In this document: positions 1 to 64,000 of the stretch, piece after piece
Position numbering within the stretch: position 1 is the stretch's first letter
Layout of the letters: every line of letters begins with the position of its first letter
Source: Isoptericola jiangsuensis
GTDB lineage: Bacteria > Actinomycetota > Actinomycetes > Actinomycetales > Cellulomonadaceae
DNA length: 64,000 nucleotides
Direction of reading: 5' to 3'
Assembly (NCBI RefSeq): GCF_002563715.1
Contig: NZ_PDJJ01000001.1
Location: 186,001-250,000 of the forward strand
Translations under genes and position numbers: made by a program
Notes under the pieces: generated by a model
Told to the model about the DNA's origin: nothing
The model's input: only the letters and a program-made list of their open reading frames with translations
The model's database searches: none

Positions 1-306
1 GAGAAGCTGGACGACGCCCCGCCGACGTCGAGCTTCCCCAGCGGGCACACGGGGGCGTCGGCCGCCCTGTGGTTCACGCTCGCGATGCTGGCGCAGCGGA
101 TCGAGAACCGTGCGCTGCGCGTGACGCTGACGACGGTGTGCCTGGTGATCCCGTTCGCGGTCGGCACGTCGCGTCTGTACCGGGGGATGCACGGCCCGGC
201 GGACGTGACGGCGGGCCTGCTCAACGGTGCGGTCTGCGTGGTGCTCGCGTGGGGCTACCTGCGCCGGGACGCCCGGCATGGCGCCGCGGCGGCCCGCACC
301 GACTGA
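1..306 (+). CDS. PAP2-family membrane phosphatase, C-terminal part (5' end outside window)
   Basis: The gene enters from the left edge in frame 1 and ends with TGA at 304-306, so only the last 101 residues are visible. They hold two of the three type 2 phosphatidic acid phosphatase signatures: SFPSGHTGAS (about residues 11-20) with the catalytic His, and SRLYRGMHGPAD (about 57-68), which fits SR-x5-H-x3-D with the nucleophilic His and its Asp partner. Hydrophobic stretches between and after the motifs fit the last membrane helices. The family removes phosphate from lipid phosphates or undecaprenyl pyrophosphate at the outer face of the membrane. The substrate cannot be told from this fragment. 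Confidence 0.85.
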   Translation, partial: EKLDDAPPTSSFPSGHTGASAALWFTLAMLAQRIENRALRVTLTTVCLVIPFAVGTSRLYRGMHGPADVTAGLLNGAVCVVLAWGYLRRDARHGAAAARTD

Positions 307-396
307 GCCTCTTCGTTGCCCCGGTCGCTGATCGCGGCCGGGCGACGCAGACTGACAAGGTTCTCGACCACCGATCCACGAGGAGGAGAGGGAACG

Positions 397-1986
397 ATGA
401 CCGACATCCCCCAGCCCGACGACGGCACGTCGGTGAAGGCGAACCCGTCGCCCGAGTCGCAGCAGGGTTCCACGACGGACACCGGTGCACCCGCGGAGAG
501 CGACCGCAACAGCCTCACGCTCGGCGCGGACGGCCCGATCCTGCTGCACGACGTCCACTTCCTCAACCAGATGGCGCACTTCAACCGGGAGCGCGTCCCC
601 GAGCGCAACGTGCACGCGAAGGGCTCGGGCGCGTTCGGCGTCTTCGAGACCACCGAGGACGTGTCCGCGTACACGAAGGCCGGCCTGTTCCAGCCGGGCA
701 CCCGCACCGAGATGCTGGCCCGCTTCTCCACGGTCGCCGGCGAGCAGGGCTCGCCCGACACGTGGCGCGACCCCCGCGGCTTCGCGCTGAAGTTCTACAC
801 CGACGAGGGCAACTACGACCTCGTCGGCAACAACACCCCCGTGTTCTTCATCCGGGACACGATGAAGTTCCCGCACTTCATCCGCAGCCAGAAGCGGCGC
901 GGCGGCAACGGCCTGCGCGACAACACCATGCAGTGGGACTTCTGGACGCTCAACCCGGAGTCCGCGCACCAGGTCACCTACCTCATGGGCGACCGCGGCA
1001 TCCCGCGGACCTACCGGCACATGAACGGGTACGGCTCGCACACCTACCTGTGGGTCAACGCCGCCGGGGAGAAGTTCTGGGTCAAGTACCACTTCCACTC
1101 CGACCAGGGGGTGGAGGGGCTCACCGACGCCGACGCCACCCGCATCGCGGGCGAGGACGCCGACTTCCACCGTCGTGACCTGTCCGAGGCGATCGACCGC
1201 GGCGAGTTCCCGTCGTGGACCCTGTCGGTGCAGGTCATGCCCTACGAGGACGCGAAGGTCTACCACACCAACCCGTTCGACCTGACGAAGATCTGGTCGC
1301 ACCGCGACTACCCCCTGATCAAGGTCGGCACGATGACCCTGAACAGGAACCCGGAGAACTTCTTCGCGCAGGTCGAGCAGGCGGCGTTCGAGCCGTCCGC
1401 GCTGGTGCCCGGCATCGGGTTCAGCCCCGACAAGATGCTGCTCGGGCGCGCGTTCGCCTACGCGGACACGCACCGGCACCGCATCGGGGCGAACTACCTC
1501 CAGCTCCCCGTCAACCGCCCCCGCGTCGAGACGAACACGTACACCCAGGACGGGCCGATGGCGTACGACCACCGCGGCGACGACCCGGTGTACGCGCCCA
1601 ACTCGTTCGGGCGGGGCTACGCCGACTCCACCGGCGTCGTCGACACCTGCTGGGAGACCGACGGCGAGATGGTGCGCCAGGCGTACACGCTGCGGGAGCG
1701 GGACGACGACTTCTCCCAGGCCGGGACCCTCGTGCGCGACGTGTGGGACGACGGGCAGCGCGCCGCGTTCGTCAAGACCGTCGCCGGGCACCTGCTCGGC
1801 GGGGTGACGGGCGACGTCCTCGAGCGGGCGTTCGCCTACTGGAAGGCCGTCGACGCCGACACCGGCAAGCAGATCGAGGACCTGGTCCGCGGCGAGGCGG
1901 ACCTCGGTGCACCGGGCGCCCAGCCGGGCGAGGCGAAGGCGGACGCGTCCGAGCCGATCGTCGAGTCGGACACGCACGCCGGCTGA
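397..1986 (+). CDS. katA: Monofunctional haem catalase
   Basis: This 529-residue protein is a clade-type haem catalase that converts hydrogen peroxide to water and oxygen in the cytoplasm. The distal His lies in [15 protein letters not shown] (His73) and the distal Asn in [10 protein letters not shown] (Asn146), with the usual 73-residue gap. The proximal Tyr lies in [15 protein letters not shown] near residue 355. Length is normal for a small-subunit catalase with a short acidic tail. I chose ATG 397 because AGGAGGAG ends 8 bases upstream; an in-frame start at 316 would add a tail with no catalase similarity. No peroxide-responsive regulator gene is adjacent. A strong hairpin follows the stop. 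Confidence 0.97.
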
Positions 1987-1994
1987 GCACGACC

Positions 1995-2036
1995 GCGACG
2001 CACGGGCCTGCGGGACACCGCCGGCCCGTGCGTCGC
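1995..2036. terminator. Bidirectional terminator hairpin between catalase and pspC
   Basis: A perfect 14-bp inverted repeat (1995-2008 and 2023-2036) with a 14-base loop lies between two convergent genes. There is no clear T-run, as is common in high-GC actinobacteria. Confidence 0.7.
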
Positions 2037-2051
2037 CGAGCCCTCACCGTG

Positions 2052-2264
2052 TCAGGCGAAGGCCTTGCGCTGGTCGGGCATGAGGACCCAGAGGACCACG
2101 TAGGCGAGGACCTGCGGGCCGGGGATCAGCACGGACAACGCCGTCAGGACCCGCACCGTGGTGCGGCTCCAGCCGAAGTGGTCCGCGATCCCGGCGCACA
2201 CGCCGCCGATGACGCGGCCCTGGACGGGGCGGTACAGCTTGCGGGTCTGCGAGGTGTCGCTCAT
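2052..2264 (-). CDS. Small PspC-domain membrane protein
   Basis: The 70-residue protein is a stand-alone PspC domain. It carries the typical RPVQGRVIGGVCAGIADHFG segment (about residues 12-31) followed by two hydrophobic segments, ending in the short charged tail MPDQRKAFA. PspC proteins sit in the membrane and in enterobacteria help sense envelope stress with PspB. In actinobacteria such short copies are common and their role is poorly known. It is convergent with catalase and appears to be transcribed alone. Confidence 0.85.
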   Translation of the reverse strand: MSDTSQTRKLYRPVQGRVIGGVCAGIADHFGWSRTTVRVLTALSVLIPGPQVLAYVVLWVLMPDQRKAFA

Positions 2265-2350
2265 GCCTCCACGCTACGGACGGCGGCGACGCGGCCGGTA
2301 TCCGGCAACACCCCGGTCCGACCCTGGTCGCACCGGCGACGACGTGGGGG

Positions 2351-3037
2351 TCAGTCCCGCGGTCCGGGCGCGGTGCGACGCTCCTGGCGACGACGCCGCA
2401 GGCGGACGACGACGAACCACACCACCAGCAGCGCGAGGACCACGACGACGGCGTTCGACAGGATGCCCGACCACTGCTCCAGGACGGGCTTGATCGCCGG
2501 CCCGAACGCGAACCCGAGGCCCACCCACACCGCGTTCCACACGCCGGACCCGATGGTCGTGTACAGCGTGAACGACCAGAACGGCATCCGCTCGATGCCC
2601 GCCGGGATCGACACGAAGCTGCGCACCAGCGGCACGCACCGGCCGACCAGCACCGCGACGCGCCCCCACCTCGCGAAGAACGCCTCCGCCTTGTCGAAGT
2701 CCTCGCCGTCCATGAGGGGGATGGCCTCGACGAGCCCGCGCGTCCGGTCGCGGCCCAGCAGCCGCCCCAGGTACCACCACACCCACGCCCCGACGACGGA
2801 ACCGAGCGTCGCCGCGACGACCGCCCACCAGGCGCTCATGCGGCCCTCGTAGGCGAGGAACCCGGCCGCGGGGAGCACGGCCTCCGACGGGATGGGCGGC
2901 ACGAAGTTCTCCACCAGCACCGCGATGCCGACCCCCACCTCGCCCAGGGTCTCCATGAGGCTCAGCACCCAGCCGATGAACCCGTCGTACCCCTCCTGGG
3001 GGTGCGTCGCGGCAGGCAGCAGGCGGGTCAGGCTCAT
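2351..3037 (-). CDS. DedA/SNARE-associated family membrane protein
   Basis: A 228-residue polytopic protein with the DedA signature VENFVPPIPSE (about residues 42-52) and a later GRCVPLVRSFVSIPAG block (about 131-146) containing the conserved Arg. DedA proteins are implicated in recycling undecaprenyl phosphate or flipping other lipids and in membrane potential homeostasis. The C-terminus is an Arg-rich cytoplasmic tail after the last helix (VVVLALLVVWFVVVRLRRR). The start at 3037 begins MSLTRLLPAA. It is divergent from the GyrI-like gene, so the 93 bases between them should hold both promoters. Confidence 0.93.
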   Translation of the reverse strand: MSLTRLLPAATHPQEGYDGFIGWVLSLMETLGEVGVGIAVLVENFVPPIPSEAVLPAAGFLAYEGRMSAWWAVVAATLGSVVGAWVWWYLGRLLGRDRTRGLVEAIPLMDGEDFDKAEAFFARWGRVAVLVGRCVPLVRSFVSIPAGIERMPFWSFTLYTTIGSGVWNAVWVGLGFAFGPAIKPVLEQWSGILSNAVVVVLALLVVWFVVVRLRRRRQERRTAPGPRD

Positions 3038-3130
3038 CGGTCTCCGTCCGGTCGGTGTCGGGTCCCAGCATCACACGGGGCCGCCCGCCGGACCGGGACG
3101 TCGCGGGCGGCGCCGGGTAGCGTCGGACAC

Positions 3131-3784
3131 ATGGCCGACGACGCCACCGACCCGCCCGTCCTCGCGCACCCGAAGGTCGACCTGAAGAGGCTGCACGGCG
3201 TGCTCTACGCCCCGCCGCGGGGGCGGTTCGTCGAGGTCGACGTGCCGCCCCTGACCTACCTCGCCGTCGACGGAGAGGGCGACCCCAACACGGCGACCGC
3301 GTACGCCCGGGCCGTGGAGGCCCTGTACGGCTTGTCGTACGCCGTGAAGTTCGCGAGCAAGAAGAAGCTCGGACGTGACTACGTCGTCGCGCCCCTCGAA
3401 GGCCTGTGGACGGCCGACGACCCCGGCACGTTCGTGCGGCGCGAGAAGGACGCGTGGCGGTGGACGATGCTGATCCTCCAGCCCGACTGGGTCGGCGCCG
3501 ACCTCGTCGCCGACGTCACCGCGCAGGTCCGCGCCGCCAAGGACCTGCCCGCCCTCGACCTCGTCGAGCGTCGCACGATCACCGAGGGGCGCAGCGTGCA
3601 GATCCTGCACGTGGGGTCGTACGACGCCGAGGGGCCGGTGCTCGCCGAGCTCCACGACCGTTACCTGCCCGACCACGGGCTGACGTTCGCCGGCCCCCAC
3701 CACGAGGTCTACCTGGGCGACCCGCGCCGCACCGCCCCTGACCGCCTGCGCACGATCCTGCGGCAGCCCGTCCGCCCCGCCTGA
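3131..3784 (+). CDS. GyrI-like small-molecule-binding protein
   Basis: The 217-residue protein resembles stand-alone GyrI-like domain proteins, with PLTYLAVDGEGDPN (about residues 38-51) and a C-terminal HHEVYLGDPRRTAPDRLRTILRQP block typical of the group. GyrI-like domains have a SHS2-type fold that binds hydrophobic or cationic small molecules and occur in MerR/AraC effector domains; stand-alone actinobacterial members have no settled function. ATG 3131 is preferred over an in-frame start at 3002, which would run into the divergent dedA promoter region. No DNA-binding domain is present. Confidence 0.85.
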   Translation: MADDATDPPVLAHPKVDLKRLHGVLYAPPRGRFVEVDVPPLTYLAVDGEGDPNTATAYARAVEALYGLSYAVKFASKKKLGRDYVVAPLEGLWTADDPGTFVRREKDAWRWTMLILQPDWVGADLVADVTAQVRAAKDLPALDLVERRTITEGRSVQILHVGSYDAEGPVLAELHDRYLPDHGLTFAGPHHEVYLGDPRRTAPDRLRTILRQPVRPA

Positions 3785-3873
3785 CCAGGCCCGACGCCGG
3801 GTGGTGACGGTTCTGACATCGACCCCGGCGCCCCGCGTGGGTACCGTGGTGCCCGGAACCCGACGAAGGGTTC

Positions 3874-3912
3874 GCGGACGAGGGAGCTGTACCCGCACCA
3901 CGACAAGACGGC
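3874..3912 (+). promoter_or_regulatory. Guanidine-III (ykkC-III) riboswitch
   Basis: This 39-base leader matches the compact guanidine-III aptamer almost block for block: GCGGACGAGG, a short variable link, GTACCCGC, then GACAAGACGGC. GCGG pairs with CCGC for P1, and GCTGT (3886-3890) can pair with ACGGC (3908-3912) to form the pseudoknot helix. The Shine-Dalgarno-like AGAGG (3919-3923) lies just downstream, so guanidine binding could control access to the ribosome site. The downstream genes are Gdx-type exporters, the classic target of this RNA class in actinobacteria. The match is read by eye, not scored with a covariance model. Confidence 0.93.
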
Positions 3913-3934
3913 CACGAAAGAGGTGCGTCTCGTC

Positions 3935-4249
3935 ATGGCCTGGACCGTCCTGATCGTCTCGGGTGTGCTGGAGGCCGTGTGGGCCGCCGCGCTCTCCGCC
4001 TCCGAGGGCTTCCGCAAGCCCCGACCCACCGTCCTGTTCGCCGTCGCGCTCGTCGCGTCGATGGCGGGGCTCGCGTGGGCGATGACCGACCTGCCCACCG
4101 GCACCGCGTACGCCGTGTGGGTCGGGATCGGCGCCACCCTCACCGTGGTGTGGGGGTTCGTCACCGGGCAGGACCGCCCGAACGTGGCCCGCGTCCTGCT
4201 GCTCGTCCTGCTCGTCGGCTCGGTCGTGGGCCTCAAGGCGGTGAGCTGA
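3935..4249 (+). CDS. gdx: SMR-family guanidinium exporter subunit (Gdx/YkkC type)
   Basis: A 104-residue, four-helix small multidrug resistance protein. Residues that define the guanidinium-exporter branch are at their standard positions: Glu13 (proton/substrate site), Trp16, Ser42, Tyr59 and Trp62 within GTAYAVWVG. It should exchange protons for guanidinium at the cytoplasmic membrane. ATG 3935 is used because AGAGG sits 11 bases upstream; GTG 3923 overlaps that site and has none of its own. A second SMR gene starts 2 bases after the stop. Such pairs often work as heterodimers, while lone Gdx proteins are dual-topology homodimers. Control by the guanidine-III RNA just upstream is expected. 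Confidence 0.94.
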   Translation: MAWTVLIVSGVLEAVWAAALSASEGFRKPRPTVLFAVALVASMAGLAWAMTDLPTGTAYAVWVGIGATLTVVWGFVTGQDRPNVARVLLLVLLVGSVVGLKAVS

Positions 4250-4251
4250 CC

Positions 4252-4608
4252 ATGGCTTGGCTGATCCTGCTGCTCAGCGCCGTCGCGGAGGCCGTGTGGG
4301 CCACCGCGCTCGGCGCGTCCGAGGGCTTCTCCGTCCTCGGCCCCAGCATCGTGTTCTTCGTCTTCCTCGGCATCTCCATGGCCGGTCTCGGCTGGGCCGT
4401 GCGCCACATCCCGCTGGGCACCGCCTACGCCGTGTGGGTGGGCGTCGGCGCCGCCCTCACCGTGTCGTACGCGATGGCCACCGGCGAGGAGTCCCTCTCC
4501 GTCTTCAAGGTGGTGTTCCTCGTCGGCATCGTCGGGGCCGTCGTCGGCCTCAAGCTCGTCCCGCACGACACCCCGACCACAGCGGAAGGCACCCCCTACC
4601 GCGGCTAG
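4252..4608 (+). CDS. gdx: Second SMR-family guanidinium exporter subunit
   Basis: A 118-residue SMR protein immediately downstream of its paralogue. It also keeps Glu13, Trp16, Ser42, Tyr59 and Trp62, and shares the AEAVWATALGASEGF and GTAYAVWVGVGAALT blocks. It has four predicted helices and a longer C-terminal tail (PHDTPTTAEGTPYRG). Because both copies keep all substrate-site residues, they may each form homodimers or pair as a heterodimer with opposed topologies. Loop-charge differences between them would decide this. It is translationally linked to the first gene and so under the same riboswitch. Confidence 0.93.
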   Translation: MAWLILLLSAVAEAVWATALGASEGFSVLGPSIVFFVFLGISMAGLGWAVRHIPLGTAYAVWVGVGAALTVSYAMATGEESLSVFKVVFLVGIVGAVVGLKLVPHDTPTTAEGTPYRG

Positions 4609-4617
4609 GGTGCCGCC

Positions 4618-5099
4618 ATGACGCTGCTGCGCAAGGCCGTGAAGTCCGACGCCGAGGCCTGCGGCCGGGTGCAGCACGCCTCCTGGGTGGAGACGTACAC
4701 CGGGCTGGCGAGCGACGACTTCTGGGAGCGCGCGACACCCGCACGCTGCGTCACCGTCTGGGAGGGCTGGCTCGACGACGGGCTGGACGCCACGGTCGCG
4801 GAGATCGACGGCGAGGTCATCGGCTTCGCGTTCGCCCGCCCGGCCGTCGACGCCCGGCACCCGCCCGTGCGGGACGTCGAGCTGCAGACCCTGTACGTCC
4901 TCGCCGCGCACCACGGCACCGGCGTCGGGCAGGCGCTGCTCGACGCCGTCCTCCCCGACGGAGCACCGCGCAGCTCTGGGTCGCCGCCCGGAACCCTCGG
5001 GCCATCAGGTTCTACGAGCGCCACGGGTTCGTCGCGGACGGCGCCACCGACGACGGCGCGACGTTCGGCGGCATCGCCGCGATCCGCCTGGTCCGGTAG
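4618..5099 (+). pseudogene. GNAT N-acetyltransferase with a frameshift
   Basis: The first part (from ATG 4618) reads as a GNAT domain: MTLLRKAVKSDAEACGRVQ at the N-terminus, then LQTLYVLAAHHGTGVGQALL, the acetyl-CoA-binding motif A. Near 4960-4970 the similarity leaves this frame and resumes in the next as AQLWVAARNPRAIRFYERHG, the normal GNAT C-terminus, ending at TAG 5097-5099. Restoring one base near the GACGGAGC at about 4958-4966 gives a standard 160-residue enzyme. Uncorrected, the first frame runs to 5160 with a meaningless tail. This is either a recent single-base loss or a sequencing error in a G/C run. The gene starts 10 bases after the SMR pair, so it may have belonged to the guanidine operon. 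Confidence 0.85.
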
Positions 5100-5144
5100 C
5101 GACATCGGAGAGTCCACGAGCGTCGTGCTCGACCTCGGAGCGAG

Positions 5145-5174
5145 GTGTTGCACCGCTTGACCATGGTGCAACAC
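5145..5174. promoter_or_regulatory. Inverted-repeat operator of the toxin-antitoxin operon
   Basis: GTGTTGCACC (5145-5154) and its exact complement GGTGCAACAC (5165-5174) are separated by 10 bases, ending 8 bases before the antitoxin ATG. A TTGACC hexamer (5157-5162) lies in the spacer. Antitoxins of this class usually repress their own operon at such a site. The very short distance to the ATG leaves little room for a leader. Confidence 0.7.
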
Positions 5175-5181
5175 TGGTGTC

Positions 5182-5448
5182 ATGCCCACGACCCTGCACC
5201 GTCATCAGGTGACCGAGACCGAGGAGGTGCACGCCGCCCTGGAGGTGGCGCGCACCGTGTGGCCGGACGACCCGCCCGCCAAGCTGCTGACGCGTCTCGC
5301 GCTGGTGGGTGCCGATCGGCTGACGTCGGACCCGACCACGCGCGGCGAGGTCCGACGCAGGGCGCTGGCCGAGCTGCGCGCGGCGCATCCGTGGCCGCAG
5401 GGCTCGGGGTGGCTGGAGGCGATGCGGGAACAGGACTGGGCCGAGTGA
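5182..5448 (+). CDS. VapB-like antitoxin
   Basis: An 88-residue acidic protein directly before a PIN-domain gene, sharing a GTGA overlap with it. The visible core is a helix-rich region (LEVARTVWPDDPPAKLLTRLALVGADRL) without a clear ribbon-helix-helix signature. I name it antitoxin mainly from size, charge, gene order and the operator-like repeat upstream. In this arrangement the antitoxin neutralises the toxin by binding and the complex represses the operon. ATG 5182 has no good Shine-Dalgarno, so translation may be leaderless. Confidence 0.7.
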   Translation: MPTTLHRHQVTETEEVHAALEVARTVWPDDPPAKLLTRLALVGADRLTSDPTTRGEVRRRALAELRAAHPWPQGSGWLEAMREQDWAE

Positions 5449-5918
5449 CGGCGATCAGCGGGCCGGTCGTCGTCGACGCCAACGTCTTGATAGCGCTTCT
5501 GGACCCCGCGCACGTTCACCACGAGGCCGTGCAGCGGACTCTGGACCACATCACGCCCTCGGTCGAGATCGACACCGAGGCCGAGACTCAGCGGACGGTG
5601 ATCGCGTACATCCATCCGCTCAACATGGCGGAAGTGCTGCGCGGGTTCCCCCCGGAGTCGCGGCACTCGGTGCTGGAGATGGTCGAGAGCCCCCTGGTGG
5701 GCATCGTGTCCAAGCCGATCCGTGACGCGCGCTCCGAAGCCATGCTGCTGGCGGACCACGCCAGCAGTGGGCGCGTGCGGATGCCGGACGCGTGTGTCCT
5801 GGCACTGGCGACCGTGTTCGACGTGCCGTTGCTGACGGCAGACAAGCGCCTGGCCGCCGCTGCCCGAGCCTCGGGGGGTTTGCAGGTGCTCGACCTGATG
5901 AGCCCGGAGCAGCCCTGA
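5445..5918 (+). CDS. PIN-domain ribonuclease toxin (VapC-like)
   Basis: A 157-residue PIN domain. The first catalytic Asp is in VVVDANVLIALLDPAHVHHEA near residue 10. A conserved Glu lies in LNMAEVLRG near 63. Further acidic residues are in RMPDACVLALATVFDVPLLTADKRLAAAAR (about 110-140). These together bind the metal ions for RNA cleavage. VapC toxins cut specific tRNA or rRNA sites and stop growth. The GTG start overlaps the antitoxin stop, which supports tight co-translation. The protein is slightly longer than usual, with an insertion after the first helix (SVEIDTEAETQRTV). Target RNA is unknown. Confidence 0.88.
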   Translation: MTAISGPVVVDANVLIALLDPAHVHHEAVQRTLDHITPSVEIDTEAETQRTVIAYIHPLNMAEVLRGFPPESRHSVLEMVESPLVGIVSKPIRDARSEAMLLADHASSGRVRMPDACVLALATVFDVPLLTADKRLAAAARASGGLQVLDLMSPEQP

Positions 5919-6070
5919 CGCCCAGCAGGCCTCGGCGGCCGGCCGGGAGGGGCCGTGGCGGGTGCGACGGGCTGGCCGTCGTTCGACGTCACGTCGACGC
6001 GGGCACCCCATGTTCGACGCGGGGGAGTCTTCGGGGCGCGGACCGCGCCCGGACGTCCTAGCGTCGGGAC

Positions 6071-6391
6071 ATGACCGAGTACGAGATGAGCGGCGGTCGC
6101 GTCCAGAAGTCCGGGGGCAAGGCCGCGAAGATCCTGTACCAGCCGGTCGGCATCGCGAGCTCGATCGTCGCGGGCGTGGTCGCCGGGCAGGTGTTCAAGC
6201 AGGTCTACAAGAGGGTCGCGCCCAAGCACCCCGACGACGCCCCGGGTCCGCTGCAGTCGGAGTACCCGCTGTGGGAGGTGCTCGTCGCGGCGACCGTCCA
6301 GGGCGTGATCTTCTCCGTGACGAAGGCGCTCGTGGCGCGGGGCGGTGCGCGGGCGTTCGAGAAGCTGACGGGGGACTGGCCGGGCGACTGA
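6071..6391 (+). CDS. DUF4235 membrane protein
   Basis: A 106-residue protein of the actinobacterial DUF4235 group. It shows the GGKAAKILYQPVGIASSIVAG segment (about residues 14-34) leading into a first hydrophobic helix, then a charged PKHPDDAPGP loop and a second helix region (LWEVLVAATVQGVIFSVTKALVARGGARAFEKLTG). Members are small predicted membrane proteins of unknown function, often found singly. The 152-base gap upstream shows nothing I can name. It reads toward the MFS gene 55 bases away and might be co-transcribed with it. Confidence 0.87.
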   Translation: MTEYEMSGGRVQKSGGKAAKILYQPVGIASSIVAGVVAGQVFKQVYKRVAPKHPDDAPGPLQSEYPLWEVLVAATVQGVIFSVTKALVARGGARAFEKLTGDWPGD

Positions 6392-6446
6392 GCCTCCGCC
6401 GCCCTGACCTGCGGCGTCGGCCCCGCCGCCCGGGAATGCGGGACGG

Positions 6447-7925
6447 GTGTGGCGGCTTGTCACGGTCGTGCCGCCGACCACCGCCGTCGGGCTGCGCTCC
6501 GAGCGCGGCCCGATCCTGCTCTCGCTCATGCTCGCGACCTCGCTGGTCGCGCTGGACGCCACCATCATCGCGACGGCGTCCGCGACGATCGCCACGAGCC
6601 TGGGCTCGTTCGAGCAGGTGCCCTGGCTGTTCACGTCGTACCTGCTGGCGGCCGCGCTCAGCACCCCGCTCGCCGGGCGGCTGTCCGACGTCCTCGGGCG
6701 CAAGCGGCTCATCCTCGCCGGCATCGGCCTGTTCCTCGCCGGGTCGGTCCTGTGCGGCGCCGCCTGGTCGATGACGGCGATGATCGTCGGGCGGGTCCTC
6801 CAGGGGCTCGGCTCCGGCGCGGTCATGCCGGTGTCCCAGACCATCGCCGCGGACATCTACACCCTGGAGGAACGAGCCCGCACGCAGGGCTACCTCGCGT
6901 CCGTGTGGGCGGTGTCGTCCGTCGTCGGGCCCGCCCTCGGCGGCGTGTTCTCCGAGTTCGTCGGCTGGCGGTGGATCTTCTGGATCAACCTGCCGCTCTG
7001 CGTGCTCGCCGGGTGGATGATCGTGCGCCGCTACCACGAGGCGCCCCGCACGGGTGAGCGGGAACCCATCGACTACGTCGGGGCGGTGCTGCTCAGCGGC
7101 GCCAGCGTCCTGCTCCTCCTCGGCCTGCTGGAGGGCGGCATCTCCTGGGCGTGGGCGTCCCCCGCGTCCGTCGGGGTGCTGGGCGGCGCGGTCGTGCTGG
7201 CCGCGCTGTTCGTCCGGCACGCCCTGCGCACCCCCCACCCCGTGCTCGACCTGCGGCTGCTGAGCGGCCGCCTCGTCGGCGTCGCCAGCGCGATCTCGCT
7301 GGTGGTCGGCGTCATCGTCCTCGGCCTGTCCACGTACGTGCCCATCTACGCGCAGGGCGTGCTCGGGCACGGGCCGCTGCTCGCCGGGTTCGCGCTCGCC
7401 GCGATGACGGTGGGCTGGCCGCTCGCCGCATCCAACTCCGGGCGGCTGTTCCTGCGCGTCGGGTTCCGGCTCACCGCCCTCACCGGGTCCACGGTGGTGC
7501 TCGTCGGGACGACGCTCATGCTGCTGCTCGGGCCGGCCACCTCGCTGCCCGTCGTCGCCGCCACCACGTTCCTCGTGGGGCTCGGCATGGGGCTCACCGC
7601 CGTGCCGCCCCTCATCGCCGCCCAGTCCGCCGCCACCCACGCCACACGAGGAGCCGTCACCGGCATGAACGGGTTCGCCCGCTCCCTCGGGTCCGCCGTC
7701 GGCGTCGCCGTGTGCGGCGTGGTCGTCAGCACGCACACCGCCCACGTCGACGGCACGCCGAGCGCCACCGACCTCATGCCCGCCCTGCACCTCGTCTTCT
7801 GGTTCGTCGCGGCCTCCGCCGTCGTGCTCGTGGCGCTCGCCGCGCTGCTGCCCGTCGACCGGCAGGCAGCCCGCGACCGGCGTGCCGCCGCCGCGGAGGC
7901 GGCCGTCGGCCGACCCGCCGAGTGA
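6447..7925 (+). CDS. MFS drug exporter, DHA2 (EmrB/QacA) family
   Basis: A 492-residue, 14-helix drug:proton antiporter. Family motifs are clear: LDATIIATASATIATSLGSF with the helix-1 Asp, GRLSDVLGRKR (motif A, about residues 75-85), GRVLQGLGSGAVMPV (motif B, about 112-126) and SVVGPALGGVFSEFVGWRWIF (motif C, about 153-173). A GTG start at 6447 gives a normal short N-terminus; GTG 6468 is a possible alternative. No dedicated TetR or MarR regulator is adjacent, so the substrate cannot be guessed. Confidence 0.93.
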   Translation: MWRLVTVVPPTTAVGLRSERGPILLSLMLATSLVALDATIIATASATIATSLGSFEQVPWLFTSYLLAAALSTPLAGRLSDVLGRKRLILAGIGLFLAGSVLCGAAWSMTAMIVGRVLQGLGSGAVMPVSQTIAADIYTLEERARTQGYLASVWAVSSVVGPALGGVFSEFVGWRWIFWINLPLCVLAGWMIVRRYHEAPRTGEREPIDYVGAVLLSGASVLLLLGLLEGGISWAWASPASVGVLGGAVVLAALFVRHALRTPHPVLDLRLLSGRLVGVASAISLVVGVIVLGLSTYVPIYAQGVLGHGPLLAGFALAAMTVGWPLAASNSGRLFLRVGFRLTALTGSTVVLVGTTLMLLLGPATSLPVVAATTFLVGLGMGLTAVPPLIAAQSAATHATRGAVTGMNGFARSLGSAVGVAVCGVVVSTHTAHVDGTPSATDLMPALHLVFWFVAASAVVLVALAALLPVDRQAARDRRAAAAEAAVGRPAE

Positions 7926-8021
7926 ACGTCGGGTGAATCCTCGGCCCACGACGCCCGATCCGTCACCGAAGGTCCCGCGTCTTCGCTAGGTTCGCCTGCG
8001 GTGACGACGTGAGGAGACCCG

Positions 8022-9629
8022 TTGACCAGCCCAGACACCATGACCGGCACCCTCGTCCGACCTGACGGCGCAGGAGCCCGGATCGTCGCCGCCACGACCG
8101 CCCTCGTGCTCGCCCTGACGGTGCTCGTCGCACCAGGGGCGCGCGCGACCGACGAGGCGGTGGCGACGACGCTCCACGTCACCCAGCCGTACCCCTGGTA
8201 CGCGACGGCGACCGCGTTCCACGCCCTCGACGTGCAGGTCTCGGCCCAGTCCGGGGAGCAGCCGAGCGGCGGGCGGATCTGGCTCGAGGTGGACGGCGTC
8301 CGCCGGAGCCTCACCGCGGAGTCCGGACGGGTCGTCAACAACACCCTGCTCGATGTCGGTGTCCACCCCGTGACGGTGCGTTACGACGCCCCTCCGGGCT
8401 ACGCGCCGGCCGAGTGGAACGGGACCGTCGAGGTCGTCGACCGGCCGGCGGAGTCGACCCTGACGGCCACCGCGCCGGACGAGGTCGCCTACGGGAGCAG
8501 GTCCTGGGTGACGGTGAGCATCGACGTGCCCGGCCACACGTCGGACGGGACGTTCGAGCTCCGCGACGCGGGCACCGGCGACCTGGTCGCGTCCTCCGTC
8601 CACGACGACGGCGACGACGGTGGGCTGCTCCGCATCCCGACGAGGGGGCGGACGGGGCACCGGGAGTTCGTCGTCCGGTTCGTCAGCCACGCCACGCAGG
8701 CCGAGACGACCGTCTCGACCGAGGTCGCCAAGGCCGTCGAACCGCTGCAGGTGTGGTCGAACAAGCTCGTCGACGGGCGCTGGAGCACCAAGTCCGCCCC
8801 CTGGGACGTCGCCGTGTACGTCCCCGGCTGGGACGAGGCCGTGGCCGGCACCGTGTCGCTGTGGGACGGCGGGCGTCGCCTCCGGTCGCAGCACGTGGCC
8901 GACATGCGGGACCGCGCGGTCGTCTTCGACCTCGGAGCGGGTGACCTCGCCCCGGGTCGGCACACCGTCGAGGTGCGGCTCACCGGCTCGCCGCTGCTGG
9001 CGGACTCCCGCGCGACCCTGGTCGTGGAGGTCACCAGGGACCGGGTCGCCGTGACCTCCTCCGTCGACGGGGACGTGCGCTGGGGGCGGCCCTACTCCCT
9101 GGACCTGCAGCTCCGCGACGCCGAGTTCCGGTGGGAGCCCGCGCCCACCGGGACGGTCTCCGTGTACCGCGGCACGACCCGGCTCTGGAGCGGACGGCTC
9201 GACACGCACGGCGACGCCGTCGCGAAGATCGGCGGGACGAAGATCCGCCCCGGACGCACGACCCTCCGCGTCGTCTACTCCGGTGACACGCTGTACCGGC
9301 CCTCCACCACCTACCGGTCGATCACCGTCCAGAAGGCCCGGACCACGGTGCGCGCCCGCATCGTCGACAGGACGGTCGAGGGGTCGCAACGGGTCAAGGT
9401 CAAGGTCCGCGTGTCCTCGCCCTCGAACATCCCGGACGTCGGCACGCTCCACGTGAAGGTCGACGGCAGGACCGTGAAGACGGTGCGGCTCAAGAAGCAC
9501 CACCAGGGCGCGCGGACCATCACGCTGCCGCGACTGTCTCGTGAGCACCACTGGTTGAAGGTGGTCCTCGCGAAGAGTGCCACGACGAAGTTCGGGACGT
9601 CACCCACCCGGTACTTCCAGGTCCGCTAG
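8022..9629 (+). CDS. Secreted protein with bacterial Ig-like repeats
   Basis: A 535-residue exported protein. TTG 8022 follows GAGGAG by 6 bases, so I prefer it to ATG 8040. The N-terminus has a signal peptide (ALVLALTVLVAPGARA, cleavage near residue 45). The remainder is a string of about four 90-100-residue beta-rich Ig-like modules of the Big_3_5 kind, for example RTTLRVVYSGDTLYRPSTTYRSITVQ. There is no sortase motif or membrane anchor, so it may be free or bound non-covalently to the wall. No catalytic domain is visible; adhesion or scaffolding are reasonable guesses. A collapsed second copy follows. Confidence 0.85.
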   Translation: MTSPDTMTGTLVRPDGAGARIVAATTALVLALTVLVAPGARATDEAVATTLHVTQPYPWYATATAFHALDVQVSAQSGEQPSGGRIWLEVDGVRRSLTAESGRVVNNTLLDVGVHPVTVRYDAPPGYAPAEWNGTVEVVDRPAESTLTATAPDEVAYGSRSWVTVSIDVPGHTSDGTFELRDAGTGDLVASSVHDDGDDGGLLRIPTRGRTGHREFVVRFVSHATQAETTVSTEVAKAVEPLQVWSNKLVDGRWSTKSAPWDVAVYVPGWDEAVAGTVSLWDGGRRLRSQHVADMRDRAVVFDLGAGDLAPGRHTVEVRLTGSPLLADSRATLVVEVTRDRVAVTSSVDGDVRWGRPYSLDLQLRDAEFRWEPAPTGTVSVYRGTTRLWSGRLDTHGDAVAKIGGTKIRPGRTTLRVVYSGDTLYRPSTTYRSITVQKARTTVRARIVDRTVEGSQRVKVKVRVSSPSNIPDVGTLHVKVDGRTVKTVRLKKHHQGARTITLPRLSREHHWLKVVLAKSATTKFGTSPTRYFQVR

Positions 9630-9663
9630 CATCCTCGCGGCCGAGACGAGAGGAACCTCCCTC

Positions 9664-9903
9664 GTGCTCGCCCTCACGGTGCTTGTCGCACCCGGTGCGC
9701 AGGCGACCGACGACGCCCCGCCTGTGACGATCGCCGTCGTCCAGGACGAGACGTGGTGGGAGGGCGGCGGCGAGCGTGGCCTCGCGGCCACCGCCGTCGG
9801 ACCAGACGGTGAACCCGTCACCGGCCACGTGACGGCCGTGCTCGTGGCGACGCCGACGACGAAGAGCGCGAGGTCGCAGGACCGGTACTTCGACGCGTCC
9901 TGA
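9664..9903 (+). pseudogene. Collapsed tandem copy of the Ig-like secreted protein gene
   Basis: Right after the Ig-like gene, a 79-codon frame repeats its signal peptide nearly word for word (LALTVLVAPGAQATDDA against LALTVLVAPGARATDEA). It ends with TTKSARSQDRYFDAS, which mirrors the parent's C-terminus TTKFGTSPTRYFQVR. Only about 40 residues lie between, so almost the whole Ig region is missing. An AGAGGA precedes GTG 9664. This looks like a tandem duplication that lost its middle. A short exported peptide could still be made. Confidence 0.65.
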
Positions 9904-9970
9904 CCCGGTCGCCGGTCGCCGGGGCCTCTCGTAGGGTGGCGAACGGTCAGACCGACGAGGGGAGAGCCCG

Positions 9971-10459
9971 ATGGTCCGATGGTTCCTCAGGGCGGTCGCC
10001 GCCGTCGCGGGGCTGGCGCTCGCGGCGTTCGGCGCGCTCGTCGTGGTGATGCGCACGAAGTGGGAGCCGGGGCTGCGGTTCGTGACCCGCCTGCAACGGC
10101 GGTACGCGCGCAAGGCCGGGCTGCGCCTGGCGGGCCGTCCGGGTGACGTCGCGGTGGTGGTGCACCACGTGGGGCGCCGGTCGGGGCGGTCGTACGCGAC
10201 GCCGGTGACGGTGGAGGAGACGTCGGCGGGGCTGCTGGTGACGCTCCCGTACGGGCCGGGGACGGACTGGGCGCGGAACGTGCTGGCGGCGGACCGGGCG
10301 GTGCTGACGATCGACGGCGAGTCGGTGGAGGTGACCGCACCGCGCGTCATCGGCCTGGACGAGGCCGCGCCGCTGCTGTCCCCGCGGGAGCGGCGGGTGG
10401 CGCGGTTCTTCGGCGCGACGGACTTTTTGCTGCTCCGACCTGCTGATTCATCGGCCTGA
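9971..10459 (+). CDS. Deazaflavin-dependent nitroreductase-family protein
   Basis: A 162-residue protein of the Ddn/F420H2-dependent reductase split beta-barrel family. Diagnostic blocks are VHHVGRRSGRSYATPVTV (about residues 61-78) and GTDWARNVLAADRAVLTIDG (about 97-116), which form the F420-binding pocket. The N-terminus begins with a hydrophobic helix (FLRAVAAVAGLALAAFGALVVVM), suggesting membrane attachment. Such enzymes reduce quinones, nitroaromatics or other acceptors with F420H2. A paralogue lies at 40893-41351. No F420 biosynthesis genes are in the window. Confidence 0.88.
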   Translation: MVRWFLRAVAAVAGLALAAFGALVVVMRTKWEPGLRFVTRLQRRYARKAGLRLAGRPGDVAVVVHHVGRRSGRSYATPVTVEETSAGLLVTLPYGPGTDWARNVLAADRAVLTIDGESVEVTAPRVIGLDEAAPLLSPRERRVARFFGATDFLLLRPADSSA

Positions 10460-10530
10460 CGCAAGTTCCGGCAAAATAAGTCCGGTCGTGGCGGTCACGG
10501 CGCAGGACGGTGCGGACGGAGCAGTGACGG

Positions 10531-10845
10531 GTGGACGACGAGGTGACGCACGGCGGGGTCCGCATCGACCCGGACCGGGCACGCTGGACGATGTGGGGCG
10601 AGGTCGACGCCGCCGTGCAGACGAGGGTCGCACCCGACCTGGCGACGCACCTGCGCGAGACGGCGGACGAGGCCCTGACGGTGGACCTCACGGAGGTCAC
10701 GTTCCTCGACTCGGGCGGCCTGCGCCTGCTGTACGACGCGGCCTCCGCGAAGCCGACGCCGCCGGTGCTGGTGGGGACGCCTCCGAAGGTGCTCGACCTG
10801 CTGAGGCTCAGCGGTGTGGATACGCTGTTCGTCCTGCAGGGCTGA
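10531..10845 (+). CDS. STAS-domain anti-sigma factor antagonist
   Basis: A 104-residue single STAS domain like SpoIIAA/RsbV. The phosphorylatable Ser is Ser61 in VTFLDSGGLRLLYDA, preceded by the strand LTVDLTEV. In partner switching, the unphosphorylated form binds the anti-sigma kinase and frees the sigma factor; the kinase phosphorylates Ser to reset it, and a SpoIIE-type phosphatase reactivates it. GTG 10531 is the start in best context (GGAG upstream). The kinase gene follows 16 bases later and a phosphatase gene is convergent, giving a complete switch apart from the sigma factor. An A-rich patch near 10472-10481 may be the promoter. Confidence 0.92.
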   Translation: MDDEVTHGGVRIDPDRARWTMWGEVDAAVQTRVAPDLATHLRETADEALTVDLTEVTFLDSGGLRLLYDAASAKPTPPVLVGTPPKVLDLLRLSGVDTLFVLQG

Positions 10846-10861
10846 CGGGAAGGACGTGATC

Positions 10862-11311
10862 ATGGCTCCACGACTCGCCACCGCGCCTGCGCCTGCGGAC
10901 TTCGCCGAGGTGCGGTCCTGGCCGTTGCTGACCTTGGAGGACCTGGCGGTGCTGCGCGCCGACCTGGTGGCCTCCCTCCCTCCGTCGCCGGGCGGACGGC
11001 CCAGCCTGGAGGAGATCCCGGAGTCGGTGCTGCTGGTCGCGAGCGAGCTCGCGACGAACGCGTTGCAGCACGGTGAGGGTCCGGTGCTGGTGCGGCTCGC
11101 CGCACGGACGGACGAGTTCCTGCTGGACGTGCAGGACCGCACGCCCGCCGTGGCTCCCCGCATCGACCAGGGCAGCACCCGGGGCGGCGGCGGGTTCGGC
11201 ATGCAGCTGGTCGTCAAGCTGGCCGACGAGGTCGGCTGGTACACGACGCAGGACTCGAAGCACGTGTGGGCCCGGTTCCGGGTGCGGACAAAGGCCCCCG
11301 CCGCAGTGTGA
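10862..11311 (+). CDS. Anti-sigma factor serine kinase (RsbW/SpoIIAB-like HATPase)
   Basis: A 149-residue GHKL-type ATPase domain. The N-box is ESVLLVASELATNALQHG with Asn66, and the G-region is RGGGGFGMQLVVKLADEVG (about residues 108-126). This is the usual form of actinobacterial anti-sigma kinases that both sequester a sigma factor and phosphorylate the STAS partner. ATG 10862 has GGAAGG 8 bases upstream. It is the second gene of a two-gene operon with the STAS antagonist. No sigma factor gene is in the window, so its target must be encoded elsewhere, or the kinase acts on another output. Confidence 0.9.
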   Translation: MAPRLATAPAPADFAEVRSWPLLTLEDLAVLRADLVASLPPSPGGRPSLEEIPESVLLVASELATNALQHGEGPVLVRLAARTDEFLLDVQDRTPAVAPRIDQGSTRGGGGFGMQLVVKLADEVGWYTTQDSKHVWARFRVRTKAPAAV

Positions 11312-11321
11312 GCGTGAACGG

Positions 11322-11343
11322 CCCGCCGCCTCAGGGCGGCGGG
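11322..11343. terminator. Hairpin between anti-sigma kinase and phytochrome genes
   Basis: CCCGCCGCC (11322-11330) pairs perfectly with GGCGGCGGG (11335-11343) across a TCAG loop. The loop contains the complement of the phytochrome gene's stop codon, so this terminator is built into that gene's 3' end and serves both convergent units. Confidence 0.65.
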
Positions 11344-13589
11344 TCGCGCCGGACGACGACGACGGTCGCGTCGTCCGCCGACGACGGCGCGCGGACCTGC
11401 GCGACGAGCGTCGCGGGGTCGACGGACCGGGCTGCGGCAACCCGCAGCCGGTCGAGGGAGTCGACGATGGACTCGTCCCGTCGCTCCACCAGCCCGTCGC
11501 TGAACAGCACGACGGCGCCGCCCGGCGCGACGTGCACCGTGCCGGAGCGGCCGCCGCGCCGCCCGACGCCGAGCGGGGGCTCCCCGAGGACGTCGGCGAC
11601 GCGGGCCCCGTCGGGGCCCACCACGACGGGCGGCGGGTGCCCCGCGGTCACGTAGGTGACGTCGGCGGAGCCGGGCTCGACGGCGGCCAGGACGAGGGTC
11701 GCGGCCTGCCCGGGCAGGGTGGTGCGCAGCAGGTGGTCGACGCGGCCGACGGCCTCGACGATGTCGCCGCCCGCGAGGAGCAGGGCGCGCAGCGCGTTGC
11801 GGAGCTGGCCCATGGTGGCGGCGGCGCCGAGCCCGTGCCCGGACACGTCGCCGACGCTGACGACGACGCGGCCGTCGTCGAGGGCGAGCGCGTCGTACCA
11901 GTCGCCGCCGGCGAGCCCGCCGCCGGACGGCTCGTAGCGGGCCTCGACGGTCCAGCCGTCGACCTGGGGCAGGGACGTGGGCAGGAGGCTGCGCTGCAGC
12001 ACGGTCGCGGCGCGGATGTCGCGGCGCCCGCGCAGCAGCAGGCCCTCGCCGAGGTAGGAGCGCAGGGACGTCGCGACGTCGACCTGCTCCTGGATCCAGG
12101 GTTCGCTGGTGCCGCGCACGACCTCCCGCCAGCGGTCGAACGACTTGCGGGGGGACAGGCGCACCGTGTCGCCCTCGCGGCGGGCGATGGCCTTGTTGTG
12201 CGGGTCGCCGCCCCAGTCGACGGTCTGGAGGACCTCGGCGCGCAGCCACAGGACGGACGCGCCGCCCGGCACCCGGGCCGCGAGCAGGCCGGCGACGCCG
12301 GGCACGATCTCGGCGAGCGCGGGATGGTCGGCGGCGAGCCGGTCCGTGGCCAGCACCTCGACGCCGAGCGCCGCGACGGCGCGGGCGAGCCGCAGGCAGG
12401 TCTCGTCGTCGGGCGTGGTGCCCTGGTGGGCGGTCCGGCCCTCGGCACCGACGAACACGCCGTCGGCGGGCACCAGGTCGAGGAGCCCGGGTTCCCCGGT
12501 GAGCGCGGTGACGAGGGGGACGTCGTCGTCGCGGGTGCCCGCGACGAGACTGGCGAGGACGCCCGCGGACCGGCGCGCGGCCGACGCCCGGTCGTCCTCC
12601 GCCTGCGTGACGAGCCGCACCGACAGCACGGAGCCGAGGAACTCCGCGGCGGTGCGTGCCGCGTACGACGGGGCGTGCGCGCCGGAGTAGTGGTGGCACG
12701 CGATGAGGCCCCAGAGCCGGCCGTCGCGCAGCAGCGAGATCGACATGGACGCGCCGACGCCCATGTTCTGCAGGTACTCGACGTGGATGGGGGACACGCT
12801 GCGCAGCGTGCCGTACGTGAGGTCGAGCGGCTGCCCGGTGACGGGGTCGTCGGTGGGCACGATCGGCACCGGCGTGTAGCCGATGTCGGAGATGAGCCGG
12901 ATCCAGTTCTTCTCGTACAGGGCGCGGGCCTGCGGCGGGATGTCCGACGCCGGGTAGTGCAGGCCGAGGAACGCGTTGAGGTCGGCGCGCTTCGCCTCGG
13001 CGACGACCTCCCCGTTGTAGTCGGCGTCGAAGTGGTACAGCATCACGCGGTCGAACCCGGTGAGCTCGCGGACGCGACGCACGGCGACGTCGTACAGCTC
13101 GGTCATGGAGGTGGCGCGGTCGAGCTCACCGAGGGCGTCGCGGACCGGTTCGTACGTGGAGGTGTACGTGAGGGACGCGTGCCCGGAGAACGGTTCGAGC
13201 TCGACGACGAGCACCGGGGGCCGGTCGGCGGAGTCACCGGGCGCGTGGTGGAGCATCGCCTCGAACCGGGCGGGCTCCCCGTGCACGGGGATCTCGATCT
13301 CGAGCGGGTTGCGCAGGCGCGGGTCGCCGCCGGCGGCGACGTGGTCGAGCACGGTGCGGGCGGCGTCGGCGCCCACGACGGCGTCCAGGGTGGCGCCGAG
13401 CGCGTCGTCGACGGTGACGCCCAGCACGTCGGCGAGGTTCGCCGAGCACTGCGTGACGACGGTGTCGTCGGTGCGCAGCGCCAGCAGCACGCCCCGGGGC
13501 TGCACGAGCCCCGGGATGTGGATGGGCTCGCGCGCGCAGTTGTCCAGGTCGACGGCCTCGCCGGGCGCGAGGAACGCCTGCTCCGCCAT
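11331..13589 (-). CDS. Bacteriophytochrome-SpoIIE phosphatase fusion (PAS-GAF-PHY-PP2C)
   Basis: A 752-residue soluble photoreceptor-phosphatase. Residues 14-32 (DLDNCAREPIHIPGLVQPR) carry the bilin-attachment Cys18 of the PAS domain. The GAF domain (about 150-325) has HYPASDIP with Asp216, SPIHVEYLQNMG with His269 and ACHH with His299, matching the chromophore-pocket Asp207/His260/His290 of the Deinococcus phytochrome at a constant offset of 9. The PHY tongue shows WGG (459-461) and PRKSF (480-484). Instead of a histidine kinase, residues about 525-750 form a PP2C/SpoIIE phosphatase with GGDWYD (561-566), GDVSGHG (580-586), LFSDGLVERRDE and DDATVVVV. The likely substrate is the phospho-STAS antagonist encoded by the convergent operon. 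AGGAGGG precedes the ATG. No haem oxygenase gene for biliverdin is in the window. Confidence 0.95.
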   Translation of the reverse strand: MAEQAFLAPGEAVDLDNCAREPIHIPGLVQPRGVLLALRTDDTVVTQCSANLADVLGVTVDDALGATLDAVVGADAARTVLDHVAAGGDPRLRNPLEIEIPVHGEPARFEAMLHHAPGDSADRPPVLVVELEPFSGHASLTYTSTYEPVRDALGELDRATSMTELYDVAVRRVRELTGFDRVMLYHFDADYNGEVVAEAKRADLNAFLGLHYPASDIPPQARALYEKNWIRLISDIGYTPVPIVPTDDPVTGQPLDLTYGTLRSVSPIHVEYLQNMGVGASMSISLLRDGRLWGLIACHHYSGAHAPSYAARTAAEFLGSVLSVRLVTQAEDDRASAARRSAGVLASLVAGTRDDDVPLVTALTGEPGLLDLVPADGVFVGAEGRTAHQGTTPDDETCLRLARAVAALGVEVLATDRLAADHPALAEIVPGVAGLLAARVPGGASVLWLRAEVLQTVDWGGDPHNKAIARREGDTVRLSPRKSFDRWREVVRGTSEPWIQEQVDVATSLRSYLGEGLLLRGRRDIRAATVLQRSLLPTSLPQVDGWTVEARYEPSGGGLAGGDWYDALALDDGRVVVSVGDVSGHGLGAAATMGQLRNALRALLLAGGDIVEAVGRVDHLLRTTLPGQAATLVLAAVEPGSADVTYVTAGHPPPVVVGPDGARVADVLGEPPLGVGRRGGRSGTVHVAPGGAVVLFSDGLVERRDESIVDSLDRLRVAAARSVDPATLVAQVRAPSSADDATVVVVRRDPPP

Positions 13590-13668
13590 CAGGCCCTCCT
13601 GGTCGTGGGTGCGATCGGTGAAGAATAACGTTTCGACCCCGGGATCTGCCTGTCGTTACGGTGTCACG

Positions 13669-14076
13669 GTGACGACGAGCGAACAGGTCAGGCGGGTCCG
13701 GCAAGTGCAGGTCACGTTCGACTGCGCGGACCCGGTGCGGGTCGCGCGGTTCTGGTGCGCGACGCTCGGGTACGACCCGACGCTGCCGGACGAGGACGAC
13801 GGCGCGTGGGCCGTGGCCGAGGACCCGACGGGCGCCGGTCCGCGCCTCTACTTCCAGCGTGTCCCGGAGGGGAAGGTCGTCAAGAACCGCGTGCACCTCG
13901 ACGTGCGCGCCGGGACCGGCCTCGTGGGGGACGAGCGGGTCGCCGTCCTGGAGGCCGAGGGCGCGCGGCTCGTGGCGCTCGGCGCGACACGGCTGCACAT
14001 CCTCCTCGCCGACGACGAGAACGAGTCCTGCCTCGTCATGCAGGACGTCGAGGGCAACGAGTTCTGCCTCGACTGA
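13669..14076 (+). CDS. VOC (glyoxalase-like) family protein
   Basis: A 135-residue single-chain vicinal-oxygen-chelate protein with two beta-alpha-beta-beta-beta units. VQVTFDCADPVRVARFWCATLGYD opens the first and NRVHLDVRAGTG the second, ending in MQDVEGNEFCLD with the usual EFC metal-side strand. It belongs to the actinobacterial glyoxalase-like domain proteins of unknown substrate. GTG 13669 places the start correctly before the first strand. It is divergent from the phytochrome gene, 79 bases away, so the two may share a control region. Confidence 0.88.
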   Translation: MTTSEQVRRVRQVQVTFDCADPVRVARFWCATLGYDPTLPDEDDGAWAVAEDPTGAGPRLYFQRVPEGKVVKNRVHLDVRAGTGLVGDERVAVLEAEGARLVALGATRLHILLADDENESCLVMQDVEGNEFCLD

Positions 14077-14172
14077 CCCCGGCCCCGCCCGGGCACGTCG
14101 CGGCCGGGCCCGCACCGCGACGACGCCCCGCAGGGCGTGGCTCGGCACGGACCCGGCACGCGGGACCGCCGC

Positions 14173-16515
14173 TCAGTCGTAGAACTCGGCGACGTCCTCC
14201 TCGACGCGGGCGACGAGCTCCGGGTCGTAGGCCGCGTGCTCGCCCGGCGTGAACGTGACGCCGGTCAGGCGTCCGGTGAACCGGAACGACCCGTGCCGCT
14301 GCGAGAGGTCCCAGTGGACGGGGCCGCCGCGGTTGACGCCGACGTCGATGCCGCTGAACGGCGCCATGCCGAGCAGCATCGTGACGTCGGCGAGCCCGCC
14401 GCGCGGCTCGCCGTCGACGCTCACGTCGATGCGCCACCGGAAGTCCGGCAGCCACGTGAACGCGGCGTGCACGGTGCCGGTGGCGAACCCACCGAGCGCG
14501 GCGTCGTGGAGGCGTCCGTACTCGTTGTACGCGAGGTGCAGCTCGCCGTCCTCGACGTACAGCGCGTAGCCGCCGCCCTGGTCGCCGTGCGCGACGAGGA
14601 ACCCGTCGCCGGGCGCGGTGACCTCCGCGTCCACGGTGAACGACCGCAGCGACGTCAGCTTCGACGACCGGTACCGCTCGAGGCGCCGGGTGCGGCGGAG
14701 CAGCCGCACGGGCCGTTCCAGCGCCTGCTCGGCCGGTCGCCGCCCGGGCGCGAACGCGGCGCCGAGGGGGAACACGGTGTTGCGCCACGCGGCGTCGCGC
14801 CACGCCTCGGCGAGCTCGGCGACGCGCTCCGGCTCCTTCTCGGCGAGGTCGACGAGCTCGTTCGGGTCGGCGTCCACGTGGTAGAGCTCCCACTGCGGCT
14901 CGGTGAGCGACCGGCCGCGGGTGTGCAGGGACACCAGCTTCCAGCCGTCCCGGTAGTAGCCGCGCGACCCGCCGAACTCCGCGTACTGCTCGGGGTGGGT
15001 GGACGCCGCCCCGCCGTCGGCCAGCACGGGGCGCAGGGACACCCCGTCGACCTCCTGCGTGGGGCGGCCGTGCCGTTCGGCCAGGGGTTCCACCCCGACG
15101 AGGTCGAGGATCGTCGGCGTGAGGTCGGTGACGTACTGGTACTGGTGGCGCAGCCCGTCGTCGTCGGCGTCGCGCGGGAGCCCGGCCGGCCACGACACGA
15201 ACAGCGGCACCCGCACGCCGCCGGCGTGGGTCTGTCCCTTGTAGAACCGGAACGGCGTGTTGGAGACCTGCCCCCAGCCGCGCGGGTAGTGGACCATCGT
15301 GCGGGGGCCGCCGATGAGGTCGGGGTCGCGGTCGACGTCCGCCTCCCAGTCCTGCGGCAGGCCGGCGATGTGCACGAACCGCGAGAAGTAGGAGCGCGTG
15401 CCCTCGGGGCCGCCCTCGGACGTGCCGCCGTTGTCCGAGGTGAACACGACGATCGTGTCGTCCAGCTCGCCGAGGTCGTCGACCACCTGGAGCAGGCGCC
15501 CCAGGTTCTCGTCGACGTTCGCCACCATCGCGGCGTACACCTCCATGTACCGGGCGTACAGGTCACGCGTCCGGGCGTCGAGCGCGTCCCAGGCCGGGAC
15601 GTCGAAGCCGGGCTCCGTGGCCGACGGCGGCAGCGGCGTGTCGGGCGGGAACAGCCCGAGGTCGAGCTGGCGGGCGTGCCGGGCCCGGCGTACCTCGTCC
15701 CAGCCGTCGTCGTACCGGCCCCGCTGCGCGGCGATGTCCGCGGGCTTCGCGCCGAGCGGCCCGTGCATCGCGTGGTGCGCGAAGTACAGGAAGAACGGCT
15801 TGTCCGGCTCCTGGGCGCGCAGCGTCGCGAGCTGCGCGATCGCGTCGTCGGTGAGGTCGTCGGTCAGGTAGTAGTCGGCGGGCCAGTCGTCGGTGTCGAC
15901 GGGCGTGTTGTCCCGCACGAGCTGGTTGGGGTGGAAGAACGAGTTGCAGCCCTCCAGCGTCCCGTAGAAGTGGTCGAACCCGCGCTGCAGCGGCCACGAC
16001 GCCTTGTCCGCGCCGTCGTGCATGAGCGCGTCCCGCGTGAGGTGCCACTTGCCGAACGCGTACGTCGCGTAGCCCGCGGCCCGCAGCGACTCCGGCAGGG
16101 TCGCGACGTCCTGGTCGATCTCCAGGCGCAGGTTCGGGAACCCGGGGTCGGAGTTCGCGACGGACGCGAACCCGGCCCGGTGCGGGTTCAGGCCCGTCAT
16201 CAGGGCGGCCCGCGCCGGGGAGCAGACGGGCGTCGTGTGGTAGTTCGTCAAGCGGTAGCCGCGGTCCGCCAGCGCGGACAGCGCGGGGGTCGCGATCTCC
16301 GAGCCGAACGGCGCGACGTCGGAGTAGCCCATGTCGTCGAGGATGACGACGATGACGTTCGGCGCGCCGGCCCGGGCGCCCCGCGGACGCGGCCACGCGC
16401 GGGTGGAGTCGGCGACCGTCTCGCCGATGCGGCCCGGGAACCGCTCGTAGCCGCGCGCGCCCGCGGGGACGTCGGGGTGCTGGGCGGGGTGCTCCTGAGA
16501 GTGCTGCGTGCTCAC
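14173..16515 (-). CDS. Type I (formylglycine) arylsulfatase
   Basis: A 780-residue sulfatase of the alkaline-phosphatase superfamily that hydrolyses sulfate esters. VILDDMGYSDVAPFG has the calcium-binding Asp60/Asp61. CSPARAALMTG has Cys98 in the CxPxR motif that is converted to formylglycine. FTSDNGGTSEGG supplies the later metal-binding Asp-Asn. The length and the beta-rich C-terminal domain (about 560-780) match PdsA/AtsA-like arylsulfatases. There is no signal peptide, so it acts in the cytoplasm on imported esters. It is the last gene of an operon with an SsuABC-like transporter and overlaps the binding-protein gene by 4 bases. No formylglycine-generating enzyme gene is in view. Confidence 0.95.
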   Translation of the reverse strand: MSTQHSQEHPAQHPDVPAGARGYERFPGRIGETVADSTRAWPRPRGARAGAPNVIVVILDDMGYSDVAPFGSEIATPALSALADRGYRLTNYHTTPVCSPARAALMTGLNPHRAGFASVANSDPGFPNLRLEIDQDVATLPESLRAAGYATYAFGKWHLTRDALMHDGADKASWPLQRGFDHFYGTLEGCNSFFHPNQLVRDNTPVDTDDWPADYYLTDDLTDDAIAQLATLRAQEPDKPFFLYFAHHAMHGPLGAKPADIAAQRGRYDDGWDEVRRARHARQLDLGLFPPDTPLPPSATEPGFDVPAWDALDARTRDLYARYMEVYAAMVANVDENLGRLLQVVDDLGELDDTIVVFTSDNGGTSEGGPEGTRSYFSRFVHIAGLPQDWEADVDRDPDLIGGPRTMVHYPRGWGQVSNTPFRFYKGQTHAGGVRVPLFVSWPAGLPRDADDDGLRHQYQYVTDLTPTILDLVGVEPLAERHGRPTQEVDGVSLRPVLADGGAASTHPEQYAEFGGSRGYYRDGWKLVSLHTRGRSLTEPQWELYHVDADPNELVDLAEKEPERVAELAEAWRDAAWRNTVFPLGAAFAPGRRPAEQALERPVRLLRRTRRLERYRSSKLTSLRSFTVDAEVTAPGDGFLVAHGDQGGGYALYVEDGELHLAYNEYGRLHDAALGGFATGTVHAAFTWLPDFRWRIDVSVDGEPRGGLADVTMLLGMAPFSGIDVGVNRGGPVHWDLSQRHGSFRFTGRLTGVTFTPGEHAAYDPELVARVEEDVAEFYD

Positions 16516-17555
16516 TGGTCGCCTCCGGTCAGCTGGTCGTCGTAGCGGTCGTCGTACTCGGTGGACACGTCGAGCGGCTCGGCGATGAGGCCGAGCGCCG
16601 TGTAGACGTCGGCCTGCTCCTGCTGCTTCGCCACCACGTCGTCGTCGATCGGCACCCAGCCGGAGCCGCGACGCTCCTGCGCGGCGAGCGCGACGGGCTC
16701 CGGCAGGCCGGTGAGCTGCGACGTCGTCGCCGCCCAGTCGGCGGCGTGGTCCACCGTCCAGTCGTAGGAGCGGCCCAGGCGCGCCAGGTAGTCGCCGATG
16801 GCGTCGGCCTTCGCGGGGTCGGCCAGCGCCGCCTCCGTCGCGACGACGTACGAGTAGCCGGTGGTGAAGCCCTCCCCGTCGCCGATGGTCACGGCCCCGT
16901 TCGCCTTGAGCTGCTGGAGCGTGGGGTCGAGGGACGCGACCGCGTCGACGTCGCCCTTCGCGAGCGCCGCGGCGGCGTCCGGCAGCGGCAGCTCGACGGG
17001 GGTGATGTCGTCGTACGAGAGGCCCTCGGCCTCCAACGCCCGCACCACCGTGTACTGGAGGATCGTCGCGGGCTGCACGGCGACCTTCTTCCCGGCGAGG
17101 TCGGCCACCGACGCGATGCCGGAGCCCGGGTTCGCGACGATCTCGACGAACGACTCGCCCTCAGCCAGGGTGTCCTGCACCGCGACGACCTTGACCGGGA
17201 TGTCGCCGACCTGCGCGAAGATCGACGGCGTGTCGGCCATGACCGTCAGGTCGACGGCGCCCGACGGCACCGCCTCCATGAACGCCGGGCCGTTGCCGAA
17301 CAGGGAGTACTCGACCTCGTAGCCGAGGTCGTCGCCCTCGCCGGCGGAGTCGAGGAGCGTCTCCTGCGTGATGGCGGTGCCGAGCTCGCCGACCCGCAGG
17401 ACGACGTCGTCGCCCGCGGCGTCGGTGGCGGCGGAGTCGCCGCCGCAGGCGGCCAGGGCGAGGACGGCGGCGGACGTGGCGACGGCGGCGGCCGCGGCGC
17501 GTCCGGTGCGTGCGGGACGGGCGGGTGCGGGGCGGGACAGGCGTGTTCGGGGCAT
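16512..17555 (-). CDS. ssuA: Sulfonate/sulfate-ester ABC transporter substrate-binding lipoprotein
   Basis: A 347-residue periplasmic-type binding protein of the SsuA/TauA group. The lipobox LALAACGGD puts the lipidated Cys at 37. The mature part has the type II fold, with VDLTVMADTPSIFAQ and GKKVAVQPATILQYTVVRALEAEGL typical of sulfonate-binding proteins. It should deliver an organosulfur compound, here probably a sulfate ester given the attached sulfatase gene. Gene order is permease, ATPase, this protein, sulfatase. The 73 bases before its start hold no strong terminator. Confidence 0.92.
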   Translation of the reverse strand: MPRTRLSRPAPARPARTGRAAAAAVATSAAVLALAACGGDSAATDAAGDDVVLRVGELGTAITQETLLDSAGEGDDLGYEVEYSLFGNGPAFMEAVPSGAVDLTVMADTPSIFAQVGDIPVKVVAVQDTLAEGESFVEIVANPGSGIASVADLAGKKVAVQPATILQYTVVRALEAEGLSYDDITPVELPLPDAAAALAKGDVDAVASLDPTLQQLKANGAVTIGDGEGFTTGYSYVVATEAALADPAKADAIGDYLARLGRSYDWTVDHAADWAATTSQLTGLPEPVALAAQERRGSGWVPIDDDVVAKQQEQADVYTALGLIAEPLDVSTEYDDRYDDQLTGGDQ

Positions 17556-17628
17556 GACGGAGGAACCCTTCTCTCGGGCAGGACGTGTTGGTCGGGGTGG
17601 GGCGGGGGCCGCGGACGGCCGGCGGGGG

Positions 17629-18387
17629 CTAGTGGTCGTCGTCGCCCACGCCGAGCTCGGTGAGCAGGCGGGAGCGCAGGGCGGTGAACCCGGGGTCGGA
17701 GCGGCGGCCGGTCGTGGGCAGGTCGACCTGCTCGTCGAGGGAGAGCCGGCCGTCGGTGAGGACGATGACGCGGTCGGCGAGCAGCACGGCCTCGTCGACG
17801 TCGTGGGTGACGAGCAGGACGGCGGGCGAGTGCCGGGACACCAGCTCGCGCAGCAGGCGGTGCATGCGGATCCGGGTGAGGGCGTCGAGCGCGCCGAACG
17901 GTTCGTCCATGAGGAGCAGCTCGGGGTCGCGGGCCAGCGCGCGTGCCAGGGCGACGCGCTGCTGCTCGCCCCCGGACAGGGTCTTGGGCCACGCCCGTGC
18001 GTGGTCGGCGAGCCCGACCTCGGCGAGCAGCGCTTCGCCGCGGGCGCGGCCGGCGGCGTCCTTGAGCCCGAGCAGCACGTTGGGCAGCACGCGCGCCCAC
18101 GGCAGCAGCCGGGAGTCCTGGAACGCCACCGCGCGCCGGGTCGGGACGGCGAGGTGGCCGTCGTGCTCGGTGTCGAGCTGGGCGAGGATCCGCAGCATCG
18201 TCGACTTGCCGGAGCCGGACCGGCCCAGCAGGGCGACGAACTCGCCGCGCCGGATCTGGAGCGTGACGTCGTGCAGCACGCCGCGGCCGTCGAAGGTGCG
18301 GGCGACGCCGCGGGCGTCCACGACGACGGGTGCGTCGGTGCCGGGCGGGACGGTGGTGCTCAGCGTGCCTGCAGTCGGGGTGCCCAT
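17629..18387 (-). CDS. ssuB: Sulfonate/sulfate-ester ABC transporter ATPase
   Basis: A 252-residue ABC ATPase. Walker A is LLGRSGSGKST, the signature is LSGGEQQRVALARALA, and Walker B is LLLMDEPFGALD with the following His in VTHDVDEAV. The short Q-loop and small C-terminal tail match SsuB/TauB. I place the start at ATG 18387 (MGTPTAGTLS), which overlaps the permease gene by 28 bases; the frame continues upstream without family similarity. It energises uptake by the permease encoded just before it. Confidence 0.92.
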   Translation of the reverse strand: MGTPTAGTLSTTVPPGTDAPVVVDARGVARTFDGRGVLHDVTLQIRRGEFVALLGRSGSGKSTMLRILAQLDTEHDGHLAVPTRRAVAFQDSRLLPWARVLPNVLLGLKDAAGRARGEALLAEVGLADHARAWPKTLSGGEQQRVALARALARDPELLLMDEPFGALDALTRIRMHRLLRELVSRHSPAVLLVTHDVDEAVLLADRVIVLTDGRLSLDEQVDLPTTGRRSDPGFTALRSRLLTELGVGDDDH

Positions 18388-19268
18388 CCGAGCGCCTTCC
18401 TCTCGAGGGTGCGGACCAGGACGTCGGAGACGAGACCCAGCAGGGCGTAGACGACGAGGCCGACGATGATGACGTCGGTGCGGGCCACGGTGCGGGCCTG
18501 CGTCATGAGGTAGCCGATGCCGGCGGTCGCGTTGATCTGCTCGGCGACGACGAGGACGAGCCACGAGATCGACGTGGCGAACCGCAGGCCGGTGAGGAAC
18601 CCGGGCAGGGCGCCGGGCAGGACGACCCGCCGGACGAGCGCCCACCGGGACAGGTCGACGGTCTGCGCGAGCTCGACGAACCGGACGTCGACGGCGCGGA
18701 TCGCGGCGTGCGTGTTGATGTACACGGGGAACGTGACCGCGAGGGCGACCAGCAGGATCTTGGTGGGCTCGCCGATGCCGAACCACACGATGACGAGCGG
18801 CTGGAGCGCGAGAATCGGCATGGCGCGCAGCATCTGCACGTTGGAGTCGACCAGGAGCTCGCCGGTGCGGCTGAGGCCGGTGAACAGCGCGAGCAGGACG
18901 CCGACGGTGACGCCGATGACGAGGCCGGTGCCCGCGCGCCCGAGGGAGACGAGCAGGTTCTCGCCGAGGACGCCGGAGGAGACGAGGTCGGCGCCGGTGG
19001 CCAGGACGGTGCCGGGCGACGGCAGCAGGAGCGGGGACACCCACTCCAGGGCGGTGGCGACCCACCACAGCAGCAGGACGAGCAGGGGTCCGGCGACGCG
19101 GCCGGCGACGGCCCGGACGCGCCGCCCCCGGTCGGGGCGGCGCGGGGGCGTGGTGAACCGGTCGTCGACGCCGACGCGCAGGGACTCGTCAGGGGGGACC
19201 GCGCGGAGCGCGGACACCCGGGTGGGCGGGGTGCGGGTGCCGGCGGGGGTGCCGGGGGGTGCCGTCAT
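18360..19268 (-). CDS. ssuC: Sulfonate/sulfate-ester ABC transporter permease
   Basis: A 302-residue inner-membrane permease with about six helices and the BPD_transp_1 EAA-type loop at VDLSRWALVRRVVLPGALPGFLTGLRF (about residues 205-231). The SsuC/TauC similarity includes LRAMPILALQPLVIVWFGIGEPTKI. The first 60 residues form a Pro/Arg-rich cytoplasmic tail. It is the first gene of the four-gene organosulfur operon. Confidence 0.92.
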   Translation of the reverse strand: MTAPPGTPAGTRTPPTRVSALRAVPPDESLRVGVDDRFTTPPRRPDRGRRVRAVAGRVAGPLLVLLLWWVATALEWVSPLLLPSPGTVLATGADLVSSGVLGENLLVSLGRAGTGLVIGVTVGVLLALFTGLSRTGELLVDSNVQMLRAMPILALQPLVIVWFGIGEPTKILLVALAVTFPVYINTHAAIRAVDVRFVELAQTVDLSRWALVRRVVLPGALPGFLTGLRFATSISWLVLVVAEQINATAGIGYLMTQARTVARTDVIIVGLVVYALLGLVSDVLVRTLERKALGWAPRLQAR

Positions 19269-19295
19269 GGGTGGCCTCTCGCGGTGCTGCTCGGA

Positions 19296-19345
19296 CGTTC
19301 CCTAGTAGTCCGACCGTATCGATCGGAATTAAACACTACCAAGGG
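19296..19345 (-). promoter_or_regulatory. Probable promoter/operator region of the organosulfur operon
   Basis: This 50-base patch is strikingly AT-richer than its surroundings (GGAATTAAACACTACC on the plus strand) and lies directly upstream of ssuC on the minus strand. It contains CTAGTAG next to a near-palindromic CGATCG. I cannot assign -35/-10 boxes or a named regulator, but it is the only candidate for the operon's control site. Confidence 0.4.
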
Positions 19346-19379
19346 GGGTCCGGATCGCGAGACACCTGTCCGCGGCGCG

Positions 19380-19997
19380 TCACGCCATCGCGAACCGGCC
19401 CGGGACACCCGCCACGAGACGGGCGGGCGCCGCCCACCCGGACCTCCCCGGGCGGACGTCCTTGCCCGAGCAGTAGTCCGGCGGGTCCTGCACGGGCAGG
19501 GTCACGGCGCCTCCGTCGGGCACGCCGTAGAACGTCGCGACGAGCACCGTCGGCTCGTCGCCCGGGTTCCACGCCGTGTGGATCTTGTCCCCGGGGTCGA
19601 CGAACGCCTCGGACGTCGCGTACCGACGCTGCACGCAGTCCGTGGCCTGCTGGTACACCAGGTCGCCGCCGACGACCGACACCACGACGGGCCCCGGGTG
19701 GGTGTGCCACGGGAACCGCGCGCCGGGCTGCACGGTGAGGCGCGCGACCACCACGTTCCCGGCGTCACGCAGCCGGATGACGTCGCGACGCTCACCGGGC
19801 AGCCTGCGGTGGATCGTCACGCCGACCGCGTCGGGGAAGTCGGCGTGCGCCGACAGCACCTCGACCGCGACGGGCGGCGGGACGTCCTCGCCCACCGCCG
19901 GGCCCGCGACGGCGGTCCCGCCGACGAGGAGGGCGGAGGTGGCGAGCAGGGCGGCGTGCCGGCGGACGCGGTGCAGGGGGGTGGTCCGGGGTGTCAT
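19380..19997 (-). CDS. Secreted cupin-domain protein
   Basis: A 205-residue protein with a signal peptide (HAALLATSALLVGGTAVAGPAVG). It has one cupin barrel: PGARFPWHTHPGPVVVSVVGGDLVY carries the two metal-binding His of motif 1, and IHTAWNPGDEPTVLVATFYG includes the motif 2 His. The conserved Glu of motif 1 appears replaced in this alignment. A single Cys late in the chain (DYCSGKD) could pair with the Cys in TDCVQRR. Function is unknown; secreted cupins of this type are often dioxygenase-like or sugar-binding. It is divergent from the LuxR-type gene. Confidence 0.82.
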   Translation of the reverse strand: MTPRTTPLHRVRRHAALLATSALLVGGTAVAGPAVGEDVPPPVAVEVLSAHADFPDAVGVTIHRRLPGERRDVIRLRDAGNVVVARLTVQPGARFPWHTHPGPVVVSVVGGDLVYQQATDCVQRRYATSEAFVDPGDKIHTAWNPGDEPTVLVATFYGVPDGGAVTLPVQDPPDYCSGKDVRPGRSGWAAPARLVAGVPGRFAMA

Positions 19998-20171
19998 GGC
20001 GACTCCTTCGCCGGGGCCGGGTGGCTCCCGGCCGTCTTCCCCCAGCGTTCGTCGCGGCGTCCGTGCCGCCTATCCGACATCCGTCGTATCCGTGCCCGCG
20101 GACGGTGCACCCGGGAGCGTGCGCGCCCGACCGTGCCTACCGTGGTGCGCAGGCGGACCCGGGAGGACACC

Positions 20172-20981
20172 GTGACCCATGTCGACCCGACGAGCGACGA
20201 CCTGGCCGCGCTGCGCGACATCCTCGACCTGGCCGACGCCGGTCGGCACCACGCCTCGGTCCCGGTCGTCTTCGAGGTCCTGCGTCGCCTCGAGGTCCTG
20301 CTCCGTGCCGACGGGGTTGCCTTCCACGCCCTCGACGCGCGCGACTTCAGCTACCGGCACGTCCAGGAGGTCGACGTCGGCGCGGAGTACCTGGCCGGCG
20401 GGTCGGAGCTCGGCCCGGTCGACCCGGCGGCGGGCGACGGGTCCGAGGTGCTGCTCGACCACTGGTGGGCGTCGCCGTGCAGCCTGGTCGAACGGACCGG
20501 CGCCCCGGCCGTCACCAGCCTGCGCGAGCACTACGGGCAGCGTCGCTGGGCCGAGCACCCGGTGCACCGGGAGTACCTGACGGTCGACGACGAGATCATC
20601 CTCGGCTACCCGGACGGGCCCGGCCGGACGCTGCGGCTGCTCGCGCCGCGGTACGACGGCCCGCCGTTCGGCGACCGGGAGCGGACCATCTGCCGGCTGC
20701 TCCTGCCGCACCTGCGCGACCTACTGGCCGCCGTCGTGACCGACCCGTCCGCCCCCGCCCCGCCGCAGGGGCTCACCGGTCGGCAGGCGGAGATCCTGCG
20801 GCTCGTCGCGCTCGGGATGTCGAACCGGGACGTCGCGGTGGCTCTCGGCATCTCGCCGACGACGGTGCGGACCCACCTGGAGCACGCGTTCGAACGCCTC
20901 GGGGTCACGACCCGCACCGCGGCCGTGACGGTGGCGTTCGCGGGTCAGGGACAGACGGCGCCGGTGCCCGCCGGGCGGTGA
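20172..20981 (+). CDS. LuxR-family transcriptional regulator
   Basis: A 269-residue regulator. The C-terminus has a LuxR helix-turn-helix, LTGRQAEILRLVALGMSNRDVAVALGISPTTVRTHLEHAFERLGV (about residues 201-245). The N-terminal 190 residues resemble a GAF-like sensor (VVFEVLRRLEVLLRADGVAFHALDARDF), with no receiver Asp or ATPase motif. GTG 20172 follows GGGAGG by 5 bases; the frame is open far upstream but that part is antisense to the ssu genes. It is divergent from the cupin gene. The signal is unknown. Confidence 0.88.
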   Translation: MTHVDPTSDDLAALRDILDLADAGRHHASVPVVFEVLRRLEVLLRADGVAFHALDARDFSYRHVQEVDVGAEYLAGGSELGPVDPAAGDGSEVLLDHWWASPCSLVERTGAPAVTSLREHYGQRRWAEHPVHREYLTVDDEIILGYPDGPGRTLRLLAPRYDGPPFGDRERTICRLLLPHLRDLLAAVVTDPSAPAPPQGLTGRQAEILRLVALGMSNRDVAVALGISPTTVRTHLEHAFERLGVTTRTAAVTVAFAGQGQTAPVPAGR

Positions 20982-20983
20982 GG

Positions 20984-21004
20984 GCCGGACCCGAGCGGTC
21001 CGGC
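20984..21004. terminator. Hairpin between luxR-type gene and arfB
   Basis: GCCGGACC (20984-20991) and GGTCCGGC (20997-21004) form a perfect 8-bp stem with a 5-base loop between two convergent genes. Confidence 0.6.
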
Positions 21005-21026
21005 GAGCCGGCGGGGGGAGGCGCCG

Positions 21027-21473
21027 TCAGTCGTCGCGCGAGGGGCGCGACGAGCGCAGGCGCTTGGTGGTGGACCGCTGCTTCTTGGTGGTCAGGCGGC
21101 GCTCCTGCGAGCCGCGGGTGCGGCGGGTGGGGCGCCGGGCCGGGGCGGGCGGCGCCACGGCGTCGGCGACGAGCGCGGCGAGGCGGTGCGCGGCGGCGTC
21201 GCGGTTGCGCCGCTGCTCGCGGTGCTCGGCGGCGGTGACGGTGAGGACGCCGTCGACGAGGCGGTGCCCGAGACGCCCGGTGAGCCGGTCGCGCTGGACG
21301 TCGCTCAGGACGGCGGAGCGGCCCGCGTCCCACGACAGCTCGACCCGGGAGTCCGTGGTGTTGACGCCCTGCCCGCCCGGGCCGGAGGACCGGGAGAACC
21401 GTTCGGTGAGCTCGGCCCGGGGGATCGTCAGCGTGGGGCCGACGACGAGTCCGGGGCGGGCGGGGGCGGGCAT
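21027..21473 (-). CDS. arfB: Alternative ribosome-rescue factor / peptidyl-tRNA hydrolase ArfB
   Basis: A 148-residue ICT1/YaeJ-type protein that enters stalled ribosomes lacking a stop codon and hydrolyses the peptidyl-tRNA. The catalytic GGQ lies in RFSRSSGPGGQGVNTTDSRVEL (about residues 24-45). The C-terminal tail (RRPTRRTRGSQERRLTTKKQRSTTKRLRSSRPSRDD) is very basic, as needed to lie in the mRNA channel. I use ATG 21473 (MPAPARPG); a longer start at 21509 is possible but adds an unrelated tail. Confidence 0.93.
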   Translation of the reverse strand: MPAPARPGLVVGPTLTIPRAELTERFSRSSGPGGQGVNTTDSRVELSWDAGRSAVLSDVQRDRLTGRLGHRLVDGVLTVTAAEHREQRRNRDAAAHRLAALVADAVAPPAPARRPTRRTRGSQERRLTTKKQRSTTKRLRSSRPSRDD

Positions 21474-21543
21474 GCCCCCATGGTGCCCCGGGCGGCGCCC
21501 GCCCGTCACGGAGATTGCGGGCGGGCGCCGTGGCGGGCCGCCG

Positions 21544-22554
21544 TCAGACGCGGACGACCATCTTGCCGATGTTGGCGCCGCGCATCATGTCGAGGAACGC
21601 CTGCGGGGCGTTCTCGATGCCGTCGACGACCGTCTCGTCCCAGCTGATCTTCCCGGCGGCGAACCACTCGGTCATGCGGGACTGGAACTCGGCGCCCAGG
21701 TGCAGGTAGCTCGGCAGGGTGAAGCCCTGGATGGTGAGGCCGCGCGTCACGACGTTCGCCAGGTTGTCGGGGCCGGGCGTGCGGGAGGTGTCGTTGTACT
21801 GCGCGATGGCGCCGCACAGGGCGAGGCGTCCGCCGTCGTTCATGCGGTCCAGGGCTGCCTCGAGGTGGTCGCCGCCGACGTTGTCGAAGAACACGTCGAC
21901 GCCGTCGGGCGTGAGCGCGCGCAGCTGCTCGCGGACGGGGCCGTCCTTGTAGTTGAGCGCCGCGTCGTACCCGTACTTCTCCGTGAGGAGGGCGACCTTC
22001 TCGGGGGTGCCGGCGGACCCGACGACGCGGGACGCGCCGAGCAGGCGGGCGATCTGCCCGACGGCGGTGCCGACGGCCCCCGCGGCGCCCGAGACGAACA
22101 CGGTGTCGCCCTCGCGCAGCCCGGCGATCGCGGTGAGGCCGACGTACGCGGTCAGGCCCGTCATGCCGAGGACGCCGAGCCGCAACGACAGGGGCGCGCC
22201 GGGGATCTCGGGCACGACCTGGAACCCCTTCGCGTCCTCCTGGACGACGTCCCGCCAGCCGAACTGGTGCAGCACGACGGCGCCGACGGGGACGTCGTCG
22301 GAGGCCGACTCGACGACGCGGCCGATCGCGCCGCCCGTCATCGTCTCGCCCAGCGCGTAGGGCGGGGTGTAGCTGCGGACGTCGTTCATGCGCCCGCGCA
22401 TGTACGGGTCGACGGAGACGAACTCGTTGACGACGCGCACCTGGCCGGGGGCGAGGTCGCCGTAGGCGACCTGGACGGTGCGGAAGGTGTCGGCCGTCGG
22501 CCAGCCGGTGGGGCGGGCGGCGAGCTGGACCTGGGTGGAGACGACGTCGGACAT
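21544..22554 (-). CDS. NADP-dependent MDR oxidoreductase (CurA/leukotriene B4 dehydrogenase-like)
   Basis: A 336-residue zinc-free medium-chain reductase. VDPYMRGRMNDVRSYTPPY near residues 48-66 and the nucleotide-binding VFVSGAAGAVGTAVGQIARLLGA (about 148-170) are typical of enzymes that reduce alpha,beta-unsaturated ketones with NADPH. It keeps the YGYDAALNYK block and FFDNVGGDHLEAALDRM. Catalytic zinc Cys residues are absent, as expected. It is followed downstream (22580 side is upstream) by no other gene in the unit: DUF1304 precedes it by 25 bases, and both lie opposite a TetR gene across a large palindrome, so repression by that TetR is likely. Confidence 0.93.
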   Translation of the reverse strand: MSDVVSTQVQLAARPTGWPTADTFRTVQVAYGDLAPGQVRVVNEFVSVDPYMRGRMNDVRSYTPPYALGETMTGGAIGRVVESASDDVPVGAVVLHQFGWRDVVQEDAKGFQVVPEIPGAPLSLRLGVLGMTGLTAYVGLTAIAGLREGDTVFVSGAAGAVGTAVGQIARLLGASRVVGSAGTPEKVALLTEKYGYDAALNYKDGPVREQLRALTPDGVDVFFDNVGGDHLEAALDRMNDGGRLALCGAIAQYNDTSRTPGPDNLANVVTRGLTIQGFTLPSYLHLGAEFQSRMTEWFAAGKISWDETVVDGIENAPQAFLDMMRGANIGKMVVRV

Positions 22555-22579
22555 GGGACCTGCTTCCGTGGTGCGGGGC

Positions 22580-22963
22580 TTACAGCGTGAGGCCGACGGC
22601 GAGGGCGACGACGGCGAGCAGCGGCAGGGTGCCCTGCTTGACGGCGGCGCCCCGCTTGTCGGGGGAGGAGAGCAGCAGCACTGCGGCGGCCGCCAGCATC
22701 GAGCCGGTGCCGGCGAGGACGAGGGCGTGGCCCGCGGCGTCGGAGCCGGCGGTGACGAGCACGATGCCGACGCCGGTGACGATCGCGAGGAACAGGTTGT
22801 AGAAGCCCTGGTTGAACGCCATCTCGCGGGTCGCGGCGGCCTCGGCCTCGGTGGTGCCGAAGACGGCGCGGGCCCGCGTGGTCCACACGACGGACTCGAG
22901 CCAGAAGATGTAGACGTGCAGCCCGGCGGCGAGGCCCGCCAGGACGAGTCCGGCGACGATCAT
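22580..22963 (-). CDS. DUF1304 family membrane protein
   Basis: A 127-residue protein with four hydrophobic helices. The first carries LAGLAAGLHVYIFWLESVVWTT, and AFNQGFYNLFLAIVTGVGIVL follows, both conserved features of DUF1304. Members are small inner-membrane proteins of unknown role, often next to TetR/MarR regulators and oxidoreductases in stress operons, as here. I start at ATG 22963; a longer reading from 23017 would run into the palindromic operator. It is the first gene of a two-gene unit with the MDR oxidoreductase. Confidence 0.88.
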   Translation of the reverse strand: MIVAGLVLAGLAAGLHVYIFWLESVVWTTRARAVFGTTEAEAAATREMAFNQGFYNLFLAIVTGVGIVLVTAGSDAAGHALVLAGTGSMLAAAAVLLLSSPDKRGAAVKQGTLPLLAVVALAVGLTL

Positions 22964-23000
22964 CGGTGCTCCCTGTGCTGCGGCGGTCGCGTCGCAGTAT

Positions 23001-23042
23001 TGCAACGCTCGTTCCACAAACTATACTGGAACGACCGTTGCA
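23001..23042. promoter_or_regulatory. 42-bp palindromic TetR operator with overlapping divergent promoters
   Basis: Two 16-base arms (23001-23016 and 23027-23042) are complementary at 15 positions around a 10-base AT-rich centre. Each arm holds two half-sites: an outer TGCAACG and an inner GTTCCA. The centre contains CTATACT, a good -10 box on the plus strand, and its complement gives TATAG on the minus strand. A bound TetR dimer or two dimers would block both the tetR and the DUF1304-oxidoreductase promoters. Confidence 0.85.
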
Positions 23043-23059
23043 GCAACTGGGGGTTCGAG

Positions 23060-23656
23060 ATGGGCAGGGCGCAGACCTTCGACACCGACCGCGTCGTACG
23101 CGCCGCGCTCGGGGTGTTCTGGCGCTCCGGCTACGAGGCCGCGTCCGTCCCCGCCCTCGAGGAGGCCACCGGCCTCAACCGGTCCAGCATCTACCACGCC
23201 TTCGGCTCCAAGCGCGGCCTCTTCGACGCCGCCGTCCAGGCCTACCTCGACGACGTCGTCCGCCCCCGGCTGCGGACGCTCACCGACGACACGGTCGACC
23301 ACCCGGACCCCGACGCCGTCGTGCGGTACTTCACCGGGCTGCGCGCGGCGCTCGCGGCCACCGGCGAGATCCAGGCCGACAGCGGGTGCCTGCTCGTCAA
23401 CGCCTCCGGCGCCCCCATCGCCCGCGACCCCGCCGTCCGCCGGGTCGTCGCGGACTACCGCGCCGAGCTCCGCGCCGCCCTCGGCCGCGGCGTCGACGCC
23501 CGGTACCCCGGTCGTCCGGCGGCCGAGCGCGACCGGCTCGCCGACCTCTGCACCGCCCTCGTCGTCAGCGCCTTCGCCCTCGTGCGCGTCGACCCCGACA
23601 GCGCGACAGGCGCGCTCGACGGCGCGCTGGAGCTGCTGGGCGCCGGCGGGCACTGA
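23060..23656 (+). CDS. TetR-family repressor
   Basis: A 198-residue TetR protein. The helix-turn-helix is SVPALEEATGLNRSSIYHAFGSK (residues 29-51). The ligand-binding half has the TetR_C-like block SGCLLVNASGAPIARDPAVRR seen in regulators of the YcdC/AcuR kind. ATG 23060 lies 17 bases after the palindromic operator, so autorepression is expected. The divergent genes encode DUF1304 and an enone reductase-like enzyme, so the inducer may be a reactive electrophile. This is inference. Confidence 0.92.
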   Translation: MGRAQTFDTDRVVRAALGVFWRSGYEAASVPALEEATGLNRSSIYHAFGSKRGLFDAAVQAYLDDVVRPRLRTLTDDTVDHPDPDAVVRYFTGLRAALAATGEIQADSGCLLVNASGAPIARDPAVRRVVADYRAELRAALGRGVDARYPGRPAAERDRLADLCTALVVSAFALVRVDPDSATGALDGALELLGAGGH

Positions 23657-23719
23657 TCGATCCTCGCCGCTCGCGCGACCGCGCCGACCTGGAGGTGGCG
23701 ACGTCCGGCCGGGGCCCGG

Positions 23720-23748
23720 CGAGCCGTCGTGCACCGGTCGACGGCTCG
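23720..23748. terminator. Hairpin between tetR and modC
   Basis: CGAGCCGTCG (23720-23729) and CGACGGCTCG (23739-23748) form a perfect 10-bp stem with a 9-base loop between convergent genes. Confidence 0.65.
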
Positions 23749-23753
23749 GGTCG

Positions 23754-24806
23754 TCATGCCGGGTAGACGTCGACCTCCGCGGCCTTGACGGAGAACCAGA
23801 CGTCCACGCCGGGGGCGAGGCCGAGCTCGGCGACGGCCCGCGGCGTGACGTCCGCGGCGACGAGGTCCCCGCGGACCCGCAGCAGGTCGCCGTGCGGCTC
23901 CACCGTGCGGACCGTGCCGGGCAGCAGGTTGCGCGGCGATCCGGGCACGGGGGCGAGGAACACCGCCACCGCGGCCGGGCGGAACGCGGCCACCGCCGCC
24001 GCGCCGACGGGCACCCCCGGGTCGTGGTGACCGTGCACCACCGCGCCGACGTCGGTGCGCACCCCGTCACCCGTCCACAGCCCCGTCAACAGGTTCAGGC
24101 CCGCCAGGGACGCCGCGAACGTGCTGCGCGGCCGACCGAGCACCTGAGCCGTCGGACCCTGCTCGACGACCCGGCCGTCGTCCACGACCGCCACCCGGTC
24201 GGCGAGCAGCAGCGCGTCGAGCACGTCGTGCGTGACCACGACCGCCGTCTGGTCGGCCAGGACGTGCCGCAGGGTCTGTCGCAGCGCGGGCGCGACGTCC
24301 ACGTCGAGCGCCGCCATCGGCTCGTCCAGCAGCAGCAGCCGGGGCCGCGCCGCCAGCGCGCGGGCCACCGCGACCCGCTGCGCCTGCCCGCCCGACAACG
24401 CCCCCGGCCGGCGCGCCGCCAGCTCGGCGACCCCGACCCGGTCCAGCCACCCGGCGGCCCGGACCGCCGCCTCCCGGCGCCCGGCGCCCTGCGCCCGCGG
24501 GCCGAACGCCACGTTGTCCACCACGCTCAGGTGCGGGAACAGCAGCGGCTCCTGCGCGAGCAGCGCCACCTGCCGGTCGTGCGGCGCCACCCACGCGCGG
24601 GTCCGCCCCGCCTCGACGTGCGCGAGCGTCCGTCCGTCGAGCGCGACGACGCCGTCGTCCGGCCGCAGCGTCCCCGCCACCAGGCCCAGCGCCGTCGACT
24701 TCCCCGCACCGTTCGGTCCCAGCAGCGCCAGGGTCTCGCCGTCCGCGACCTCCAGCGCGACCTCCACGCCACGGGCGGCGAGCCGCGCCTCCATCGTCAG
24801 CGTCAT
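23754..24806 (-). CDS. modC: Molybdate ABC transporter ATPase
   Basis: A 350-residue ABC ATPase with a C-terminal TOBE domain. Walker A is [11 protein letters not shown], the signature [16 protein letters not shown], and Walker [13 protein letters not shown]. Residues about 285-350 form the molybdate-binding TOBE ([20 protein letters not shown] and [20 protein letters not shown]). It powers uptake of molybdate for molybdenum enzymes. ATG 24806 overlaps the modB stop by 4 bases. The extended reading frame upstream to 25472 is an antisense-like shadow of modB. Confidence 0.94.
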
Positions 24807-25621
24807 CGGGCACCCCCGCGCCCGTGCGCCAGCCCGATGACGGCCACCGCCACCACGACGAGGACCGACGACAGCGCCACCGCCGCGTCCGGGTCGACCT
24901 CCCGCGCCAGGTAGATCTCCAGCGGCAGCGTGCGCGTCGTGCCCTGCAGGCTCCCCGCGAACGTGATCGTCGCGCCGAACTCGCCCAGCGCCCGCGCGAA
25001 CGACAGCACCGCCCCCGACACCAGGCCCGGCCCTACCAGCGGAAGCGTCACCCGGCGCAGCACCGTCGTCGGGCGCGCCCCCAGGGACGCCGCGACCACG
25101 TCGTACCGGGAACCCGCCGTGCGCAGCGCACCCTCCAGGCTCACCACCAGGAACGGCAGCGCCACGAACGTCTGCGCGATCACCACGGCCACCGTCGTGA
25201 ACGCCACCTGCAGGCCCAGGACCTCCAGTGTCCCGCCCAGCAACCCGCGCCGCCCGAACGTCGACAGCAGCGCGATGCCGCCGACCACCGGCGGCAGCAC
25301 CAGCGGCACCAGCACCAGCGGTCGCAGCCACCGCAGCACCCGCGACCCCGAGCGGGCCAGCACCAGCGCCATCGGCACGCCCAGCACCAGGCAGACGACC
25401 GTGCTCGCGGCGGCCGTGCGCAGGCTCAGACCGAGCGCGACCCGCGCCGACTCGCTCGTCACCAGCGACCACCAGTCGCCCCAGTCGACACGCGTCGCCA
25501 TCGCGACCAGCGGCAGCAGCACCAGCAGCCCGCCCAGCGCCGCCGGGACGTACGCCCAGCGGGGCAGACCCACCGCGACCTCGGACGACGCCCCGTGCGC
25601 GGCCGGCCGGGCGGACGTCAT
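24803..25621 (-). CDS. modB: Molybdate ABC transporter permease
   Basis: A 272-residue permease with about five helices. The cytoplasmic coupling loop is [28 protein letters not shown] (about residues 167-194), followed by [17 protein letters not shown], a hallmark of ModB. ATG 25621 overlaps the modA stop by 4 bases and the gene ends in an ATGA overlap with modC. Longer readings from 25948 are shadow sequence from modA. Confidence 0.94.
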
Positions 25622-26448
25622 GACGACGGCGGCGCGAAGCCCACGCCCGCCAGCACCGCCCGGCCCTCGGGAGACAGGACCGCGTCGACGAACTCCGCCG
25701 CGAGGACCGGCTGCGCGGCGTCGGCCACCGCCGCGACCGGGTACGTGTTGACGGCGTTCGCTGCCTCCGGGAAGGCGACGCCCTCGACGGCGTCCCCGCC
25801 GCGCGCGACGTCCGTCACGTAGACCAGCCCCGCGTCGGCCTCGCCCGCCGCGACCTTGCCGAGCACGTCCGTGACGCTCTGCTCCTCGCTGTCCGGGGCG
25901 AGGTCGAGACCGGCGGCCTCGGCGACGCGCGCCGACGCGGCGCCGCACGGCACCTCCGGGGCGCAGAGCACCAGGGTCAGCGCCGGGTCGGCGAGGTCCG
26001 CCAGGCCCGTCACCCCCGCCGGGTTGCCCGCCGGGACGGCGATCGTCAGCGTGTTGGTCGCGAAGACCCGCGGGTCGTCGACGAGGTCGTCCGCGACGAG
26101 CCTGTCCATGGTCGCCGTGTCGGCCGAGGCGAGGACGTCGGCGGGCGCACCCTGCTGGACCTGCGCGACGAGGTCCGACGACCCCGCGAACGACAGCCGC
26201 ACGTCCACCCCCGCGTGCGCGGCCTCGAAGTCCGCCGCGACCTGCTCGAACGCCTCCGTCAGCGACGCCGCCGCGAACACGGTCAGCGTCGTGGTGGCCG
26301 CGCCGTCGTCGCCCGCCGCGTCGCCCGACGAGCAGGCGGCCGTCGTGGCGGCCGCGCCGACCCCGAGCGCCACGGCGACGGCGACACGGCGCGGTGCACG
26401 GGTGCCGGACGTCGTCCGGGCCCGCCGGCCGGCGAGAGCGACGGTCAC
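25618..26448 (-). CDS. modA: Molybdate-binding lipoprotein
   Basis: A 276-residue binding protein. GTG 26448 overlaps the stop of the preceding regulator gene. A lipobox TTAACSSG places the lipidated Cys near residue 39. The mature domain starts [24 protein letters not shown] and includes [28 protein letters not shown], the ModA oxyanion-binding segment with conserved Ser residues. [15 protein letters not shown] is also typical. It captures molybdate or tungstate outside the membrane. Confidence 0.94.
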
Positions 26449-26840
26449 GCGGCGCCCCCCGGGGTCTCGACGACGACGTTCGTCGACTTGATGACGGCGA
26501 CCGCGACGGAGCCGCGCTCCAGCCCGAGGTCGCGGACGGCCTCCGCGCTCATGAGCGACACCACGCGGAACGGGCCGCACTGGAGCTCGACCTGCGCCAT
26601 CACCGTGTCGACGGTGAGGTCGGTGACGAGCCCGACGAACCGGTTGCGCGCCGAGCTCCGCATGCCCGGCGGCAGGCCGGGCGGCGTCGCGTGCTCGCGC
26701 GCCACCATCGCGACCTCGTACCCGTCCACGACCTTGCGGCCCGCGTCGTCGGTCGTCGCGGTCAGCAGCCCGCGGTCGATCCAGCGGCGGACCGTGTCGT
26801 CGCTGACGCCCAGGTAGACGGCAGCCTCGCTCACTCTCAT
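26445..26840 (-). CDS. HTH-molbindin (ModE-like) regulator of the mod operon
   Basis: A 131-residue protein with an N-terminal MerR/excisionase-type HTH ([26 protein letters not shown]) and a C-terminal Mop/TOBE domain ([25 protein letters not shown] ... [17 protein letters not shown]), which in other proteins binds molybdate. It is smaller than Escherichia coli ModE and has one TOBE unit, but is a common actinobacterial arrangement. ATG 26840 is chosen; in-frame reading back to 27047 would cross the repeat region. It heads the mod operon and shares a GTGA overlap with modA, so it probably regulates the operon according to molybdate level. Confidence 0.9.
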
Positions 26841-26948
26841 CGTCGGCACGATCAGGACCCTAGTCCCTCGTCTGCGGTACGAACAGCCTGTCGAGCGCTC
26901 AGATGCGGTTTGCGTCCGAACAGCAGGGCCGTCCGATGAGGCCTGCAA

Positions 26949-26997
26949 TGACTCGCGCGGAGGTGCGCTGACTCGCGGGGAGGTGCGCTGACTCGCG
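26949..26997. repeat. 20-bp tandem repeat, 2.5 copies
   Basis: TGACTCGCGCGGAGGTGCGC (26949-26968) is followed directly by the same unit with one change (26969-26988) and then its first 9 bases (26989-26997). It lies in the 205-base divergent intergenic region between the mod operon and the acetyltransferase operon. Confidence 0.9.
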
Positions 26998-27010
26998 TCG
27001 GGTGTGGTGT

Positions 27011-27051
27011 GTACGGTCGTACGCATCATGGGTACGATCGTCCGCATGACG
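27011..27051. repeat. Imperfect 21-bp-spaced direct repeat over the acetyltransferase start
   Basis: GTACGGTCGTACGCATCATG (27011-27030) and GTACGATCGTCCGCATGACG (27032-27051) match at 16 of 20 positions, with starts two helical turns apart. A TCGTAC-N9-GTACGA inverted repeat (27017-27037) lies within. The second copy covers the chosen ATG at 27046. This is a good candidate binding site for the TetR encoded by the second gene of the operon. Confidence 0.6.
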
Positions 27052-27687
27052 ACGACCGACTACTTCGCCGGGGACCCCCGCACCAACCGGGAGCGCATGC
27101 TCGCGGGCGACCTCTACGTCGCCGACGACCCGGAGAGCCACCGGATCGCGCAGCACGCGTACACGCGCCTGGAGGACTACCGCCTCGCCACGGTCGCGGG
27201 CGACCCCGCCGCCGTGGAGATCCTCGCGGAGGTGCTCGGCACCCTGGGGGAGGGCGCGTTCGTCAAGCCGCCGCTCGCCGTCGACTACGGCGAGAACATC
27301 CACGTCGGGCCGGGCACGTTCGTCAACTACAACCTCGTCGCGCTCGACGTCGCGACCATCACCATCGGTGCCGACTGCCAGATCGGCCCCAACGTCCAGC
27401 TCCTCACGCCGACCCACCCGGTCGACCCGCAGCCGCGGCGCGACAAGCTCGAGGCGGCGCTGCCCATCACGCTCGGCGACAACGTGTGGCTCGGCGGCGG
27501 CGTCATCGTCTGCCCGGGCGTCACCATCGGCGACAACACCGTGGTCGGCGCGGGTGCCGTCGTCACGAAGGACCTCCCGGCGAACGTCGTCGCGGTCGGC
27601 AACCCGGCCCGCGTGATCCGCGAGCACATCGACCGGCCCGCCGCAGCCGGCGCCGGACCCGACGCCCCGCCGGACGCCGACGCGTGA
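27046..27687 (+). CDS. Maltose/galactoside O-acetyltransferase-like hexapeptide protein
   Basis: A 213-residue left-handed beta-helix acetyltransferase. It starts with the Mac domain (TNRERMLAGDLYVADDPE, about residues 9-26) and continues with hexapeptide repeats: GENIHVGPGTFVNYNLV, ITIGADCQIGPNVQLLTPTHPVDP with the catalytic His, and VWLGGGVIVCPGVTIGDNTVVGAGAVVTKDLP. It transfers acetyl from acetyl-CoA to a sugar hydroxyl. ATG 27046 starts the Mac domain properly; ATG 27028 is an alternative. The stop overlaps the TetR GTG by 4 bases. Confidence 0.92.
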   Translation: MTTTDYFAGDPRTNRERMLAGDLYVADDPESHRIAQHAYTRLEDYRLATVAGDPAAVEILAEVLGTLGEGAFVKPPLAVDYGENIHVGPGTFVNYNLVALDVATITIGADCQIGPNVQLLTPTHPVDPQPRRDKLEAALPITLGDNVWLGGGVIVCPGVTIGDNTVVGAGAVVTKDLPANVVAVGNPARVIREHIDRPAAAGAGPDAPPDADA

Positions 27688-28286
27688 CGACGTCGCCGTC
27701 GCCGGGGCCCGCGGGGCCGGGCCGGGACCCCGCCACCGGCGGGCACCGGGCCCGCCGCCACGACCCCCACCGCCGCGACCGCATCGTCGACGCCTGCCTC
27801 GACGTCGTCGCCGAGCACGGCGTGGCCGGGACGTCGCACCGCCGGGTCGCGGCCGCCGCCGACGTGCCGCTCGGCTCGATGACGTACCACTTCGACGGGA
27901 TGGACGACCTCCTGCGGGCGGCGTTCGGCCGGTTCGCGGAGCAGCAGGCCGCCGGGTTCGAGCGACGCCTGAGCGCCGCGGCCGACGTCGAGCAGGCCGC
28001 CGACGCCGTCGTCGCGCTCATCACCACCGACGTGTTCGCCACCCAGCGCGACCTCGTCCTGAGCCACGAGCTGTACACGCTCGCCGCCCGCGAACCCGCG
28101 TTCCGCACCCTGACGAACGCGTGGATGCACCGCAGCCGCGCCGCGCTCGCCCGGCACTTCGACCCCCTGACCTGCCGCCTGCTCGACGCGTTCGTCGAGG
28201 GCGTCACCATCCACCGTGCGCTCGACACCGAGCGGCCCGACGACGCCGTCGTGCGGACCGGCGTCCGCCGGCTGCTCGCCCGCTGA
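27684..28286 (+). CDS. TetR-family regulator
   Basis: A 200-residue TetR protein. After a 30-residue Pro/Gly/Arg-rich tail, the HTH is GTSHRRVAAAADVPLGSMTYHFDG (residues 49-72). The C-terminal half resembles TetR_C_6-type domains (LVLSHELYTLAAREPAFRTLTNAWM). GTG 27684 overlaps the acetyltransferase stop, and an MFS transporter gene follows 17 bases later. It probably controls this operon through the repeats near 27011-27051. Confidence 0.9.
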   Translation: MTTSPSPGPAGPGRDPATGGHRARRHDPHRRDRIVDACLDVVAEHGVAGTSHRRVAAAADVPLGSMTYHFDGMDDLLRAAFGRFAEQQAAGFERRLSAAADVEQAADAVVALITTDVFATQRDLVLSHELYTLAAREPAFRTLTNAWMHRSRAALARHFDPLTCRLLDAFVEGVTIHRALDTERPDDAVVRTGVRRLLAR

Positions 28287-28303
28287 CCCCGGAGGACCCC
28301 CGC

Positions 28304-29575
28304 ATGACCGTCAGCGACGCCCCGGCCCCGACCGGCCCCACCGCCGCGGACCGCCGCGCCCGCGCGGCCGTGTCCGCGCTGTTCCTCACCAACGGCGCGC
28401 TGTTCGCGAACCTCCTGCCGCGCTACCCCGAGATCAAGGCCGCCCTCGACCTGTCGAACACCGTGTACGGCCTCATGGTGGTCGCGTTCCCCGCGGGCGC
28501 GATGCTGTCCGGCCTGGCGGCGGCCGCGATCATCCGGCGGTTCGGGTCGGCGGCGGTCGCCGTCGGCGGCACCGTCCTCACGGCGCTGGCGATGGTCGGC
28601 GTCGGGTTCTCCCCGTCCCTCGCCCTGGTCGCGGTGGCGCTGTTCGCCGGCGGCGCCGCGGACGCCGTGACCGACGTCGGGCAGAACGCCCACGGCCTGC
28701 GCGTCCAGCGGCGCTACGGGCGGTCGATCTTCAACTCGTTCCACGCGCTGTGGTCCGCCGGGGCGGTGCTCGGCGGCGGCATGGCGGCCGCCGCCATCGC
28801 GCTCGACCTGCCGCTCGGCGTGCACCTGACGATCTCCGGGACGATCTTCTGCCTCGTCGCGCTCACCGCCTACCGCTTCCGCCTGCCGGGCCACGACGCC
28901 GACGTCCGTGCCGCCGACGACGCCGCGGCGACCGCCCGCACCGGCGACGCCGGGCACGACCCGGCGGGCGACCACGGGACCGCCGGACCCGCGCCCCGCG
29001 GGGCCCGGGTCGGGCTGCTCCTGGCGGCGTTCGTCGTCGTCGCGACCGCCGGCGCGATCATCGAGGACGGCGCGAACGCGTGGGCCACGCTCTACCTGTC
29101 CGGGTCGCTCGGCGCCGTGGGCGCCGTCGCCGCCACCGGGTTCGTCGCGTTCATGGCCATGGAGTTCCTCGGCCGCGCCACCGGCGACCGGTTCGTCGAC
29201 CGGTTCGGGCAGGCGGCCGTCGCCCGCGCGGGCGGCCTGCTCGTCGCCGTCGCCATGGGACTCGCGCTCGCCCTCCCGTCCGTCCCGACGACGATCGCCG
29301 GGTTCGCGCTCGCCGGGTTCGGCGTCGCCACCGTCATCCCCGCCGCGATGCACGCCGCCGACGAGCTCCCCGGCCTGCGGGCCGGCACCGGCCTCGCCGT
29401 CGTGTCCTGGCTGCTGCGCCTCGGGTTCCTGCTCATGCCGCCCGTCATCGGGATCCTCGCCGACGCCACCTCCCTGCGCGCCGCGCTGCTCGTCGTCCCC
29501 GTGGCGGGACTCACGGTCGTCGTGGCCGGGGCGATGCTGCCCGGGCGTCGTCGGGCTGGCACCATCGACGCGTGA
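28304..29575 (+). CDS. MFS transporter
   Basis: A 423-residue, 12-helix MFS protein. GALFANLLPRYPEIKAALDLSNTVYGLMVVAFPAGAMLSGL opens the first helices, and GRATGDRFVDRFG is the repeat of motif A in the second half. The central loop (about residues 200-230) is Asp/Ala-rich. It resembles the YbjJ-type MFS group found near sugar or nucleobase genes. GGAGGA lies 8 bases before ATG 28304. It is coupled by GTGA overlap to the adenine deaminase gene, suggesting a purine or purine-like substrate, but this is inference. Confidence 0.9.
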   Translation: MTVSDAPAPTGPTAADRRARAAVSALFLTNGALFANLLPRYPEIKAALDLSNTVYGLMVVAFPAGAMLSGLAAAAIIRRFGSAAVAVGGTVLTALAMVGVGFSPSLALVAVALFAGGAADAVTDVGQNAHGLRVQRRYGRSIFNSFHALWSAGAVLGGGMAAAAIALDLPLGVHLTISGTIFCLVALTAYRFRLPGHDADVRAADDAAATARTGDAGHDPAGDHGTAGPAPRGARVGLLLAAFVVVATAGAIIEDGANAWATLYLSGSLGAVGAVAATGFVAFMAMEFLGRATGDRFVDRFGQAAVARAGGLLVAVAMGLALALPSVPTTIAGFALAGFGVATVIPAAMHAADELPGLRAGTGLAVVSWLLRLGFLLMPPVIGILADATSLRAALLVVPVAGLTVVVAGAMLPGRRRAGTIDA

Positions 29576-30603
29576 CCACCGCGCCCCCCGCCGCCACCGG
29601 CCCCGCCGCCCGCCCCGGCGCGAGCACCCTGCCGTTCGCCGAGCTGCACCTGCACGTCGAGGGGACGCTGGAGCCCGAGCTCGTCGTGGCGCTCGCCGAG
29701 CGCAACGGGGTGACGCTCCCGTACCCGGACGTCGAGGCGCTGCGCCGCGCGTACGACTTCACGGACCTGCAGTCGTTCCTCGACCTCTACTACGCGAACA
29801 TGGCGGTCCTGCGCACGGCGGAGGACTTCGCGGACATGACCCGTGCCTACCTGCGGCGCGCGGCCGTCGCGGGGGTGCGGCACGCGGAGATCATGTTCGA
29901 CCCGCAGGCCCACCTGGTGCGCGGCGTCCCGCTGGAGGTCGTCGTCGACGGCATCGCGTCCGTCCTCGCCACCAGCGAGGAGGACCTCGGCGTCTCGACC
30001 CTGCTCCTCGCGGCGTTCCTGCGCGACCGGGACGAGGACGAGGCGCTCGACGTGCTCGACCGGCTGCTCGCCCTCGGCGCGCCGATCGTCGGCATCGGCC
30101 TCGACCCCGCGGAGGTCGGCAACCCGCCCGCGAAGTTCGTCCGGCTCTTCGCGCGGGCCCGGGAGGCCGGGCTGCGGCGCATCGCGCACGCGGGCGAGGA
30201 GGGTCCGGCCTCCTACGTCACCGACGCCCTCGACCTGCTCGGCGCCGAGCGCATCGACCACGGCATCCGCAGCCTCGACGACGACGTCCTCGTCGACCGG
30301 CTCGTCGCCGAGCAGGTGCCGCTGACCGTGTGCCCGCTGTCCAACGTGGCCCTGCGGGCCGTCGCCACGATCGACGAGCACCCGCTGCTCGACATGCTGG
30401 AGCGCGGGCTCAACGTGTCCGTCCACTCCGACGACCCCGCCTACTTCGGCGGCCACCTCGACGACAACCTCGCGGCCCTGTCCGCAGGTCTCGGGCTCAC
30501 GGACGCGCAGCGGGCCACGCTCGCCGCGAACTCCGTGCGGTCGTCGTTCCTGCCCGCCGAGCGCCGCGACGCCCTGCTCGCGGAGATCGACGCGGCGTCG
30601 TGA
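29572..30603 (+). CDS. Adenine deaminase (adenosine deaminase superfamily)
   Basis: A 343-residue amidohydrolase. The first zinc ligands are in AELHLHVEGTLEPELVVALAERNGVTLPYPDVEALRRAYDF; the HVEGTLEPEL form and the FTDLQSFLDLYYANMAVLRT stretch are those of the fungal Aah1-type adenine deaminases rather than adenosine deaminases (HLDGA). HAGEEGPASYV supplies the third His and catalytic Glu, HGIRSLDD follows, and NVSVHSDDPAYFGG carries the zinc-binding Asp pair. It converts adenine to hypoxanthine and ammonia. The GTG start overlaps the MFS stop, so transport and deamination are probably linked. Confidence 0.9.
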   Translation: MTTAPPAATGPAARPGASTLPFAELHLHVEGTLEPELVVALAERNGVTLPYPDVEALRRAYDFTDLQSFLDLYYANMAVLRTAEDFADMTRAYLRRAAVAGVRHAEIMFDPQAHLVRGVPLEVVVDGIASVLATSEEDLGVSTLLLAAFLRDRDEDEALDVLDRLLALGAPIVGIGLDPAEVGNPPAKFVRLFARAREAGLRRIAHAGEEGPASYVTDALDLLGAERIDHGIRSLDDDVLVDRLVAEQVPLTVCPLSNVALRAVATIDEHPLLDMLERGLNVSVHSDDPAYFGGHLDDNLAALSAGLGLTDAQRATLAANSVRSSFLPAERRDALLAEIDAAS

Positions 30604-30667
30604 CTCCGCACGGATCGGCCGCTGATGCGTGAGAGGTCAGGACGTCGGTCCGGGTCGGTGTCGGGAC

Positions 30668-30699
30668 TCCTCAGGACTCGGCCCGGCGACACCTGAGGA
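30668..30699 (+). terminator. Possible terminator after adenine deaminase operon
   Basis: TCCTCAGG (30668-30675) and CCTGAGGA (30692-30699) form an 8-bp stem with a 16-base loop in the 181-base gap before the DUF5808 gene. The rest of that gap shows nothing I can name. Confidence 0.4.
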
Positions 30700-30784
30700 A
30701 CTGCGTCGGCGCCATGGCCCTCCGCGGCCCGAGAGGGCACGATGGGAGAAGAGGGGACCGACCGCACCCGACCCAGGAGCAGCG

Positions 30785-31105
30785 ATGACGTCGACCGGCA
30801 AGAACAAGAGCGGGTTCAGCAAGGCCGTGAAGGTGGTGTCGCTGGCGCTCGTCGCCGCGGCCGTCACCAAGGAGTTGCGCAAGGAGCCCGACGAGCGGAC
30901 GTGGCACGGCACCGTCGCCGGGTTCGTGCCCTACGAGCTCCGGTTCCCGACGATCGAGCGGATCAAGGAGCGCTGGTGGGCCCCGGAGAACCCGCAGATC
31001 TTCGGCCCGCGGGTCTGGGGCGTCGGCTGGGCCGTGAACGTCGGCCGCGTGGTCGCGCTCGGCCAGCGGTGGATCGACGACCGGCAGGGCTCCGCGTCCG
31101 ACTGA
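30785..31105 (+). CDS. DUF5808-type small protein
   Basis: A 106-residue protein. A Lys/Ser-rich start is followed by a hydrophobic segment (AVKVVSLALVAAAVTKEL). The C-terminal half has the DUF5808-like core: RWWAPENPQIFGPRVWGVGWAVNVGRVV (about residues 61-88). In other proteins this module reads as a membrane-adjacent domain of unknown function. ATG 30785 has a weak purine-rich upstream region (CAGGAGCAG). It appears monocistronic. Confidence 0.8.
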   Translation: MTSTGKNKSGFSKAVKVVSLALVAAAVTKELRKEPDERTWHGTVAGFVPYELRFPTIERIKERWWAPENPQIFGPRVWGVGWAVNVGRVVALGQRWIDDRQGSASD

Positions 31106-31159
31106 CGCGGCGGCCCGGCGGTGCTGGGCCGGCGGTGCGGGGCCGGCGGCGGGCCCGGC

Positions 31160-31819
31160 TCAGCCGTCGCAGGTTGACCGGTCGACGCCGACGCCCTCGT
31201 CGACGGAGACCCGCTCGACCGCGCCGGGCGCGGCGTCCAGCGTGCGCTCGACGCGGTCCGCGACCGCGCAGGCGTCCGCGCCGCGCGCCACGGTGAGCCG
31301 CGTCTGATCGAACCGCCGGTCGTGGTACACGTCCAGGACCTCCGGCATCGCGCGCAGCGCGAGGAGCCGGTCGGCCGCCGTCGTCGCCGGGGTGCCCCAC
31401 TCGACATCGAACGACACGGAGGCGGGCAGGTCGAAGGCAGCGCCGGAGGGATCCCCCGCGGCGAGGTCCGGGTCCGAGACGATGCGGAGGGCGGAGATGT
31501 CGACGCCGCGAGCCGGCTCGAAGGACAGTGCCCGCTCCACGGCCGACCGCAGCGTCTCCTCGGACGCATCCGTGCTCAGCCGGACCTCGACCAGGCCACT
31601 GCCCAGGAAGGGCAGGTCGTTGCTCATGAAACCGTCCGCCGACAGGACCCCGTCGGTGCCCTCCATGTGGTCCACGAAGGCGTTCCTCGCGGCGGTGCCC
31701 GCGTCCACGGCGCAGCCGGTCAGCAGGAGCGACACCGCCACGGCGGCGAGGCCGAGGCGTCGCGCGGCGGAGCGTCGGCGGGGCGGGGGCGTGGCGGCGA
31801 GGCCGGTCCGGGGAGGCAC
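31160..31819 (-). CDS. Putative lipoprotein of unknown function
   Basis: A 219-residue protein starting at GTG 31819. A twin-arginine-like run (RRRSAARRLGLAAVAVSLLLTGCAVDAG) ends in a lipobox with Cys36. The mature part alternates strands and helices in two similar halves (EVRLSTDASEETLRSAVERALSFEP and TVARGADACAVADRVERTLDAAPG), perhaps an internal duplication. Two further Cys residues (DACAV and RSTCDG) could form a disulfide. I do not recognise a family. Its stop is 55 bases from that of the DUF5808 gene on the other strand. Confidence 0.8.
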   Translation of the reverse strand: MPPRTGLAATPPPRRRSAARRLGLAAVAVSLLLTGCAVDAGTAARNAFVDHMEGTDGVLSADGFMSNDLPFLGSGLVEVRLSTDASEETLRSAVERALSFEPARGVDISALRIVSDPDLAAGDPSGAAFDLPASVSFDVEWGTPATTAADRLLALRAMPEVLDVYHDRRFDQTRLTVARGADACAVADRVERTLDAAPGAVERVSVDEGVGVDRSTCDG

Positions 31820-31908
31820 CGGGCCATCGTCCCGGTCGGCCGCCGTCCGGACAAGCGCCGACGCCGGAGCCCGGCACGTCTGGTCAGGGGTGCCGGGCTC
31901 CGGGTGTC

Positions 31909-32079
31909 TCAGCGGCCGCCGAACAGGCGCGACAGGAACCCGCCGCCGCCGGCGCGCGGCTCGTCGTGACCGCCGCACCACTGCGCGGCGGGGACCGAGC
32001 GGCGCACGTCGTCGACGTGCATGCCGCAACCGGCCCAGGTGGTCTTGCCGCAGGTCCGGCAGAGGGTGGGCTGACACAT
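31909..32079 (-). CDS. Small Cys-rich zinc-ribbon-like protein
   Basis: A 56-residue gene. The protein reads MCQPTLCRTCGKTTWAGCGM, then HVDDVRRSVPAAQWCGGH and a Gly-rich tail FLSRLFGGR. Cys7 and Cys10 with Cys18 and Cys36, plus His residues at 21 and 39, could form a small zinc site. Similar short proteins starting MCxPTxC-x2-CGKTTW occur in many actinobacteria, with no known role. It lies 34 bases downstream of the CstR-like regulator gene in the same direction, so it may belong to the persulfide operon. Confidence 0.75.
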   Translation of the reverse strand: MCQPTLCRTCGKTTWAGCGMHVDDVRRSVPAAQWCGGHDEPRAGGGGFLSRLFGGR

Positions 32080-32112
32080 GGGGCTACTTCTCCTTCAGGG
32101 GGGTCGGGTTGC

Positions 32113-32391
32113 TCAGGCGAGGCTGAGGAAGAGCTTCTCGAGCTCGGCGGTGGTCAGGCCGTCCTGCTCGGCGGCGGCCTGCTCGGGGTCGGTGACGCAG
32201 TCCTTCATCGCGGTCGCGATGATGGCGAAGCCCGCCCGGTCCAGCGCGCTGGACACGGCGGAGAGCTGCGTGACGACGTCGCGGCAGCTCCCGCCGGACT
32301 CGACGGACGCGATGACGGCGTCGAGCTGCCCGCGGGCACGCTTGAGACGGTTGAGCACGCGCCGCTGCGCGTCGGGGTCGTTGACGACCAC
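32113..32391 (-). CDS. CsoR/CstR-family regulator, persulfide-sensor type
   Basis: A 92-residue all-helical repressor of the CsoR/FrmR family (RVLNRLKRARGQLDAVIASVESGGSCRDVVTQLSAV). It has Cys36 and Cys65 but Ala at position 61, where copper-sensing CsoR has its His ligand. Two Cys without that His is the pattern of CstR, which senses persulfides through a sulfur bridge between the two thiols. GTG 32391 is the start; it lies 24 bases after the reductase-rhodanese gene, in the same direction. A perfect family operator stands at 34115-34132. The gene content around it fits sulfide/persulfide sensing better than copper. Confidence 0.88.
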   Translation of the reverse strand: MVVNDPDAQRRVLNRLKRARGQLDAVIASVESGGSCRDVVTQLSAVSSALDRAGFAIIATAMKDCVTDPEQAAAEQDGLTTAELEKLFLSLA

Positions 32392-32414
32392 GGTGGTCTC
32401 CTCTCGGACGGGTG

Positions 32415-34103
32415 TCAGCCGGCGGTCGCCGGCTCGGGGGTGACGATCAGGTCCGCTCCGCGGGCGTCGAGCGCCGCGCGCAGCGTGAGCATGCCGCCCG
32501 ACAGGGAGGCGGAGTCGAGGCCGGCCTGCTCCAGGACGCGGTGCGCGATGTGGGAGCGCACCCCGGACCCGCACAGGACCCGCACCGGCCGGCCGGCCGC
32601 CGCGGTCACGACCTCGTCGAGGCGCTCGCGCAGCTCGGTGTGGGGCACGAGCAGCGACCCGGGCAGGTGCCCGGCGTCGAACTCGCCCTGGCTGCGGACG
32701 TCCAGCACGAGCGCGGTCTCCAGGGCGTCGTCGACGTCCTCCGGGTACCAGAGCCGCAGGGTGCCGTCGAGCACGTTGGAGGCGACCATCCCGGCGAGGT
32801 TCACCGGGTCCTTCGGGGCGCCGAACGGCGGGGCGTAGGCGAGGTCGAGATCGACGAGGTCGTCGGCGGTGAAGCCGGCGCGGATCGCGGTGGCGAGCAC
32901 GTCGATGCGCTTGTCGACGCCGGCGCGGCCGACGGCCTGCGCACCGAGCACGCGCCCGTCCTGCGCCGCGACGTGCACGACGAGGTGGATCTGCTCCGCG
33001 CCCGGGAACCAGCCGACGTGGTGCGCCGGGTGCAGGTGCACGGTGCGGTGGTCGACGCCGGCGCGGGTCAGCGCGTCCCGGTTGGCACCCGTGGTGGCGG
33101 CGGTGAGCCCACCGACCCGGACGACCGCGGTCGCGAGGGCCGTCGGCAGGGGGCGCGCCGTCCCGGGGCGCAGGATCTGGTCCGCGACGAGACGGCCGGC
33201 GCGCGACGCCGGGCCGGCGAGCGCGACGGGACGACGGTCGCCGGTGACGGCGTCGGTCGCGACGGTGGCGTCACCGATCGCCCAGACGCCGTCGGCGCTG
33301 GTGCGGCCGCGCTCGTCGACGACGATGGCGCCGCGCTCGACGAGGATGCCGGCCTCGGCGAACACGTCCGTGTCGGGACGGACCCCGACGGCGAGGACGA
33401 CGACGTCGGCCTCGACCCGGCCGCCGTCGCCGAGGGCGACGACGTCGTGGTCCGCGCCGTGCGTGACGGCGGTCGCGGCGACGCCGGTGCGCACGGTGAC
33501 GCCGAGGCGGCGGAGCTCGTCGGCCACCAGGGCGCCGAGCTCGGGCTCCAGGGGGGGCAGGGGGTGGGGGGCGAGCTCGACGAGCGTGACGTCGAGGCCC
33601 TGCGAGGCGAGCGCCTCGGCGGCCTCCAGGCCGATGAACCCGGCGCCGAGCACCACGGCGCGGCGGGCGCCGGCGTCGACGGCGGACCGCAGGGCGGTGG
33701 CGTCGGCGATGGTGCGCAGGGTGCGCACGCGCGGCGAGTCGAGGCCCGGGACGGGCGGGCGGACGGCCCGCGCGCCGGGGGAGAGCAGCAGGGCGTCGTA
33801 GTCGACCTGCTCCTCGCCGGCGGGGGTGCGGACGGTGAGGGTGCGGGCGTCGGTGTCGAGGCCGACGACGTCGTGCCGGGGCCGGACGTCGAGGGCGAGC
33901 GACGCCTGGAGCGACGCGGGGGTCTGGACGAGCAGACCGTCCTCGGGCACCTCCCCGCCGACGTGGTAGGGCAGGCCGCAGCCCGCGAACGAGACGTGCT
34001 CGCCGCGGTCGAGGACCACGATCTCGGCGTCCTCCGACAGGCGGCGGGCGCGCGCGGCGGCGCTCATGCCGCCGCCGACCCCACCGATGATCACGATCTT
34101 CAT
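32415..34103 (-). CDS. CoA-disulfide/persulfide reductase with C-terminal rhodanese domain
   Basis: A 562-residue flavoprotein. It starts with the FAD motif KIVIIGGVGGGMSAAARARR, and SFAGCGLPYHVGG carries the single redox Cys42 of CoA-disulfide reductases. VVLGAGFIGLEAAEAL is the NAD(P)H motif and GVWAIGDAT the second FAD motif. Residues about 465-555 are a rhodanese domain with the active loop VLCGSGVRSH (Cys511). Fused CoADR-Rhd enzymes reduce CoA-persulfide, polysulfide or sulfur. It leads an operon with the CstR-like regulator, and its start is 12 bases from the palindromic operator. Probable role: clearing persulfides. Confidence 0.94.
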   Translation of the reverse strand: MKIVIIGGVGGGMSAAARARRLSEDAEIVVLDRGEHVSFAGCGLPYHVGGEVPEDGLLVQTPASLQASLALDVRPRHDVVGLDTDARTLTVRTPAGEEQVDYDALLLSPGARAVRPPVPGLDSPRVRTLRTIADATALRSAVDAGARRAVVLGAGFIGLEAAEALASQGLDVTLVELAPHPLPPLEPELGALVADELRRLGVTVRTGVAATAVTHGADHDVVALGDGGRVEADVVVLAVGVRPDTDVFAEAGILVERGAIVVDERGRTSADGVWAIGDATVATDAVTGDRRPVALAGPASRAGRLVADQILRPGTARPLPTALATAVVRVGGLTAATTGANRDALTRAGVDHRTVHLHPAHHVGWFPGAEQIHLVVHVAAQDGRVLGAQAVGRAGVDKRIDVLATAIRAGFTADDLVDLDLAYAPPFGAPKDPVNLAGMVASNVLDGTLRLWYPEDVDDALETALVLDVRSQGEFDAGHLPGSLLVPHTELRERLDEVVTAAAGRPVRVLCGSGVRSHIAHRVLEQAGLDSASLSGGMLTLRAALDARGADLIVTPEPATAG

Positions 34104-34114
34104 GCCTCGAACTG

Positions 34115-34132
34115 TATACCCCTAGGGGTATA
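34115..34132. promoter_or_regulatory. CsoR/CstR-family operator, perfect 18-bp palindrome
   Basis: TATACCCCTAGGGGTATA is an exact palindrome 12 bases upstream of the reductase-rhodanese ATG. The ATACCCC...GGGGTAT form is the well-known binding site type of this repressor family. TATACC and TATATC at its edges could serve as -10 boxes, so binding would block transcription. Confidence 0.93.
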
Positions 34133-34187
34133 TCTGGAAACGTGTCGTCGCTCACCGCGTCCCCCGCGGCGGACGCACCCGGAGGAA

Positions 34188-34478
34188 TCAGGACACCTCG
34201 GGCGGCATCTCCCGACCCGGCACCAGCAGCTCGTCCACGTAGCACCAGCCCCAGTGCTCGCCCGGCTCCAGCGACCGCACCAGCGCGTGCCCCGACGTCC
34301 GGAAGTGGCGCGTCGCGTGCGTGTTCGGCGACGAGTCGCAGCAGCCGACGTGCCCGCACTCCAGGCAGGCCCGCAGGTGCACCCAGGAGTCCCCCGCCGC
34401 CACGCACTGCGGGCAGACGTCGCGCGCCTCCGGCGCGACCGGGACCACCTCGGTCAGGTGGGGACAGTCGACGGTCAT
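34188..34478 (-). CDS. UBP-type zinc-finger protein
   Basis: A 96-residue protein that is a single ZnF-UBP domain: VDCPHLTEV, VCPQC, LRACLECGHVGCCDSSPNTHATRHFRTSGHALVRSLEPG, WGWCYVDELLV. The nine or so Cys/His residues match the three-zinc pattern seen in eukaryotic ubiquitin-specific proteases and in many stand-alone actinobacterial proteins. Bacteria lack ubiquitin here, so the ligand is unknown; a free C-terminal di-Gly peptide is the structural precedent. ATG 34478 is used. In other actinobacteria I recall such genes near receiver-thioredoxin-reductase fusions, and one lies at 39173, beyond the subtilase. Confidence 0.92.
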   Translation of the reverse strand: MTVDCPHLTEVVPVAPEARDVCPQCVAAGDSWVHLRACLECGHVGCCDSSPNTHATRHFRTSGHALVRSLEPGEHWGWCYVDELLVPGREMPPEVS

Positions 34479-34558
34479 GGGCTCCGCCCTCCGCTCGGCA
34501 ACGGCTCCGAGCAGTCTAGGCACGCAACCCCGGCCCACCACCGGGACGCACGGGACGA

Positions 34559-34600
34559 CGGACGCCGCCGGCCCCCCCCGCGGGGGACCGACGGCGTCCG
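34559..34600 (-). terminator. Terminator after the subtilase gene
   Basis: CGGACGCCG (34559-34567) pairs with CGGCGTCCG (34592-34600), with a further C-run/G-run stem inside (CCCCC with GGGGG). It lies 14 bases beyond the subtilase stop. Confidence 0.65.
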
Positions 34601-34614
34601 ACGACCGGCACCGG

Positions 34615-37600
34615 TCAGGAAGCCGCGGTCACCTCCGCGGGGAGCCGCAGCACGGCCACGCCCGACGACTGCACCGTGTACCCGTACACGAGCACCCGGT
34701 CACCGTGCGCCGCGAACGCCTGCAGGGCCAGGATCGTGTGCGACCCCGCCATCGCCTGCAGGTCGAACAGCCGACCCGTCGCGTCCCACACGACCGGCGT
34801 CTCGTAGTCCGGCTCCGACTCGGCCGCGCCGATCACGAGACCCTCGTCCGTGATCGCCGTGGCGGTGCCGTTGTAGCCCAGGTCCGGCAGGCGCCGCATG
34901 CCGTCGTCGGCCGTCCACAGGAACGCGTCGTCGCCCGACGTGCCGACGACGTCGCCGCCCGCGTTGATCGACGTCGCGACCGCGTCGAGCATCCCCGGCA
35001 GCAGGCCGAGGTCCTCGACCTCGCCCGCCGGCGACCAGCGGACCGCGTGCAGCACGCCGTCCAGCGCGGACGTGCCCACGGCCCAGCCCGCGTCGTTGAC
35101 CGCCGTCACCCGCGTCCCGCCCGGGTCGGCGGACAGGTGCGGCAGGGCACGGAAGCCCGCCTCGCGCGTCCACACCCACGGGTCGGAGTACGTGTGCCAC
35201 ACGCCGTCCACCCGCTCGCGCAGGTACGACAGCCCGACGACCTGCTCGGGGTGCTCGTCGGTGGCGTCGTTGACGCCGTAGACGTACGTGGACTCGTACG
35301 GACGCCAGTCCGGCGCGCCGAGCGCCACCCGGGTGCCGTCCGGCTCCCACAGGGACGAGCCGATCTCGCCCTGGCGGGTGAGGACCTGCCCGACGGCGGT
35401 CCCCGCCTCGTTGACGTCCACGGCCGACCCGAGGAACCCGTCGGCGCCCATGTCGAGCACCGTCGCGCCGCCCTCGGCCGTCCACAGCACCGGCTGCGTG
35501 CGGGAGTCGACCTGCTTGTCACCCGCGACGACGCCCGACGAGTTCATCGCCGCGCCCACGAACGGGCGGTCCGTGGCGAGGATCTCCGCCGTCGGGGAGG
35601 AGACCGTCTCCACGACGACCTCCGCCGCGCCCACCTGCGTGCCCTGGGCGTTGGTCAGCGGGACCGTCCCCACCAGGGGGAGGGACCCGAACGGGTGCGC
35701 CAGCGCCGTGACGTCCACGTCCACGTCGAGCGTGTCCCCGGGCTGCAGCGCGGTGGCCGTGCCCGAGGTGACCTCCACGGTGCCGAGCGACGGCGAGTAC
35801 ACCTTCTCGGTGTAGTCGAAGGTCGCGACGCCGCCGGGTCCCGCCATGCCGGACACGATGACGGCGTAGCTGCCCGGCATCGGGTCGTGCACCACGACGT
35901 GCTCGGCGGTGTCGCCCACCGCCTGGCCGCGCGCGACCACCCGACCGGTCCCGACGTGCCCGAGCAGCACGTCCACGTCGGAGCCCTCGTGGGGGGTGAC
36001 CGTGAAGTCGACGAGCGTCGCGTCGCGCGGTGCCAGCAGGTTGCGCTGCGTGTAGCCGCCCGCCGGGACCGTCGACCACAGGTCGACCGTCCGGCCCAGC
36101 GCACCCTCCGTGGGCGTCGCGGTCAGCGCGCCCCACGTGTTCGTCGCCGTCACCGACGCCGGCTGCGGCTCGTGCACGTCCGCCGACGACAGCGTGACCG
36201 CCGCCGGGTCCATGTCCACGCCCTGGAGCGCGACGGTCACGCCGAACCCGCTCGTCATCGTCGAGGCCCTGCGCGAACCCTCCACGACGAACTCCCACAC
36301 GCCCGCCCGCGGCAGGACGTACGACCGCCCCGCCGGGTCGCAGCCCGGCGCCGCCTCGTAGCATGCGGCGCCGGAGTCCACCGGCATGCCCGCCGGGTCG
36401 AACGCCCGGACGCGCACCGCGCCCGACGTCGGCTCGCCCGCGTCGTCCGTCAGCGCCATCTGGAGGTTCTGCACACCGTCGGGCACCGCCACGAACACGG
36501 ACGTCGCGCCGCCGCGGCCCACCGTGCCGGTCAGCTCGACCGTGCGCGACGGGACCGGGGCGACCTGCGTCGCCACCACCGTCAGCGGGACGACGTGGTC
36601 GACCCCCGGGGTGCGCGGGTCGTCGACGCGCAGCAGCGCGCTGTGCAGCCCCGCGGTGCGCGGCGTCGCCGTCACCGGGACCGTCACCGGCGCCCCGAGC
36701 GGCAGCTTCACTGTCGACGCGACGGAGAACGTGCCGTCGTCGCCCACCAGCTCCAGGCGGTGCGACACGGTCCGCTCGTCACCCGAGGTGCGGGTGACCT
36801 GGAGGTCGTAGGTCTTGCGCTCGCCCGGCGTGGCACCGCCCTGCGAGGGCAGGCAGCGGTCGTGGACGCCCGGGCCGCTGCCCGGCGTCGTCAGCACCGA
36901 CGACAGCGACGTGCACACCGGCGCCGTCACCGTGTAGCCGGCGGTTCCGGGGCGACCGGCGCCCGGCTTCGCGAGCTGCTTCCACGCGGCCTGGACGTCG
37001 ACGACGCCCCCGCCCTGCGCGGCCACCTGCACGCCGTCGATCAGGTCCGCCGTGTCCACCACGGCCGAGCGCACGCCCGCCGTGGTCACCGCGGTGCCCG
37101 TCGCCCCGGCCGCGGAGCGCAGCAGCGCGACCGCGCCCGCGACCTGCGGCGACGCCATCGACGTGCCGTTGAACATGCCGTACCCGGCGGGCAGGTCGTA
37201 CCCGGTCTCCGCGACCGGCTCGCCGGCCAGCCACGTCGGGATCGCCGACACGGCCGCACCCGGGGCCGACACCGTCGGCTTGAGGGAACCGTCCTCCGAC
37301 GGGCCGCGCGACGAGAACGGGAAGAGGTCCAGCGCCGCACCCACGCGGGCGCCGTAGTTCGCGAACCACGTGTCGTCGCTCACCGACGCCGCCACCGAGA
37401 TCACGGCGTCACCGGTCGACGGCGCCGACACCGTGTTCACGCCCGGGCCGTCGTTGCCGGCCGCCGCGACGATGTCCACGTCGTACTGCCGCACGAGCTG
37501 GTCGTACAGCCGCGCGATCGCGTCCGACCCGTCGTTCAGGGGGTCCAGCCCGCCGATCGACACGTTGACCACGTCGACGTCGTGCTCGACGACGAGGTCG

Positions 37601-38988
37601 ATCATGCCCTCGGTGAGCGCGACGGCCGTGCAGCCGCCCTGGTAGATGCAGGCACGGGCCGACACGATCTGCGCACCGGGAGCCGCGCCGCGGACCTCGC
37701 CGCCGAGCAGCCCGTTGCCCGCCGCGATGCCCGCGACGTGCGTGCCGTGCGCACCCGTGACCAGACCCATGTTGAGGTAGTCGGCCGTGCGGCCCACCCA
37801 CACGCCGCCCAGGGGCGACAGGTCGACCCCGGGGCGGTACTCCACCGTGAACGGCTGGCTCTCCACCAGGTCGGTGTCCGGGTCGTCCACGCCCAGGTGG
37901 CCGACCTGCCCGGCGACGCCGTACTCGAACAGCGCCTCCTCCTCGACGAGGTCGCCGTCCTGGTCGCCGTCCACGCGGACCTCGCCGGTCTGCGGGTCGA
38001 CGATGACCATCCAGGTGTCGTTCAGCTGGCCGTCGCGGTCGAGGTCGCCGGCCGCCTCCGACGCCGTCGAGATGTTCTCCCCGAAGCGCACGGAGTACCA
38101 GGAGCCCGCCGGGATCGTGTACGTCGTCCCGCCGTTCGTGAACGTCGGGCCGGTGCGCTTCGTCGACAGGCGGATCCAGGTGCCGTCGTTGTCGATCACC
38201 GGGTCCGTCGCCGTGAACGAGCCGACGATCTTCGGCTTCCCGTCGGTCGTGGTCCGCAGTGCCGGGTGGTCCAGGTCCACGCCCGTGTCCAGGACGCCGA
38301 TCGTGGTGCCGCGGCCGTCCCACGTCGGGTGCGCGTCGGTGAACGCCACCGCACCGGTCTCCGCGACCGGCAGGTACGGGTTCGTCGCGCCCGTCGACGC
38401 CGACGGCGCCTCGGGCAGGTCCGCCCCGGTCGCGGCGGCCGCGTCGTCCGCGGTCGCGTCCAGCGGGGTGGGGTCGGGGACGTCGACCTGCCGGTCGAGG
38501 TCGACGGCGAGCACCGCGTCCGCCGCCGCGATCTCGATCACGTCGTCGGTGGGGACGGTCGCCCGCACGTAGCCGAGGTCGTCCTCGGTGCGGCCGACGG
38601 CGCCGCCGTGGCGCTCCACCGTCCGCTCGACCGCGGCGGCCGTGCCCGGCTCCACCGCGAGGAGCACGGTGACGGTGTCCTCGTCCGCGGCCTCGGCCTC
38701 GCCCAGGAGCCGCTGGTCGGCGTCGCCGAGCTTCTCCTCGACCGTCGCGGCCTCGTCGTCGTCGGTCTGCGCGACGAACCCGGCGTCGTCGCCGGTCCCG
38801 TCGCCCGGCAGAAACAGGTCGTCGTCGGTGCGGACCGCGTCCACGACGTCCGACGCCAGGACGAGCGCGTCGTCGTCGGGCGGGGCGGCCGTCGCCGCCG
38901 GGGCGACGGCCGCGACGCCGAGCGCCGCCGTCGCGAGAAGGGCGGCGGCACGCCCGATGGGGCGCCGCCGGAGTGCTGTCGATGGCAT
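34615..38988 (-). CDS. Large secreted S8 subtilisin-like protease with HAF repeats
   Basis: A 1,457-residue exported serine protease. The signal peptide is RRRPIGRAAALLATAALGVAAVAPAATA. An inhibitor-I9-like propeptide follows (about residues 100-170). The catalytic triad is Asp234 in GVLDTGVDLDHP, His414 in HGTHVAGIAAGN and Ser610 in NGTSMASPQVAGA. The 180 residues between Asp and His hold a large insertion with an Asp-rich calcium-like loop (GDLDRDGQLND, DGDQDGDLVEE). Residues about 700-1190 are beta-rich modules. The last 270 residues carry HAF-type repeats (for example WSPAGEVEDLGLLPG, INAGGDVVGTS). I use ATG 38988 because the signal peptide starts there. Substrate is unknown; it is probably wall-associated or extracellular. 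Confidence 0.93.
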   Translation of the reverse strand: MPSTALRRRPIGRAAALLATAALGVAAVAPAATAAPPDDDALVLASDVVDAVRTDDDLFLPGDGTGDDAGFVAQTDDDEAATVEEKLGDADQRLLGEAEAADEDTVTVLLAVEPGTAAAVERTVERHGGAVGRTEDDLGYVRATVPTDDVIEIAAADAVLAVDLDRQVDVPDPTPLDATADDAAAATGADLPEAPSASTGATNPYLPVAETGAVAFTDAHPTWDGRGTTIGVLDTGVDLDHPALRTTTDGKPKIVGSFTATDPVIDNDGTWIRLSTKRTGPTFTNGGTTYTIPAGSWYSVRFGENISTASEAAGDLDRDGQLNDTWMVIVDPQTGEVRVDGDQDGDLVEEEALFEYGVAGQVGHLGVDDPDTDLVESQPFTVEYRPGVDLSPLGGVWVGRTADYLNMGLVTGAHGTHVAGIAAGNGLLGGEVRGAAPGAQIVSARACIYQGGCTAVALTEGMIDLVVEHDVDVVNVSIGGLDPLNDGSDAIARLYDQLVRQYDVDIVAAAGNDGPGVNTVSAPSTGDAVISVAASVSDDTWFANYGARVGAALDLFPFSSRGPSEDGSLKPTVSAPGAAVSAIPTWLAGEPVAETGYDLPAGYGMFNGTSMASPQVAGAVALLRSAAGATGTAVTTAGVRSAVVDTADLIDGVQVAAQGGGVVDVQAAWKQLAKPGAGRPGTAGYTVTAPVCTSLSSVLTTPGSGPGVHDRCLPSQGGATPGERKTYDLQVTRTSGDERTVSHRLELVGDDGTFSVASTVKLPLGAPVTVPVTATPRTAGLHSALLRVDDPRTPGVDHVVPLTVVATQVAPVPSRTVELTGTVGRGGATSVFVAVPDGVQNLQMALTDDAGEPTSGAVRVRAFDPAGMPVDSGAACYEAAPGCDPAGRSYVLPRAGVWEFVVEGSRRASTMTSGFGVTVALQGVDMDPAAVTLSSADVHEPQPASVTATNTWGALTATPTEGALGRTVDLWSTVPAGGYTQRNLLAPRDATLVDFTVTPHEGSDVDVLLGHVGTGRVVARGQAVGDTAEHVVVHDPMPGSYAVIVSGMAGPGGVATFDYTEKVYSPSLGTVEVTSGTATALQPGDTLDVDVDVTALAHPFGSLPLVGTVPLTNAQGTQVGAAEVVVETVSSPTAEILATDRPFVGAAMNSSGVVAGDKQVDSRTQPVLWTAEGGATVLDMGADGFLGSAVDVNEAGTAVGQVLTRQGEIGSSLWEPDGTRVALGAPDWRPYESTYVYGVNDATDEHPEQVVGLSYLRERVDGVWHTYSDPWVWTREAGFRALPHLSADPGGTRVTAVNDAGWAVGTSALDGVLHAVRWSPAGEVEDLGLLPGMLDAVATSINAGGDVVGTSGDDAFLWTADDGMRRLPDLGYNGTATAITDEGLVIGAAESEPDYETPVVWDATGRLFDLQAMAGSHTILALQAFAAHGDRVLVYGYTVQSSGVAVLRLPAEVTAAS

Positions 38989-39172
38989 GGGTGTCTCCCT
39001 GGGGCCGGTCGAGAAGTGTCTGAACGGTCCCCGGGAAGGGTTTGCCCGGTCAACGGTTCGTGCTGGCGGATCTGCGCCATGGCGGCAATGCGCCACGGCC
39101 CGGCCGGCACCCGCCGTCGGCCTCGGCCGCCGTCCGCGCGACGAACCCCCGCCCCGCTCCTACGCTGACCGC

Positions 39173-40864
39173 ATGGGTGACCGCCCCGTGATCCTGCTCG
39201 CCGCGGACCGGCACGCCGGCACCGTCGAGGCCGAGTTCCGCGCCCGCTACGACCGCGACTACCGCATCGAGGTCGTCGGCGACGCCGCTGCCGCGCTCGA
39301 CCGCTTGCGCGCGCACGTCGCCGCGGGCGTCCAGGTCGCGATGGTCGCCGCCGAGCAGCACCTGCCCGACGGCACCGCCGCCGAGCTCCTCCACCAGGTA
39401 CCGGCCGTGCTCTCCACCGCGCGCCGCGTCGCCCTGGTGCCCGGCGAGGAGTACGCCGCCGCGCTCGACGAGATGCGGGCCGCGCTCGCCCGCCGTGACA
39501 TGGACACGTTCGTCGGCATCCCGCGCGGCGCCCGCGACGAGGAGTTCCACGTCGCCCTCATCGAGCTGCTGTCCGAGTGGGGCTGGTCCGTCGCGCGCCC
39601 CACGGTCACCGCCACGGACGTCGTCGCGGCGCCCGGCGACCGCACCGCCGCCGCCATCCACGACCTCCTCGACCGGCTCGGCGTCCCGAACCGCACCCTC
39701 GACCCGCACGGCGACGAGGGTCGCGCCCTGCTGGAGGCCGCCGGCCCCGACGCGGAGCTGCCCGTCGTGCGGGCCTTCAACGGCAGGGTCCTCGCCGGCG
39801 CCACGCCGTCGGGCGTCGCCGAGGCCATGTACGGCGGCTACGACTCCATCCCGCCCGGCGAGATCGCCGACGTGGTCGTCGTCGGGGCCGGGCCGGCCGG
39901 GCTCGCCGCCGCCGTGTACGCCGCCTCCGAGGGCCTCGCCACCGTCGTGCTGGAGCGCGACGCCATCGGCGGTCAGGCCGGGTCCAGCTCCATGATCCGC
40001 AACTACCTCGGTTTCCCCCGCGGGATCTCCGGGATGCGCCTCGCGCAGCGGTCCCGCGTGCAGGCCGGCCGGTTCGGCGCCCGCTTCTACACGGGCCGCC
40101 CCGCCGTCCGCATCGAGCCCGGGCCTGCCGACGAGCCCGAGCACCACCACGTCCACGTGGACGGCGTGCAGCTCTGCGCCCGCACCGTCGTCCTCGCCAC
40201 GGGCGTCGCCTACCGGCGGCTCGGCGTCCCCGGCATCGACGACCTCGTCGGCGCCGGCGTCCACTACGGCGCCGCCACGTCCGCGGCCCGCGAGATGACC
40301 GACCTCGACGTGTACGTCGTCGGCGGCGGCAACTCCGCCGGGCAGGCGGCGGTGCACCTCGCGAAGTTCGCGGGGTCCGTCACCATGCTGGTGCGGCGCG
40401 CGAGCCTCGCCGAGACCATGTCCGACTACCTCGTGCGCGAGATCGCCGCCACGCCCACCATCACCGTGGCCACCCGCACGGCCGTGGTCGACGGCGGCGG
40501 CGACGGCCGCCTGCAGTACCTGTGGACCCAGGACCTCGACACCGGGCAGCGCGCCAAGACCCACGCCGACGGCCTCTTCTGCCTCCTCGGCGCCGAACCC
40601 GACTGCGGGTGGCTCCCCGACGGCCTCGCCCTCGACGACCACGGGTTCGTCCTCACCGGCCGCGACGTCCCCCAGGACCGCTGGACCGACGGGGTGCCGC
40701 CCGCCAGCCTGGAGACGACCCTGCGCGGGGTGTTCGCCGTCGGCGACGTCCGCGCCGGGTCCATGAAGCGCGTCGCGTCCGCCTCCGGCGAGGGGGCGTC
40801 CGTCATGCCCCTCGTCCACGCGCACCTCGCGCTGCTGCGCGAGCAGGAGTACGGCTCCGCCTGA
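39173..40864 (+). CDS. Degenerate response-regulator receiver fused to a thioredoxin-reductase-like domain
   Basis: A 563-residue protein. Residues 1-130 look like a receiver fold (PVILLAADRHAGTVEAEF), but the usual Asp of the DxxMP motif is Glu61 (AAEQHLPDG) and the conserved Lys is not evident, so normal phosphorylation is unlikely. After a middle thioredoxin/glutaredoxin-like segment (about 140-220), residues 235-560 form a two-dinucleotide-binding flavoprotein: VVVVGAGPAGLAAAVYAASEG, GGQAGSSSMIRNYLGFP and VYVVGGGNSAGQAAVHLAKF. The CxxC of true thioredoxin reductases is absent (GSSSMIRN). It may be a ferredoxin- or NAD(P)H-linked flavoprotein, with electrons leaving by another route. The gene stands alone, divergent from the subtilase. 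Confidence 0.9.
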   Translation: MGDRPVILLAADRHAGTVEAEFRARYDRDYRIEVVGDAAAALDRLRAHVAAGVQVAMVAAEQHLPDGTAAELLHQVPAVLSTARRVALVPGEEYAAALDEMRAALARRDMDTFVGIPRGARDEEFHVALIELLSEWGWSVARPTVTATDVVAAPGDRTAAAIHDLLDRLGVPNRTLDPHGDEGRALLEAAGPDAELPVVRAFNGRVLAGATPSGVAEAMYGGYDSIPPGEIADVVVVGAGPAGLAAAVYAASEGLATVVLERDAIGGQAGSSSMIRNYLGFPRGISGMRLAQRSRVQAGRFGARFYTGRPAVRIEPGPADEPEHHHVHVDGVQLCARTVVLATGVAYRRLGVPGIDDLVGAGVHYGAATSAAREMTDLDVYVVGGGNSAGQAAVHLAKFAGSVTMLVRRASLAETMSDYLVREIAATPTITVATRTAVVDGGGDGRLQYLWTQDLDTGQRAKTHADGLFCLLGAEPDCGWLPDGLALDDHGFVLTGRDVPQDRWTDGVPPASLETTLRGVFAVGDVRAGSMKRVASASGEGASVMPLVHAHLALLREQEYGSA

Positions 40865-40892
40865 GTCGCGGTCCGGGCGCCCGCGGCCGAGG

Positions 40893-41351
40893 TCAGGCCC
40901 GCGGGGTCAGCTCCACCACGGGGATCTCGCGGTCCGTCTTGCGCTGGTAGCCCGCGAACTGCTCCGACTCGGTCGTGATCCGTGACCACGCCGTGGCGCG
41001 CTCGTCGCCGTGCAGCTCGCGCGCCGCGACCGGCACCCGGTCGCCGGCGACCTCGACCACGGCGTCGTCCGGGTGCGCGGCGAGGTTCCGGTACCAGTCC
41101 GGGTTGGTCGCGGCGCCGCCGGCCGACGCGACCACCAGCCAGCCGCCGCCGTCCGCGGGGAACCACGCGACCGGCGTCGTGCGCTCCTGCCCGGACCGGC
41201 GGCCCACCGTCGTCAGGGCGAGCAGCCGCATGCCCATGACCGGCTTGCCCGACCGTCGGGCACGGCGGGTGGCGACCTTGTTGACCCAGCGCAGGAGGGG
41301 ACCACCGGGCATCCCGGCGCCGTGCGTGCCGCGGGGGTTGCTGAACGTCAT
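40893..41351 (-). CDS. Deazaflavin-dependent nitroreductase-family protein
   Basis: A 152-residue Ddn-like split-barrel protein. LLALTTVGRRSGQERTTPVAWFP (about residues 43-65) and NPDWYRNLAAHPDDAVVEVAGDRVPV (about 82-107) are the F420-pocket blocks. It lacks the N-terminal membrane helix of the paralogue at 9971-10459. A reductive detoxification role with F420H2 is likely from the family. It is convergent with the receiver-reductase gene (28 bases apart). Confidence 0.9.
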   Translation of the reverse strand: MTFSNPRGTHGAGMPGGPLLRWVNKVATRRARRSGKPVMGMRLLALTTVGRRSGQERTTPVAWFPADGGGWLVVASAGGAATNPDWYRNLAAHPDDAVVEVAGDRVPVAARELHGDERATAWSRITTESEQFAGYQRKTDREIPVVELTPRA

Positions 41352-41411
41352 GCTCCCTCGTTCCTCGTCGACGACGTGACCTCACGACCGTACGACATGG
41401 CGCGCAAGGCG

Positions 41412-42221
41412 TCAGGAGCGGGCGGTCCGGCCCTGCAGCGCGCGGAACGCGAGGACGAAGCTGACGGCGCCCACCACGGCGATCGCGGCGAGACCCTGCC
41501 AGAGGGCGGTGCCGTCCCAACCGTCCATGATGAGCGAGCGCAGCGCGGCGAGCAGGTAGGTCACGGGGTTGAACTGCGCGATCGTGGCGAGCCACCCGGT
41601 CAGCGCGTCCAGCGGCAGGAACGTCGTGGTGAGGAACGCGAACGGGAAGAACAGCAGGAAGCTGGAGTTCACGGCCGCGGGGTTCCCGGTCCGCAGCGCG
41701 ATGGCGTAGGGGAACCCGGTGAACGCCAGCCCCCACAGGCCCGCGAGGAGGAGGAACACCAGGACGCCCGCGACACCCGTCGTGAACTGGACGCCGAGCG
41801 CGAAGCCGAGGACGAGCACCGGCACCGACAGGGCGACCACGAGGGCCAGGTCCGCGACCATCAGACCGAGCAGCAGCGCGGTGCGGTGCATGGGCGTGAC
41901 CAGGAGCCGGTCGAAGTAGCCGCCGGTGATGTCCGTGACGAGCGCGCTCGCGCGGGACACGCCCGTGACCGCGAAGACGATCGCCACCGGGATCTGGAAC
42001 GCCTTGAAGTCGGCGACCCCCGTGGCGGACGCGACGTCACCCAGCGCACCCACGTTCACCACGAAGAAGAACAGGGGGATCACCAGGGCGGGGACGATCG
42101 CCTCCGGCTCGCGCGGGATCTGCCGCAGCGCGCGGATCGCGACCGACGTGAGGTCGCGGCGGAACCCGGCCGGACGGGCCGTGACGTCGCCGCCGCGCCG
42201 TCGTGTGCGGTGCTCGGTCAT
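41412..42221 (-). CDS. ABC-2 type drug exporter permease
   Basis: A 269-residue ABC-2 permease of the DrrB/daunorubicin group with six helices. LTSVAIRALRQIPREPEAIVPALVIPLFFFVVN opens the chain and LLVTPMHRTALLLGLMVADL carries the usual cytoplasmic loop. SFLLFFPFAFLTTTFLPLDALTGWLATIAQFNPVTYLLAALR is the classic DrrB end. Its ATG overlaps the ATPase stop by 4 bases, so the two proteins are made together. Confidence 0.93.
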   Translation of the reverse strand: MTEHRTRRRGGDVTARPAGFRRDLTSVAIRALRQIPREPEAIVPALVIPLFFFVVNVGALGDVASATGVADFKAFQIPVAIVFAVTGVSRASALVTDITGGYFDRLLVTPMHRTALLLGLMVADLALVVALSVPVLVLGFALGVQFTTGVAGVLVFLLLAGLWGLAFTGFPYAIALRTGNPAAVNSSFLLFFPFAFLTTTFLPLDALTGWLATIAQFNPVTYLLAALRSLIMDGWDGTALWQGLAAIAVVGAVSFVLAFRALQGRTARS

Positions 42222-43183
42222 GCGACCTCCCCTTCCTCGCCCTGGATGCGCTGGCCCGTCACGCGGAAGAACACGTCGTCGAGCGTGGGGCGGCGCAACG
42301 CCAGCTCGCGGACCGCGACACCGTCCCGGTCGAGGGCCAGGGCGATCGGGCTGACCGCCCGCGCGCCGTCGTCCACCGAGACCATCAGGGACGACCCGTC
42401 GATCTCGACGCCGCCCACCCCGGCGTCGGTGAGCCCGGCGAGCGTGGAGCGTGCCCGCTCCACCTCGTCACCGACGTCCACCACGAGGACGTCGGTGCCG
42501 ATCGACCGCTTGAGCTCGTCGGGCGTGCCCTCGGCGACGATCGCCCCCCGGTTGATGATGCCGACGCGGTCGGCGAGGGCGTCCGCCTCCTCCAGGTACT
42601 GCGTGGTGAGGAACACCGTCATGCCGAGCTCGTCGTTGAGCCGCCGCACCTCCGTCCAGACGGCTGCCCGGCTCAGGGGGTCCAGCCCGGTCGTGGGCTC
42701 GTCGAGGAAGAGGACACGCGGGTTGTGCACCAGGGCGAGGGCCAGGTCCAGCCGCCGCTTCATGCCGCCCGAGTAGGTCGCCACACGGTCGTCCAGCGCG
42801 TCGCCGATGTCGATGAGCTCGCGCAGCTCCGCCACCCGGCGGCGCGTCTCCCGGGCGGTCAGACCGTAGAACCGTCCCTGGAGCCGGAGCATCTCCACGC
42901 CGGTCTGCTTGTCGTCGAGCGCTGCCTCCTGGAGCGCCACCCCGATGCGGAGCCGGACCGCCGTGGGGTCGTGCACGACGTCGTGCCCCGCGACGGTGGC
43001 CCCGCCGCGCGTCGGGGCGAGCAGCGTGCACAGCATCCGGGTCAGCGTCGACTTCCCGGCCCCGTTCGGCCCGAGGAACCCGTACACCTCGCCGTCCTGC
43101 ACGGCGAGGTCGACGCCGTCCACGGCCGTCTTCGCGCCGAACCGGCGCTCGATGGCGTGCGTCACGATCGCGGTGCCCGTCAT
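42218..43183 (-). CDS. ABC drug exporter ATPase (DrrA-like)
   Basis: A 321-residue ATPase. Walker A is [15 protein letters not shown], the signature is YSGGMKRRLDLALALVHNPR, and Walker B is VLFLDEPTTGLDP. The C-terminal 80 residues hold the CREEL-like regulatory domain of DrrA proteins (ALRRPTLDDVFFRVTGQRI). It pairs with the following permease to export a hydrophobic compound. No antibiotic biosynthesis genes or local regulator lie nearby. Confidence 0.94.
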   Translation of the reverse strand: MTGTAIVTHAIERRFGAKTAVDGVDLAVQDGEVYGFLGPNGAGKSTLTRMLCTLLAPTRGGATVAGHDVVHDPTAVRLRIGVALQEAALDDKQTGVEMLRLQGRFYGLTARETRRRVAELRELIDIGDALDDRVATYSGGMKRRLDLALALVHNPRVLFLDEPTTGLDPLSRAAVWTEVRRLNDELGMTVFLTTQYLEEADALADRVGIINRGAIVAEGTPDELKRSIGTDVLVVDVGDEVERARSTLAGLTDAGVGGVEIDGSSLMVSVDDGARAVSPIALALDRDGVAVRELALRRPTLDDVFFRVTGQRIQGEEGEVA

Positions 43184-43253
43184 GCGTCGCTCCTTCCCTC
43201 GCTGCCCAGTCTGCGGAGACGTCGCCCGTCTCGCGCCGCGAACGGGCAGGAGG

Positions 43254-43281
43254 GGGGCCCCGGCACCCGGGCCGGGGCCCC
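43254..43281 (-). terminator. Terminator after the fasciclin gene
   Basis: GGGGCCCCGGC (43254-43264) and GCCGGGGCCCC (43271-43281) form a perfect 11-bp stem with a 6-base loop, 17 bases beyond the fasciclin stop. Confidence 0.7.
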
Positions 43282-43297
43282 GCGACGGGACCGACGC

Positions 43298-43954
43298 TCA
43301 GAGGTCCAGCGGGCGCAGCACCGCGGTGATGCCGTGGGCGATCTGCACGTTGCCCTTGTTGAGGTCCAGCTTGCTGCGCACGAGGAACGGGTTGACGTCG
43401 TTGCGGTCCTGGTCCACCAGGCGCACCAGCCCCCACGTCCGGCTGAGGACGTCGACGCGGAACGTCGCACCCTGCGCGGTCGTCAGGACGGCGTCGTCGG
43501 ACCGCAGCGCCTGACGGGACGTGATCGTCGCGCCGGGGACCACGTGGTAGAGCAGCACCTGCTCGACGGCGTCGATGCCGACGGCCCCGGCGATCCGGTT
43601 CAGCACGCCCTCCTCGGTGCGCTCCCACCGGTGCGTGAGGTCGTGGGCGAGCACCTGGAACGCCCGGTCGTTCGGCAGGAACGCCGTCAGCGGGACGGTG
43701 CCGTCCGCCAGCACGGCGACGGGGCTGTCCGGCTTGGCGGCCAGCACCGCGGCCACGGCCTGGTCGACGATGTCGTAGTCGTACCAGTTGCGGTCGAACC
43801 GGTCGCCGTCGGCGGCGAGGACGGAGGCCAGGCTCGTGGTGCCCGACGGGGCGGCCGTGGCCGCCGGTGCGGCGAGGGCCGCCCCGACGAGACCGAGCGC
43901 GGCGATCGACGCGGCCGCGGCGGCGCGTCGGACGGTGTGGCGAAGCGACGTCAT
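43298..43954 (-). CDS. Secreted fasciclin-domain protein
   Basis: A 218-residue exported protein. The signal peptide is RRAAAAASIAALGLVGAALAAPAATA. It is followed by one FAS1 domain: PLTAFLPNDRAFQVLAHDLT (H1-like motif), EQVLLYHVVPGATITSRQAL (the conserved YH motif) and IAHGITAVLRPLDL at the end. FAS1 proteins mediate adhesion. There is no anchor, so it is probably secreted free. Two ATGs stand in tandem; 43954 has the better 6-base gap to AGGAG, 43957 only 3. A strong hairpin follows. Confidence 0.9.
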   Translation of the reverse strand: MTSLRHTVRRAAAAASIAALGLVGAALAAPAATAAPSGTTSLASVLAADGDRFDRNWYDYDIVDQAVAAVLAAKPDSPVAVLADGTVPLTAFLPNDRAFQVLAHDLTHRWERTEEGVLNRIAGAVGIDAVEQVLLYHVVPGATITSRQALRSDDAVLTTAQGATFRVDVLSRTWGLVRLVDQDRNDVNPFLVRSKLDLNKGNVQIAHGITAVLRPLDL

Positions 43955-44147
43955 CATCGGCTCCTGAGGGTGCGGGTCGGCGACCGTGGGGTCGCAGGGC
44001 GCGGTTGCGCCCACGACTCCTGTTCGCCCCGGACCCCCGCCGCGGATGCACACCGCGCGACCGCGGGTCAGAGCTGCTCGGAGACCGGCGGGTCCAGACC
44101 CCGCAGGCGACCGTCCGGCCGCGCGAGGTCGGCGGTACGTCACGGGA

Positions 44148-44711
44148 TCAACCGGCCAGGGCCTCGTCGACGGCACCGAGGAACGCGTCGAGGTCGCCCG
44201 GGTCCCGGGACGTGATGAGCCGCCACCCCTCGGCGTCGTCCACGACGACCTCCTCGTCGCGCCACGCCGCCGCCCCCGCGTTGCGCACGTCGGTCTGCAG
44301 CGACGCGTACGAGGTCAGCGACTTGCCCGCGACGACGCCCGCCTCGACGAGCGCCCACGGACCGTGGCAGATCGCGGCGACCGGCCGGCCCGACCCGGTG
44401 AACGCCCGCACGATGCGTGACGCCGCCTGCTCGAGCCGCAGCGAGTCCGCGTTGAGCGTGCCGCCCGGCACGAGCAGCAGGTCGAAGCCGGCAGGGTCGA
44501 CGTCGTCCAGCACGACGTCCACCGGGACGGTGCGGCCCGGGTCCTTGTCGCCCACGAGGGTCTGCACGGGGTCGGTCGAGGTGGACGCGACGGTGACGAC
44601 GGCACCCCGCTCCCGCAGGTGCTCCAGGGGGACGACGAGCTCGTCCTGCTCGACGCCGTAGTCGGTCACGATCGCCAGCACGGTCCGTCCGGTGAGGTCG
44701 GTGGTCGGCAC
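44148..44711 (-). CDS. DJ-1/PfpI-family protein
   Basis: A 187-residue class I glutamine-amidotransferase-like protein. The nucleophile elbow is VAAICHGPWALVEAG with Cys115 followed by His116. VDVVLDDVDPAGFDLLLVPGGTLNADSLR carries the strand-turn of the oxyanion side. It fits the YhbO/PfpI group associated with glyoxal or general stress protection; deglycase activity for this group is debated. The gene appears monocistronic, with 190 bases of unremarkable sequence toward the fasciclin gene. Confidence 0.9.
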   Translation of the reverse strand: MPTTDLTGRTVLAIVTDYGVEQDELVVPLEHLRERGAVVTVASTSTDPVQTLVGDKDPGRTVPVDVVLDDVDPAGFDLLLVPGGTLNADSLRLEQAASRIVRAFTGSGRPVAAICHGPWALVEAGVVAGKSLTSYASLQTDVRNAGAAAWRDEEVVVDDAEGWRLITSRDPGDLDAFLGAVDEALAG

Positions 44712-44826
44712 GATGGCGCTCCTCTCGTCGGGGTCTCCGGTTCAGGCCGCCCACCGTAGGCACGACGGTCCGCGGACCGCACGGCAGACGGCGTCCCCCC
44801 TGGTCAGGGCGCCGTGGCCGGGTCCG

Positions 44827-45600
44827 TCAGGACAGCGGACGGACCACCAGCGACTGCGCGAGCGACCCGAACGCGCCCGTCGTGTCGTGCAGGACGGCGC
44901 TCGTCAGCCCGGCGCCGCCCGCCCCGAACGTCACCGACGTGTCCAGGCCCAGCCAGTCGCCGTCGGGCTGCCGGTGCAGGTGGGCCCCCAGGTCCAGGTT
45001 CGGGAACGCGACCTTGCGCGGGTCGGCCCGCACCGACATCCCGTTCGCCACGTCCAGCAGTCCCGCCGTGCGGGCCAGCGGCGACACCTCCTCGTCGTCC
45101 AGCAGCGGCACGTCCGTACGCACCCACACCGTGCCGCGGCCCGGCTCCGCCAACGAGCGGCGCACCTCGATCGACGCGACGAACCCGCCCGGCCAGTCCG
45201 TCGTCGGGTCCCACGCGGACACGTCCAGCGGTCCCGGGACCGCGGCGGGCGCCCCCGCGGCGACCCCGGACGAGTCGGCGGGCGCCGCCAGCCACGCCCG
45301 CAGCGTCACCGACCGACGGCCGCCGCACGTCATCTCCGCCTCCACGAGCTCCACCCCGCGGCCCGGACGCAGCACCCGCACCGCCGTCGTCATCGTCGCC
45401 AGCGGGTAGGTCCCCCAGATGTCGTAGGACAGCCGCGTCACCACCAGGTCGTCCCGGCCGCGTGCCACCCGGTCGGCCTCGACCAGGTGGGCCAGCAGCC
45501 CGAACGTCGGTGCGACGTGCTGCTCGGCGGTGTTCCAGGCGCCCCCGACCTGCGCGGTGGGCTCGAACGTCGTGGCATCGGTGCGACGGAAGTACGGCAT
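44827..45600 (-). CDS. Acyl-CoA thioesterase-like double hotdog protein
   Basis: A 257-residue protein with two hotdog domains as in TesB-like thioesterases. The N-half has GGAWNTAEQHVAPTFGLLAHLVEAD and LSYDIWGTYPLATMTTAVRVLRPGRGVELVEAEM; the C-half has FPNLDLGAHLHRQPDGDWLGLDTSVTFGAGGAGL and the domain-ending GSLAQSLVVRP. This is the common actinobacterial thioesterase family protein of unknown acyl specificity. ATG 45600 (MPYFRR) has AGGA 8 bases upstream; ATG 45609 is possible. It is divergent from the SBF-like transporter. Confidence 0.9.
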   Translation of the reverse strand: MPYFRRTDATTFEPTAQVGGAWNTAEQHVAPTFGLLAHLVEADRVARGRDDLVVTRLSYDIWGTYPLATMTTAVRVLRPGRGVELVEAEMTCGGRRSVTLRAWLAAPADSSGVAAGAPAAVPGPLDVSAWDPTTDWPGGFVASIEVRRSLAEPGRGTVWVRTDVPLLDDEEVSPLARTAGLLDVANGMSVRADPRKVAFPNLDLGAHLHRQPDGDWLGLDTSVTFGAGGAGLTSAVLHDTTGAFGSLAQSLVVRPLS

Positions 45601-45717
45601 GCCGGTCATCCTGACAGGTGGCCGCGGTCGCGGACACACGGCCGTCACGCGACGCGCGTACGCTGACGGGCGCCGCCCCGGACCGCAGCCACGGGGCCCG
45701 CGAACGAGAGGACCTTC

Positions 45718-46743
45718 ATGACGCGACGACCCGGCCGGCCGACCTCCTGGTGGCGACACGTGCGGACGTGGGTCGACCCGTTCGTGGTCGCGATCCTCGT
45801 GGCGCTGCTCGTGGGGGTCGTCGTGCCGATCCCGGACGGTGTGCGGGGCACGCTGGACGTGGTGGCGGACGTCGCGGTCGCGCTGCTGTTCCTGCTGTAC
45901 GGCGCACGGCTGCCGACCCGGGAGATCCTGCGGTCCCTGACGAACTGGCGGCTCCAGGGCGGCCTGCTCGTGGCGACGTTCGTCGTGTTCCCGCTGGTGG
46001 GGCTCGGGGTGTCGGCCCTGGTCGGGCCCGTCGTGGGCAGCGGCATCGCGGTGGGTCTGCTGTGCGTGTCCCTCCTGCCCTCGACCGTGAACTCGGCGGT
46101 CGCGTTCACGTCCGTGGCGCGCGGCGACGTCGCCGGGGCGATCTGCGGCGCGACCCTGTCGAACGTCGTCGGGCTGCTCGCCACCCCGCTGCTCGTCATC
46201 GGCCTCATGGGAGGCGCGGTCGCCGGGGACGGCGCTGCGGTGGGCGTCGGCGGCATCGAGAAGGTGCTGCTCCAGCTGCTCGCACCCCTCGTGCTGGGCC
46301 AGGTCCTCCAGCCGTGGGTGGGCGACCTCGTGCGTCGCCACAAGGGCCTCACCACGGCCGTGGACCGGGGCACCATCCTGCTCATCGTGTTCACGGCCAT
46401 CAGCGGCGCCACGGCCGAGGGCATCTGGGACGAGATGTCGGTCTGGACGGTGCTGGTGATCGTCGGGTCGGCCGCGCTGCTGCTCGGCGTCATGCTGGCC
46501 GTCACGTGGTGGGGCGGCAAGGCGATGCGCCTGCCGCGGGACCAGAACGTCACGTTCCTGCTCATCGGGTCCATGAAGTCCCTGGCCACCGGCCTGCCGA
46601 TGGCGTCGGCCCTGCTGCCCGCGGCGACCCTCGGCGCCGTCGTGGTGCCGCTGGTCGTGTTCCACCAGCTCCAGCTCGTCGTGTGCTCGGTGCTCGCGCG
46701 CCGCCTGGGCCGGGAGCCGGAGGCGGCCGCGGTCGACGCCTGA
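45718..46743 (+). CDS. SBF-like bile acid:sodium symporter family protein
   Basis: A 341-residue membrane protein with about ten helices, of the SBF-like group. LLYGARLPTREILRSLTNWRLQGGLL and LLCVSLLPSTVNSAVAFTSVARGDVAGAICGATLSN are the conserved crossover-helix regions, and NVTFLLIGSMKSLATGLPMA is the second. Bacterial members export or import organic anions, often with sodium. ATG 45718 has GAGAGGA upstream. The stop lies 8 bases before a long palindrome that should terminate transcription. Confidence 0.92.
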   Translation: MTRRPGRPTSWWRHVRTWVDPFVVAILVALLVGVVVPIPDGVRGTLDVVADVAVALLFLLYGARLPTREILRSLTNWRLQGGLLVATFVVFPLVGLGVSALVGPVVGSGIAVGLLCVSLLPSTVNSAVAFTSVARGDVAGAICGATLSNVVGLLATPLLVIGLMGGAVAGDGAAVGVGGIEKVLLQLLAPLVLGQVLQPWVGDLVRRHKGLTTAVDRGTILLIVFTAISGATAEGIWDEMSVWTVLVIVGSAALLLGVMLAVTWWGGKAMRLPRDQNVTFLLIGSMKSLATGLPMASALLPAATLGAVVVPLVVFHQLQLVVCSVLARRLGREPEAAAVDA

Positions 46744-46750
46744 CCCGCCC

Positions 46751-46813
46751 CGTCGAGCGTCTCTGAAAGTCCGCCATCGGGCCCCGATCCCGGACTTTCA
46801 GAGACGCTCGACG
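46751..46813. repeat. Long intergenic palindrome, copy 1
   Basis: A perfect 23-bp inverted repeat (46751-46773 and 46791-46813) with a 17-base loop lies between two convergent genes. The arm core is GTCGAGCGTCTCTGAAAGTC. Related copies lie at 52934, 57363 and 63648. The right arm supplies the last four codons and TGA stop of the LacI gene (VERL-stop). It probably acts as a bidirectional terminator. Confidence 0.92.
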
Positions 46814-47862
46814 GCGGGCGGGGGCGGGGCCGTCGAGTCCCGCACGACGAGCTCGGCCGCGAGGTGCCGGCGGCGTGGCCGCGCCGCGGCGGGCCGCAGC
46901 GCGAGCTCCAGGGCGGCGGCCCCCATGTCGGCCATCGGCAGGCGCACGGTCGTCAGGGCCGGGCTGAGGTCCTGGGCGACCTGGATGTCGTCGAACCCGG
47001 TGACCGAGACGTCGTGGGGCACGGACAGGCCGTGCTCGCGCAGGACGGACACGACGCCGGTCGCCATCGTGTCGTTGAGGGCGAGCACGGCCGTGGTGCC
47101 CGGGTGCTCGGCGAGGACCCGCCGGGCGGCGTCCCGGCCGCCCTCCCGCGTGAAGGGGGCGTGCACCACCGGCACGGCGGCGGGGTCGAGACCGGCGCGG
47201 GCGACGGCCGCACGGATGCCGACGAGCCGGTCGGCCGTGGTCGTGAGGTGCTCCGGCCCGGCGGCGACCACGATCCGGCGGTGCCCGAGGGCGAGGACGT
47301 GCTCGCCGAGGGCCTCGCCGCCGGCGGTGTTGTCGGGCAGCACGGCGTCGGCGTGGACGTGGTGGCGGCCGATGACGACGGCGTGCCCCCCGTCGGCCTC
47401 GAACGCGGCGAGCTCCTGGCCGGCGTCGGCCTCCATGGCGGCGTCGACGTAGCCCGACCCGGCGATGACGATGACGCCGACGCGGTGGGCGCGCATGAGG
47501 CGCAGCTGGACGGCCTCGTCGCTGGGGACGCGCTCGGTGTGGCTGACCTGGACGCTCCAGCCGTGCTTGGCGGCGACCCGGACGACGCCGCCGGCGATCT
47601 CGGAGAAGTAGGGGTCGCCGACCTCGTAGACGAGCAGCCCGGCGACGGACGTGGTGCCGCCGGCGAGGGTGCGGGCGTGCGGGTTGGCGACGTAGCCCAT
47701 CTGCTGCGCGACGTACCGGACGTGGGCCGCGACGGCCTCGGACACGCCCTCGCTGCCGGACAGCGAGCGGGACGCCGTGGCGAGCGAGACCCCCGCGCGC
47801 TCGGCCACGTCGACCAGGCGCAGCGCGCCTCGCCCCTGAGACTTCTTCGTCTCCCGAGTCAT
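46798..47862 (-). CDS. LacI-family transcriptional regulator
   Basis: A 354-residue LacI/GalR protein. The HTH is RLVDVAERAGVSLATASRSLSG (about residues 15-36), then the hinge helix NPHARTLAGG. The effector domain starts VAGLLVYEVGDPYFSEIAGGV and includes LALNDTMATGVVSVLREHG and VTGFDDIQVAQDLSPALTTVR. It is divergent from a Liv-type ABC operon whose promoter region has two boxes of the GAAAGCGCTTTC type, the classic LacI/CcpA-like site, so it should repress that operon and perhaps itself. The C-terminal PPPPAVERL and its stop are encoded by an intergenic palindrome arm. Confidence 0.93.
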   Translation of the reverse strand: MTRETKKSQGRGALRLVDVAERAGVSLATASRSLSGSEGVSEAVAAHVRYVAQQMGYVANPHARTLAGGTTSVAGLLVYEVGDPYFSEIAGGVVRVAAKHGWSVQVSHTERVPSDEAVQLRLMRAHRVGVIVIAGSGYVDAAMEADAGQELAAFEADGGHAVVIGRHHVHADAVLPDNTAGGEALGEHVLALGHRRIVVAAGPEHLTTTADRLVGIRAAVARAGLDPAAVPVVHAPFTREGGRDAARRVLAEHPGTTAVLALNDTMATGVVSVLREHGLSVPHDVSVTGFDDIQVAQDLSPALTTVRLPMADMGAAALELALRPAAARPRRRHLAAELVVRDSTAPPPPAVERL

Positions 47863-47902
47863 GCGTCCTCCTTCGGACGATCAAGGATTCCCACCGTGAC
47901 GC

Positions 47903-47960
47903 TTGCCACACCGGGCCCCCGCGTCGTACTGTAGCGAAAGCGCTTACGGAAAGCGCTTTC
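47903..47960 (+). promoter_or_regulatory. Promoter and tandem LacI-type operators of the Liv-type operon
   Basis: TTGCCA (47903-47908) and TACTGT (47927-47932), 18 bases apart, make a plausible promoter. Directly downstream are GAAAGCGCTTAC (47936-47947) and the perfect 12-bp palindrome GAAAGCGCTTTC (47949-47960), repeated with a 13-base period. A LacI-family dimer at these sites would block transcription initiation. Confidence 0.82.
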
Positions 47961-48016
47961 GTACACCGACGTACTCAGTAGGTCTTCACTACGACGAAGT
48001 AGGGAGAGACAGCTCC

Positions 48017-49267
48017 ATGTCCCCACGGATGACCCCTCGCCGCCGCACCCGGCGCGCCCTCGCCGCCGTCGCCGGCCTGTCCGCCACCGCCCTGGTCCTC
48101 ACCGCCTGCTCCGGCGACGCCGAGGAGGCCGGCGGCGGCAGCGGGTCCGACGACCCGCTCGTCATCGGCATCTCCCTGCCCCTCACCGGCGACTTCTCGG
48201 AGCCCGGCAAGGGCGTCCAGCGCGGCTACGAGGCCTGGGCCCAGTTCGTCAACGAGGACGGCGGCCTCCTCGGCCGCCAGGTCGAGCTCAAGATCCTCGA
48301 CGACCAGTCCAACGCCGACCGCGTCGTGCAGGACTACGAGGCCCTCATCGCCCAGGACGAGGTCGACCTCGTCTTCGGCCCGTTCTCCACCCGCCTCGTC
48401 GTGCCCAGCGCCCGCGTCGCGCAGGAGTACGGGATGCTGTTCGTCGAGCCCGCCGGCGCCGCCGCCGAGGTCTTCGAGCAGGGCTTCGACAACCTGTTCT
48501 ACGCGGCCCCCGCCGTCGCGGACGACCACTACAACTACCTCGCCGAGGAGATCCTCGCGATGCCCGAGGGGGAGCGACCCGAGACGGTCGCCGTCGCCTC
48601 CATGGACGACCCGTTCGCCCAGGGCACCGCCTACGGCCTGCGGGACAAGCTCGCCGAGGGCGGCCTCGAGGTCGTCGTCGACGAGGTCTACCCGCCGAAC
48701 ACCACCGACTTCTCGCCCATCGCCGCGAAGATCAGCGACTCCGGCGCGGACATGGTCATCGGTGGCACCCAGTACCAGGACGCCGTCAACCTCATCGTCG
48801 CGCTCCAGCAGCTGAACTACCAGCCGCAGCTCGCCGCGTTCTCCACCGCGCCCACCAACCCCGAGTTCGCCTCCGCGATCGGCGACAAGACCGAGGGCAT
48901 CCTCTCGCCGACCGGCTACACCGAGACCGCGAGCTTCCCGTCCAACGTCGACTTCGTCGAGCGGTACACCGAGCTCCACGGCAACGCGCCGGGCGAGGAC
49001 GAGGCCAACGCGTACACGACCGGACAGGTCGTCGCCGCCGCCGTCGAGGCCGTCGGCTGCGCCGAGCAGGGCGAGTGCCAGCAGCAGCTCATCGACTGGC
49101 TGCGCACCAACGAGGTCGAGACCGTCGTCGGGCCGCTGACCTGGGACGAGACGGGCAAGCCGCAGGGCGCCCACCTCATCCAGCAGTACGTCGACGGCGA
49201 GATCCAGATCGTCCTGCCCGAGGACGCCAAGGAAGCCGACCTGATCTTCCCCAAGCCGGAGTGGTGA
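48017..49267 (+). CDS. Liv-type ABC transporter substrate-binding lipoprotein
   Basis: A 416-residue type I binding protein (Peripla_BP_6). The lipobox LVLTACSGD gives lipidated Cys31. The mature domain begins LVIGISLPLTGDFSEPGKGVQRGYEAWAQFVNEDGGLLGRQVELKILDDQS, typical of proteins for branched-chain amino acids, urea or short amides, and later has MVIGGTQYQDAVNLIVALQQL. ATG 48017 is preceded by AGGGAGAGA. It is first in a five-gene operon with two permeases and two ATPases. Control by a LacI-family protein is unusual for this class and hints at a ligand other than plain amino acids. Confidence 0.93.
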   Translation: MSPRMTPRRRTRRALAAVAGLSATALVLTACSGDAEEAGGGSGSDDPLVIGISLPLTGDFSEPGKGVQRGYEAWAQFVNEDGGLLGRQVELKILDDQSNADRVVQDYEALIAQDEVDLVFGPFSTRLVVPSARVAQEYGMLFVEPAGAAAEVFEQGFDNLFYAAPAVADDHYNYLAEEILAMPEGERPETVAVASMDDPFAQGTAYGLRDKLAEGGLEVVVDEVYPPNTTDFSPIAAKISDSGADMVIGGTQYQDAVNLIVALQQLNYQPQLAAFSTAPTNPEFASAIGDKTEGILSPTGYTETASFPSNVDFVERYTELHGNAPGEDEANAYTTGQVVAAAVEAVGCAEQGECQQQLIDWLRTNEVETVVGPLTWDETGKPQGAHLIQQYVDGEIQIVLPEDAKEADLIFPKPEW

Positions 49268-49271
49268 GCAC

Positions 49272-50156
49272 GTGACCACCACGCTCCTCTTCCAGAGCCT
49301 CGTGCTCGGCGTGCTGCTGGGAGGGCTCTACGCCCTCCTGGCGGCGGGCCTCACCCTGTACTTCGGCGTCATGCGCGTCGTGATGATCGCCCACTCGGCG
49401 TTCCTCATCCTCGCCGCGTACCTCGCCTGGTACTTCAACCAGCAGACCGGCATGGACCCGCTGCTGTCGCTCGTGATCACGGTGCCGCTGTTCTTCCTCA
49501 TGGGGGTCGGCATGCAGCGGCTCCTCATCACCCGGCTGCGGCCCGCGACGCTCACCATGATGTCGGTGCTCCTCACGTTCGCCGTCGCGCTCTTCATCGA
49601 GGGCATGATCGGCTTCGTCTGGAGCGGCACCCAGCGCCGCATCCAGCTCCCGTACTCCGGCGAGAGCATCACGTTCCTCGGCGCCCAGGTCGCCGTCGTC
49701 AAGCTCGTCGCGTTCGCGCTCGCCGCCCTGTCGCTCGGCCTGCTGTACCTGCTGCTCAAGTACAGCCGGTTCGGACTCGCGCTGCGCGCCACCATCCAGC
49801 ACAAGGAGGCCGCCCAGCTCGTCGGCATCAAGACCGACCGGGTGGCGGGCTTCGGCTTCGGCCTCGGCCTCGCGACCGCCGCGATCGGCGGCACCGCGCT
49901 CTCCCTCGACGCGACGATCTACCCGTCGCTGCACTGGCACTGGATCGGCCCGCTCATGGCGATCATCGTCGTCGGCGGCCTGGGCTCCATCCCGGGCGCC
50001 GCCGTCGCCGCCATGGTGCTCGGCATCGGCCAGAGCCTGCTCCAGGTGCCGCTGGGCACCACGTGGGCGCAGACCATCTTCTACGTCGCGCTGTTCGCGA
50101 CGCTGATGCTGCGGCCCCAGGGATTCTTCGGAGGTCGCCTTGCCCAACGCTTCTGA
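49272..50156 (+). CDS. Liv-type ABC transporter permease (LivH-like)
   Basis: A 294-residue permease with about eight helices. LVLGVLLGGLYALLAAGLTLYFGVMRVVMIAHSAFLILAAYLAW is the LivH-type opening, and LRATIQHKEAAQLVGIKTDRVAGFGFGLGLATAAIGGTAL is the conserved cytoplasmic coupling segment. GTG 49272 lies 4 bases after the binding-protein stop. It overlaps the next permease gene by 17 bases. Confidence 0.92.
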   Translation: MTTTLLFQSLVLGVLLGGLYALLAAGLTLYFGVMRVVMIAHSAFLILAAYLAWYFNQQTGMDPLLSLVITVPLFFLMGVGMQRLLITRLRPATLTMMSVLLTFAVALFIEGMIGFVWSGTQRRIQLPYSGESITFLGAQVAVVKLVAFALAALSLGLLYLLLKYSRFGLALRATIQHKEAAQLVGIKTDRVAGFGFGLGLATAAIGGTALSLDATIYPSLHWHWIGPLMAIIVVGGLGSIPGAAVAAMVLGIGQSLLQVPLGTTWAQTIFYVALFATLMLRPQGFFGGRLAQRF

Positions 50157-51405
50157 CACCCGGCCCACCCAGGACGTGTCCACCGGCACGCCGGCACCCG
50201 CCGGCCCCGCCGCCACGGCCACCGCCCCGCGGCGGCCCGGCACCGCCCGGATCGTGCGCCTCGTCGCGCTCGTCGTCGGCGTCGCCCTCGTCCTGTCCTT
50301 CCCGACGATCGCCCCCAACCCGTACATCCTGTCCGCGGGCGTCGTCGTCCTCAGCTACGCCTGCACCGCCACCGCCTGGAACTTCATGGGCGGCTTCACC
50401 GGCTACGTGTCGCTCGGCCACGCCGCGTTCTTCGGCCTCGGGGCGTACGCCACCGGCCTGCTGATCCGCGACGTCGGCCTGCCGAGCTTCGTCGCCCTGC
50501 TGCTGGGTGGGGTCGTCGTGCTCCTCGTGACGATCCCCGTCGGCATCGCGGCCCTGCGGGTGCGCGGCGCGTCGTTCGTCATCGTGTCCATCTCGTTCGT
50601 GCTGATCCTGCTGCTCGTCTTCCAGGCGTGGGGTGCGTTCACCGGCGGCTCCGACGGCCTCGTCGTGCCCCGCCCGTTCCCCGACCTGCTGCGCCCCGAG
50701 CACCACCAGGTGTTCTTCTACCTGTTCGCGGCGCTCCTCGCCGTCATGCTGGTCTGCTGGTGGGCGATCGACCGCTCCCGATTCGGCACCGGCCTCAAGG
50801 CGGTCCGCGAGGACGAGGACAAGGCCCAGGCGCTCGGCGTTCCGACGCGCAACTACAAGCTCGTCGCCTACGTCACCTCGGCAACGTTCACCGGCCTGGC
50901 CGGCGGCCTGTACGCCCTCTGGTTCGGCGACCTCGACCCGATCTTCCAGTTCTCCATCATGCTCGGCACCTACATGGTGCTCATGGCCCTGCTCGGCGGG
51001 GTGCGGCACCTGTTCGGCCCGCTGCTCGGCGCGGTCATCGTGGGCGTCGGCCTGGAGTACTTCAAGCTCGAGTTCGGCGACACCCAGCTCCACCTCGTCG
51101 CCACCGCCCTGCTGCTCGGCGTGGTCGTGCTGTTCATGCCAGACGGGATCATCCCGGCGGTCGCGAGCCTCTTCAAGCGGTTCGGCCCGCAGGACTCCTC
51201 GATCCGCGAGATCACGGCGGCCGAGCTCCTGGAGCGCAACCGTGCCGCCGCGGCCTCCGCCACCTCGGCCTCCGAGACCGCCGGGAGCGCGGTCGAGGAC
51301 GACGGGCCGCATCGTGGCGGGCCCGACGGGAGCGCGCGAGGCACGAGCGAGCGGACGGAAGATGCGGCCCGCCGTCCGCGGTCGGGCCCGAAGGAGGACC
51401 GATGA
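50140..51405 (+). CDS. Liv-type ABC transporter permease (LivM-like) with long C-terminal tail
   Basis: A 421-residue permease. TTG 50140 follows GGAGG closely, inside the end of the preceding gene. The LivM core runs to about residue 355, with NFMGGFTGYVSLGHAAFFGLGAYATGLL and GTGLKAVREDEDKAQALGVPTRNYKLVAYVTSATFTGLAGGLYALW as its hallmarks. The last 65 residues (from RNRAAAASATSASE onward) are an Ala/Ser then Arg/Asp/Gly-rich tail unlike LivM and include an inverted repeat at 51304-51370, so the gene end may have absorbed an intergenic element. The stop overlaps the next ATG. Confidence 0.9.
   Translation: MPNASDTRPTQDVSTGTPAPAGPAATATAPRRPGTARIVRLVALVVGVALVLSFPTIAPNPYILSAGVVVLSYACTATAWNFMGGFTGYVSLGHAAFFGLGAYATGLLIRDVGLPSFVALLLGGVVVLLVTIPVGIAALRVRGASFVIVSISFVLILLLVFQAWGAFTGGSDGLVVPRPFPDLLRPEHHQVFFYLFAALLAVMLVCWWAIDRSRFGTGLKAVREDEDKAQALGVPTRNYKLVAYVTSATFTGLAGGLYALWFGDLDPIFQFSIMLGTYMVLMALLGGVRHLFGPLLGAVIVGVGLEYFKLEFGDTQLHLVATALLLGVVVLFMPDGIIPAVASLFKRFGPQDSSIREITAAELLERNRAAAASATSASETAGSAVEDDGPHRGGPDGSARGTSERTEDAARRPRSGPKEDR
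51304..51370. repeat. Inverted repeat inside the 3' end of the LivM-like gene
   Basis: GGGCCGCATC (51304-51313) is complementary to GATGCGGCCC (51361-51370). The 47 bases between are rich in GCGAG/GAGCG motifs. It encodes part of the non-conserved permease tail. Confidence 0.6.
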
Positions 51406-52160
51406 CCACCACCACCGCACCGCCGACGACCCGCAACCTCGAGACCGTCGGCCTCACCAAGTCGTTCGGCGGGGTGCACGCCGTGCGGGACGCCACCGTG
51501 ACGTTCCACCACGGCAAGATCAACGCCCTCATCGGCCCGAACGGGTCGGGCAAGACGACGTTCTTCAACTGCGTGACCGGCATGATCAAGCCCGACTCCG
51601 GGACGGTCACGTTCAAGGGCGACGACATCACCGGCAAGGCCCCGCACAAGATCGCGCGGGCCGGGATCGGCCGCAGCTTCCAGCTGTGCCGCGTGTTCCC
51701 CCGCATGACCGTGCTGGAGAACATGCTGGTGGCCGTGCGGCGCACGAAGGTCACCGACCTGCTGCGCGGCGCCCGCAACGCCGAGGAGATCGACAAGGCC
51801 CGCGCGCTGCTCGTGCGGGTCGGCATCGACCACCTGGAGAACGTCGAGGCGCGCAACCTGTCCTACGGGCAGCAGAAGCTCCTTGAGCTCGCCGGGGTGC
51901 TCATGGGCGACCCCGACACGATCATGCTCGACGAGCCCGCCGGCGGCGTGAACCCCGCCCTCATCGGGCGCATCGGGACCCTCGTCCAGGAGCTCAACGC
52001 CGAGGGCCGCACGTTCCTCGTCGTCGAGCACAACATGGACATGGTGATGAGCCTGTCGCACCACGTCATCGTGTTCGACCGCGGCGCCCCCATCGCCGAG
52101 GGCACCCCCGCCGTCGTGCAGTCCGACCCGCGAGTTTTGGAGGCCTACCTTGGCGTCTGA
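51402..52160 (+). CDS. Liv-type ABC transporter ATPase (LivG-like)
   Basis: A 252-residue ATPase. Walker A is LIGPNGSGKTTFFN, the signature LSYGQQKLLELAGVLMG, Walker B TIMLDEPAGGVNP, and HNMDMVMSLSHHV the switch. The SFQLCRVFPRMTVLENMLV Q-loop is that of LivG. ATG 51402 overlaps the previous stop (ATGA) and has AAGGAGG upstream. Confidence 0.93.
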   Translation: MTTTTAPPTTRNLETVGLTKSFGGVHAVRDATVTFHHGKINALIGPNGSGKTTFFNCVTGMIKPDSGTVTFKGDDITGKAPHKIARAGIGRSFQLCRVFPRMTVLENMLVAVRRTKVTDLLRGARNAEEIDKARALLVRVGIDHLENVEARNLSYGQQKLLELAGVLMGDPDTIMLDEPAGGVNPALIGRIGTLVQELNAEGRTFLVVEHNMDMVMSLSHHVIVFDRGAPIAEGTPAVVQSDPRVLEAYLGV

Positions 52161-52920
52161 CCAGAACCCCGCGCAGGGGTCCGAGTACCTGCTCGAGCTG
52201 GACGACGTCCAGGCCGGGTACGGCCGGGCGGCGATGGTGCTGCGCGGTCTGACGATCAGGGTCCCGGCCGCCACGGTCGTGTGCCTCGTCGGGCCGAACG
52301 GCGCCGGCAAGTCCACCGTCCTCAAGGTCGCGAGCGGCCTGCTCAAGCCGCGGTCGGGACGCATCCTCGTCGGCGGGCAGGACGTCACCGGGCAGGGACC
52401 GCAGGAGATGCTGTCCTCCGGCCTGGCACACGTGCTCCAGGGGCACAGCGTGTTCCGCGAGATGACGGTCGCGGAGAACGTGCTCCTCGGCGCGTACTCG
52501 CTGCGCGACAAGGAGAAGATCGCCGAGCGCGTCGCGTTCGTCCAGGAGCTGTTCCCCATCGTGGGGGAGCGGTGGAAGCAGCTCGCCGGCCTGCTGTCCG
52601 GCGGGCAGCAGAAGCAGGTCGAGTTCGCGCGCTCGCTCATGGTGAGCCCGCGGGTCGTGCTGCTCGACGAGCCGTCGATGGGTCTCGACCCGAAGACCAC
52701 CGGCACCGTGTTCGAGCAGGTCGTGCGGATGCGCGACGCCGGCGTGGCCGTGCTGCTCGTGGAGCAGAACGCCCGCCGCGCGCTCGAGACGGCGGACATC
52801 GGCTGCGTCCTCGACCTCGGCCGCGTCCACATCACCGGCCCGGCGCCCGAGCTTCTCGCCGACCCGCAGCTGTCCGAGCTCTACCTGGGCGGACGCCCGT
52901 CGGGGACGGCGGTCCGCTGA
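52150..52920 (+). CDS. Liv-type ABC transporter ATPase (LivF-like)
   Basis: A 256-residue ATPase. TTG 52150 is preceded by GGAGG (52139-52143) and overlaps the LivG-like gene by 11 bases. Walker A is [14 protein letters not shown], the signature LSGGQQKQVEFARSLM, Walker B VVLLDEPSMGLDP, and LLVEQNARRALETADIG the LivF-type switch. It completes the two-ATPase, two-permease transporter. A palindrome follows 13 bases after the stop. Confidence 0.93.
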   Translation: MASDQNPAQGSEYLLELDDVQAGYGRAAMVLRGLTIRVPAATVVCLVGPNGAGKSTVLKVASGLLKPRSGRILVGGQDVTGQGPQEMLSSGLAHVLQGHSVFREMTVAENVLLGAYSLRDKEKIAERVAFVQELFPIVGERWKQLAGLLSGGQQKQVEFARSLMVSPRVVLLDEPSMGLDPKTTGTVFEQVVRMRDAGVAVLLVEQNARRALETADIGCVLDLGRVHITGPAPELLADPQLSELYLGGRPSGTAVR

Positions 52921-52933
52921 CGGCGTCCCACCC

Positions 52934-52996
52934 CGTCGAGCGTCTCTGAAAGTCCGGCATGAGGGCCCGGACCCGGACTTTCAGAGACGCTCGGCG
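52934..52996. repeat. Long intergenic palindrome, copy 2
   Basis: Arms 52934-52957 and 52973-52996 are 24 bases with one mismatch, loop 15 bases. The core is identical to copy 1 (GTCGAGCGTCTCTGAAAGTC). It follows the Liv-type operon and probably terminates it. Confidence 0.9.
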
Positions 52997-53020
52997 TCGG
53001 AGCAGCACCCCCACCGACCC

Positions 53021-53111
53021 CCACCGGTGCCCGTGACCTCGAACCGGGCACCGGTGGTGGCTGCGCGCGCAGCCACGCAGGACTCCCGTCGGGCGCACCA
53101 CGCCCGACGGG
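53021..53111. other. Three consecutive perfect hairpins upstream of the PQQ-dehydrogenase-like gene
   Basis: Hairpin A has 13-bp arms (53021-53033 and 53045-53057) with an 11-base loop. Palindrome B is GGCTGCGCGCGCAGCC (53059-53074). Hairpin C is CCCGTCGGGCG (53085-53095) and CGCCCGACGGG (53101-53111) with a 5-base loop. With palindrome copy 2 just before, the whole 240-base gap is nearly continuous secondary structure. About 50 bases without structure remain before the ATG at 53162. Confidence 0.8.
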
Positions 53112-53161
53112 TGGCAGTGAAGGCACATCCGGAATCGACAACGACGTTGAGAGGCAGACGG

Positions 53162-56100
53162 ATGCAACAGCGCACCACCAGACCGTGGGCGACCGGCTCA
53201 CGACGCACCGACCGCGGCCCCGCACCCTCGGGTGCCGCACGACTCGCGGCCGCCGTCACGGCGACCGCACTCGTCGGGGCCGCCCTGACGACCCTCCCCG
53301 CCGCCGCGGCGGACGAACCCGCCGAGTTCACCGAGCTGCTGAGCTTCGAGCAGTACGAGCGGACCGCGCTGAACGGGCAGGACGGCTGGACGTCGTCCAC
53401 GGCGCCCCGCGTCATCGCGGACCCGTTGAACGCGAACAACCAGGTCCTGGAGTCCGTGGGCGGGGGGCAGAAGTCCTACCGGGCGATCCCGCCCATCGCG
53501 GACGGGGACACCGGCACGCTGTTCTTCCGGTTCATGCGGACCGGCAGCGTGGACACGTCGTTCGGGCTCACCGACGTCGACGCGCCGTCCGACTACCCGA
53601 ACAGCCGCGCGTACGTGAACAACCAGAACAACGACGTGATGCTGGTGCGCGACGGCGGCGCGTTCACGCCCGCCGGCGTGTGGTCCCGGGACACGTGGCA
53701 GTGCGTGTGGATCGTCGCGGACAACGCCGCCGACAAGGTGACCGTGTACAGCCAGGGCGGCCCGTACGAGGACATCACCCGGCTGCCCGAGGGCACCGAG
53801 CGGCAGTTCGGGTTCCGGCAGGCCGTCAACGGCGCGCTGGACCGGTTCTTCTGGATCAACGGGTCCAGCAGCACCGGGCGGCTCATGCTCGACGACGTCG
53901 CGGTGGACAACACGGGCGTGAACCTCGGCAACCCGACGGGCAACCCGGCGGACTGCGCGGCCGGGGGCACCCAGCCCGACGCGCCGCTGCTCAACCCGCT
54001 GCCGGACCCGGAGATGTCGACGCTCGGCATCGAGGTGACCGAGCTGGCGCAGCTCCCCGAGTCGCACACGACCCCGGCCACGCAGGACCAGCGTCTGGTG
54101 CGGCACAACCGCATCACGCACCTCGACGAGGTGCCGGACGGCTCGGGCCGCCTCATGGTGCCGGACAACAACGCGATCCTCTACCTGGTGGACGACGAGT
54201 CCGGTGAGTACGTCCCGTACCTGGACGTGCGCGAGGCGTTCATCGACAACTTCCACAACAGCGCGGGCCTCGGCACCGGGCTCGGCGCGGCCGAGTTCCA
54301 CCCGGACTTCGCCGAGAACGGCCTGTTCTACACGGTGCACACCGAGGCCGGCACCGCGCTGACCCAGGACACGCCCGACTTCCCCGGCTACGGCAACACG
54401 GCCTTCCACAGCGTCATCACCGAGTGGAAGGCGGACGACCCGTCCGCCGCGACGTTCTCCGGCACGTCCCGGGAGATCCTGCGCGTCCCGTTCGCCGGGC
54501 GCGTGCACACCGTCCAGCAGATCGCGTTCAACCCGACCGTGTCCGAGGGCGACGCCGACTACGGCAACCTGTACGTCCTCGTCGGCGACGGCGGCAACGG
54601 CGTCGGCAACGGCAACCCGCAGGACCTCGCCACCCCGCAGGGCAAGATCCTGCGGATCGACCCGTCCGGCGACGACTCCGCGAACGGCGAGTACGGCATC
54701 CCCGCCGACAACCCGTTCCTCGACGACGCCGCGGCGCTGCCGGAGATCTACGCCGTCGGTCTGCGCGACCCGCACCGTATCAGCTGGGACCCGGCCGGTG
54801 ACCACACGATGTACCTCGGGCACATCGGCGAGTGGCAGGTCGAGTCGATCTACGCCGTCGAGCCGGGCGACAACTTCGGCTGGTCCGTGCGCGAGGGCTC
54901 GTTCCGCGCCGACAACCGGCAGATCTACCCGCTGCCCGCCGACGACGCCGGCTTCACCTACCCGGTGGCGGCCTACGACCACAACCGTGACCCCGGTCAG
55001 ACCGGTGACGCGGGCGTGGCCGTGAACGGCGGCTTCGTGTACCGCGGCGAGATCCCCGAGCTGCGCGGCAAGTACGTGTTCACCGACCTGGTGCGCGGCT
55101 GGGTGCTCGCCACCGAGGCGGACGAGATGGTCCGCAACGACGGCGACGTGGCGGACCTCGCCACGATCGAGCAGCTCCGCGTGTTCGTGGACGGTGAGGA
55201 GACCACCTTCCAGGAGCTCGTCGGGGACAACCGCGTCGACCTGCGGTTCGGCTCCGCCGACGGCGAGCTGTACCTCGTCGCCAAGGCGAACGGGAAGATC
55301 TGGAGGGTCACCGGGGCCCGGACGGTCTCCGCGAAGTCGCCCTTCGCCCTGCCGGAGCTCGCCGGGAACCTCGTCGCCCACTACGACTTCGACCACCCCG
55401 TGGCCGGGTCGCCCACGAAGGAGGCCGACCAGGGCTGGTCCGGCACGAACATCGACCTCATCAACGGCGGCGTCGAGATGCGCGTCGCCGACCGGGCCTA
55501 CCCGGGCGCGGGCGAGGCGCTGCAGACGCAGCAGATGAGCCCCCGCACGGCGTCCAACGACGACTGGAAGGCCGGCGTCTACGACGCGAGCGGCGTCGAC
55601 ACCCTCGACGCGTTCGCGGGGACCGACGAGGCCGCCGTCATGGGCTGGTTCAAGCCCACCGGCGACCACCCGGCCCTCAACTCCGGCACGTCCAACCCGG
55701 ACGACCGGTACAACGCGATCGGCCTCGCGGGCGTCCTCACCGGCACCTCCGACGGCCACGCCGTCCGGGCGCTCCTCGAGGTCATCACCGTGAACGGCGA
55801 GCTCAAGGTCGTCGCGCTCGGCCGCCGGGTCGACGGGGCCGGGTCGTGGACCTACGCCGCGGACCTGCCCTGGCAGGACATCCTGCAGAAGGGGAAGTGG
55901 GTCCACCTCGCCGCCACGTTCGACTTCGCCGACGGCGAGATGAAGCTCTTCATGAACGGCGAGGAGCTCGACGGCACCTACACGGCGTCCAACACGTGGG
56001 GATCCGGGTCGACGTCCGACACCGCACCCGCCGGGATCAAGATCGGCGGCAGCTACCCGCAGAACACGCGGGAGGCCAACCCGTTCAACGGCCGCATGGA

Positions 56101-57355
56101 CGACCTGATGCTCCTCGACGTCGCCCCGACGCCCGCGCAGGTCGCCGCGCAGTACGCCCTGTTCGGCGCCGGCGAGCCCGTCGAGCCCGAGGCCCCGTCG
56201 TGCGCACCCGACGGCCAGGAGATCACCGACGTCATGTCGGCCGACGACTGGGCGCCGCGCACCCCGTCCAAGTGGGCGTTCCCCGGCGACGAGGTCGTCC
56301 TCACCGAGCCCGGCACCAACCCGAACGACGGCATCCGCCGCCCGTTCGAGTACGCCGTGCTCACCGAGGGCCCCGAGCTCGGGTCATTCGACCTGACCGG
56401 CCAGGTCCGGCTCGACGCCCCCGCGTCCGTCAACAACCGTGACGTCATCGTCGTCTTCGGCTGGCAGTCGGACACCGAGTACTACTACGCCCACCTCTCG
56501 CAGGACAACACGATCTACGCCCACAACGGCATCTTCAAGGTGAACAACGTCGACCGGGAGCGGATCGACGACCAGTGGGACGGCGCCGTCGGCGCACCCC
56601 CCGCGGTCACCGACGAGGAGTGGCACGACGTCCGCGTCGTGCGGTGCGCCGACTCCGGCGACATCGCCGTCTACGTCGACGGGCTCGACACCCCGCTGCT
56701 CACGGCGAACGACACCACGTTCGGCGAGGGCCGCGTCGGCTTCGGCTCGTTCGACAACAACGGCCGCCTGCGCGACCTCACCGTGACGGCGGACGCCCCG
56801 GCCGACACCACCGCCCCGACGGTGACCGTCAAGACCGGGTCGGAGTTCACCACCGGCGTCGAGGGCGCCTACGGCAAGGTGTCCTTCAAGCTGTTCGACG
56901 AGGGCAAGATCGACAAGGTCGTCCTCAACGGGGTCGAGAAGAACCTGACGGACGACGTCTGGTCCGACCTCAACTTCGTGCGGCCCGGCGTGTTCGGCGC
57001 CGTCGCCGGGGACAACACCCTCGTCGTGCACGACGTCGCGGGGAACACCACCACGGTGGAGTTCTTCCTCGACGCCGTCGCGCCGAAGGTCACCGTGAAG
57101 TCCGGCAGCGACGACACCGTGGGCGCCGACGGCACCTACGCCAAGGTGTCGTTCAAGCTGTACGACGCCCACAAGATCGACCGGCTCACCCTCAACGGGG
57201 TCGAGAAGAACCTGACGGACAACGTCTGGTCCGACCTCAACTTCGTGCGGCCCGGCGTGTTCGGCGCCGTCGCGGGGGAGAACACCCTGGTCGTGAAGGA
57301 CGTCGCGGGCAACGCCACCACGGTGACGTTCGTCCTCGACACCACGGTGTCGTAG
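53162..57355 (+). CDS. Large secreted PQQ-dependent sugar dehydrogenase-like multidomain protein
   Basis: A 1,397-residue exported protein with signal peptide ARLAAAVTATALVGAALTTLPAAAA. Residues about 55-270 are a beta-sandwich module (possible carbohydrate binding). Residues about 290-720 are a GSDH six-bladed propeller with VHTVQQIAFNP, GKILRIDPSGDD, AVGLRDPHRISWDPAGDHTMYLGHIGEWQVESIYAVEPGDNFGW, matching soluble PQQ glucose/sorbosone dehydrogenases. Residues about 730-1000 are a LamG/concanavalin-like domain (VMGWFKPTGDHP, WVHLAATFDFADGEMKLFMNG). Residues about 1010-1210 resemble a DUF1080-like sandwich. Two near-identical 85-residue Ig-like repeats end the chain. Likely an extracellular carbohydrate oxidase or binding protein; PQQ use is inferred. 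No anchor is present. Confidence 0.9.
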   Translation: MQQRTTRPWATGSRRTDRGPAPSGAARLAAAVTATALVGAALTTLPAAAADEPAEFTELLSFEQYERTALNGQDGWTSSTAPRVIADPLNANNQVLESVGGGQKSYRAIPPIADGDTGTLFFRFMRTGSVDTSFGLTDVDAPSDYPNSRAYVNNQNNDVMLVRDGGAFTPAGVWSRDTWQCVWIVADNAADKVTVYSQGGPYEDITRLPEGTERQFGFRQAVNGALDRFFWINGSSSTGRLMLDDVAVDNTGVNLGNPTGNPADCAAGGTQPDAPLLNPLPDPEMSTLGIEVTELAQLPESHTTPATQDQRLVRHNRITHLDEVPDGSGRLMVPDNNAILYLVDDESGEYVPYLDVREAFIDNFHNSAGLGTGLGAAEFHPDFAENGLFYTVHTEAGTALTQDTPDFPGYGNTAFHSVITEWKADDPSAATFSGTSREILRVPFAGRVHTVQQIAFNPTVSEGDADYGNLYVLVGDGGNGVGNGNPQDLATPQGKILRIDPSGDDSANGEYGIPADNPFLDDAAALPEIYAVGLRDPHRISWDPAGDHTMYLGHIGEWQVESIYAVEPGDNFGWSVREGSFRADNRQIYPLPADDAGFTYPVAAYDHNRDPGQTGDAGVAVNGGFVYRGEIPELRGKYVFTDLVRGWVLATEADEMVRNDGDVADLATIEQLRVFVDGEETTFQELVGDNRVDLRFGSADGELYLVAKANGKIWRVTGARTVSAKSPFALPELAGNLVAHYDFDHPVAGSPTKEADQGWSGTNIDLINGGVEMRVADRAYPGAGEALQTQQMSPRTASNDDWKAGVYDASGVDTLDAFAGTDEAAVMGWFKPTGDHPALNSGTSNPDDRYNAIGLAGVLTGTSDGHAVRALLEVITVNGELKVVALGRRVDGAGSWTYAADLPWQDILQKGKWVHLAATFDFADGEMKLFMNGEELDGTYTASNTWGSGSTSDTAPAGIKIGGSYPQNTREANPFNGRMDDLMLLDVAPTPAQVAAQYALFGAGEPVEPEAPSCAPDGQEITDVMSADDWAPRTPSKWAFPGDEVVLTEPGTNPNDGIRRPFEYAVLTEGPELGSFDLTGQVRLDAPASVNNRDVIVVFGWQSDTEYYYAHLSQDNTIYAHNGIFKVNNVDRERIDDQWDGAVGAPPAVTDEEWHDVRVVRCADSGDIAVYVDGLDTPLLTANDTTFGEGRVGFGSFDNNGRLRDLTVTADAPADTTAPTVTVKTGSEFTTGVEGAYGKVSFKLFDEGKIDKVVLNGVEKNLTDDVWSDLNFVRPGVFGAVAGDNTLVVHDVAGNTTTVEFFLDAVAPKVTVKSGSDDTVGADGTYAKVSFKLYDAHKIDRLTLNGVEKNLTDNVWSDLNFVRPGVFGAVAGENTLVVKDVAGNATTVTFVLDTTVS

Positions 57356-57362
57356 GCCGCCC

Positions 57363-57423
57363 GTCGAGCGTCCCTGGACGTCAGCCGTCGAGACCGTCGT
57401 GCTGACGTCCAGGGACGCTCGAC
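57363..57423. repeat. Long intergenic palindrome, copy 3 (diverged core)
   Basis: Perfect 23-bp arms (57363-57385 and 57401-57423) with a 15-base loop lie between convergent genes. The outer GTCGAGCGTC matches the other copies, while the inner part differs (CCTGGACGTCAGC) yet stays perfectly paired, so changes have been compensated. Confidence 0.9.
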
Positions 57424-57434
57424 CGCGTCCCGGC

Positions 57435-57800
57435 TCAGGCCGGGTCGACCCGCAGCGTCGTCGCGGCCGCCGTCGGGCTCGTGATCGCCGCGACGGCCGA
57501 CCCGCCGCCGTACTTCGCGCGGTACGCCTGGTCGATCGCGGCGTCGTGGTCGTGGTCGTCGGTGAACGTCACGTCCGCGGCGACGCCGCCGGACTCGATC
57601 CGGCCCGTGCCCGTGCGCTGCACGCCCCGGTACCAGGCACCCTCGGTGCCGCGCACCGACCGGACGAACAGCTGGTCGTCCACGACGACGTGCCACACGA
57701 TGCGGGGCGTGCGCAGCGTGCCGTCGGGGCGGTGCGCGGCGACGTCGAGCTCGCCCGCACGGTCGATCGCCGCCAGGTCGGCGGGGTTCCAGTCGGTCAT
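57435..57800 (-). CDS. DUF2255 family protein
   Basis: A 121-residue protein. It starts MTDWNPADLAAIDRAGELDVAAHRPDG and has RIVWHVVVDDQLFVRSVRGTEGAWYRGVQRTGTGRIESGGV, the usual DUF2255 pattern resembling the pyridoxamine-oxidase/Ddn split barrel. Function is unknown. ATG 57800 has GAGGAGG upstream. The reading frame continues upstream into a short dehydrogenase remnant, which is not part of the protein. Confidence 0.88.
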   Translation of the reverse strand: MTDWNPADLAAIDRAGELDVAAHRPDGTLRTPRIVWHVVVDDQLFVRSVRGTEGAWYRGVQRTGTGRIESGGVAADVTFTDDHDHDAAIDQAYRAKYGGGSAVAAITSPTAAATTLRVDPA

Positions 57801-57854
57801 GGTTCCTCCTCGGTGTGATGCCGGCAGGTCGACCTGGGCGTCCCTCTGCCCTCG

Positions 57855-57944
57855 GCCGCCGAACAGCCCGTGGCAGCCCGCGTTCGACACGACGACGTCC
57901 ACGTGACCGTCGTCGAGCACCGCGTCGTCGAAGCGCTGTCCAGG
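57855..57944 (-). pseudogene. Fragment of a short-chain dehydrogenase gene
   Basis: Minus-strand codons here read QRFDDAVLDDGHVDVVVSN then AGCHGLFGG, the central part of an SDR Rossmann fold with the NAG motif. Nothing SDR-like precedes or follows. It is a decayed gene remnant of about 30 codons in the 166-base gap between the DUF2255 and carboxymuconolactone decarboxylase-like genes. Confidence 0.7.
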
Positions 57945-57966
57945 GGGACTCCTGTGTCGGGGCGGT

Positions 57967-58728
57967 TCAGTCCTGCGTCGCCGGGGCGACCGTGTCGAGG
58001 GCGCGCAGGGCGTTGAGCGTGCGCGGGTAGCCCACGTAGGGCAGCAGCTGGGTGATCACCGCGATCAGCGTCGCGCGGTCGTTCCCGACGCGCACGTTGG
58101 CGGCGAAGTGCCCGGCCACCTGGGGGTCCGCGCCGCCCAGGGCGACCAGCATCGACAGCGTGAGCAGCTCCCGCGTCGGCACGTCGAGCCCGCCGCGCGT
58201 GTAGTGGTCCCCGAAGCAGTTGGCCGAGAGGTAGCGCTGGACGTGCAGCGTGTCGTCCGGGGCGTTCTCGTACAGCGCGGCGACCGTCTCCGGGCCGACG
58301 ATCTGCTCCTGGACCGCGCGACCCTTCTCGGCGCGGTCCTGCGGCGTCGTCGAGGACCGCCCGGGCAGCGGCAGGTCGACCCCGCGCTCGACGAGCAGCT
58401 CGTTCGTCGCCTGCAGCACGTCGCGGACCCGGCCCATGCCGACGTAGGGCACCGCCTGGTAGACGACCTCCTTCAGCTCCACCGGGGTCACGCCCACCCG
58501 CAGCGCGCCGCCGGCCAGCTCCCGGAACTCGCCGAGGGCGCCGAGCGCGACGAGCGCCGCGAGCTGGACCAGGACCCGCGTGCGCACCTCGAGGGGCGCG
58601 TCGGCCTGGACGTCGTCGAACGCGAAGTTGTCGAAGTACTCGACCAGCTCCGGGTCGGTCCGTGCGAGGGTCGACGTGCGGTCGCCGAACAGCTCGTCGT
58701 GGTGGCGGCGTGCGGCCGGTGTGGGCAT
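57967..58728 (-). CDS. Carboxymuconolactone decarboxylase family protein (two CMD domains)
   Basis: A 253-residue protein with two CMD/AhpD-like helical domains. The first is about residues 25-115 (VRTRVLVQLAALVALGALGEFRELAGGAL, VTPVELKEVVYQAVPYVGMGRVRDVL). The second is about 150-245 (RYLSANCFGDHYTRGGLDVPTRELLTLSMLVALGGADPQVAGHF). A single Cys (NCFGDH) in place of the AhpD CxxC makes peroxidase activity uncertain. Related proteins sit in redox and aromatic-degradation clusters. It is followed in direction by DUF2255 and preceded by an alcohol dehydrogenase and aldo/keto reductases on the same strand. Confidence 0.9.
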   Translation of the reverse strand: MPTPAARRHHDELFGDRTSTLARTDPELVEYFDNFAFDDVQADAPLEVRTRVLVQLAALVALGALGEFRELAGGALRVGVTPVELKEVVYQAVPYVGMGRVRDVLQATNELLVERGVDLPLPGRSSTTPQDRAEKGRAVQEQIVGPETVAALYENAPDDTLHVQRYLSANCFGDHYTRGGLDVPTRELLTLSMLVALGGADPQVAGHFAANVRVGNDRATLIAVITQLLPYVGYPRTLNALRALDTVAPATQD

Positions 58729-58770
58729 CGGTTGCCTCCTGCGGCTGGTGGGTGGTGGGTGGGGTGGTGG

Positions 58771-59808
58771 TCACGGACGCACGAGGACCTTGATCCGCTC
58801 GCGCGAGTCCATGAGCCGGTAGCCCTCGGCCACGTCGTCGAGCGAGACCTCGGCGTCGAACACGGCGCCGGGATCGAGCTCGCCGTTCAGCACCTGGGCG
58901 ATCGCGTCCTCGATGTACGCCCGCACGGGCGCCGGGCCGCCGTTGAGCGTGGCGTTCTTGCCGAACAGGGACCCGAAGCCGACGGGCGCCTCCTCGTACT
59001 GCGGCACGCCCACGCGGGAGATGACGCCGCCGGGGCGGACGATCCGGTAGGCCTGCTCGTAGGCGGGCATGTGGCCCACGGCCTCGAGCACGGCGTGCGC
59101 ACCCTCGCCGCCGGTGAGCTCCATGACCTGCGCGACGCCCTCGTCGCCGCGCTCGGCGACGACGTCCGTCGCGCCCCACTGGCGGCCGAGGTCCGTGCGG
59201 TCCTTGTGCCGGCCCATGAGGACGATCTTCGCGGCGCCCATCTGCTGCGCCGCGAGCACCGCGGACAGGCCGACGGCGCCGTCACCGATCACGACGACGG
59301 TCTGCCCCGGCCGCACCTTCGCCATGAAGGCGGCGTGGTAGCCGGTCAGGTAGACGTCCGCCAGCGTCAGCAGCGAGGGCAGGAGCTTCTCGTCGACGTC
59401 CGCCGGGAGCTTGACCAGCGTGCCCGACGCCTGCGGGACGCGGATCTTCTCCGCCTGGGCCCCGCCGACGCCGCCCGCGCCGTACCACCCGCCGTGCTGG
59501 CAGGCCGTGTGGAAGCCCTCGCGGCAGAACGGGCAGGTGTTGTCCGAGTACGCGAAGGGGGAGACGACGAGGTCGCCCGGCGCGAGATCGGTGACCGCGT
59601 CGCCGACCTGCTCCACGACACCGAGGAACTCGTGGCCCATCGGGACGCCCTCCGAGCCCGCGGGCCTGGAGTGGTAGGGGTGCAGGTCGGAGCCGCAGAC
59701 GCACGCCAGGGTGATCCGCACGACCGCGTCGGTCGGCTCCTGGACCGTCGGGTCGGGGACCTCCTCGACGCGGACGTCGCCGGCGCCGTACATGAACGTT
59801 GCTCGCAT
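58771..59808 (-). CDS. Zinc-dependent alcohol dehydrogenase (MDR family)
   Basis: A 345-residue dehydrogenase. The catalytic zinc ligands are Cys38 in CVCGSDLHPYH, His59-Glu60 in PMGHEFLG, and a later Glu. TCPFCREGFHTACQHGGW holds the structural zinc Cys cluster. The NAD(P) motif is VVVIGDGAVGLSAVLAAQQMGA. It resembles the IMP-dehydrogenase-like zinc ADHs often found with AKR genes in stress islands. Substrate is unknown. It lies 57 bases after the aldo/keto reductase gene on the same strand. Confidence 0.92.
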   Translation of the reverse strand: MRATFMYGAGDVRVEEVPDPTVQEPTDAVVRITLACVCGSDLHPYHSRPAGSEGVPMGHEFLGVVEQVGDAVTDLAPGDLVVSPFAYSDNTCPFCREGFHTACQHGGWYGAGGVGGAQAEKIRVPQASGTLVKLPADVDEKLLPSLLTLADVYLTGYHAAFMAKVRPGQTVVVIGDGAVGLSAVLAAQQMGAAKIVLMGRHKDRTDLGRQWGATDVVAERGDEGVAQVMELTGGEGAHAVLEAVGHMPAYEQAYRIVRPGGVISRVGVPQYEEAPVGFGSLFGKNATLNGGPAPVRAYIEDAIAQVLNGELDPGAVFDAEVSLDDVAEGYRLMDSRERIKVLVRP

Positions 59809-59865
59809 GGTGGGGAAGCCTCTCGATGGTGCGTGTGCTGGTGCGTGAAGGTCCGCGTGCGCGCC

Positions 59866-60882
59866 TCAGCGGCGGCGCGCCGCCGGGGTCAGCTCGTGGG
59901 TGCCGTAGCTGTCGTCGTCGGGGTTGACCGTCACCCCGGGCGCGACGATCTCGTCGATCCGGTCCAGGACGTCCGCCGGGAGCGTCAGCTCCGCCGCGGG
60001 CAGGTAGGACTCCAGCTGCTCCAGGGTGCGCGGCCCGACGATCGCCGACGTCACGCCCGGATGGTTGATCACGAACGCGATCGCCATCTCCAGCAGCGAC
60101 AGACCGGCCTCGTCGGCGAGCAGCGCCAGATCCTCGACCACGTCGAGCTTGCGCTGGTTCGCCGGGCTCGACATGTCGAACCGGGCCCCCGGGCGGGCAG
60201 CCGACGTCGGGGCGGACGCCGCCCCCTTGCGCCAGCGGCCGGACAACCAGCCGCCGCTCAACGGGCTGTACGTGAACGTCCCCATGCCGAACCGCTGCAC
60301 GGTCGGCAGGACGTCCTGCTCGATGCCGCGCACCAGCATCGAGTACGGCGGCTGCTCGGTGACGAACCGCTCCAGGTTCCGGTCCCGCGACGCCCACTGC
60401 GCCTCGACGATCTGCGAACCCGAGTACGACGACGAGCCGATGTACCGCACCTTGCCCTGGCGGACCAGGTTCGTCAGCGCGCCGAGCGTCTCCGTCACGT
60501 CCGTGTCCGGGCTCGGGCGGTGCACCTGGTAGAGGTCCAGGTGGTCGGTCCTCAGCCGGCGCAGCGTGCTCTCGACCTCGCGGACGATCCACCGCCGCGA
60601 ACCGCCCCGGTGGTTCGGGTCGTCGTCCATCGGCATGAAGAACTTGCTCGCCAGGAACACGTCGTCACGACGACCGGCCAGCGCGTCGCCGACGATCTCC
60701 TCCGACACCCCCGCCGAGTACACGTCGGCCGTGTCCACCACGTTGATCCCGGCGTCCAGCGCACGGTGGACGATCCGGATCGAGTCCTCGCGGTCCTCGT
60801 TGCCCCACGGGCCGAACATCATCGCCCCGAGGGTCAACGGGCTCACCTGGACGCCGGTGCGTCCGAGCGGTCGGTACTGCAT
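59866..60882 (-). CDS. Aldo/keto reductase (AKR, YghZ/Tas-like)
   Basis: A 338-residue TIM-barrel reductase. It starts MQYRPLGRTGVQVSPLTLGAMMFG. The tetrad residues lie in VVDTADVYSAG (Asp and Tyr), DVFLASKFF (Lys) and DLYQVHRPS (His). The C-terminal cofactor site is SAIVGPRTLEQLESYLPAAELTL. ATG 60882 has GGAGAGGAG upstream. The 180 bases before it are occupied by a duplicated 84-bp segment. Confidence 0.92.
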   Translation of the reverse strand: MQYRPLGRTGVQVSPLTLGAMMFGPWGNEDREDSIRIVHRALDAGINVVDTADVYSAGVSEEIVGDALAGRRDDVFLASKFFMPMDDDPNHRGGSRRWIVREVESTLRRLRTDHLDLYQVHRPSPDTDVTETLGALTNLVRQGKVRYIGSSSYSGSQIVEAQWASRDRNLERFVTEQPPYSMLVRGIEQDVLPTVQRFGMGTFTYSPLSGGWLSGRWRKGAASAPTSAARPGARFDMSSPANQRKLDVVEDLALLADEAGLSLLEMAIAFVINHPGVTSAIVGPRTLEQLESYLPAAELTLPADVLDRIDEIVAPGVTVNPDDDSYGTHELTPAARRR

Positions 60883-60900
60883 CAGAACTCCTCTCCACGG

Positions 60901-61076
60901 TCGGCCGGAGCCTGCGCCGCGCGTCGGGCGGGTGCCTCGTTCCTCGGCCCCCACCCTGTGCTGCGCTCCGGCTCAGGCCTCGGGCCGGATGGTCGGCCGG
61001 AGCCTGCGCTGCGCGTCGGGCGGGTGCCTCGTTCCTCGGCCCCCACCCTGTGCTGCGCTCCGGCTCAGGCCTCGGG
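60901..61076. repeat. 84-bp direct duplication with 92-bp period
   Basis: Positions 60901-60984 and 60993-61076 match at all but one base (C60918 against T61010). The second copy includes the last codons and stop of the aldo/keto reductase gene at 61065. Each unit also holds an internal GCCGGAGC/GCTCCGGC stem, so each could form a terminator. Confidence 0.9.
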
Positions 61077-61958
61077 GATGTCGCGGCCGAAGGTCTCCAA
61101 CGTGATCGCCTCCGGCTCCGGCCCGCCGCGCACGCCGGTGTCGAGGGCGTCGATCGCCGCGAGCTCTGCGTCGGACAGCTCGAAGCCGAGCACGTCGAAG
61201 TTCTCGGCGATGCGGCTGGGGGTGACCGACTTCGGGATGGCGGAACGGCCCTGCTGCAGGTGCCAGCGCAGCATCACCTGCGCGGCGGTGGCGTCGTGCG
61301 CCGCCGCGATGCCCAGGATCGTGGGGTCCTGCAGCGTGCTGGTGTGCTCGCCGTCCCGGTAGAACGTGATGCCGCCGATCGGCGACCACGCCTGCGTGAG
61401 GATGCCGTGCGCGGCGTCCGCGGCCAGCACGTCGGGCTGGCGGAAGTACGGGTGCACCTCGACCTGGTTGACGGCCGGCACGACGGTCGTCGCGTCCAGG
61501 AGCCGGTCCAGGTGCTCGGGCATGAAGTTGCTGACACCGATCGCGCGGACCTTGCCGTCCGCGAGGAGCTTCTCCAGGGCGCGGTACGCGTCGACGGTGA
61601 GGTCGAACCGGCTCGGCAGCGCCTGGTGCAGGATCAGCAGGTCGAGCTGCTCCACGCCGAGCTTGCCGGCGCTCTTGTCGAACGCGTGCAGCGTCGCGTC
61701 GTACCCGAAGTCGCTGATCCACACCTTCGTCTCCAGGAAGATGTCGTCCCGGGGGACGCCGGAGCGGCGGATCGCCTCGCCGACCTCCCGCTCGTTGCCG
61801 TACGCCGCGGCGGTGTCCACGTGGCGGTAGCCGGTGGCCAGCGCGGCCTCGACCGCGGTGACCGTCTCGTCGGGCGGGGTCTGGAAGACGCCGTACCCGA
61901 GGGCGGGCATCTCGACCCCGTTGTTCAGGGTGAGGGCGGGGATCTGGTTCACGGTCAT
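61065..61958 (-). CDS. Aldo/keto reductase (AKR3/5-like)
   Basis: A 297-residue 2,5-diketogluconate-reductase-type enzyme. IPALTLNNGVEMPALGYGVFQT opens the chain. The tetrad is in YRHVDTAAAYGNE (Asp, Tyr), FLETKVW (Lys) and LLILHQALP (His). The NADPH site is SAIPKSVTPSRIAENFDVL. ATG 61958 is the family start, but the reading frame continues upstream without a stop through an MFS remnant to 62579, so a fused product is possible. The Shine-Dalgarno for 61958 (GAGAGG) is only one base away, which is poor. Confidence 0.9.
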   Translation of the reverse strand: MTVNQIPALTLNNGVEMPALGYGVFQTPPDETVTAVEAALATGYRHVDTAAAYGNEREVGEAIRRSGVPRDDIFLETKVWISDFGYDATLHAFDKSAGKLGVEQLDLLILHQALPSRFDLTVDAYRALEKLLADGKVRAIGVSNFMPEHLDRLLDATTVVPAVNQVEVHPYFRQPDVLAADAAHGILTQAWSPIGGITFYRDGEHTSTLQDPTILGIAAAHDATAAQVMLRWHLQQGRSAIPKSVTPSRIAENFDVLGFELSDAELAAIDALDTGVRGGPEPEAITLETFGRDIPEA

Positions 61959-62579
61959 GCCTCTCACGGTAGGAACGGGACGGGTGCGGCGGGAGGCCCT
62001 GCTGGTACCCCGCTCACCGGACACCCCTCGAGCCTGACGCCGCACGCCGGCGGCGCTCGGCAGGACGAGGACGACGGCGGCCACCAGTGCCGCGCCCAGC
62101 AGCACCGACCCGGCGAGCATCGCCCCGCCGAACGTCGTCGTGACGGCCAGGACCAGGCTCAGGCCCAGCGCGCCGCCGAGCTGGTGGAACGTGTTGACGA
62201 CACCCGAGGCCGCGCCGGCGTCCGCCGCGTCGACCCGGGCGATCCCGGACGCCGTCAGCGGCCCGAAAGCGAGCCCCTGCCCGGCGCCGATCAGCGCCAT
62301 CGGCAGCGCCACCCCGACGGCGTACGACGTGCCGTCGTCGATCAGGCCCAGCCACGCCATGCCCGCCACCGCGAGCACGAGGCCCGCGACGAGCAGCACC
62401 GGCCCGCTCGTGCGCCGCTGGAGGCGCGGCACGGCGAGCGCGACGACGAAGTTCACCGCCGTCATCGGGAAGTACGCCACCCCCGCCAGGAGCGCGGAGA
62501 ACCCGCGCACGTCCTGCAGGTACTGGCTGGTGCGGGACGGCGCGGCCGAGGACGGGGCCGGGGTGCGGGTGGTGGTCAT
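61959..62579 (-). pseudogene. Truncated DHA2 MFS exporter, in frame with the aldo/keto reductase
   Basis: From ATG 62579 the frame reads a normal MFS tail (MTTTRTPAPSSAAPSRT) and then jumps straight to TSQYLQDVRGFSALLAGVAYFP, which corresponds to about helix 8 of a 14-helix drug exporter. The remaining helices follow (FGPLTASGIARVDAADAGAASGVVNTFHQLGGALG) to about 62035. Roughly the first 250 residues are missing, and no stop separates it from the downstream reductase. It looks like an in-frame internal deletion plus loss of the stop. Confidence 0.8.
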
Positions 62580-62680
62580 GACGTCCATCCCACGACGGCC
62601 GGTGCTCGCGGGGGAGTCCCGGACGTGCCCGGTACCGGCAGTACCTCCCGCGCGCGGGCGCCGGGACGTACCGTCGAGGC

Positions 62681-63616
62681 ATGGACCTGAAGGCCGAGAC
62701 ACGAGAGTTCCTCGCCTCGCGCCGCGCCCGGATCACCCCGGACCGCGCGGGGCTTCCCGCCTACGGCGGCAACCGGCGCGTGCCGGGGCTGCGGCGCGAG
62801 GAGGTCGCGATGCTCGCCGGCGTCAGCGTCGACTACTACACGCGCCTCGAACGCGGGAACCTCGGCGGCGTGTCCGAGTCCGTGCTGGAGGCGCTCGCGG
62901 AGGCGCTCCAGCTCGACGAGGCCGAACGGCTCCACCTCGCCGACCTCGCGCGGGCCGCCAACGCGAGCGGCGCCGCACGGACGCGGGCGAAGCGTCGCAG
63001 GCCCGCCACCGTGCGGCCCGTCGTGCAGCGCATGGTCGACACCATGACGGGTGCCGCCGTCGCCGTCCGCAACGGCCGCCTCGACGTCCTCGCCACCAAC
63101 ACGCTCGGCCGCGCCCTGTACGCGCCCATGTACGACTCCCCGTCGTACGACCCCGCCGGGCCGCTCAACACCGCCCGCTTCCACTTCCTCGACGTCCCCG
63201 GCGCGCAACGCTTCTGGGGCGACCGGTGGGCGAAGGTGTCGCACGACGCCGTCGCCATCCTGCGCACCGAGGCCGGGCGCAACCCCTACGACTCGACGCT
63301 CACCGGGCTCGTCGGCGAGCTGTCCACCCGCAGCGAGGACTTCCGCCGCCTGTGGGCGTCGCACGACGTCCGCCTGCACCGCACCGGCACCAAGGTGTTC
63401 CACCACCCGGCCGTGGGCGACCTCGAGCTCGACTACGAGGCGCTCGAGCTGCCCGGCGACCCCGGGCTCCAGCTCAACGTGTACACCGCCGCGCCCGGCT
63501 CGCCGTCCGACGACGGGCTGCGGCTGCTGGCGACCTGGGCGGCGACGGCGCTCGCCGAGTCCGCCACGTCGTCGGGTCCGACCGCCGAGGGTGCGCCGAC
63601 CGCGCGGGCGGACTGA
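62681..63616 (+). CDS. XRE-family regulator with MmyB-like ligand domain
   Basis: A 311-residue regulator. The HTH is VPGLRREEVAMLAGVSVDYYTRLERGN (residues 34-60). The C-terminal part is the MmyB-like PAS-type domain common in actinobacteria (DVLATNTLGRALYAPMYD, NTARFHFLDVPGAQRFWGDRWAKVSHDAVAILRTEAGRNPYD, HHPAVGDLELDYEALELPGDPGLQLNVYTAAPGSPS). In related genomes such regulators lie next to the MFS or dehydrogenase gene they control. Here it is divergent from the MFS remnant and the reductase cluster. Confidence 0.93.
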   Translation: MDLKAETREFLASRRARITPDRAGLPAYGGNRRVPGLRREEVAMLAGVSVDYYTRLERGNLGGVSESVLEALAEALQLDEAERLHLADLARAANASGAARTRAKRRRPATVRPVVQRMVDTMTGAAVAVRNGRLDVLATNTLGRALYAPMYDSPSYDPAGPLNTARFHFLDVPGAQRFWGDRWAKVSHDAVAILRTEAGRNPYDSTLTGLVGELSTRSEDFRRLWASHDVRLHRTGTKVFHHPAVGDLELDYEALELPGDPGLQLNVYTAAPGSPSDDGLRLLATWAATALAESATSSGPTAEGAPTARAD

Positions 63617-63647
63617 CCGGGCCGGTCGGCCGTGCGCCCGCACCCGC

Positions 63648-63704
63648 CGAGCGTCTCTGAACGTCCGCCGTCAGGGCCGTTTCGCTGACGTTCGGAGACG
63701 CTCG
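63648..63704. repeat. Long intergenic palindrome, copy 4
   Basis: Arms 63648-63665 and 63687-63704 are 18 bases with one mismatch, loop 21 bases with a GTCAG/CTGAC inner stem. The right arm has CTCCGA where other copies have CTCTGA, so the stop codon that other copies offer is lost on the minus strand. Confidence 0.85.
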
Positions 63705-64000
63705 ACGCGCGCGGGGACGGGCGGCACGGGGACCGGCACGGGGTCGGGGAACGATCCGTCGCCGAACAGGATCTGCCGGGCCGCGGCGCGTCCCGGTGGC
63801 GTGCGCAGGGCGGCGACCCCGGCCTCGGCGACGGCCGGCGTGCGGACGAGGCTCAGTCCGCGCCGCATCGCGATCCGGCCGCGGAACTGCGTCCGCAACG
63901 CGGCGCCGTCGTAGTGGCGCAGCGGGTCGGGCCGGCCGGTGCGCAGGGCATCGTCGAGGACGTCGACGGCGTGCGCGGACTGGCGCAGGCACGGGTCGAG
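63671..64000 (-). CDS. Partial protein, possibly the C-terminus of an FAD-dependent oxidoreductase
   Basis: The gene enters from the right edge; 109 residues are visible. Helical text such as SAHAVDVLDDALRTGRPDPLRHYDGAAL followed by an Arg-rich AMRRGLSLVRTPAVAEAG resembles the end of FAD monooxygenase or geranylgeranyl-reductase-like proteins, but this is a weak call. The end runs PVPVPVPPVPARVERLRTSAKRP and the last dozen residues come from palindrome copy 4. Confidence 0.45.
   Translation of the reverse strand, partial: LDPCLRQSAHAVDVLDDALRTGRPDPLRHYDGAALRTQFRGRIAMRRGLSLVRTPAVAEAGVAALRTPPGRAAARQILFGDGSFPDPVPVPVPPVPARVERLRTSAKRP

Follow-up and report, generated by a model that had tools for sequence, protein, structure and literature searches.

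A phytochrome–phosphatase fusion facing a STAS–kinase gene pair in Isoptericola jiangsuensis: a probable red-light-gated partner switch

The window analyzed here, a 64,000-nucleotide stretch of the Isoptericola jiangsuensis genome (contig NZ_PDJJ01000001.1, positions 186,001 to 250,000), encodes a phytochrome fused to a PPM phosphatase, with genes for a STAS-domain protein and a HATPase kinase converging on it. We consider it probable that these proteins form a red/far-red-gated partner switch, in which the phosphatase acts on the neighboring STAS protein and the client of the switch is something other than a SigB/SigF/SigG-type sigma factor. The evidence comes from domain and residue conservation, a linker of fixed length, gene linkage across the family, and genome searches for heme oxygenase and sigma factors.

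Locus organization

The features of the locus, in window coordinates, are as follows.

11331..13589, minus strand: phytochrome–PPM phosphatase fusion, 752 aa (Pfam domains, PDB relatives, AlphaFold2)
10531..10845, plus strand: STAS-domain protein, the predicted substrate, 104 aa, GTG start (Pfam STAS_2)
10862..11311, plus strand: HATPase_c_2 kinase, RsbW/SpoIIAB-like, 149 aa, ATG start (Pfam)
12048..13538, minus strand: photosensory module PAS-GAF-PHY, residues 18–514 (Pfam, PDB relatives, alignment)
11985..12092, minus strand: continuous signaling helix, residues 500–535, leading from PHY toward the phosphatase (AlphaFold2, fixed spacing)
11343..11984, minus strand: SpoIIE/PPM phosphatase domain, about residues 536–749, with D563, D581, D698 and D740 (Pfam SpoIIE)
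11319..11346, no strand assigned: GC-rich hairpin spanning the phytochrome stop codon, 12-nt arms, 92% complementary

The fusion and the STAS–kinase pair are arranged tail to tail, as the initial annotation had described, and both the Pfam domains and the coordinates bear this out. Its placement of a STAS and kinase operon 19 bases away is correct for the stop codon of the kinase, which is separated from that of the phytochrome by the gap 11312–11330, but not for the STAS gene, which lies 485 bases from the phytochrome. Since the genes are convergent, the fusion and the pair have no common promoter. The kinase most likely starts at ATG 10862, rather than at GTG 10814 within the STAS gene.

The hairpin at 11319..11346 lies between the convergent genes and could possibly act as a two-way terminator. 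It has a fold z-score of −2.57 (3 of 200 shuffles were equally good) and no T-run. We rejected it as a conserved feature, as only one of the eight relatives' gaps scanned contains a clean hairpin (8 nt, in L194); another (L064) has a palindrome and six have none at the same setting. A promoter scan of 10380–13860, uninformative at this GC content, found no sigma-70-type site and returned one terminator-like match, within the phytochrome coding sequence.

Photosensory module

PAS_2, GAF, PHY and SpoIIE all score above their own Pfam cut-offs in the minus-strand frame 11331–13589, and the PAS-GAF-PHY order is also evident from PDB relatives over residues 6–515 and from fold matches. Bacteriophytochromes are defined by a cysteine preceding the PAS domain, the aspartate of the PASDIP motif, two histidines and a PRxSF tongue. 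The fusion contains all of these (Cys18, codon 13536–13538; Asp216 of PASDIP; His269; His299; PRKSF at 480–484), each at the position given by the initial annotation. Cys18, Asp216, His269, His299 and the P, R, S and F of the tongue are conserved in 81 of 81 phytochromes (the window protein and the best 80 of 240 relatives). The NCBIfam BphP equivalog NF041576 matches residues 11–513 with 361.3 bits, below its curated cut-off of 1040. The AlphaFold2 model (mean pLDDT 84.8, with low confidence in the tongue region) and the fold search agree with the sequence-based picture of the fusion.

The window contains no match to a heme oxygenase or to Sigma70_r2, consistent with the initial annotation, which had proposed looking for both a heme oxygenase and a sigma factor elsewhere in the genome. 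A heme oxygenase is indeed found outside the window (PF01126, 201.1 bits, E 3.4e-59, 3872557–3873156, minus strand). Heme oxygenases also function in iron supply, so that its presence permits a chromophore and no more. Biliverdin from this enzyme would attach to Cys18, and photoconversion would alter the tongue and helix 500–535.

Phosphatase domain and signaling helix

The output domain matches Pfam SpoIIE with 130.7 bits over residues 571–748 (cut-off 25), in agreement with the initial assignment as a PP2C phosphatase, and the nearest solved relative of residues 538–711 is Rv1364c (E 1.8e-29, PDB profile match). Four aspartates, D563, D581, D698 and D740, which we take to be the metal-binding residues of the PPM domain, occur without exception in the 73 family genomes, including the window, as well as in all 81 sequences of the comparison above (the window protein and the best 80 of 240 relatives).

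Helix 500–535 is unbroken in the AlphaFold2 model. The spacing between PRxSF and GGDWYD is 81 residues in 80 of these 81 sequences, and residues 484–561 contain no insertion or deletion in any of the 73 family genomes (window included). This gapless linker fits the coiled-coil control proposed in PMC12143880. The helix would set the PPM switch element and the dimer, and hence phosphatase activity; no prediction is made for the direction of the light effect.

STAS protein and kinase

The STAS protein matches Pfam STAS_2 (40.4 bits, cut-off 29.2) and STAS over 10531–10845 on the plus strand, and its profile matches PDB chains of SpoIIAA, RsbV and RsfB. Ser61 (codon 10711–10713), singled out in the initial annotation, lies at the expected position within a DSGG motif, and all 19 aligned sequences, the window protein among them, share D60, S61 and G63. 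The kinase was scanned in its longer frame (10814–11311, plus strand), which matches HATPase_c_2 (36.6 bits, cut-off 27.4) and HATPase_c. Residues E62, N66, D92, G110, G111 and G113 are identical in all 20 sequences of the kinase alignment, again with the window included; the N-box Glu/Asn and the glycine box are among them. Both proteins fall below NCBIfam cut-offs (35 bits against 53.45 for the STAS protein with TIGR00377), and the kinase profile has no solved relative in the PDB at E 0.01, RsbW and SpoIIAB chains included.

In the proposed switch, the neighboring kinase would phosphorylate Ser61 of the STAS protein and the phosphatase would remove that phosphate. Unphosphorylated STAS protein would bind the kinase, which would then release its client.

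Linkage across the family

To define linkage, we surveyed 150 family genomes and required a kinase within 5 kb of the fusion. The counts take in 73 near full-length fusions (73 of the 150 genomes), 138 kinase matches of at least 115 bits and 111 genomes with a heme oxygenase, for 11 of which the heme oxygenase position was used; kinase matches of 73.7 bits or less were left out, as were five genomes in which the fusion match is cut, split or ends before the phosphatase (G008, G084, G125, G129 and G136). In many genomes it was the best candidates that were scored in the fusion, kinase, heme oxygenase, SigB/F/G and one control search.

In 43 of the 73 genomes a kinase is encoded no more than 5 kb from the fusion, tail to tail in 37 and rearranged onto the same strand in six, compared with a chance linkage that we estimate at ∼1–2% per genome. 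Of 35 named cellulomonad-type loci, 20 have both the STAS protein and the kinase inside the same 5-kb limit, in several arrangements. The linkage is thus genuine and has survived gene rearrangement. In the remaining 30 genomes no such kinase falls inside that distance (four have one at 5.3–7.6 kb), indicating that the neighbor is not always the partner, and no kinase of this type was found near the fusion in 36 mycobacterial loci. Heme oxygenase is present in 67 of the 73 fusion-positive genomes versus 44 of the 77 others.

Sigma factors and the client of the switch

The initial annotation extended photocontrol to an alternative sigma factor and suggested a genome search for one of SigB/SigF type. 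This expectation is not supported: the complete genome contains no SigB/F/G-type sigma over the cut-off of 234 (the best match, at 133.8 bits, is taken as the primary sigma), and none of the 150 family genomes has one over cut-off in a search whose positive controls worked. All 11 fusion-bearing genomes tested from mycobacteria and geodermatophilids have such a sigma. Since none was found in the lineage, the client is unlikely to be of SigB/SigF/SigG type. The likeliest alternatives are an ECF sigma factor, or the STAS protein acting on an effector of its own.

If the kinase held an ECF sigma factor that is freed by light, a sigma output would be right in kind, although not as SigB/F. We regard this as possible, but with the balance clearly against it. 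The genome has 16 Sigma70_r2 matches, only one of which scores above 26 bits with the SigB/F/G model as well, and the genome encodes a GAF-GAF-SpoIIE-HATPase_c_2 protein (L134:6037–9315) followed 42 bases on, on the same strand, by a TIGR02960-type ECF sigma (9358–10344). However, this example, at 3.83 Mb, carries its own fused kinase domain, the ECF classification covers one of the 15 other Sigma70_r2 proteins, and the window has no sigma factor. Neighborhood clustering and inspection of loci by eye also gave no conserved third gene that would name the client: beyond STAS and kinase, no cluster recurs beside the module across genera, in neighbor lists that are incomplete where the gene finder picked spurious frames (e.g. 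L066 and L190).

The genome contains eight SpoIIE matches (seven over cut-off) and 27 HATPase_c_2 matches (11 over cut-off), those of the module included; with so many such proteins, cross-talk is possible.

Relatives with altered photosensors

In five relatives, termed blind here, Cys18, R231, S266, H269 and P480 are replaced while the phosphatase residues are kept, and the kinase is still adjacent and tail to tail in all five. Four of the five lack a heme oxygenase. The association between blindness and heme oxygenase loss (Fisher p 7e-5) is not one we lean on, because four of the blind forms belong to one genus and group together in the phosphatase tree, so that it may reflect one or two events; the same caution about relatedness applies to the p values of the fusion, kinase and heme oxygenase comparison. 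The tree was built by a quick method with no bootstrap, has long branches flagged, and retains one in four of the mycobacterial rows among L083–L121.

The PAS-GAF region of the blind forms is 39% identical to the window protein, versus 65% for a set of 30 linked forms that have an intact photosensor and a phosphatase diverged to a similar degree. This far greater divergence of the blind PAS-GAF is suggestive of constraint on the intact branch. PHY-only remnants, carrying the same type of phosphatase, lie beside STAS and kinase genes in two loci and beside a kinase in a third. As the linkage outlasts both conditions, the phosphatase–STAS–kinase set looks like the unit.

The persistence of the phosphatase residues in blind relatives, and the occurrence of PHY-only forms, could also mean that the phosphatase is not under light control in the cell, the sensor being bilin-free or ligand-sensing and light incidental. 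We find this unlikely, as 68 of 73 family genomes retain all four of Cys18, D216, H269 and H299, and 66 of these 68 have a heme oxygenase (it was not found in the other two, the drafts G142 and G147), and the identities above point to constraint. It is quite improbable that the STAS–kinase pair is a bystander and the phosphatase targets another of the STAS proteins encoded in the genome: other STAS genes, such as the one at 461.3–461.6 kb (L136:7256–7633), and other SpoIIE genes exist, and a nearby kinase is missing from many loci as described, but the linkage outlasts inversions, changes of gene order and loss of photosensor residues. Control of cyclic-di-GMP by the STAS protein, modeled on SiaABC, a PP2C–kinase–SiaC partner switch working with the diguanylate cyclase SiaD (PMC7647112), is very improbable, as the one GGDEF match in the genome lies some 3.1 Mb off in contig coordinates and nothing seen here ties it to the module.

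We thus favor the light-gated switch acting on the neighboring STAS protein. Whether selection has kept it in a family without SigB/F/G, the sigma factors with which partner switches are mainly associated, implying a new client, and whether it is a portable cassette that outlived blinding of the photosensor in sister lineages, mostly with heme oxygenase loss, we judge to be an even question.

Comparison with known systems

Most work on phytochromes has concerned histidine kinases or cyclases. Here a natural Ser/Thr phosphatase, probably controlled by red light, is encoded beside its likely substrate and the kinase. The compactness of this arrangement suits it to studying how photoconversion passes through a helix to the PPM switch, and it might be of use in optogenetics. 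The lack of a SigB/F/G match makes the output of the switch a directly testable question, for which the blind sister proteins are natural controls. The phytochrome–SpoIIE/PPM architecture itself is already on record, this output being named in the Fig. 2 legend of PMC9587094. Our literature search found no paper on a phytochrome–phosphatase/STAS/kinase circuit, and the view that the circuit is little studied fits the literature searched.

The system resembles the Bacillus RsbU/RsbP–RsbV–RsbW switch in its PPM phosphatase, STAS antagonist with a conserved serine and HATPase kinase, as well as in the helical linker into the phosphatase (PMC12143880). It differs in having no SigB-type sigma, whether near the genes or elsewhere in the genome, and in a red-light sensor that replaces RsbT binding or PAS. 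Rv1364c (PDB 3ke6), described in the same paper as a PAS-phosphatase to which anti-sigma and anti-anti-sigma domains are fused, has the closest solved phosphatase domain and the same three activities, in one polypeptide with a PAS sensor; here they are divided among three proteins, the sensor is a phytochrome, and nothing in the genome matches SigB/F/G over cut-off.

SiaABCD is likewise a partner switch, with a diguanylate cyclase rather than a sigma factor downstream (PMC7647112); it has a threonine phosphosite and no photosensor. LOV/BLUF blue-light proteins partnered by SpoIIE or STAS share the coupling to a light sensor (PMC4844311), and for the Saccharothrix photocobilin PMC10979010 gives a predicted interaction only, with STAS and SpoIIE proteins; these use flavin or B12-bilin sensors, unlike the PAS-GAF-PHY fusion. 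Bacteriophytochromes with a histidine kinase or PadC diguanylate cyclase output share PAS-GAF-PHY and the signaling helix, whereas the output here is a Ser/Thr phosphatase with a linked STAS–kinase pair.

Phytochrome-phosphatase locus

The fusion of a PAS-GAF-PHY phytochrome with a SpoIIE/PPM phosphatase faces a STAS gene and a kinase gene in a complete genome of 4.04 Mb on one contig (G000). Domain matches define three features in the window:

11331-13589, minus strand: fusion, 752 residues, PAS_2, GAF, PHY and SpoIIE
10531-10845, plus strand: STAS protein
10862-11311, plus strand: HATPase_c_2 protein (kinase)

The fusion and the STAS-kinase unit are convergent, with stop codons 19 bases apart. 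A GC-rich hairpin (window 11319-11346) lies between the convergent genes and covers the phytochrome stop codon. The residues named in the initial annotation were all found where it had placed them. The chromophore Cys, the PASDIP Asp, both His, the tongue and the four PPM aspartates are kept in all 81 proteins compared (the window protein and the best 80 of 240 relatives, nearest first). Judged by sequence, sensor and phosphatase of the window fusion both look intact.

The tongue and the first PPM motif are separated by 81 residues in 80 of the 81 proteins, and residues 484-561 are free of insertions and deletions across the 73 family genomes with the fusion. Residues 500-535 form a single helix in the AlphaFold2 model, where the tongue region has low confidence. 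Helical linkers of this type have been proposed as a signal route into PPM phosphatase dimers (PMC12143880, a text that never mentions phytochrome). The fusion helix is of the same kind.

Linkage of the fusion to STAS and kinase genes

The 80 named loci include 35 of cellulomonad type (Georgenia and Sanguibacter counted in; some loci partial), of which 20 have orthologues of both STAS and kinase no more than 5 kb from the fusion. A same-type pair was found within this distance in none of the 36 mycobacterial loci, and two of the nine geodermatophilid loci give a weaker match, to the kinase profile alone. In an even draw of 150 family genomes, 73 contain a near full-length fusion, 78 a kinase of the window type (at least 115 bits) and 65 both. 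The kinase is within 5 kb in 43 of the 73 fusion genomes (37 tail to tail, 6 on the same strand) and 5.3-7.6 kb away in four of the remaining 30. The linkage of STAS and kinase to the fusion exceeds chance.

Gene arrangement differs among loci, the convergent one being the majority. STAS and kinase are divergent in L062, L074 and L081, all three genes share one strand in L071, and in L087 (5863-6594) kinase and STAS are joined in one 243-residue protein 3.4 kb upstream of the fusion. The L071 phytochrome-phosphatase gene is flanked by two same-type kinases, the first preceded by the STAS gene.

Nine of 36 mycobacterial loci (L083, L086, L089, L091, L094, L099, L103, L105, L123) encode a different, divergent STAS protein upstream of the fusion, at a distance of at most 250 bases, and a tenth locus has one 2.2 kb downstream. 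Ten others than these nine carry a haem oxygenase within 360 bases; one STAS and one haem oxygenase among these neighbours are backed by Pfam. Thus, STAS or chromophore genes accompany the fusion in more than one lineage.

The haem oxygenase that the initial annotation noted as lacking from the window is present elsewhere in G000, as a single PF01126 gene (3872557-3873156, minus strand). Contig coordinates place it 3.67 Mb away from the fusion, which shrinks to about 0.37 Mb in the other direction if the chromosome is circular. Haem oxygenase occurs in 67/73 fusion genomes versus 44/77 other family genomes; among 11 positions compared, those in G049, G121, G029 and G140 are no more than 200 bases from the fusion.

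Relatives with altered sensors

Five family genomes (G002, G079, G098, G127, G131) encode "blind" fusions, which carry substitutions at Cys18, R231, S266, H269 and the tongue Pro and retain all four PPM aspartates. A kinase match remains tail to tail at 17-34 bases, and three of these loci (L182, L183, L184) also have a called STAS gene alongside. PF01126 is absent from 4/5 blind genomes versus 2/68 with an intact sensor. Identity of the blind forms to the window protein is 39% in PAS-GAF and 53% in the phosphatase. The corresponding averages are 65% and 52% for 30 intact, linked fusions chosen for comparable divergence of the phosphatase.

Three genomes encode PHY-only proteins with the window phosphatase type: G003 (L178, L179) and G018 (L180), called by Pfam, and G027 (L181), called by a custom profile only. 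STAS and kinase adjoin in L178 and L181, the kinase is about 0.5 kb away in L180, and neither was seen beside the gene in L179; G003 and G027 also contain an intact fusion elsewhere. In a quick phosphatase-domain tree, blind and PHY-only forms both fall within a branch of cassette-bearing forms. We read them as having lost light sensing and retained the phosphatase-STAS-kinase cassette; since the events are few and related, statistics on them carry little weight.

Sugar-metabolism-type genes share the examined stretches with blind forms: Gfo/Idh/MocA (L184, L188), aldolase-dehydrogenase (L183) and xylose-isomerase-like (L182 and, by sequence start, L185). The sensor of blind forms may therefore now read a metabolite. 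A mannonate-dehydratase-like gene adjoins PHY-only forms in L178 and L180 (Pfam) and L181 (sequence start). G000 itself has a paralogous same-type kinase without phytochrome (G000:C1:708651-709145; L141:4652-5146), near sugar genes of the kinds that neighbour the blind forms in sister species.

Sigma factors and the putative client

The initial annotation had looked to a SigB/SigF-type sigma factor outside the window. None exceeds the cut-off (234.35) of the SigBFG model TIGR02980 in G000, where the top match, taken to be the primary sigma factor, scores 133.8 bits and the next 25. The same holds for all 150 family genomes (in many only the best candidates were scored, and a rare miss is possible) and for the two Georgenia-type genomes. 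Only three family genomes reach 213-221 bits; they belong to a single genus and lack the fusion. The others score 134 or less. As a positive control, 11/11 mycobacterial and geodermatophilid fusion genomes have a match of at least 296 bits. Order-wide, matches at E 1e-55 or better occur in 65 of 248 genomes, and 43 of these genomes pass the cut-off. G000 has 16 Sigma70_r2 matches. It is also rich in partner-switch components, with 7 SpoIIE and 11 HATPase_c_2 matches over cut-off.

Most likely, a phytochrome-gated phosphatase acts against the kinase on STAS Ser61, releasing a client. Light would alter the phytochrome state, and the helix would relay this change to the PPM switch; the phosphatase, opposing the neighbouring kinase, would set phosphorylation of Ser61, and unphosphorylated STAS would pull the kinase off its client. 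For the light-induced change and its relay through the helix, the scheme draws on what is generally established for phytochromes. It also draws on published PPM work (PMC8080068, PMC11418112).

Among candidates for the client, an ECF sigma factor is a reasonable one, as G000 encodes such a factor 42 bases beyond a GAF-GAF-SpoIIE-HATPase_c_2 protein:

G000:C1:3830036-3834343 (L134:6037-9315, 9358-10344), plus strand: GAF-GAF-SpoIIE-HATPase_c_2 protein and ECF sigma factor, by domain and profile matches

This pair is possibly a partner switch acting on the ECF sigma factor, which is of the TIGR02960 type with a SnoaL-like tail. Partner switches can also have a different output, as described for SiaABCD (PMC7647112). 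The only GGDEF match in G000 is at G000:C1:3297444-3297899. Consecutive RsbR-like, RsbT-like and HATPase-SpoIIE genes (G000:C1:3708395-3711067; L135:6396-9068) resemble a stressosome set, although G000 gave no SigB match.

Comparison with known systems

Phytochromes with SpoIIE/PPM output are already on record (PMC9587094). Among the open-access papers searched, none was found that treats the linkage of STAS and kinase to the fusion, the blind branch or the absence of the sigma factor. The parts are those of known partner switches; the tie between photosensor and cassette, and the lack of a SigB/F/G client, are apparently new as far as this search extends.
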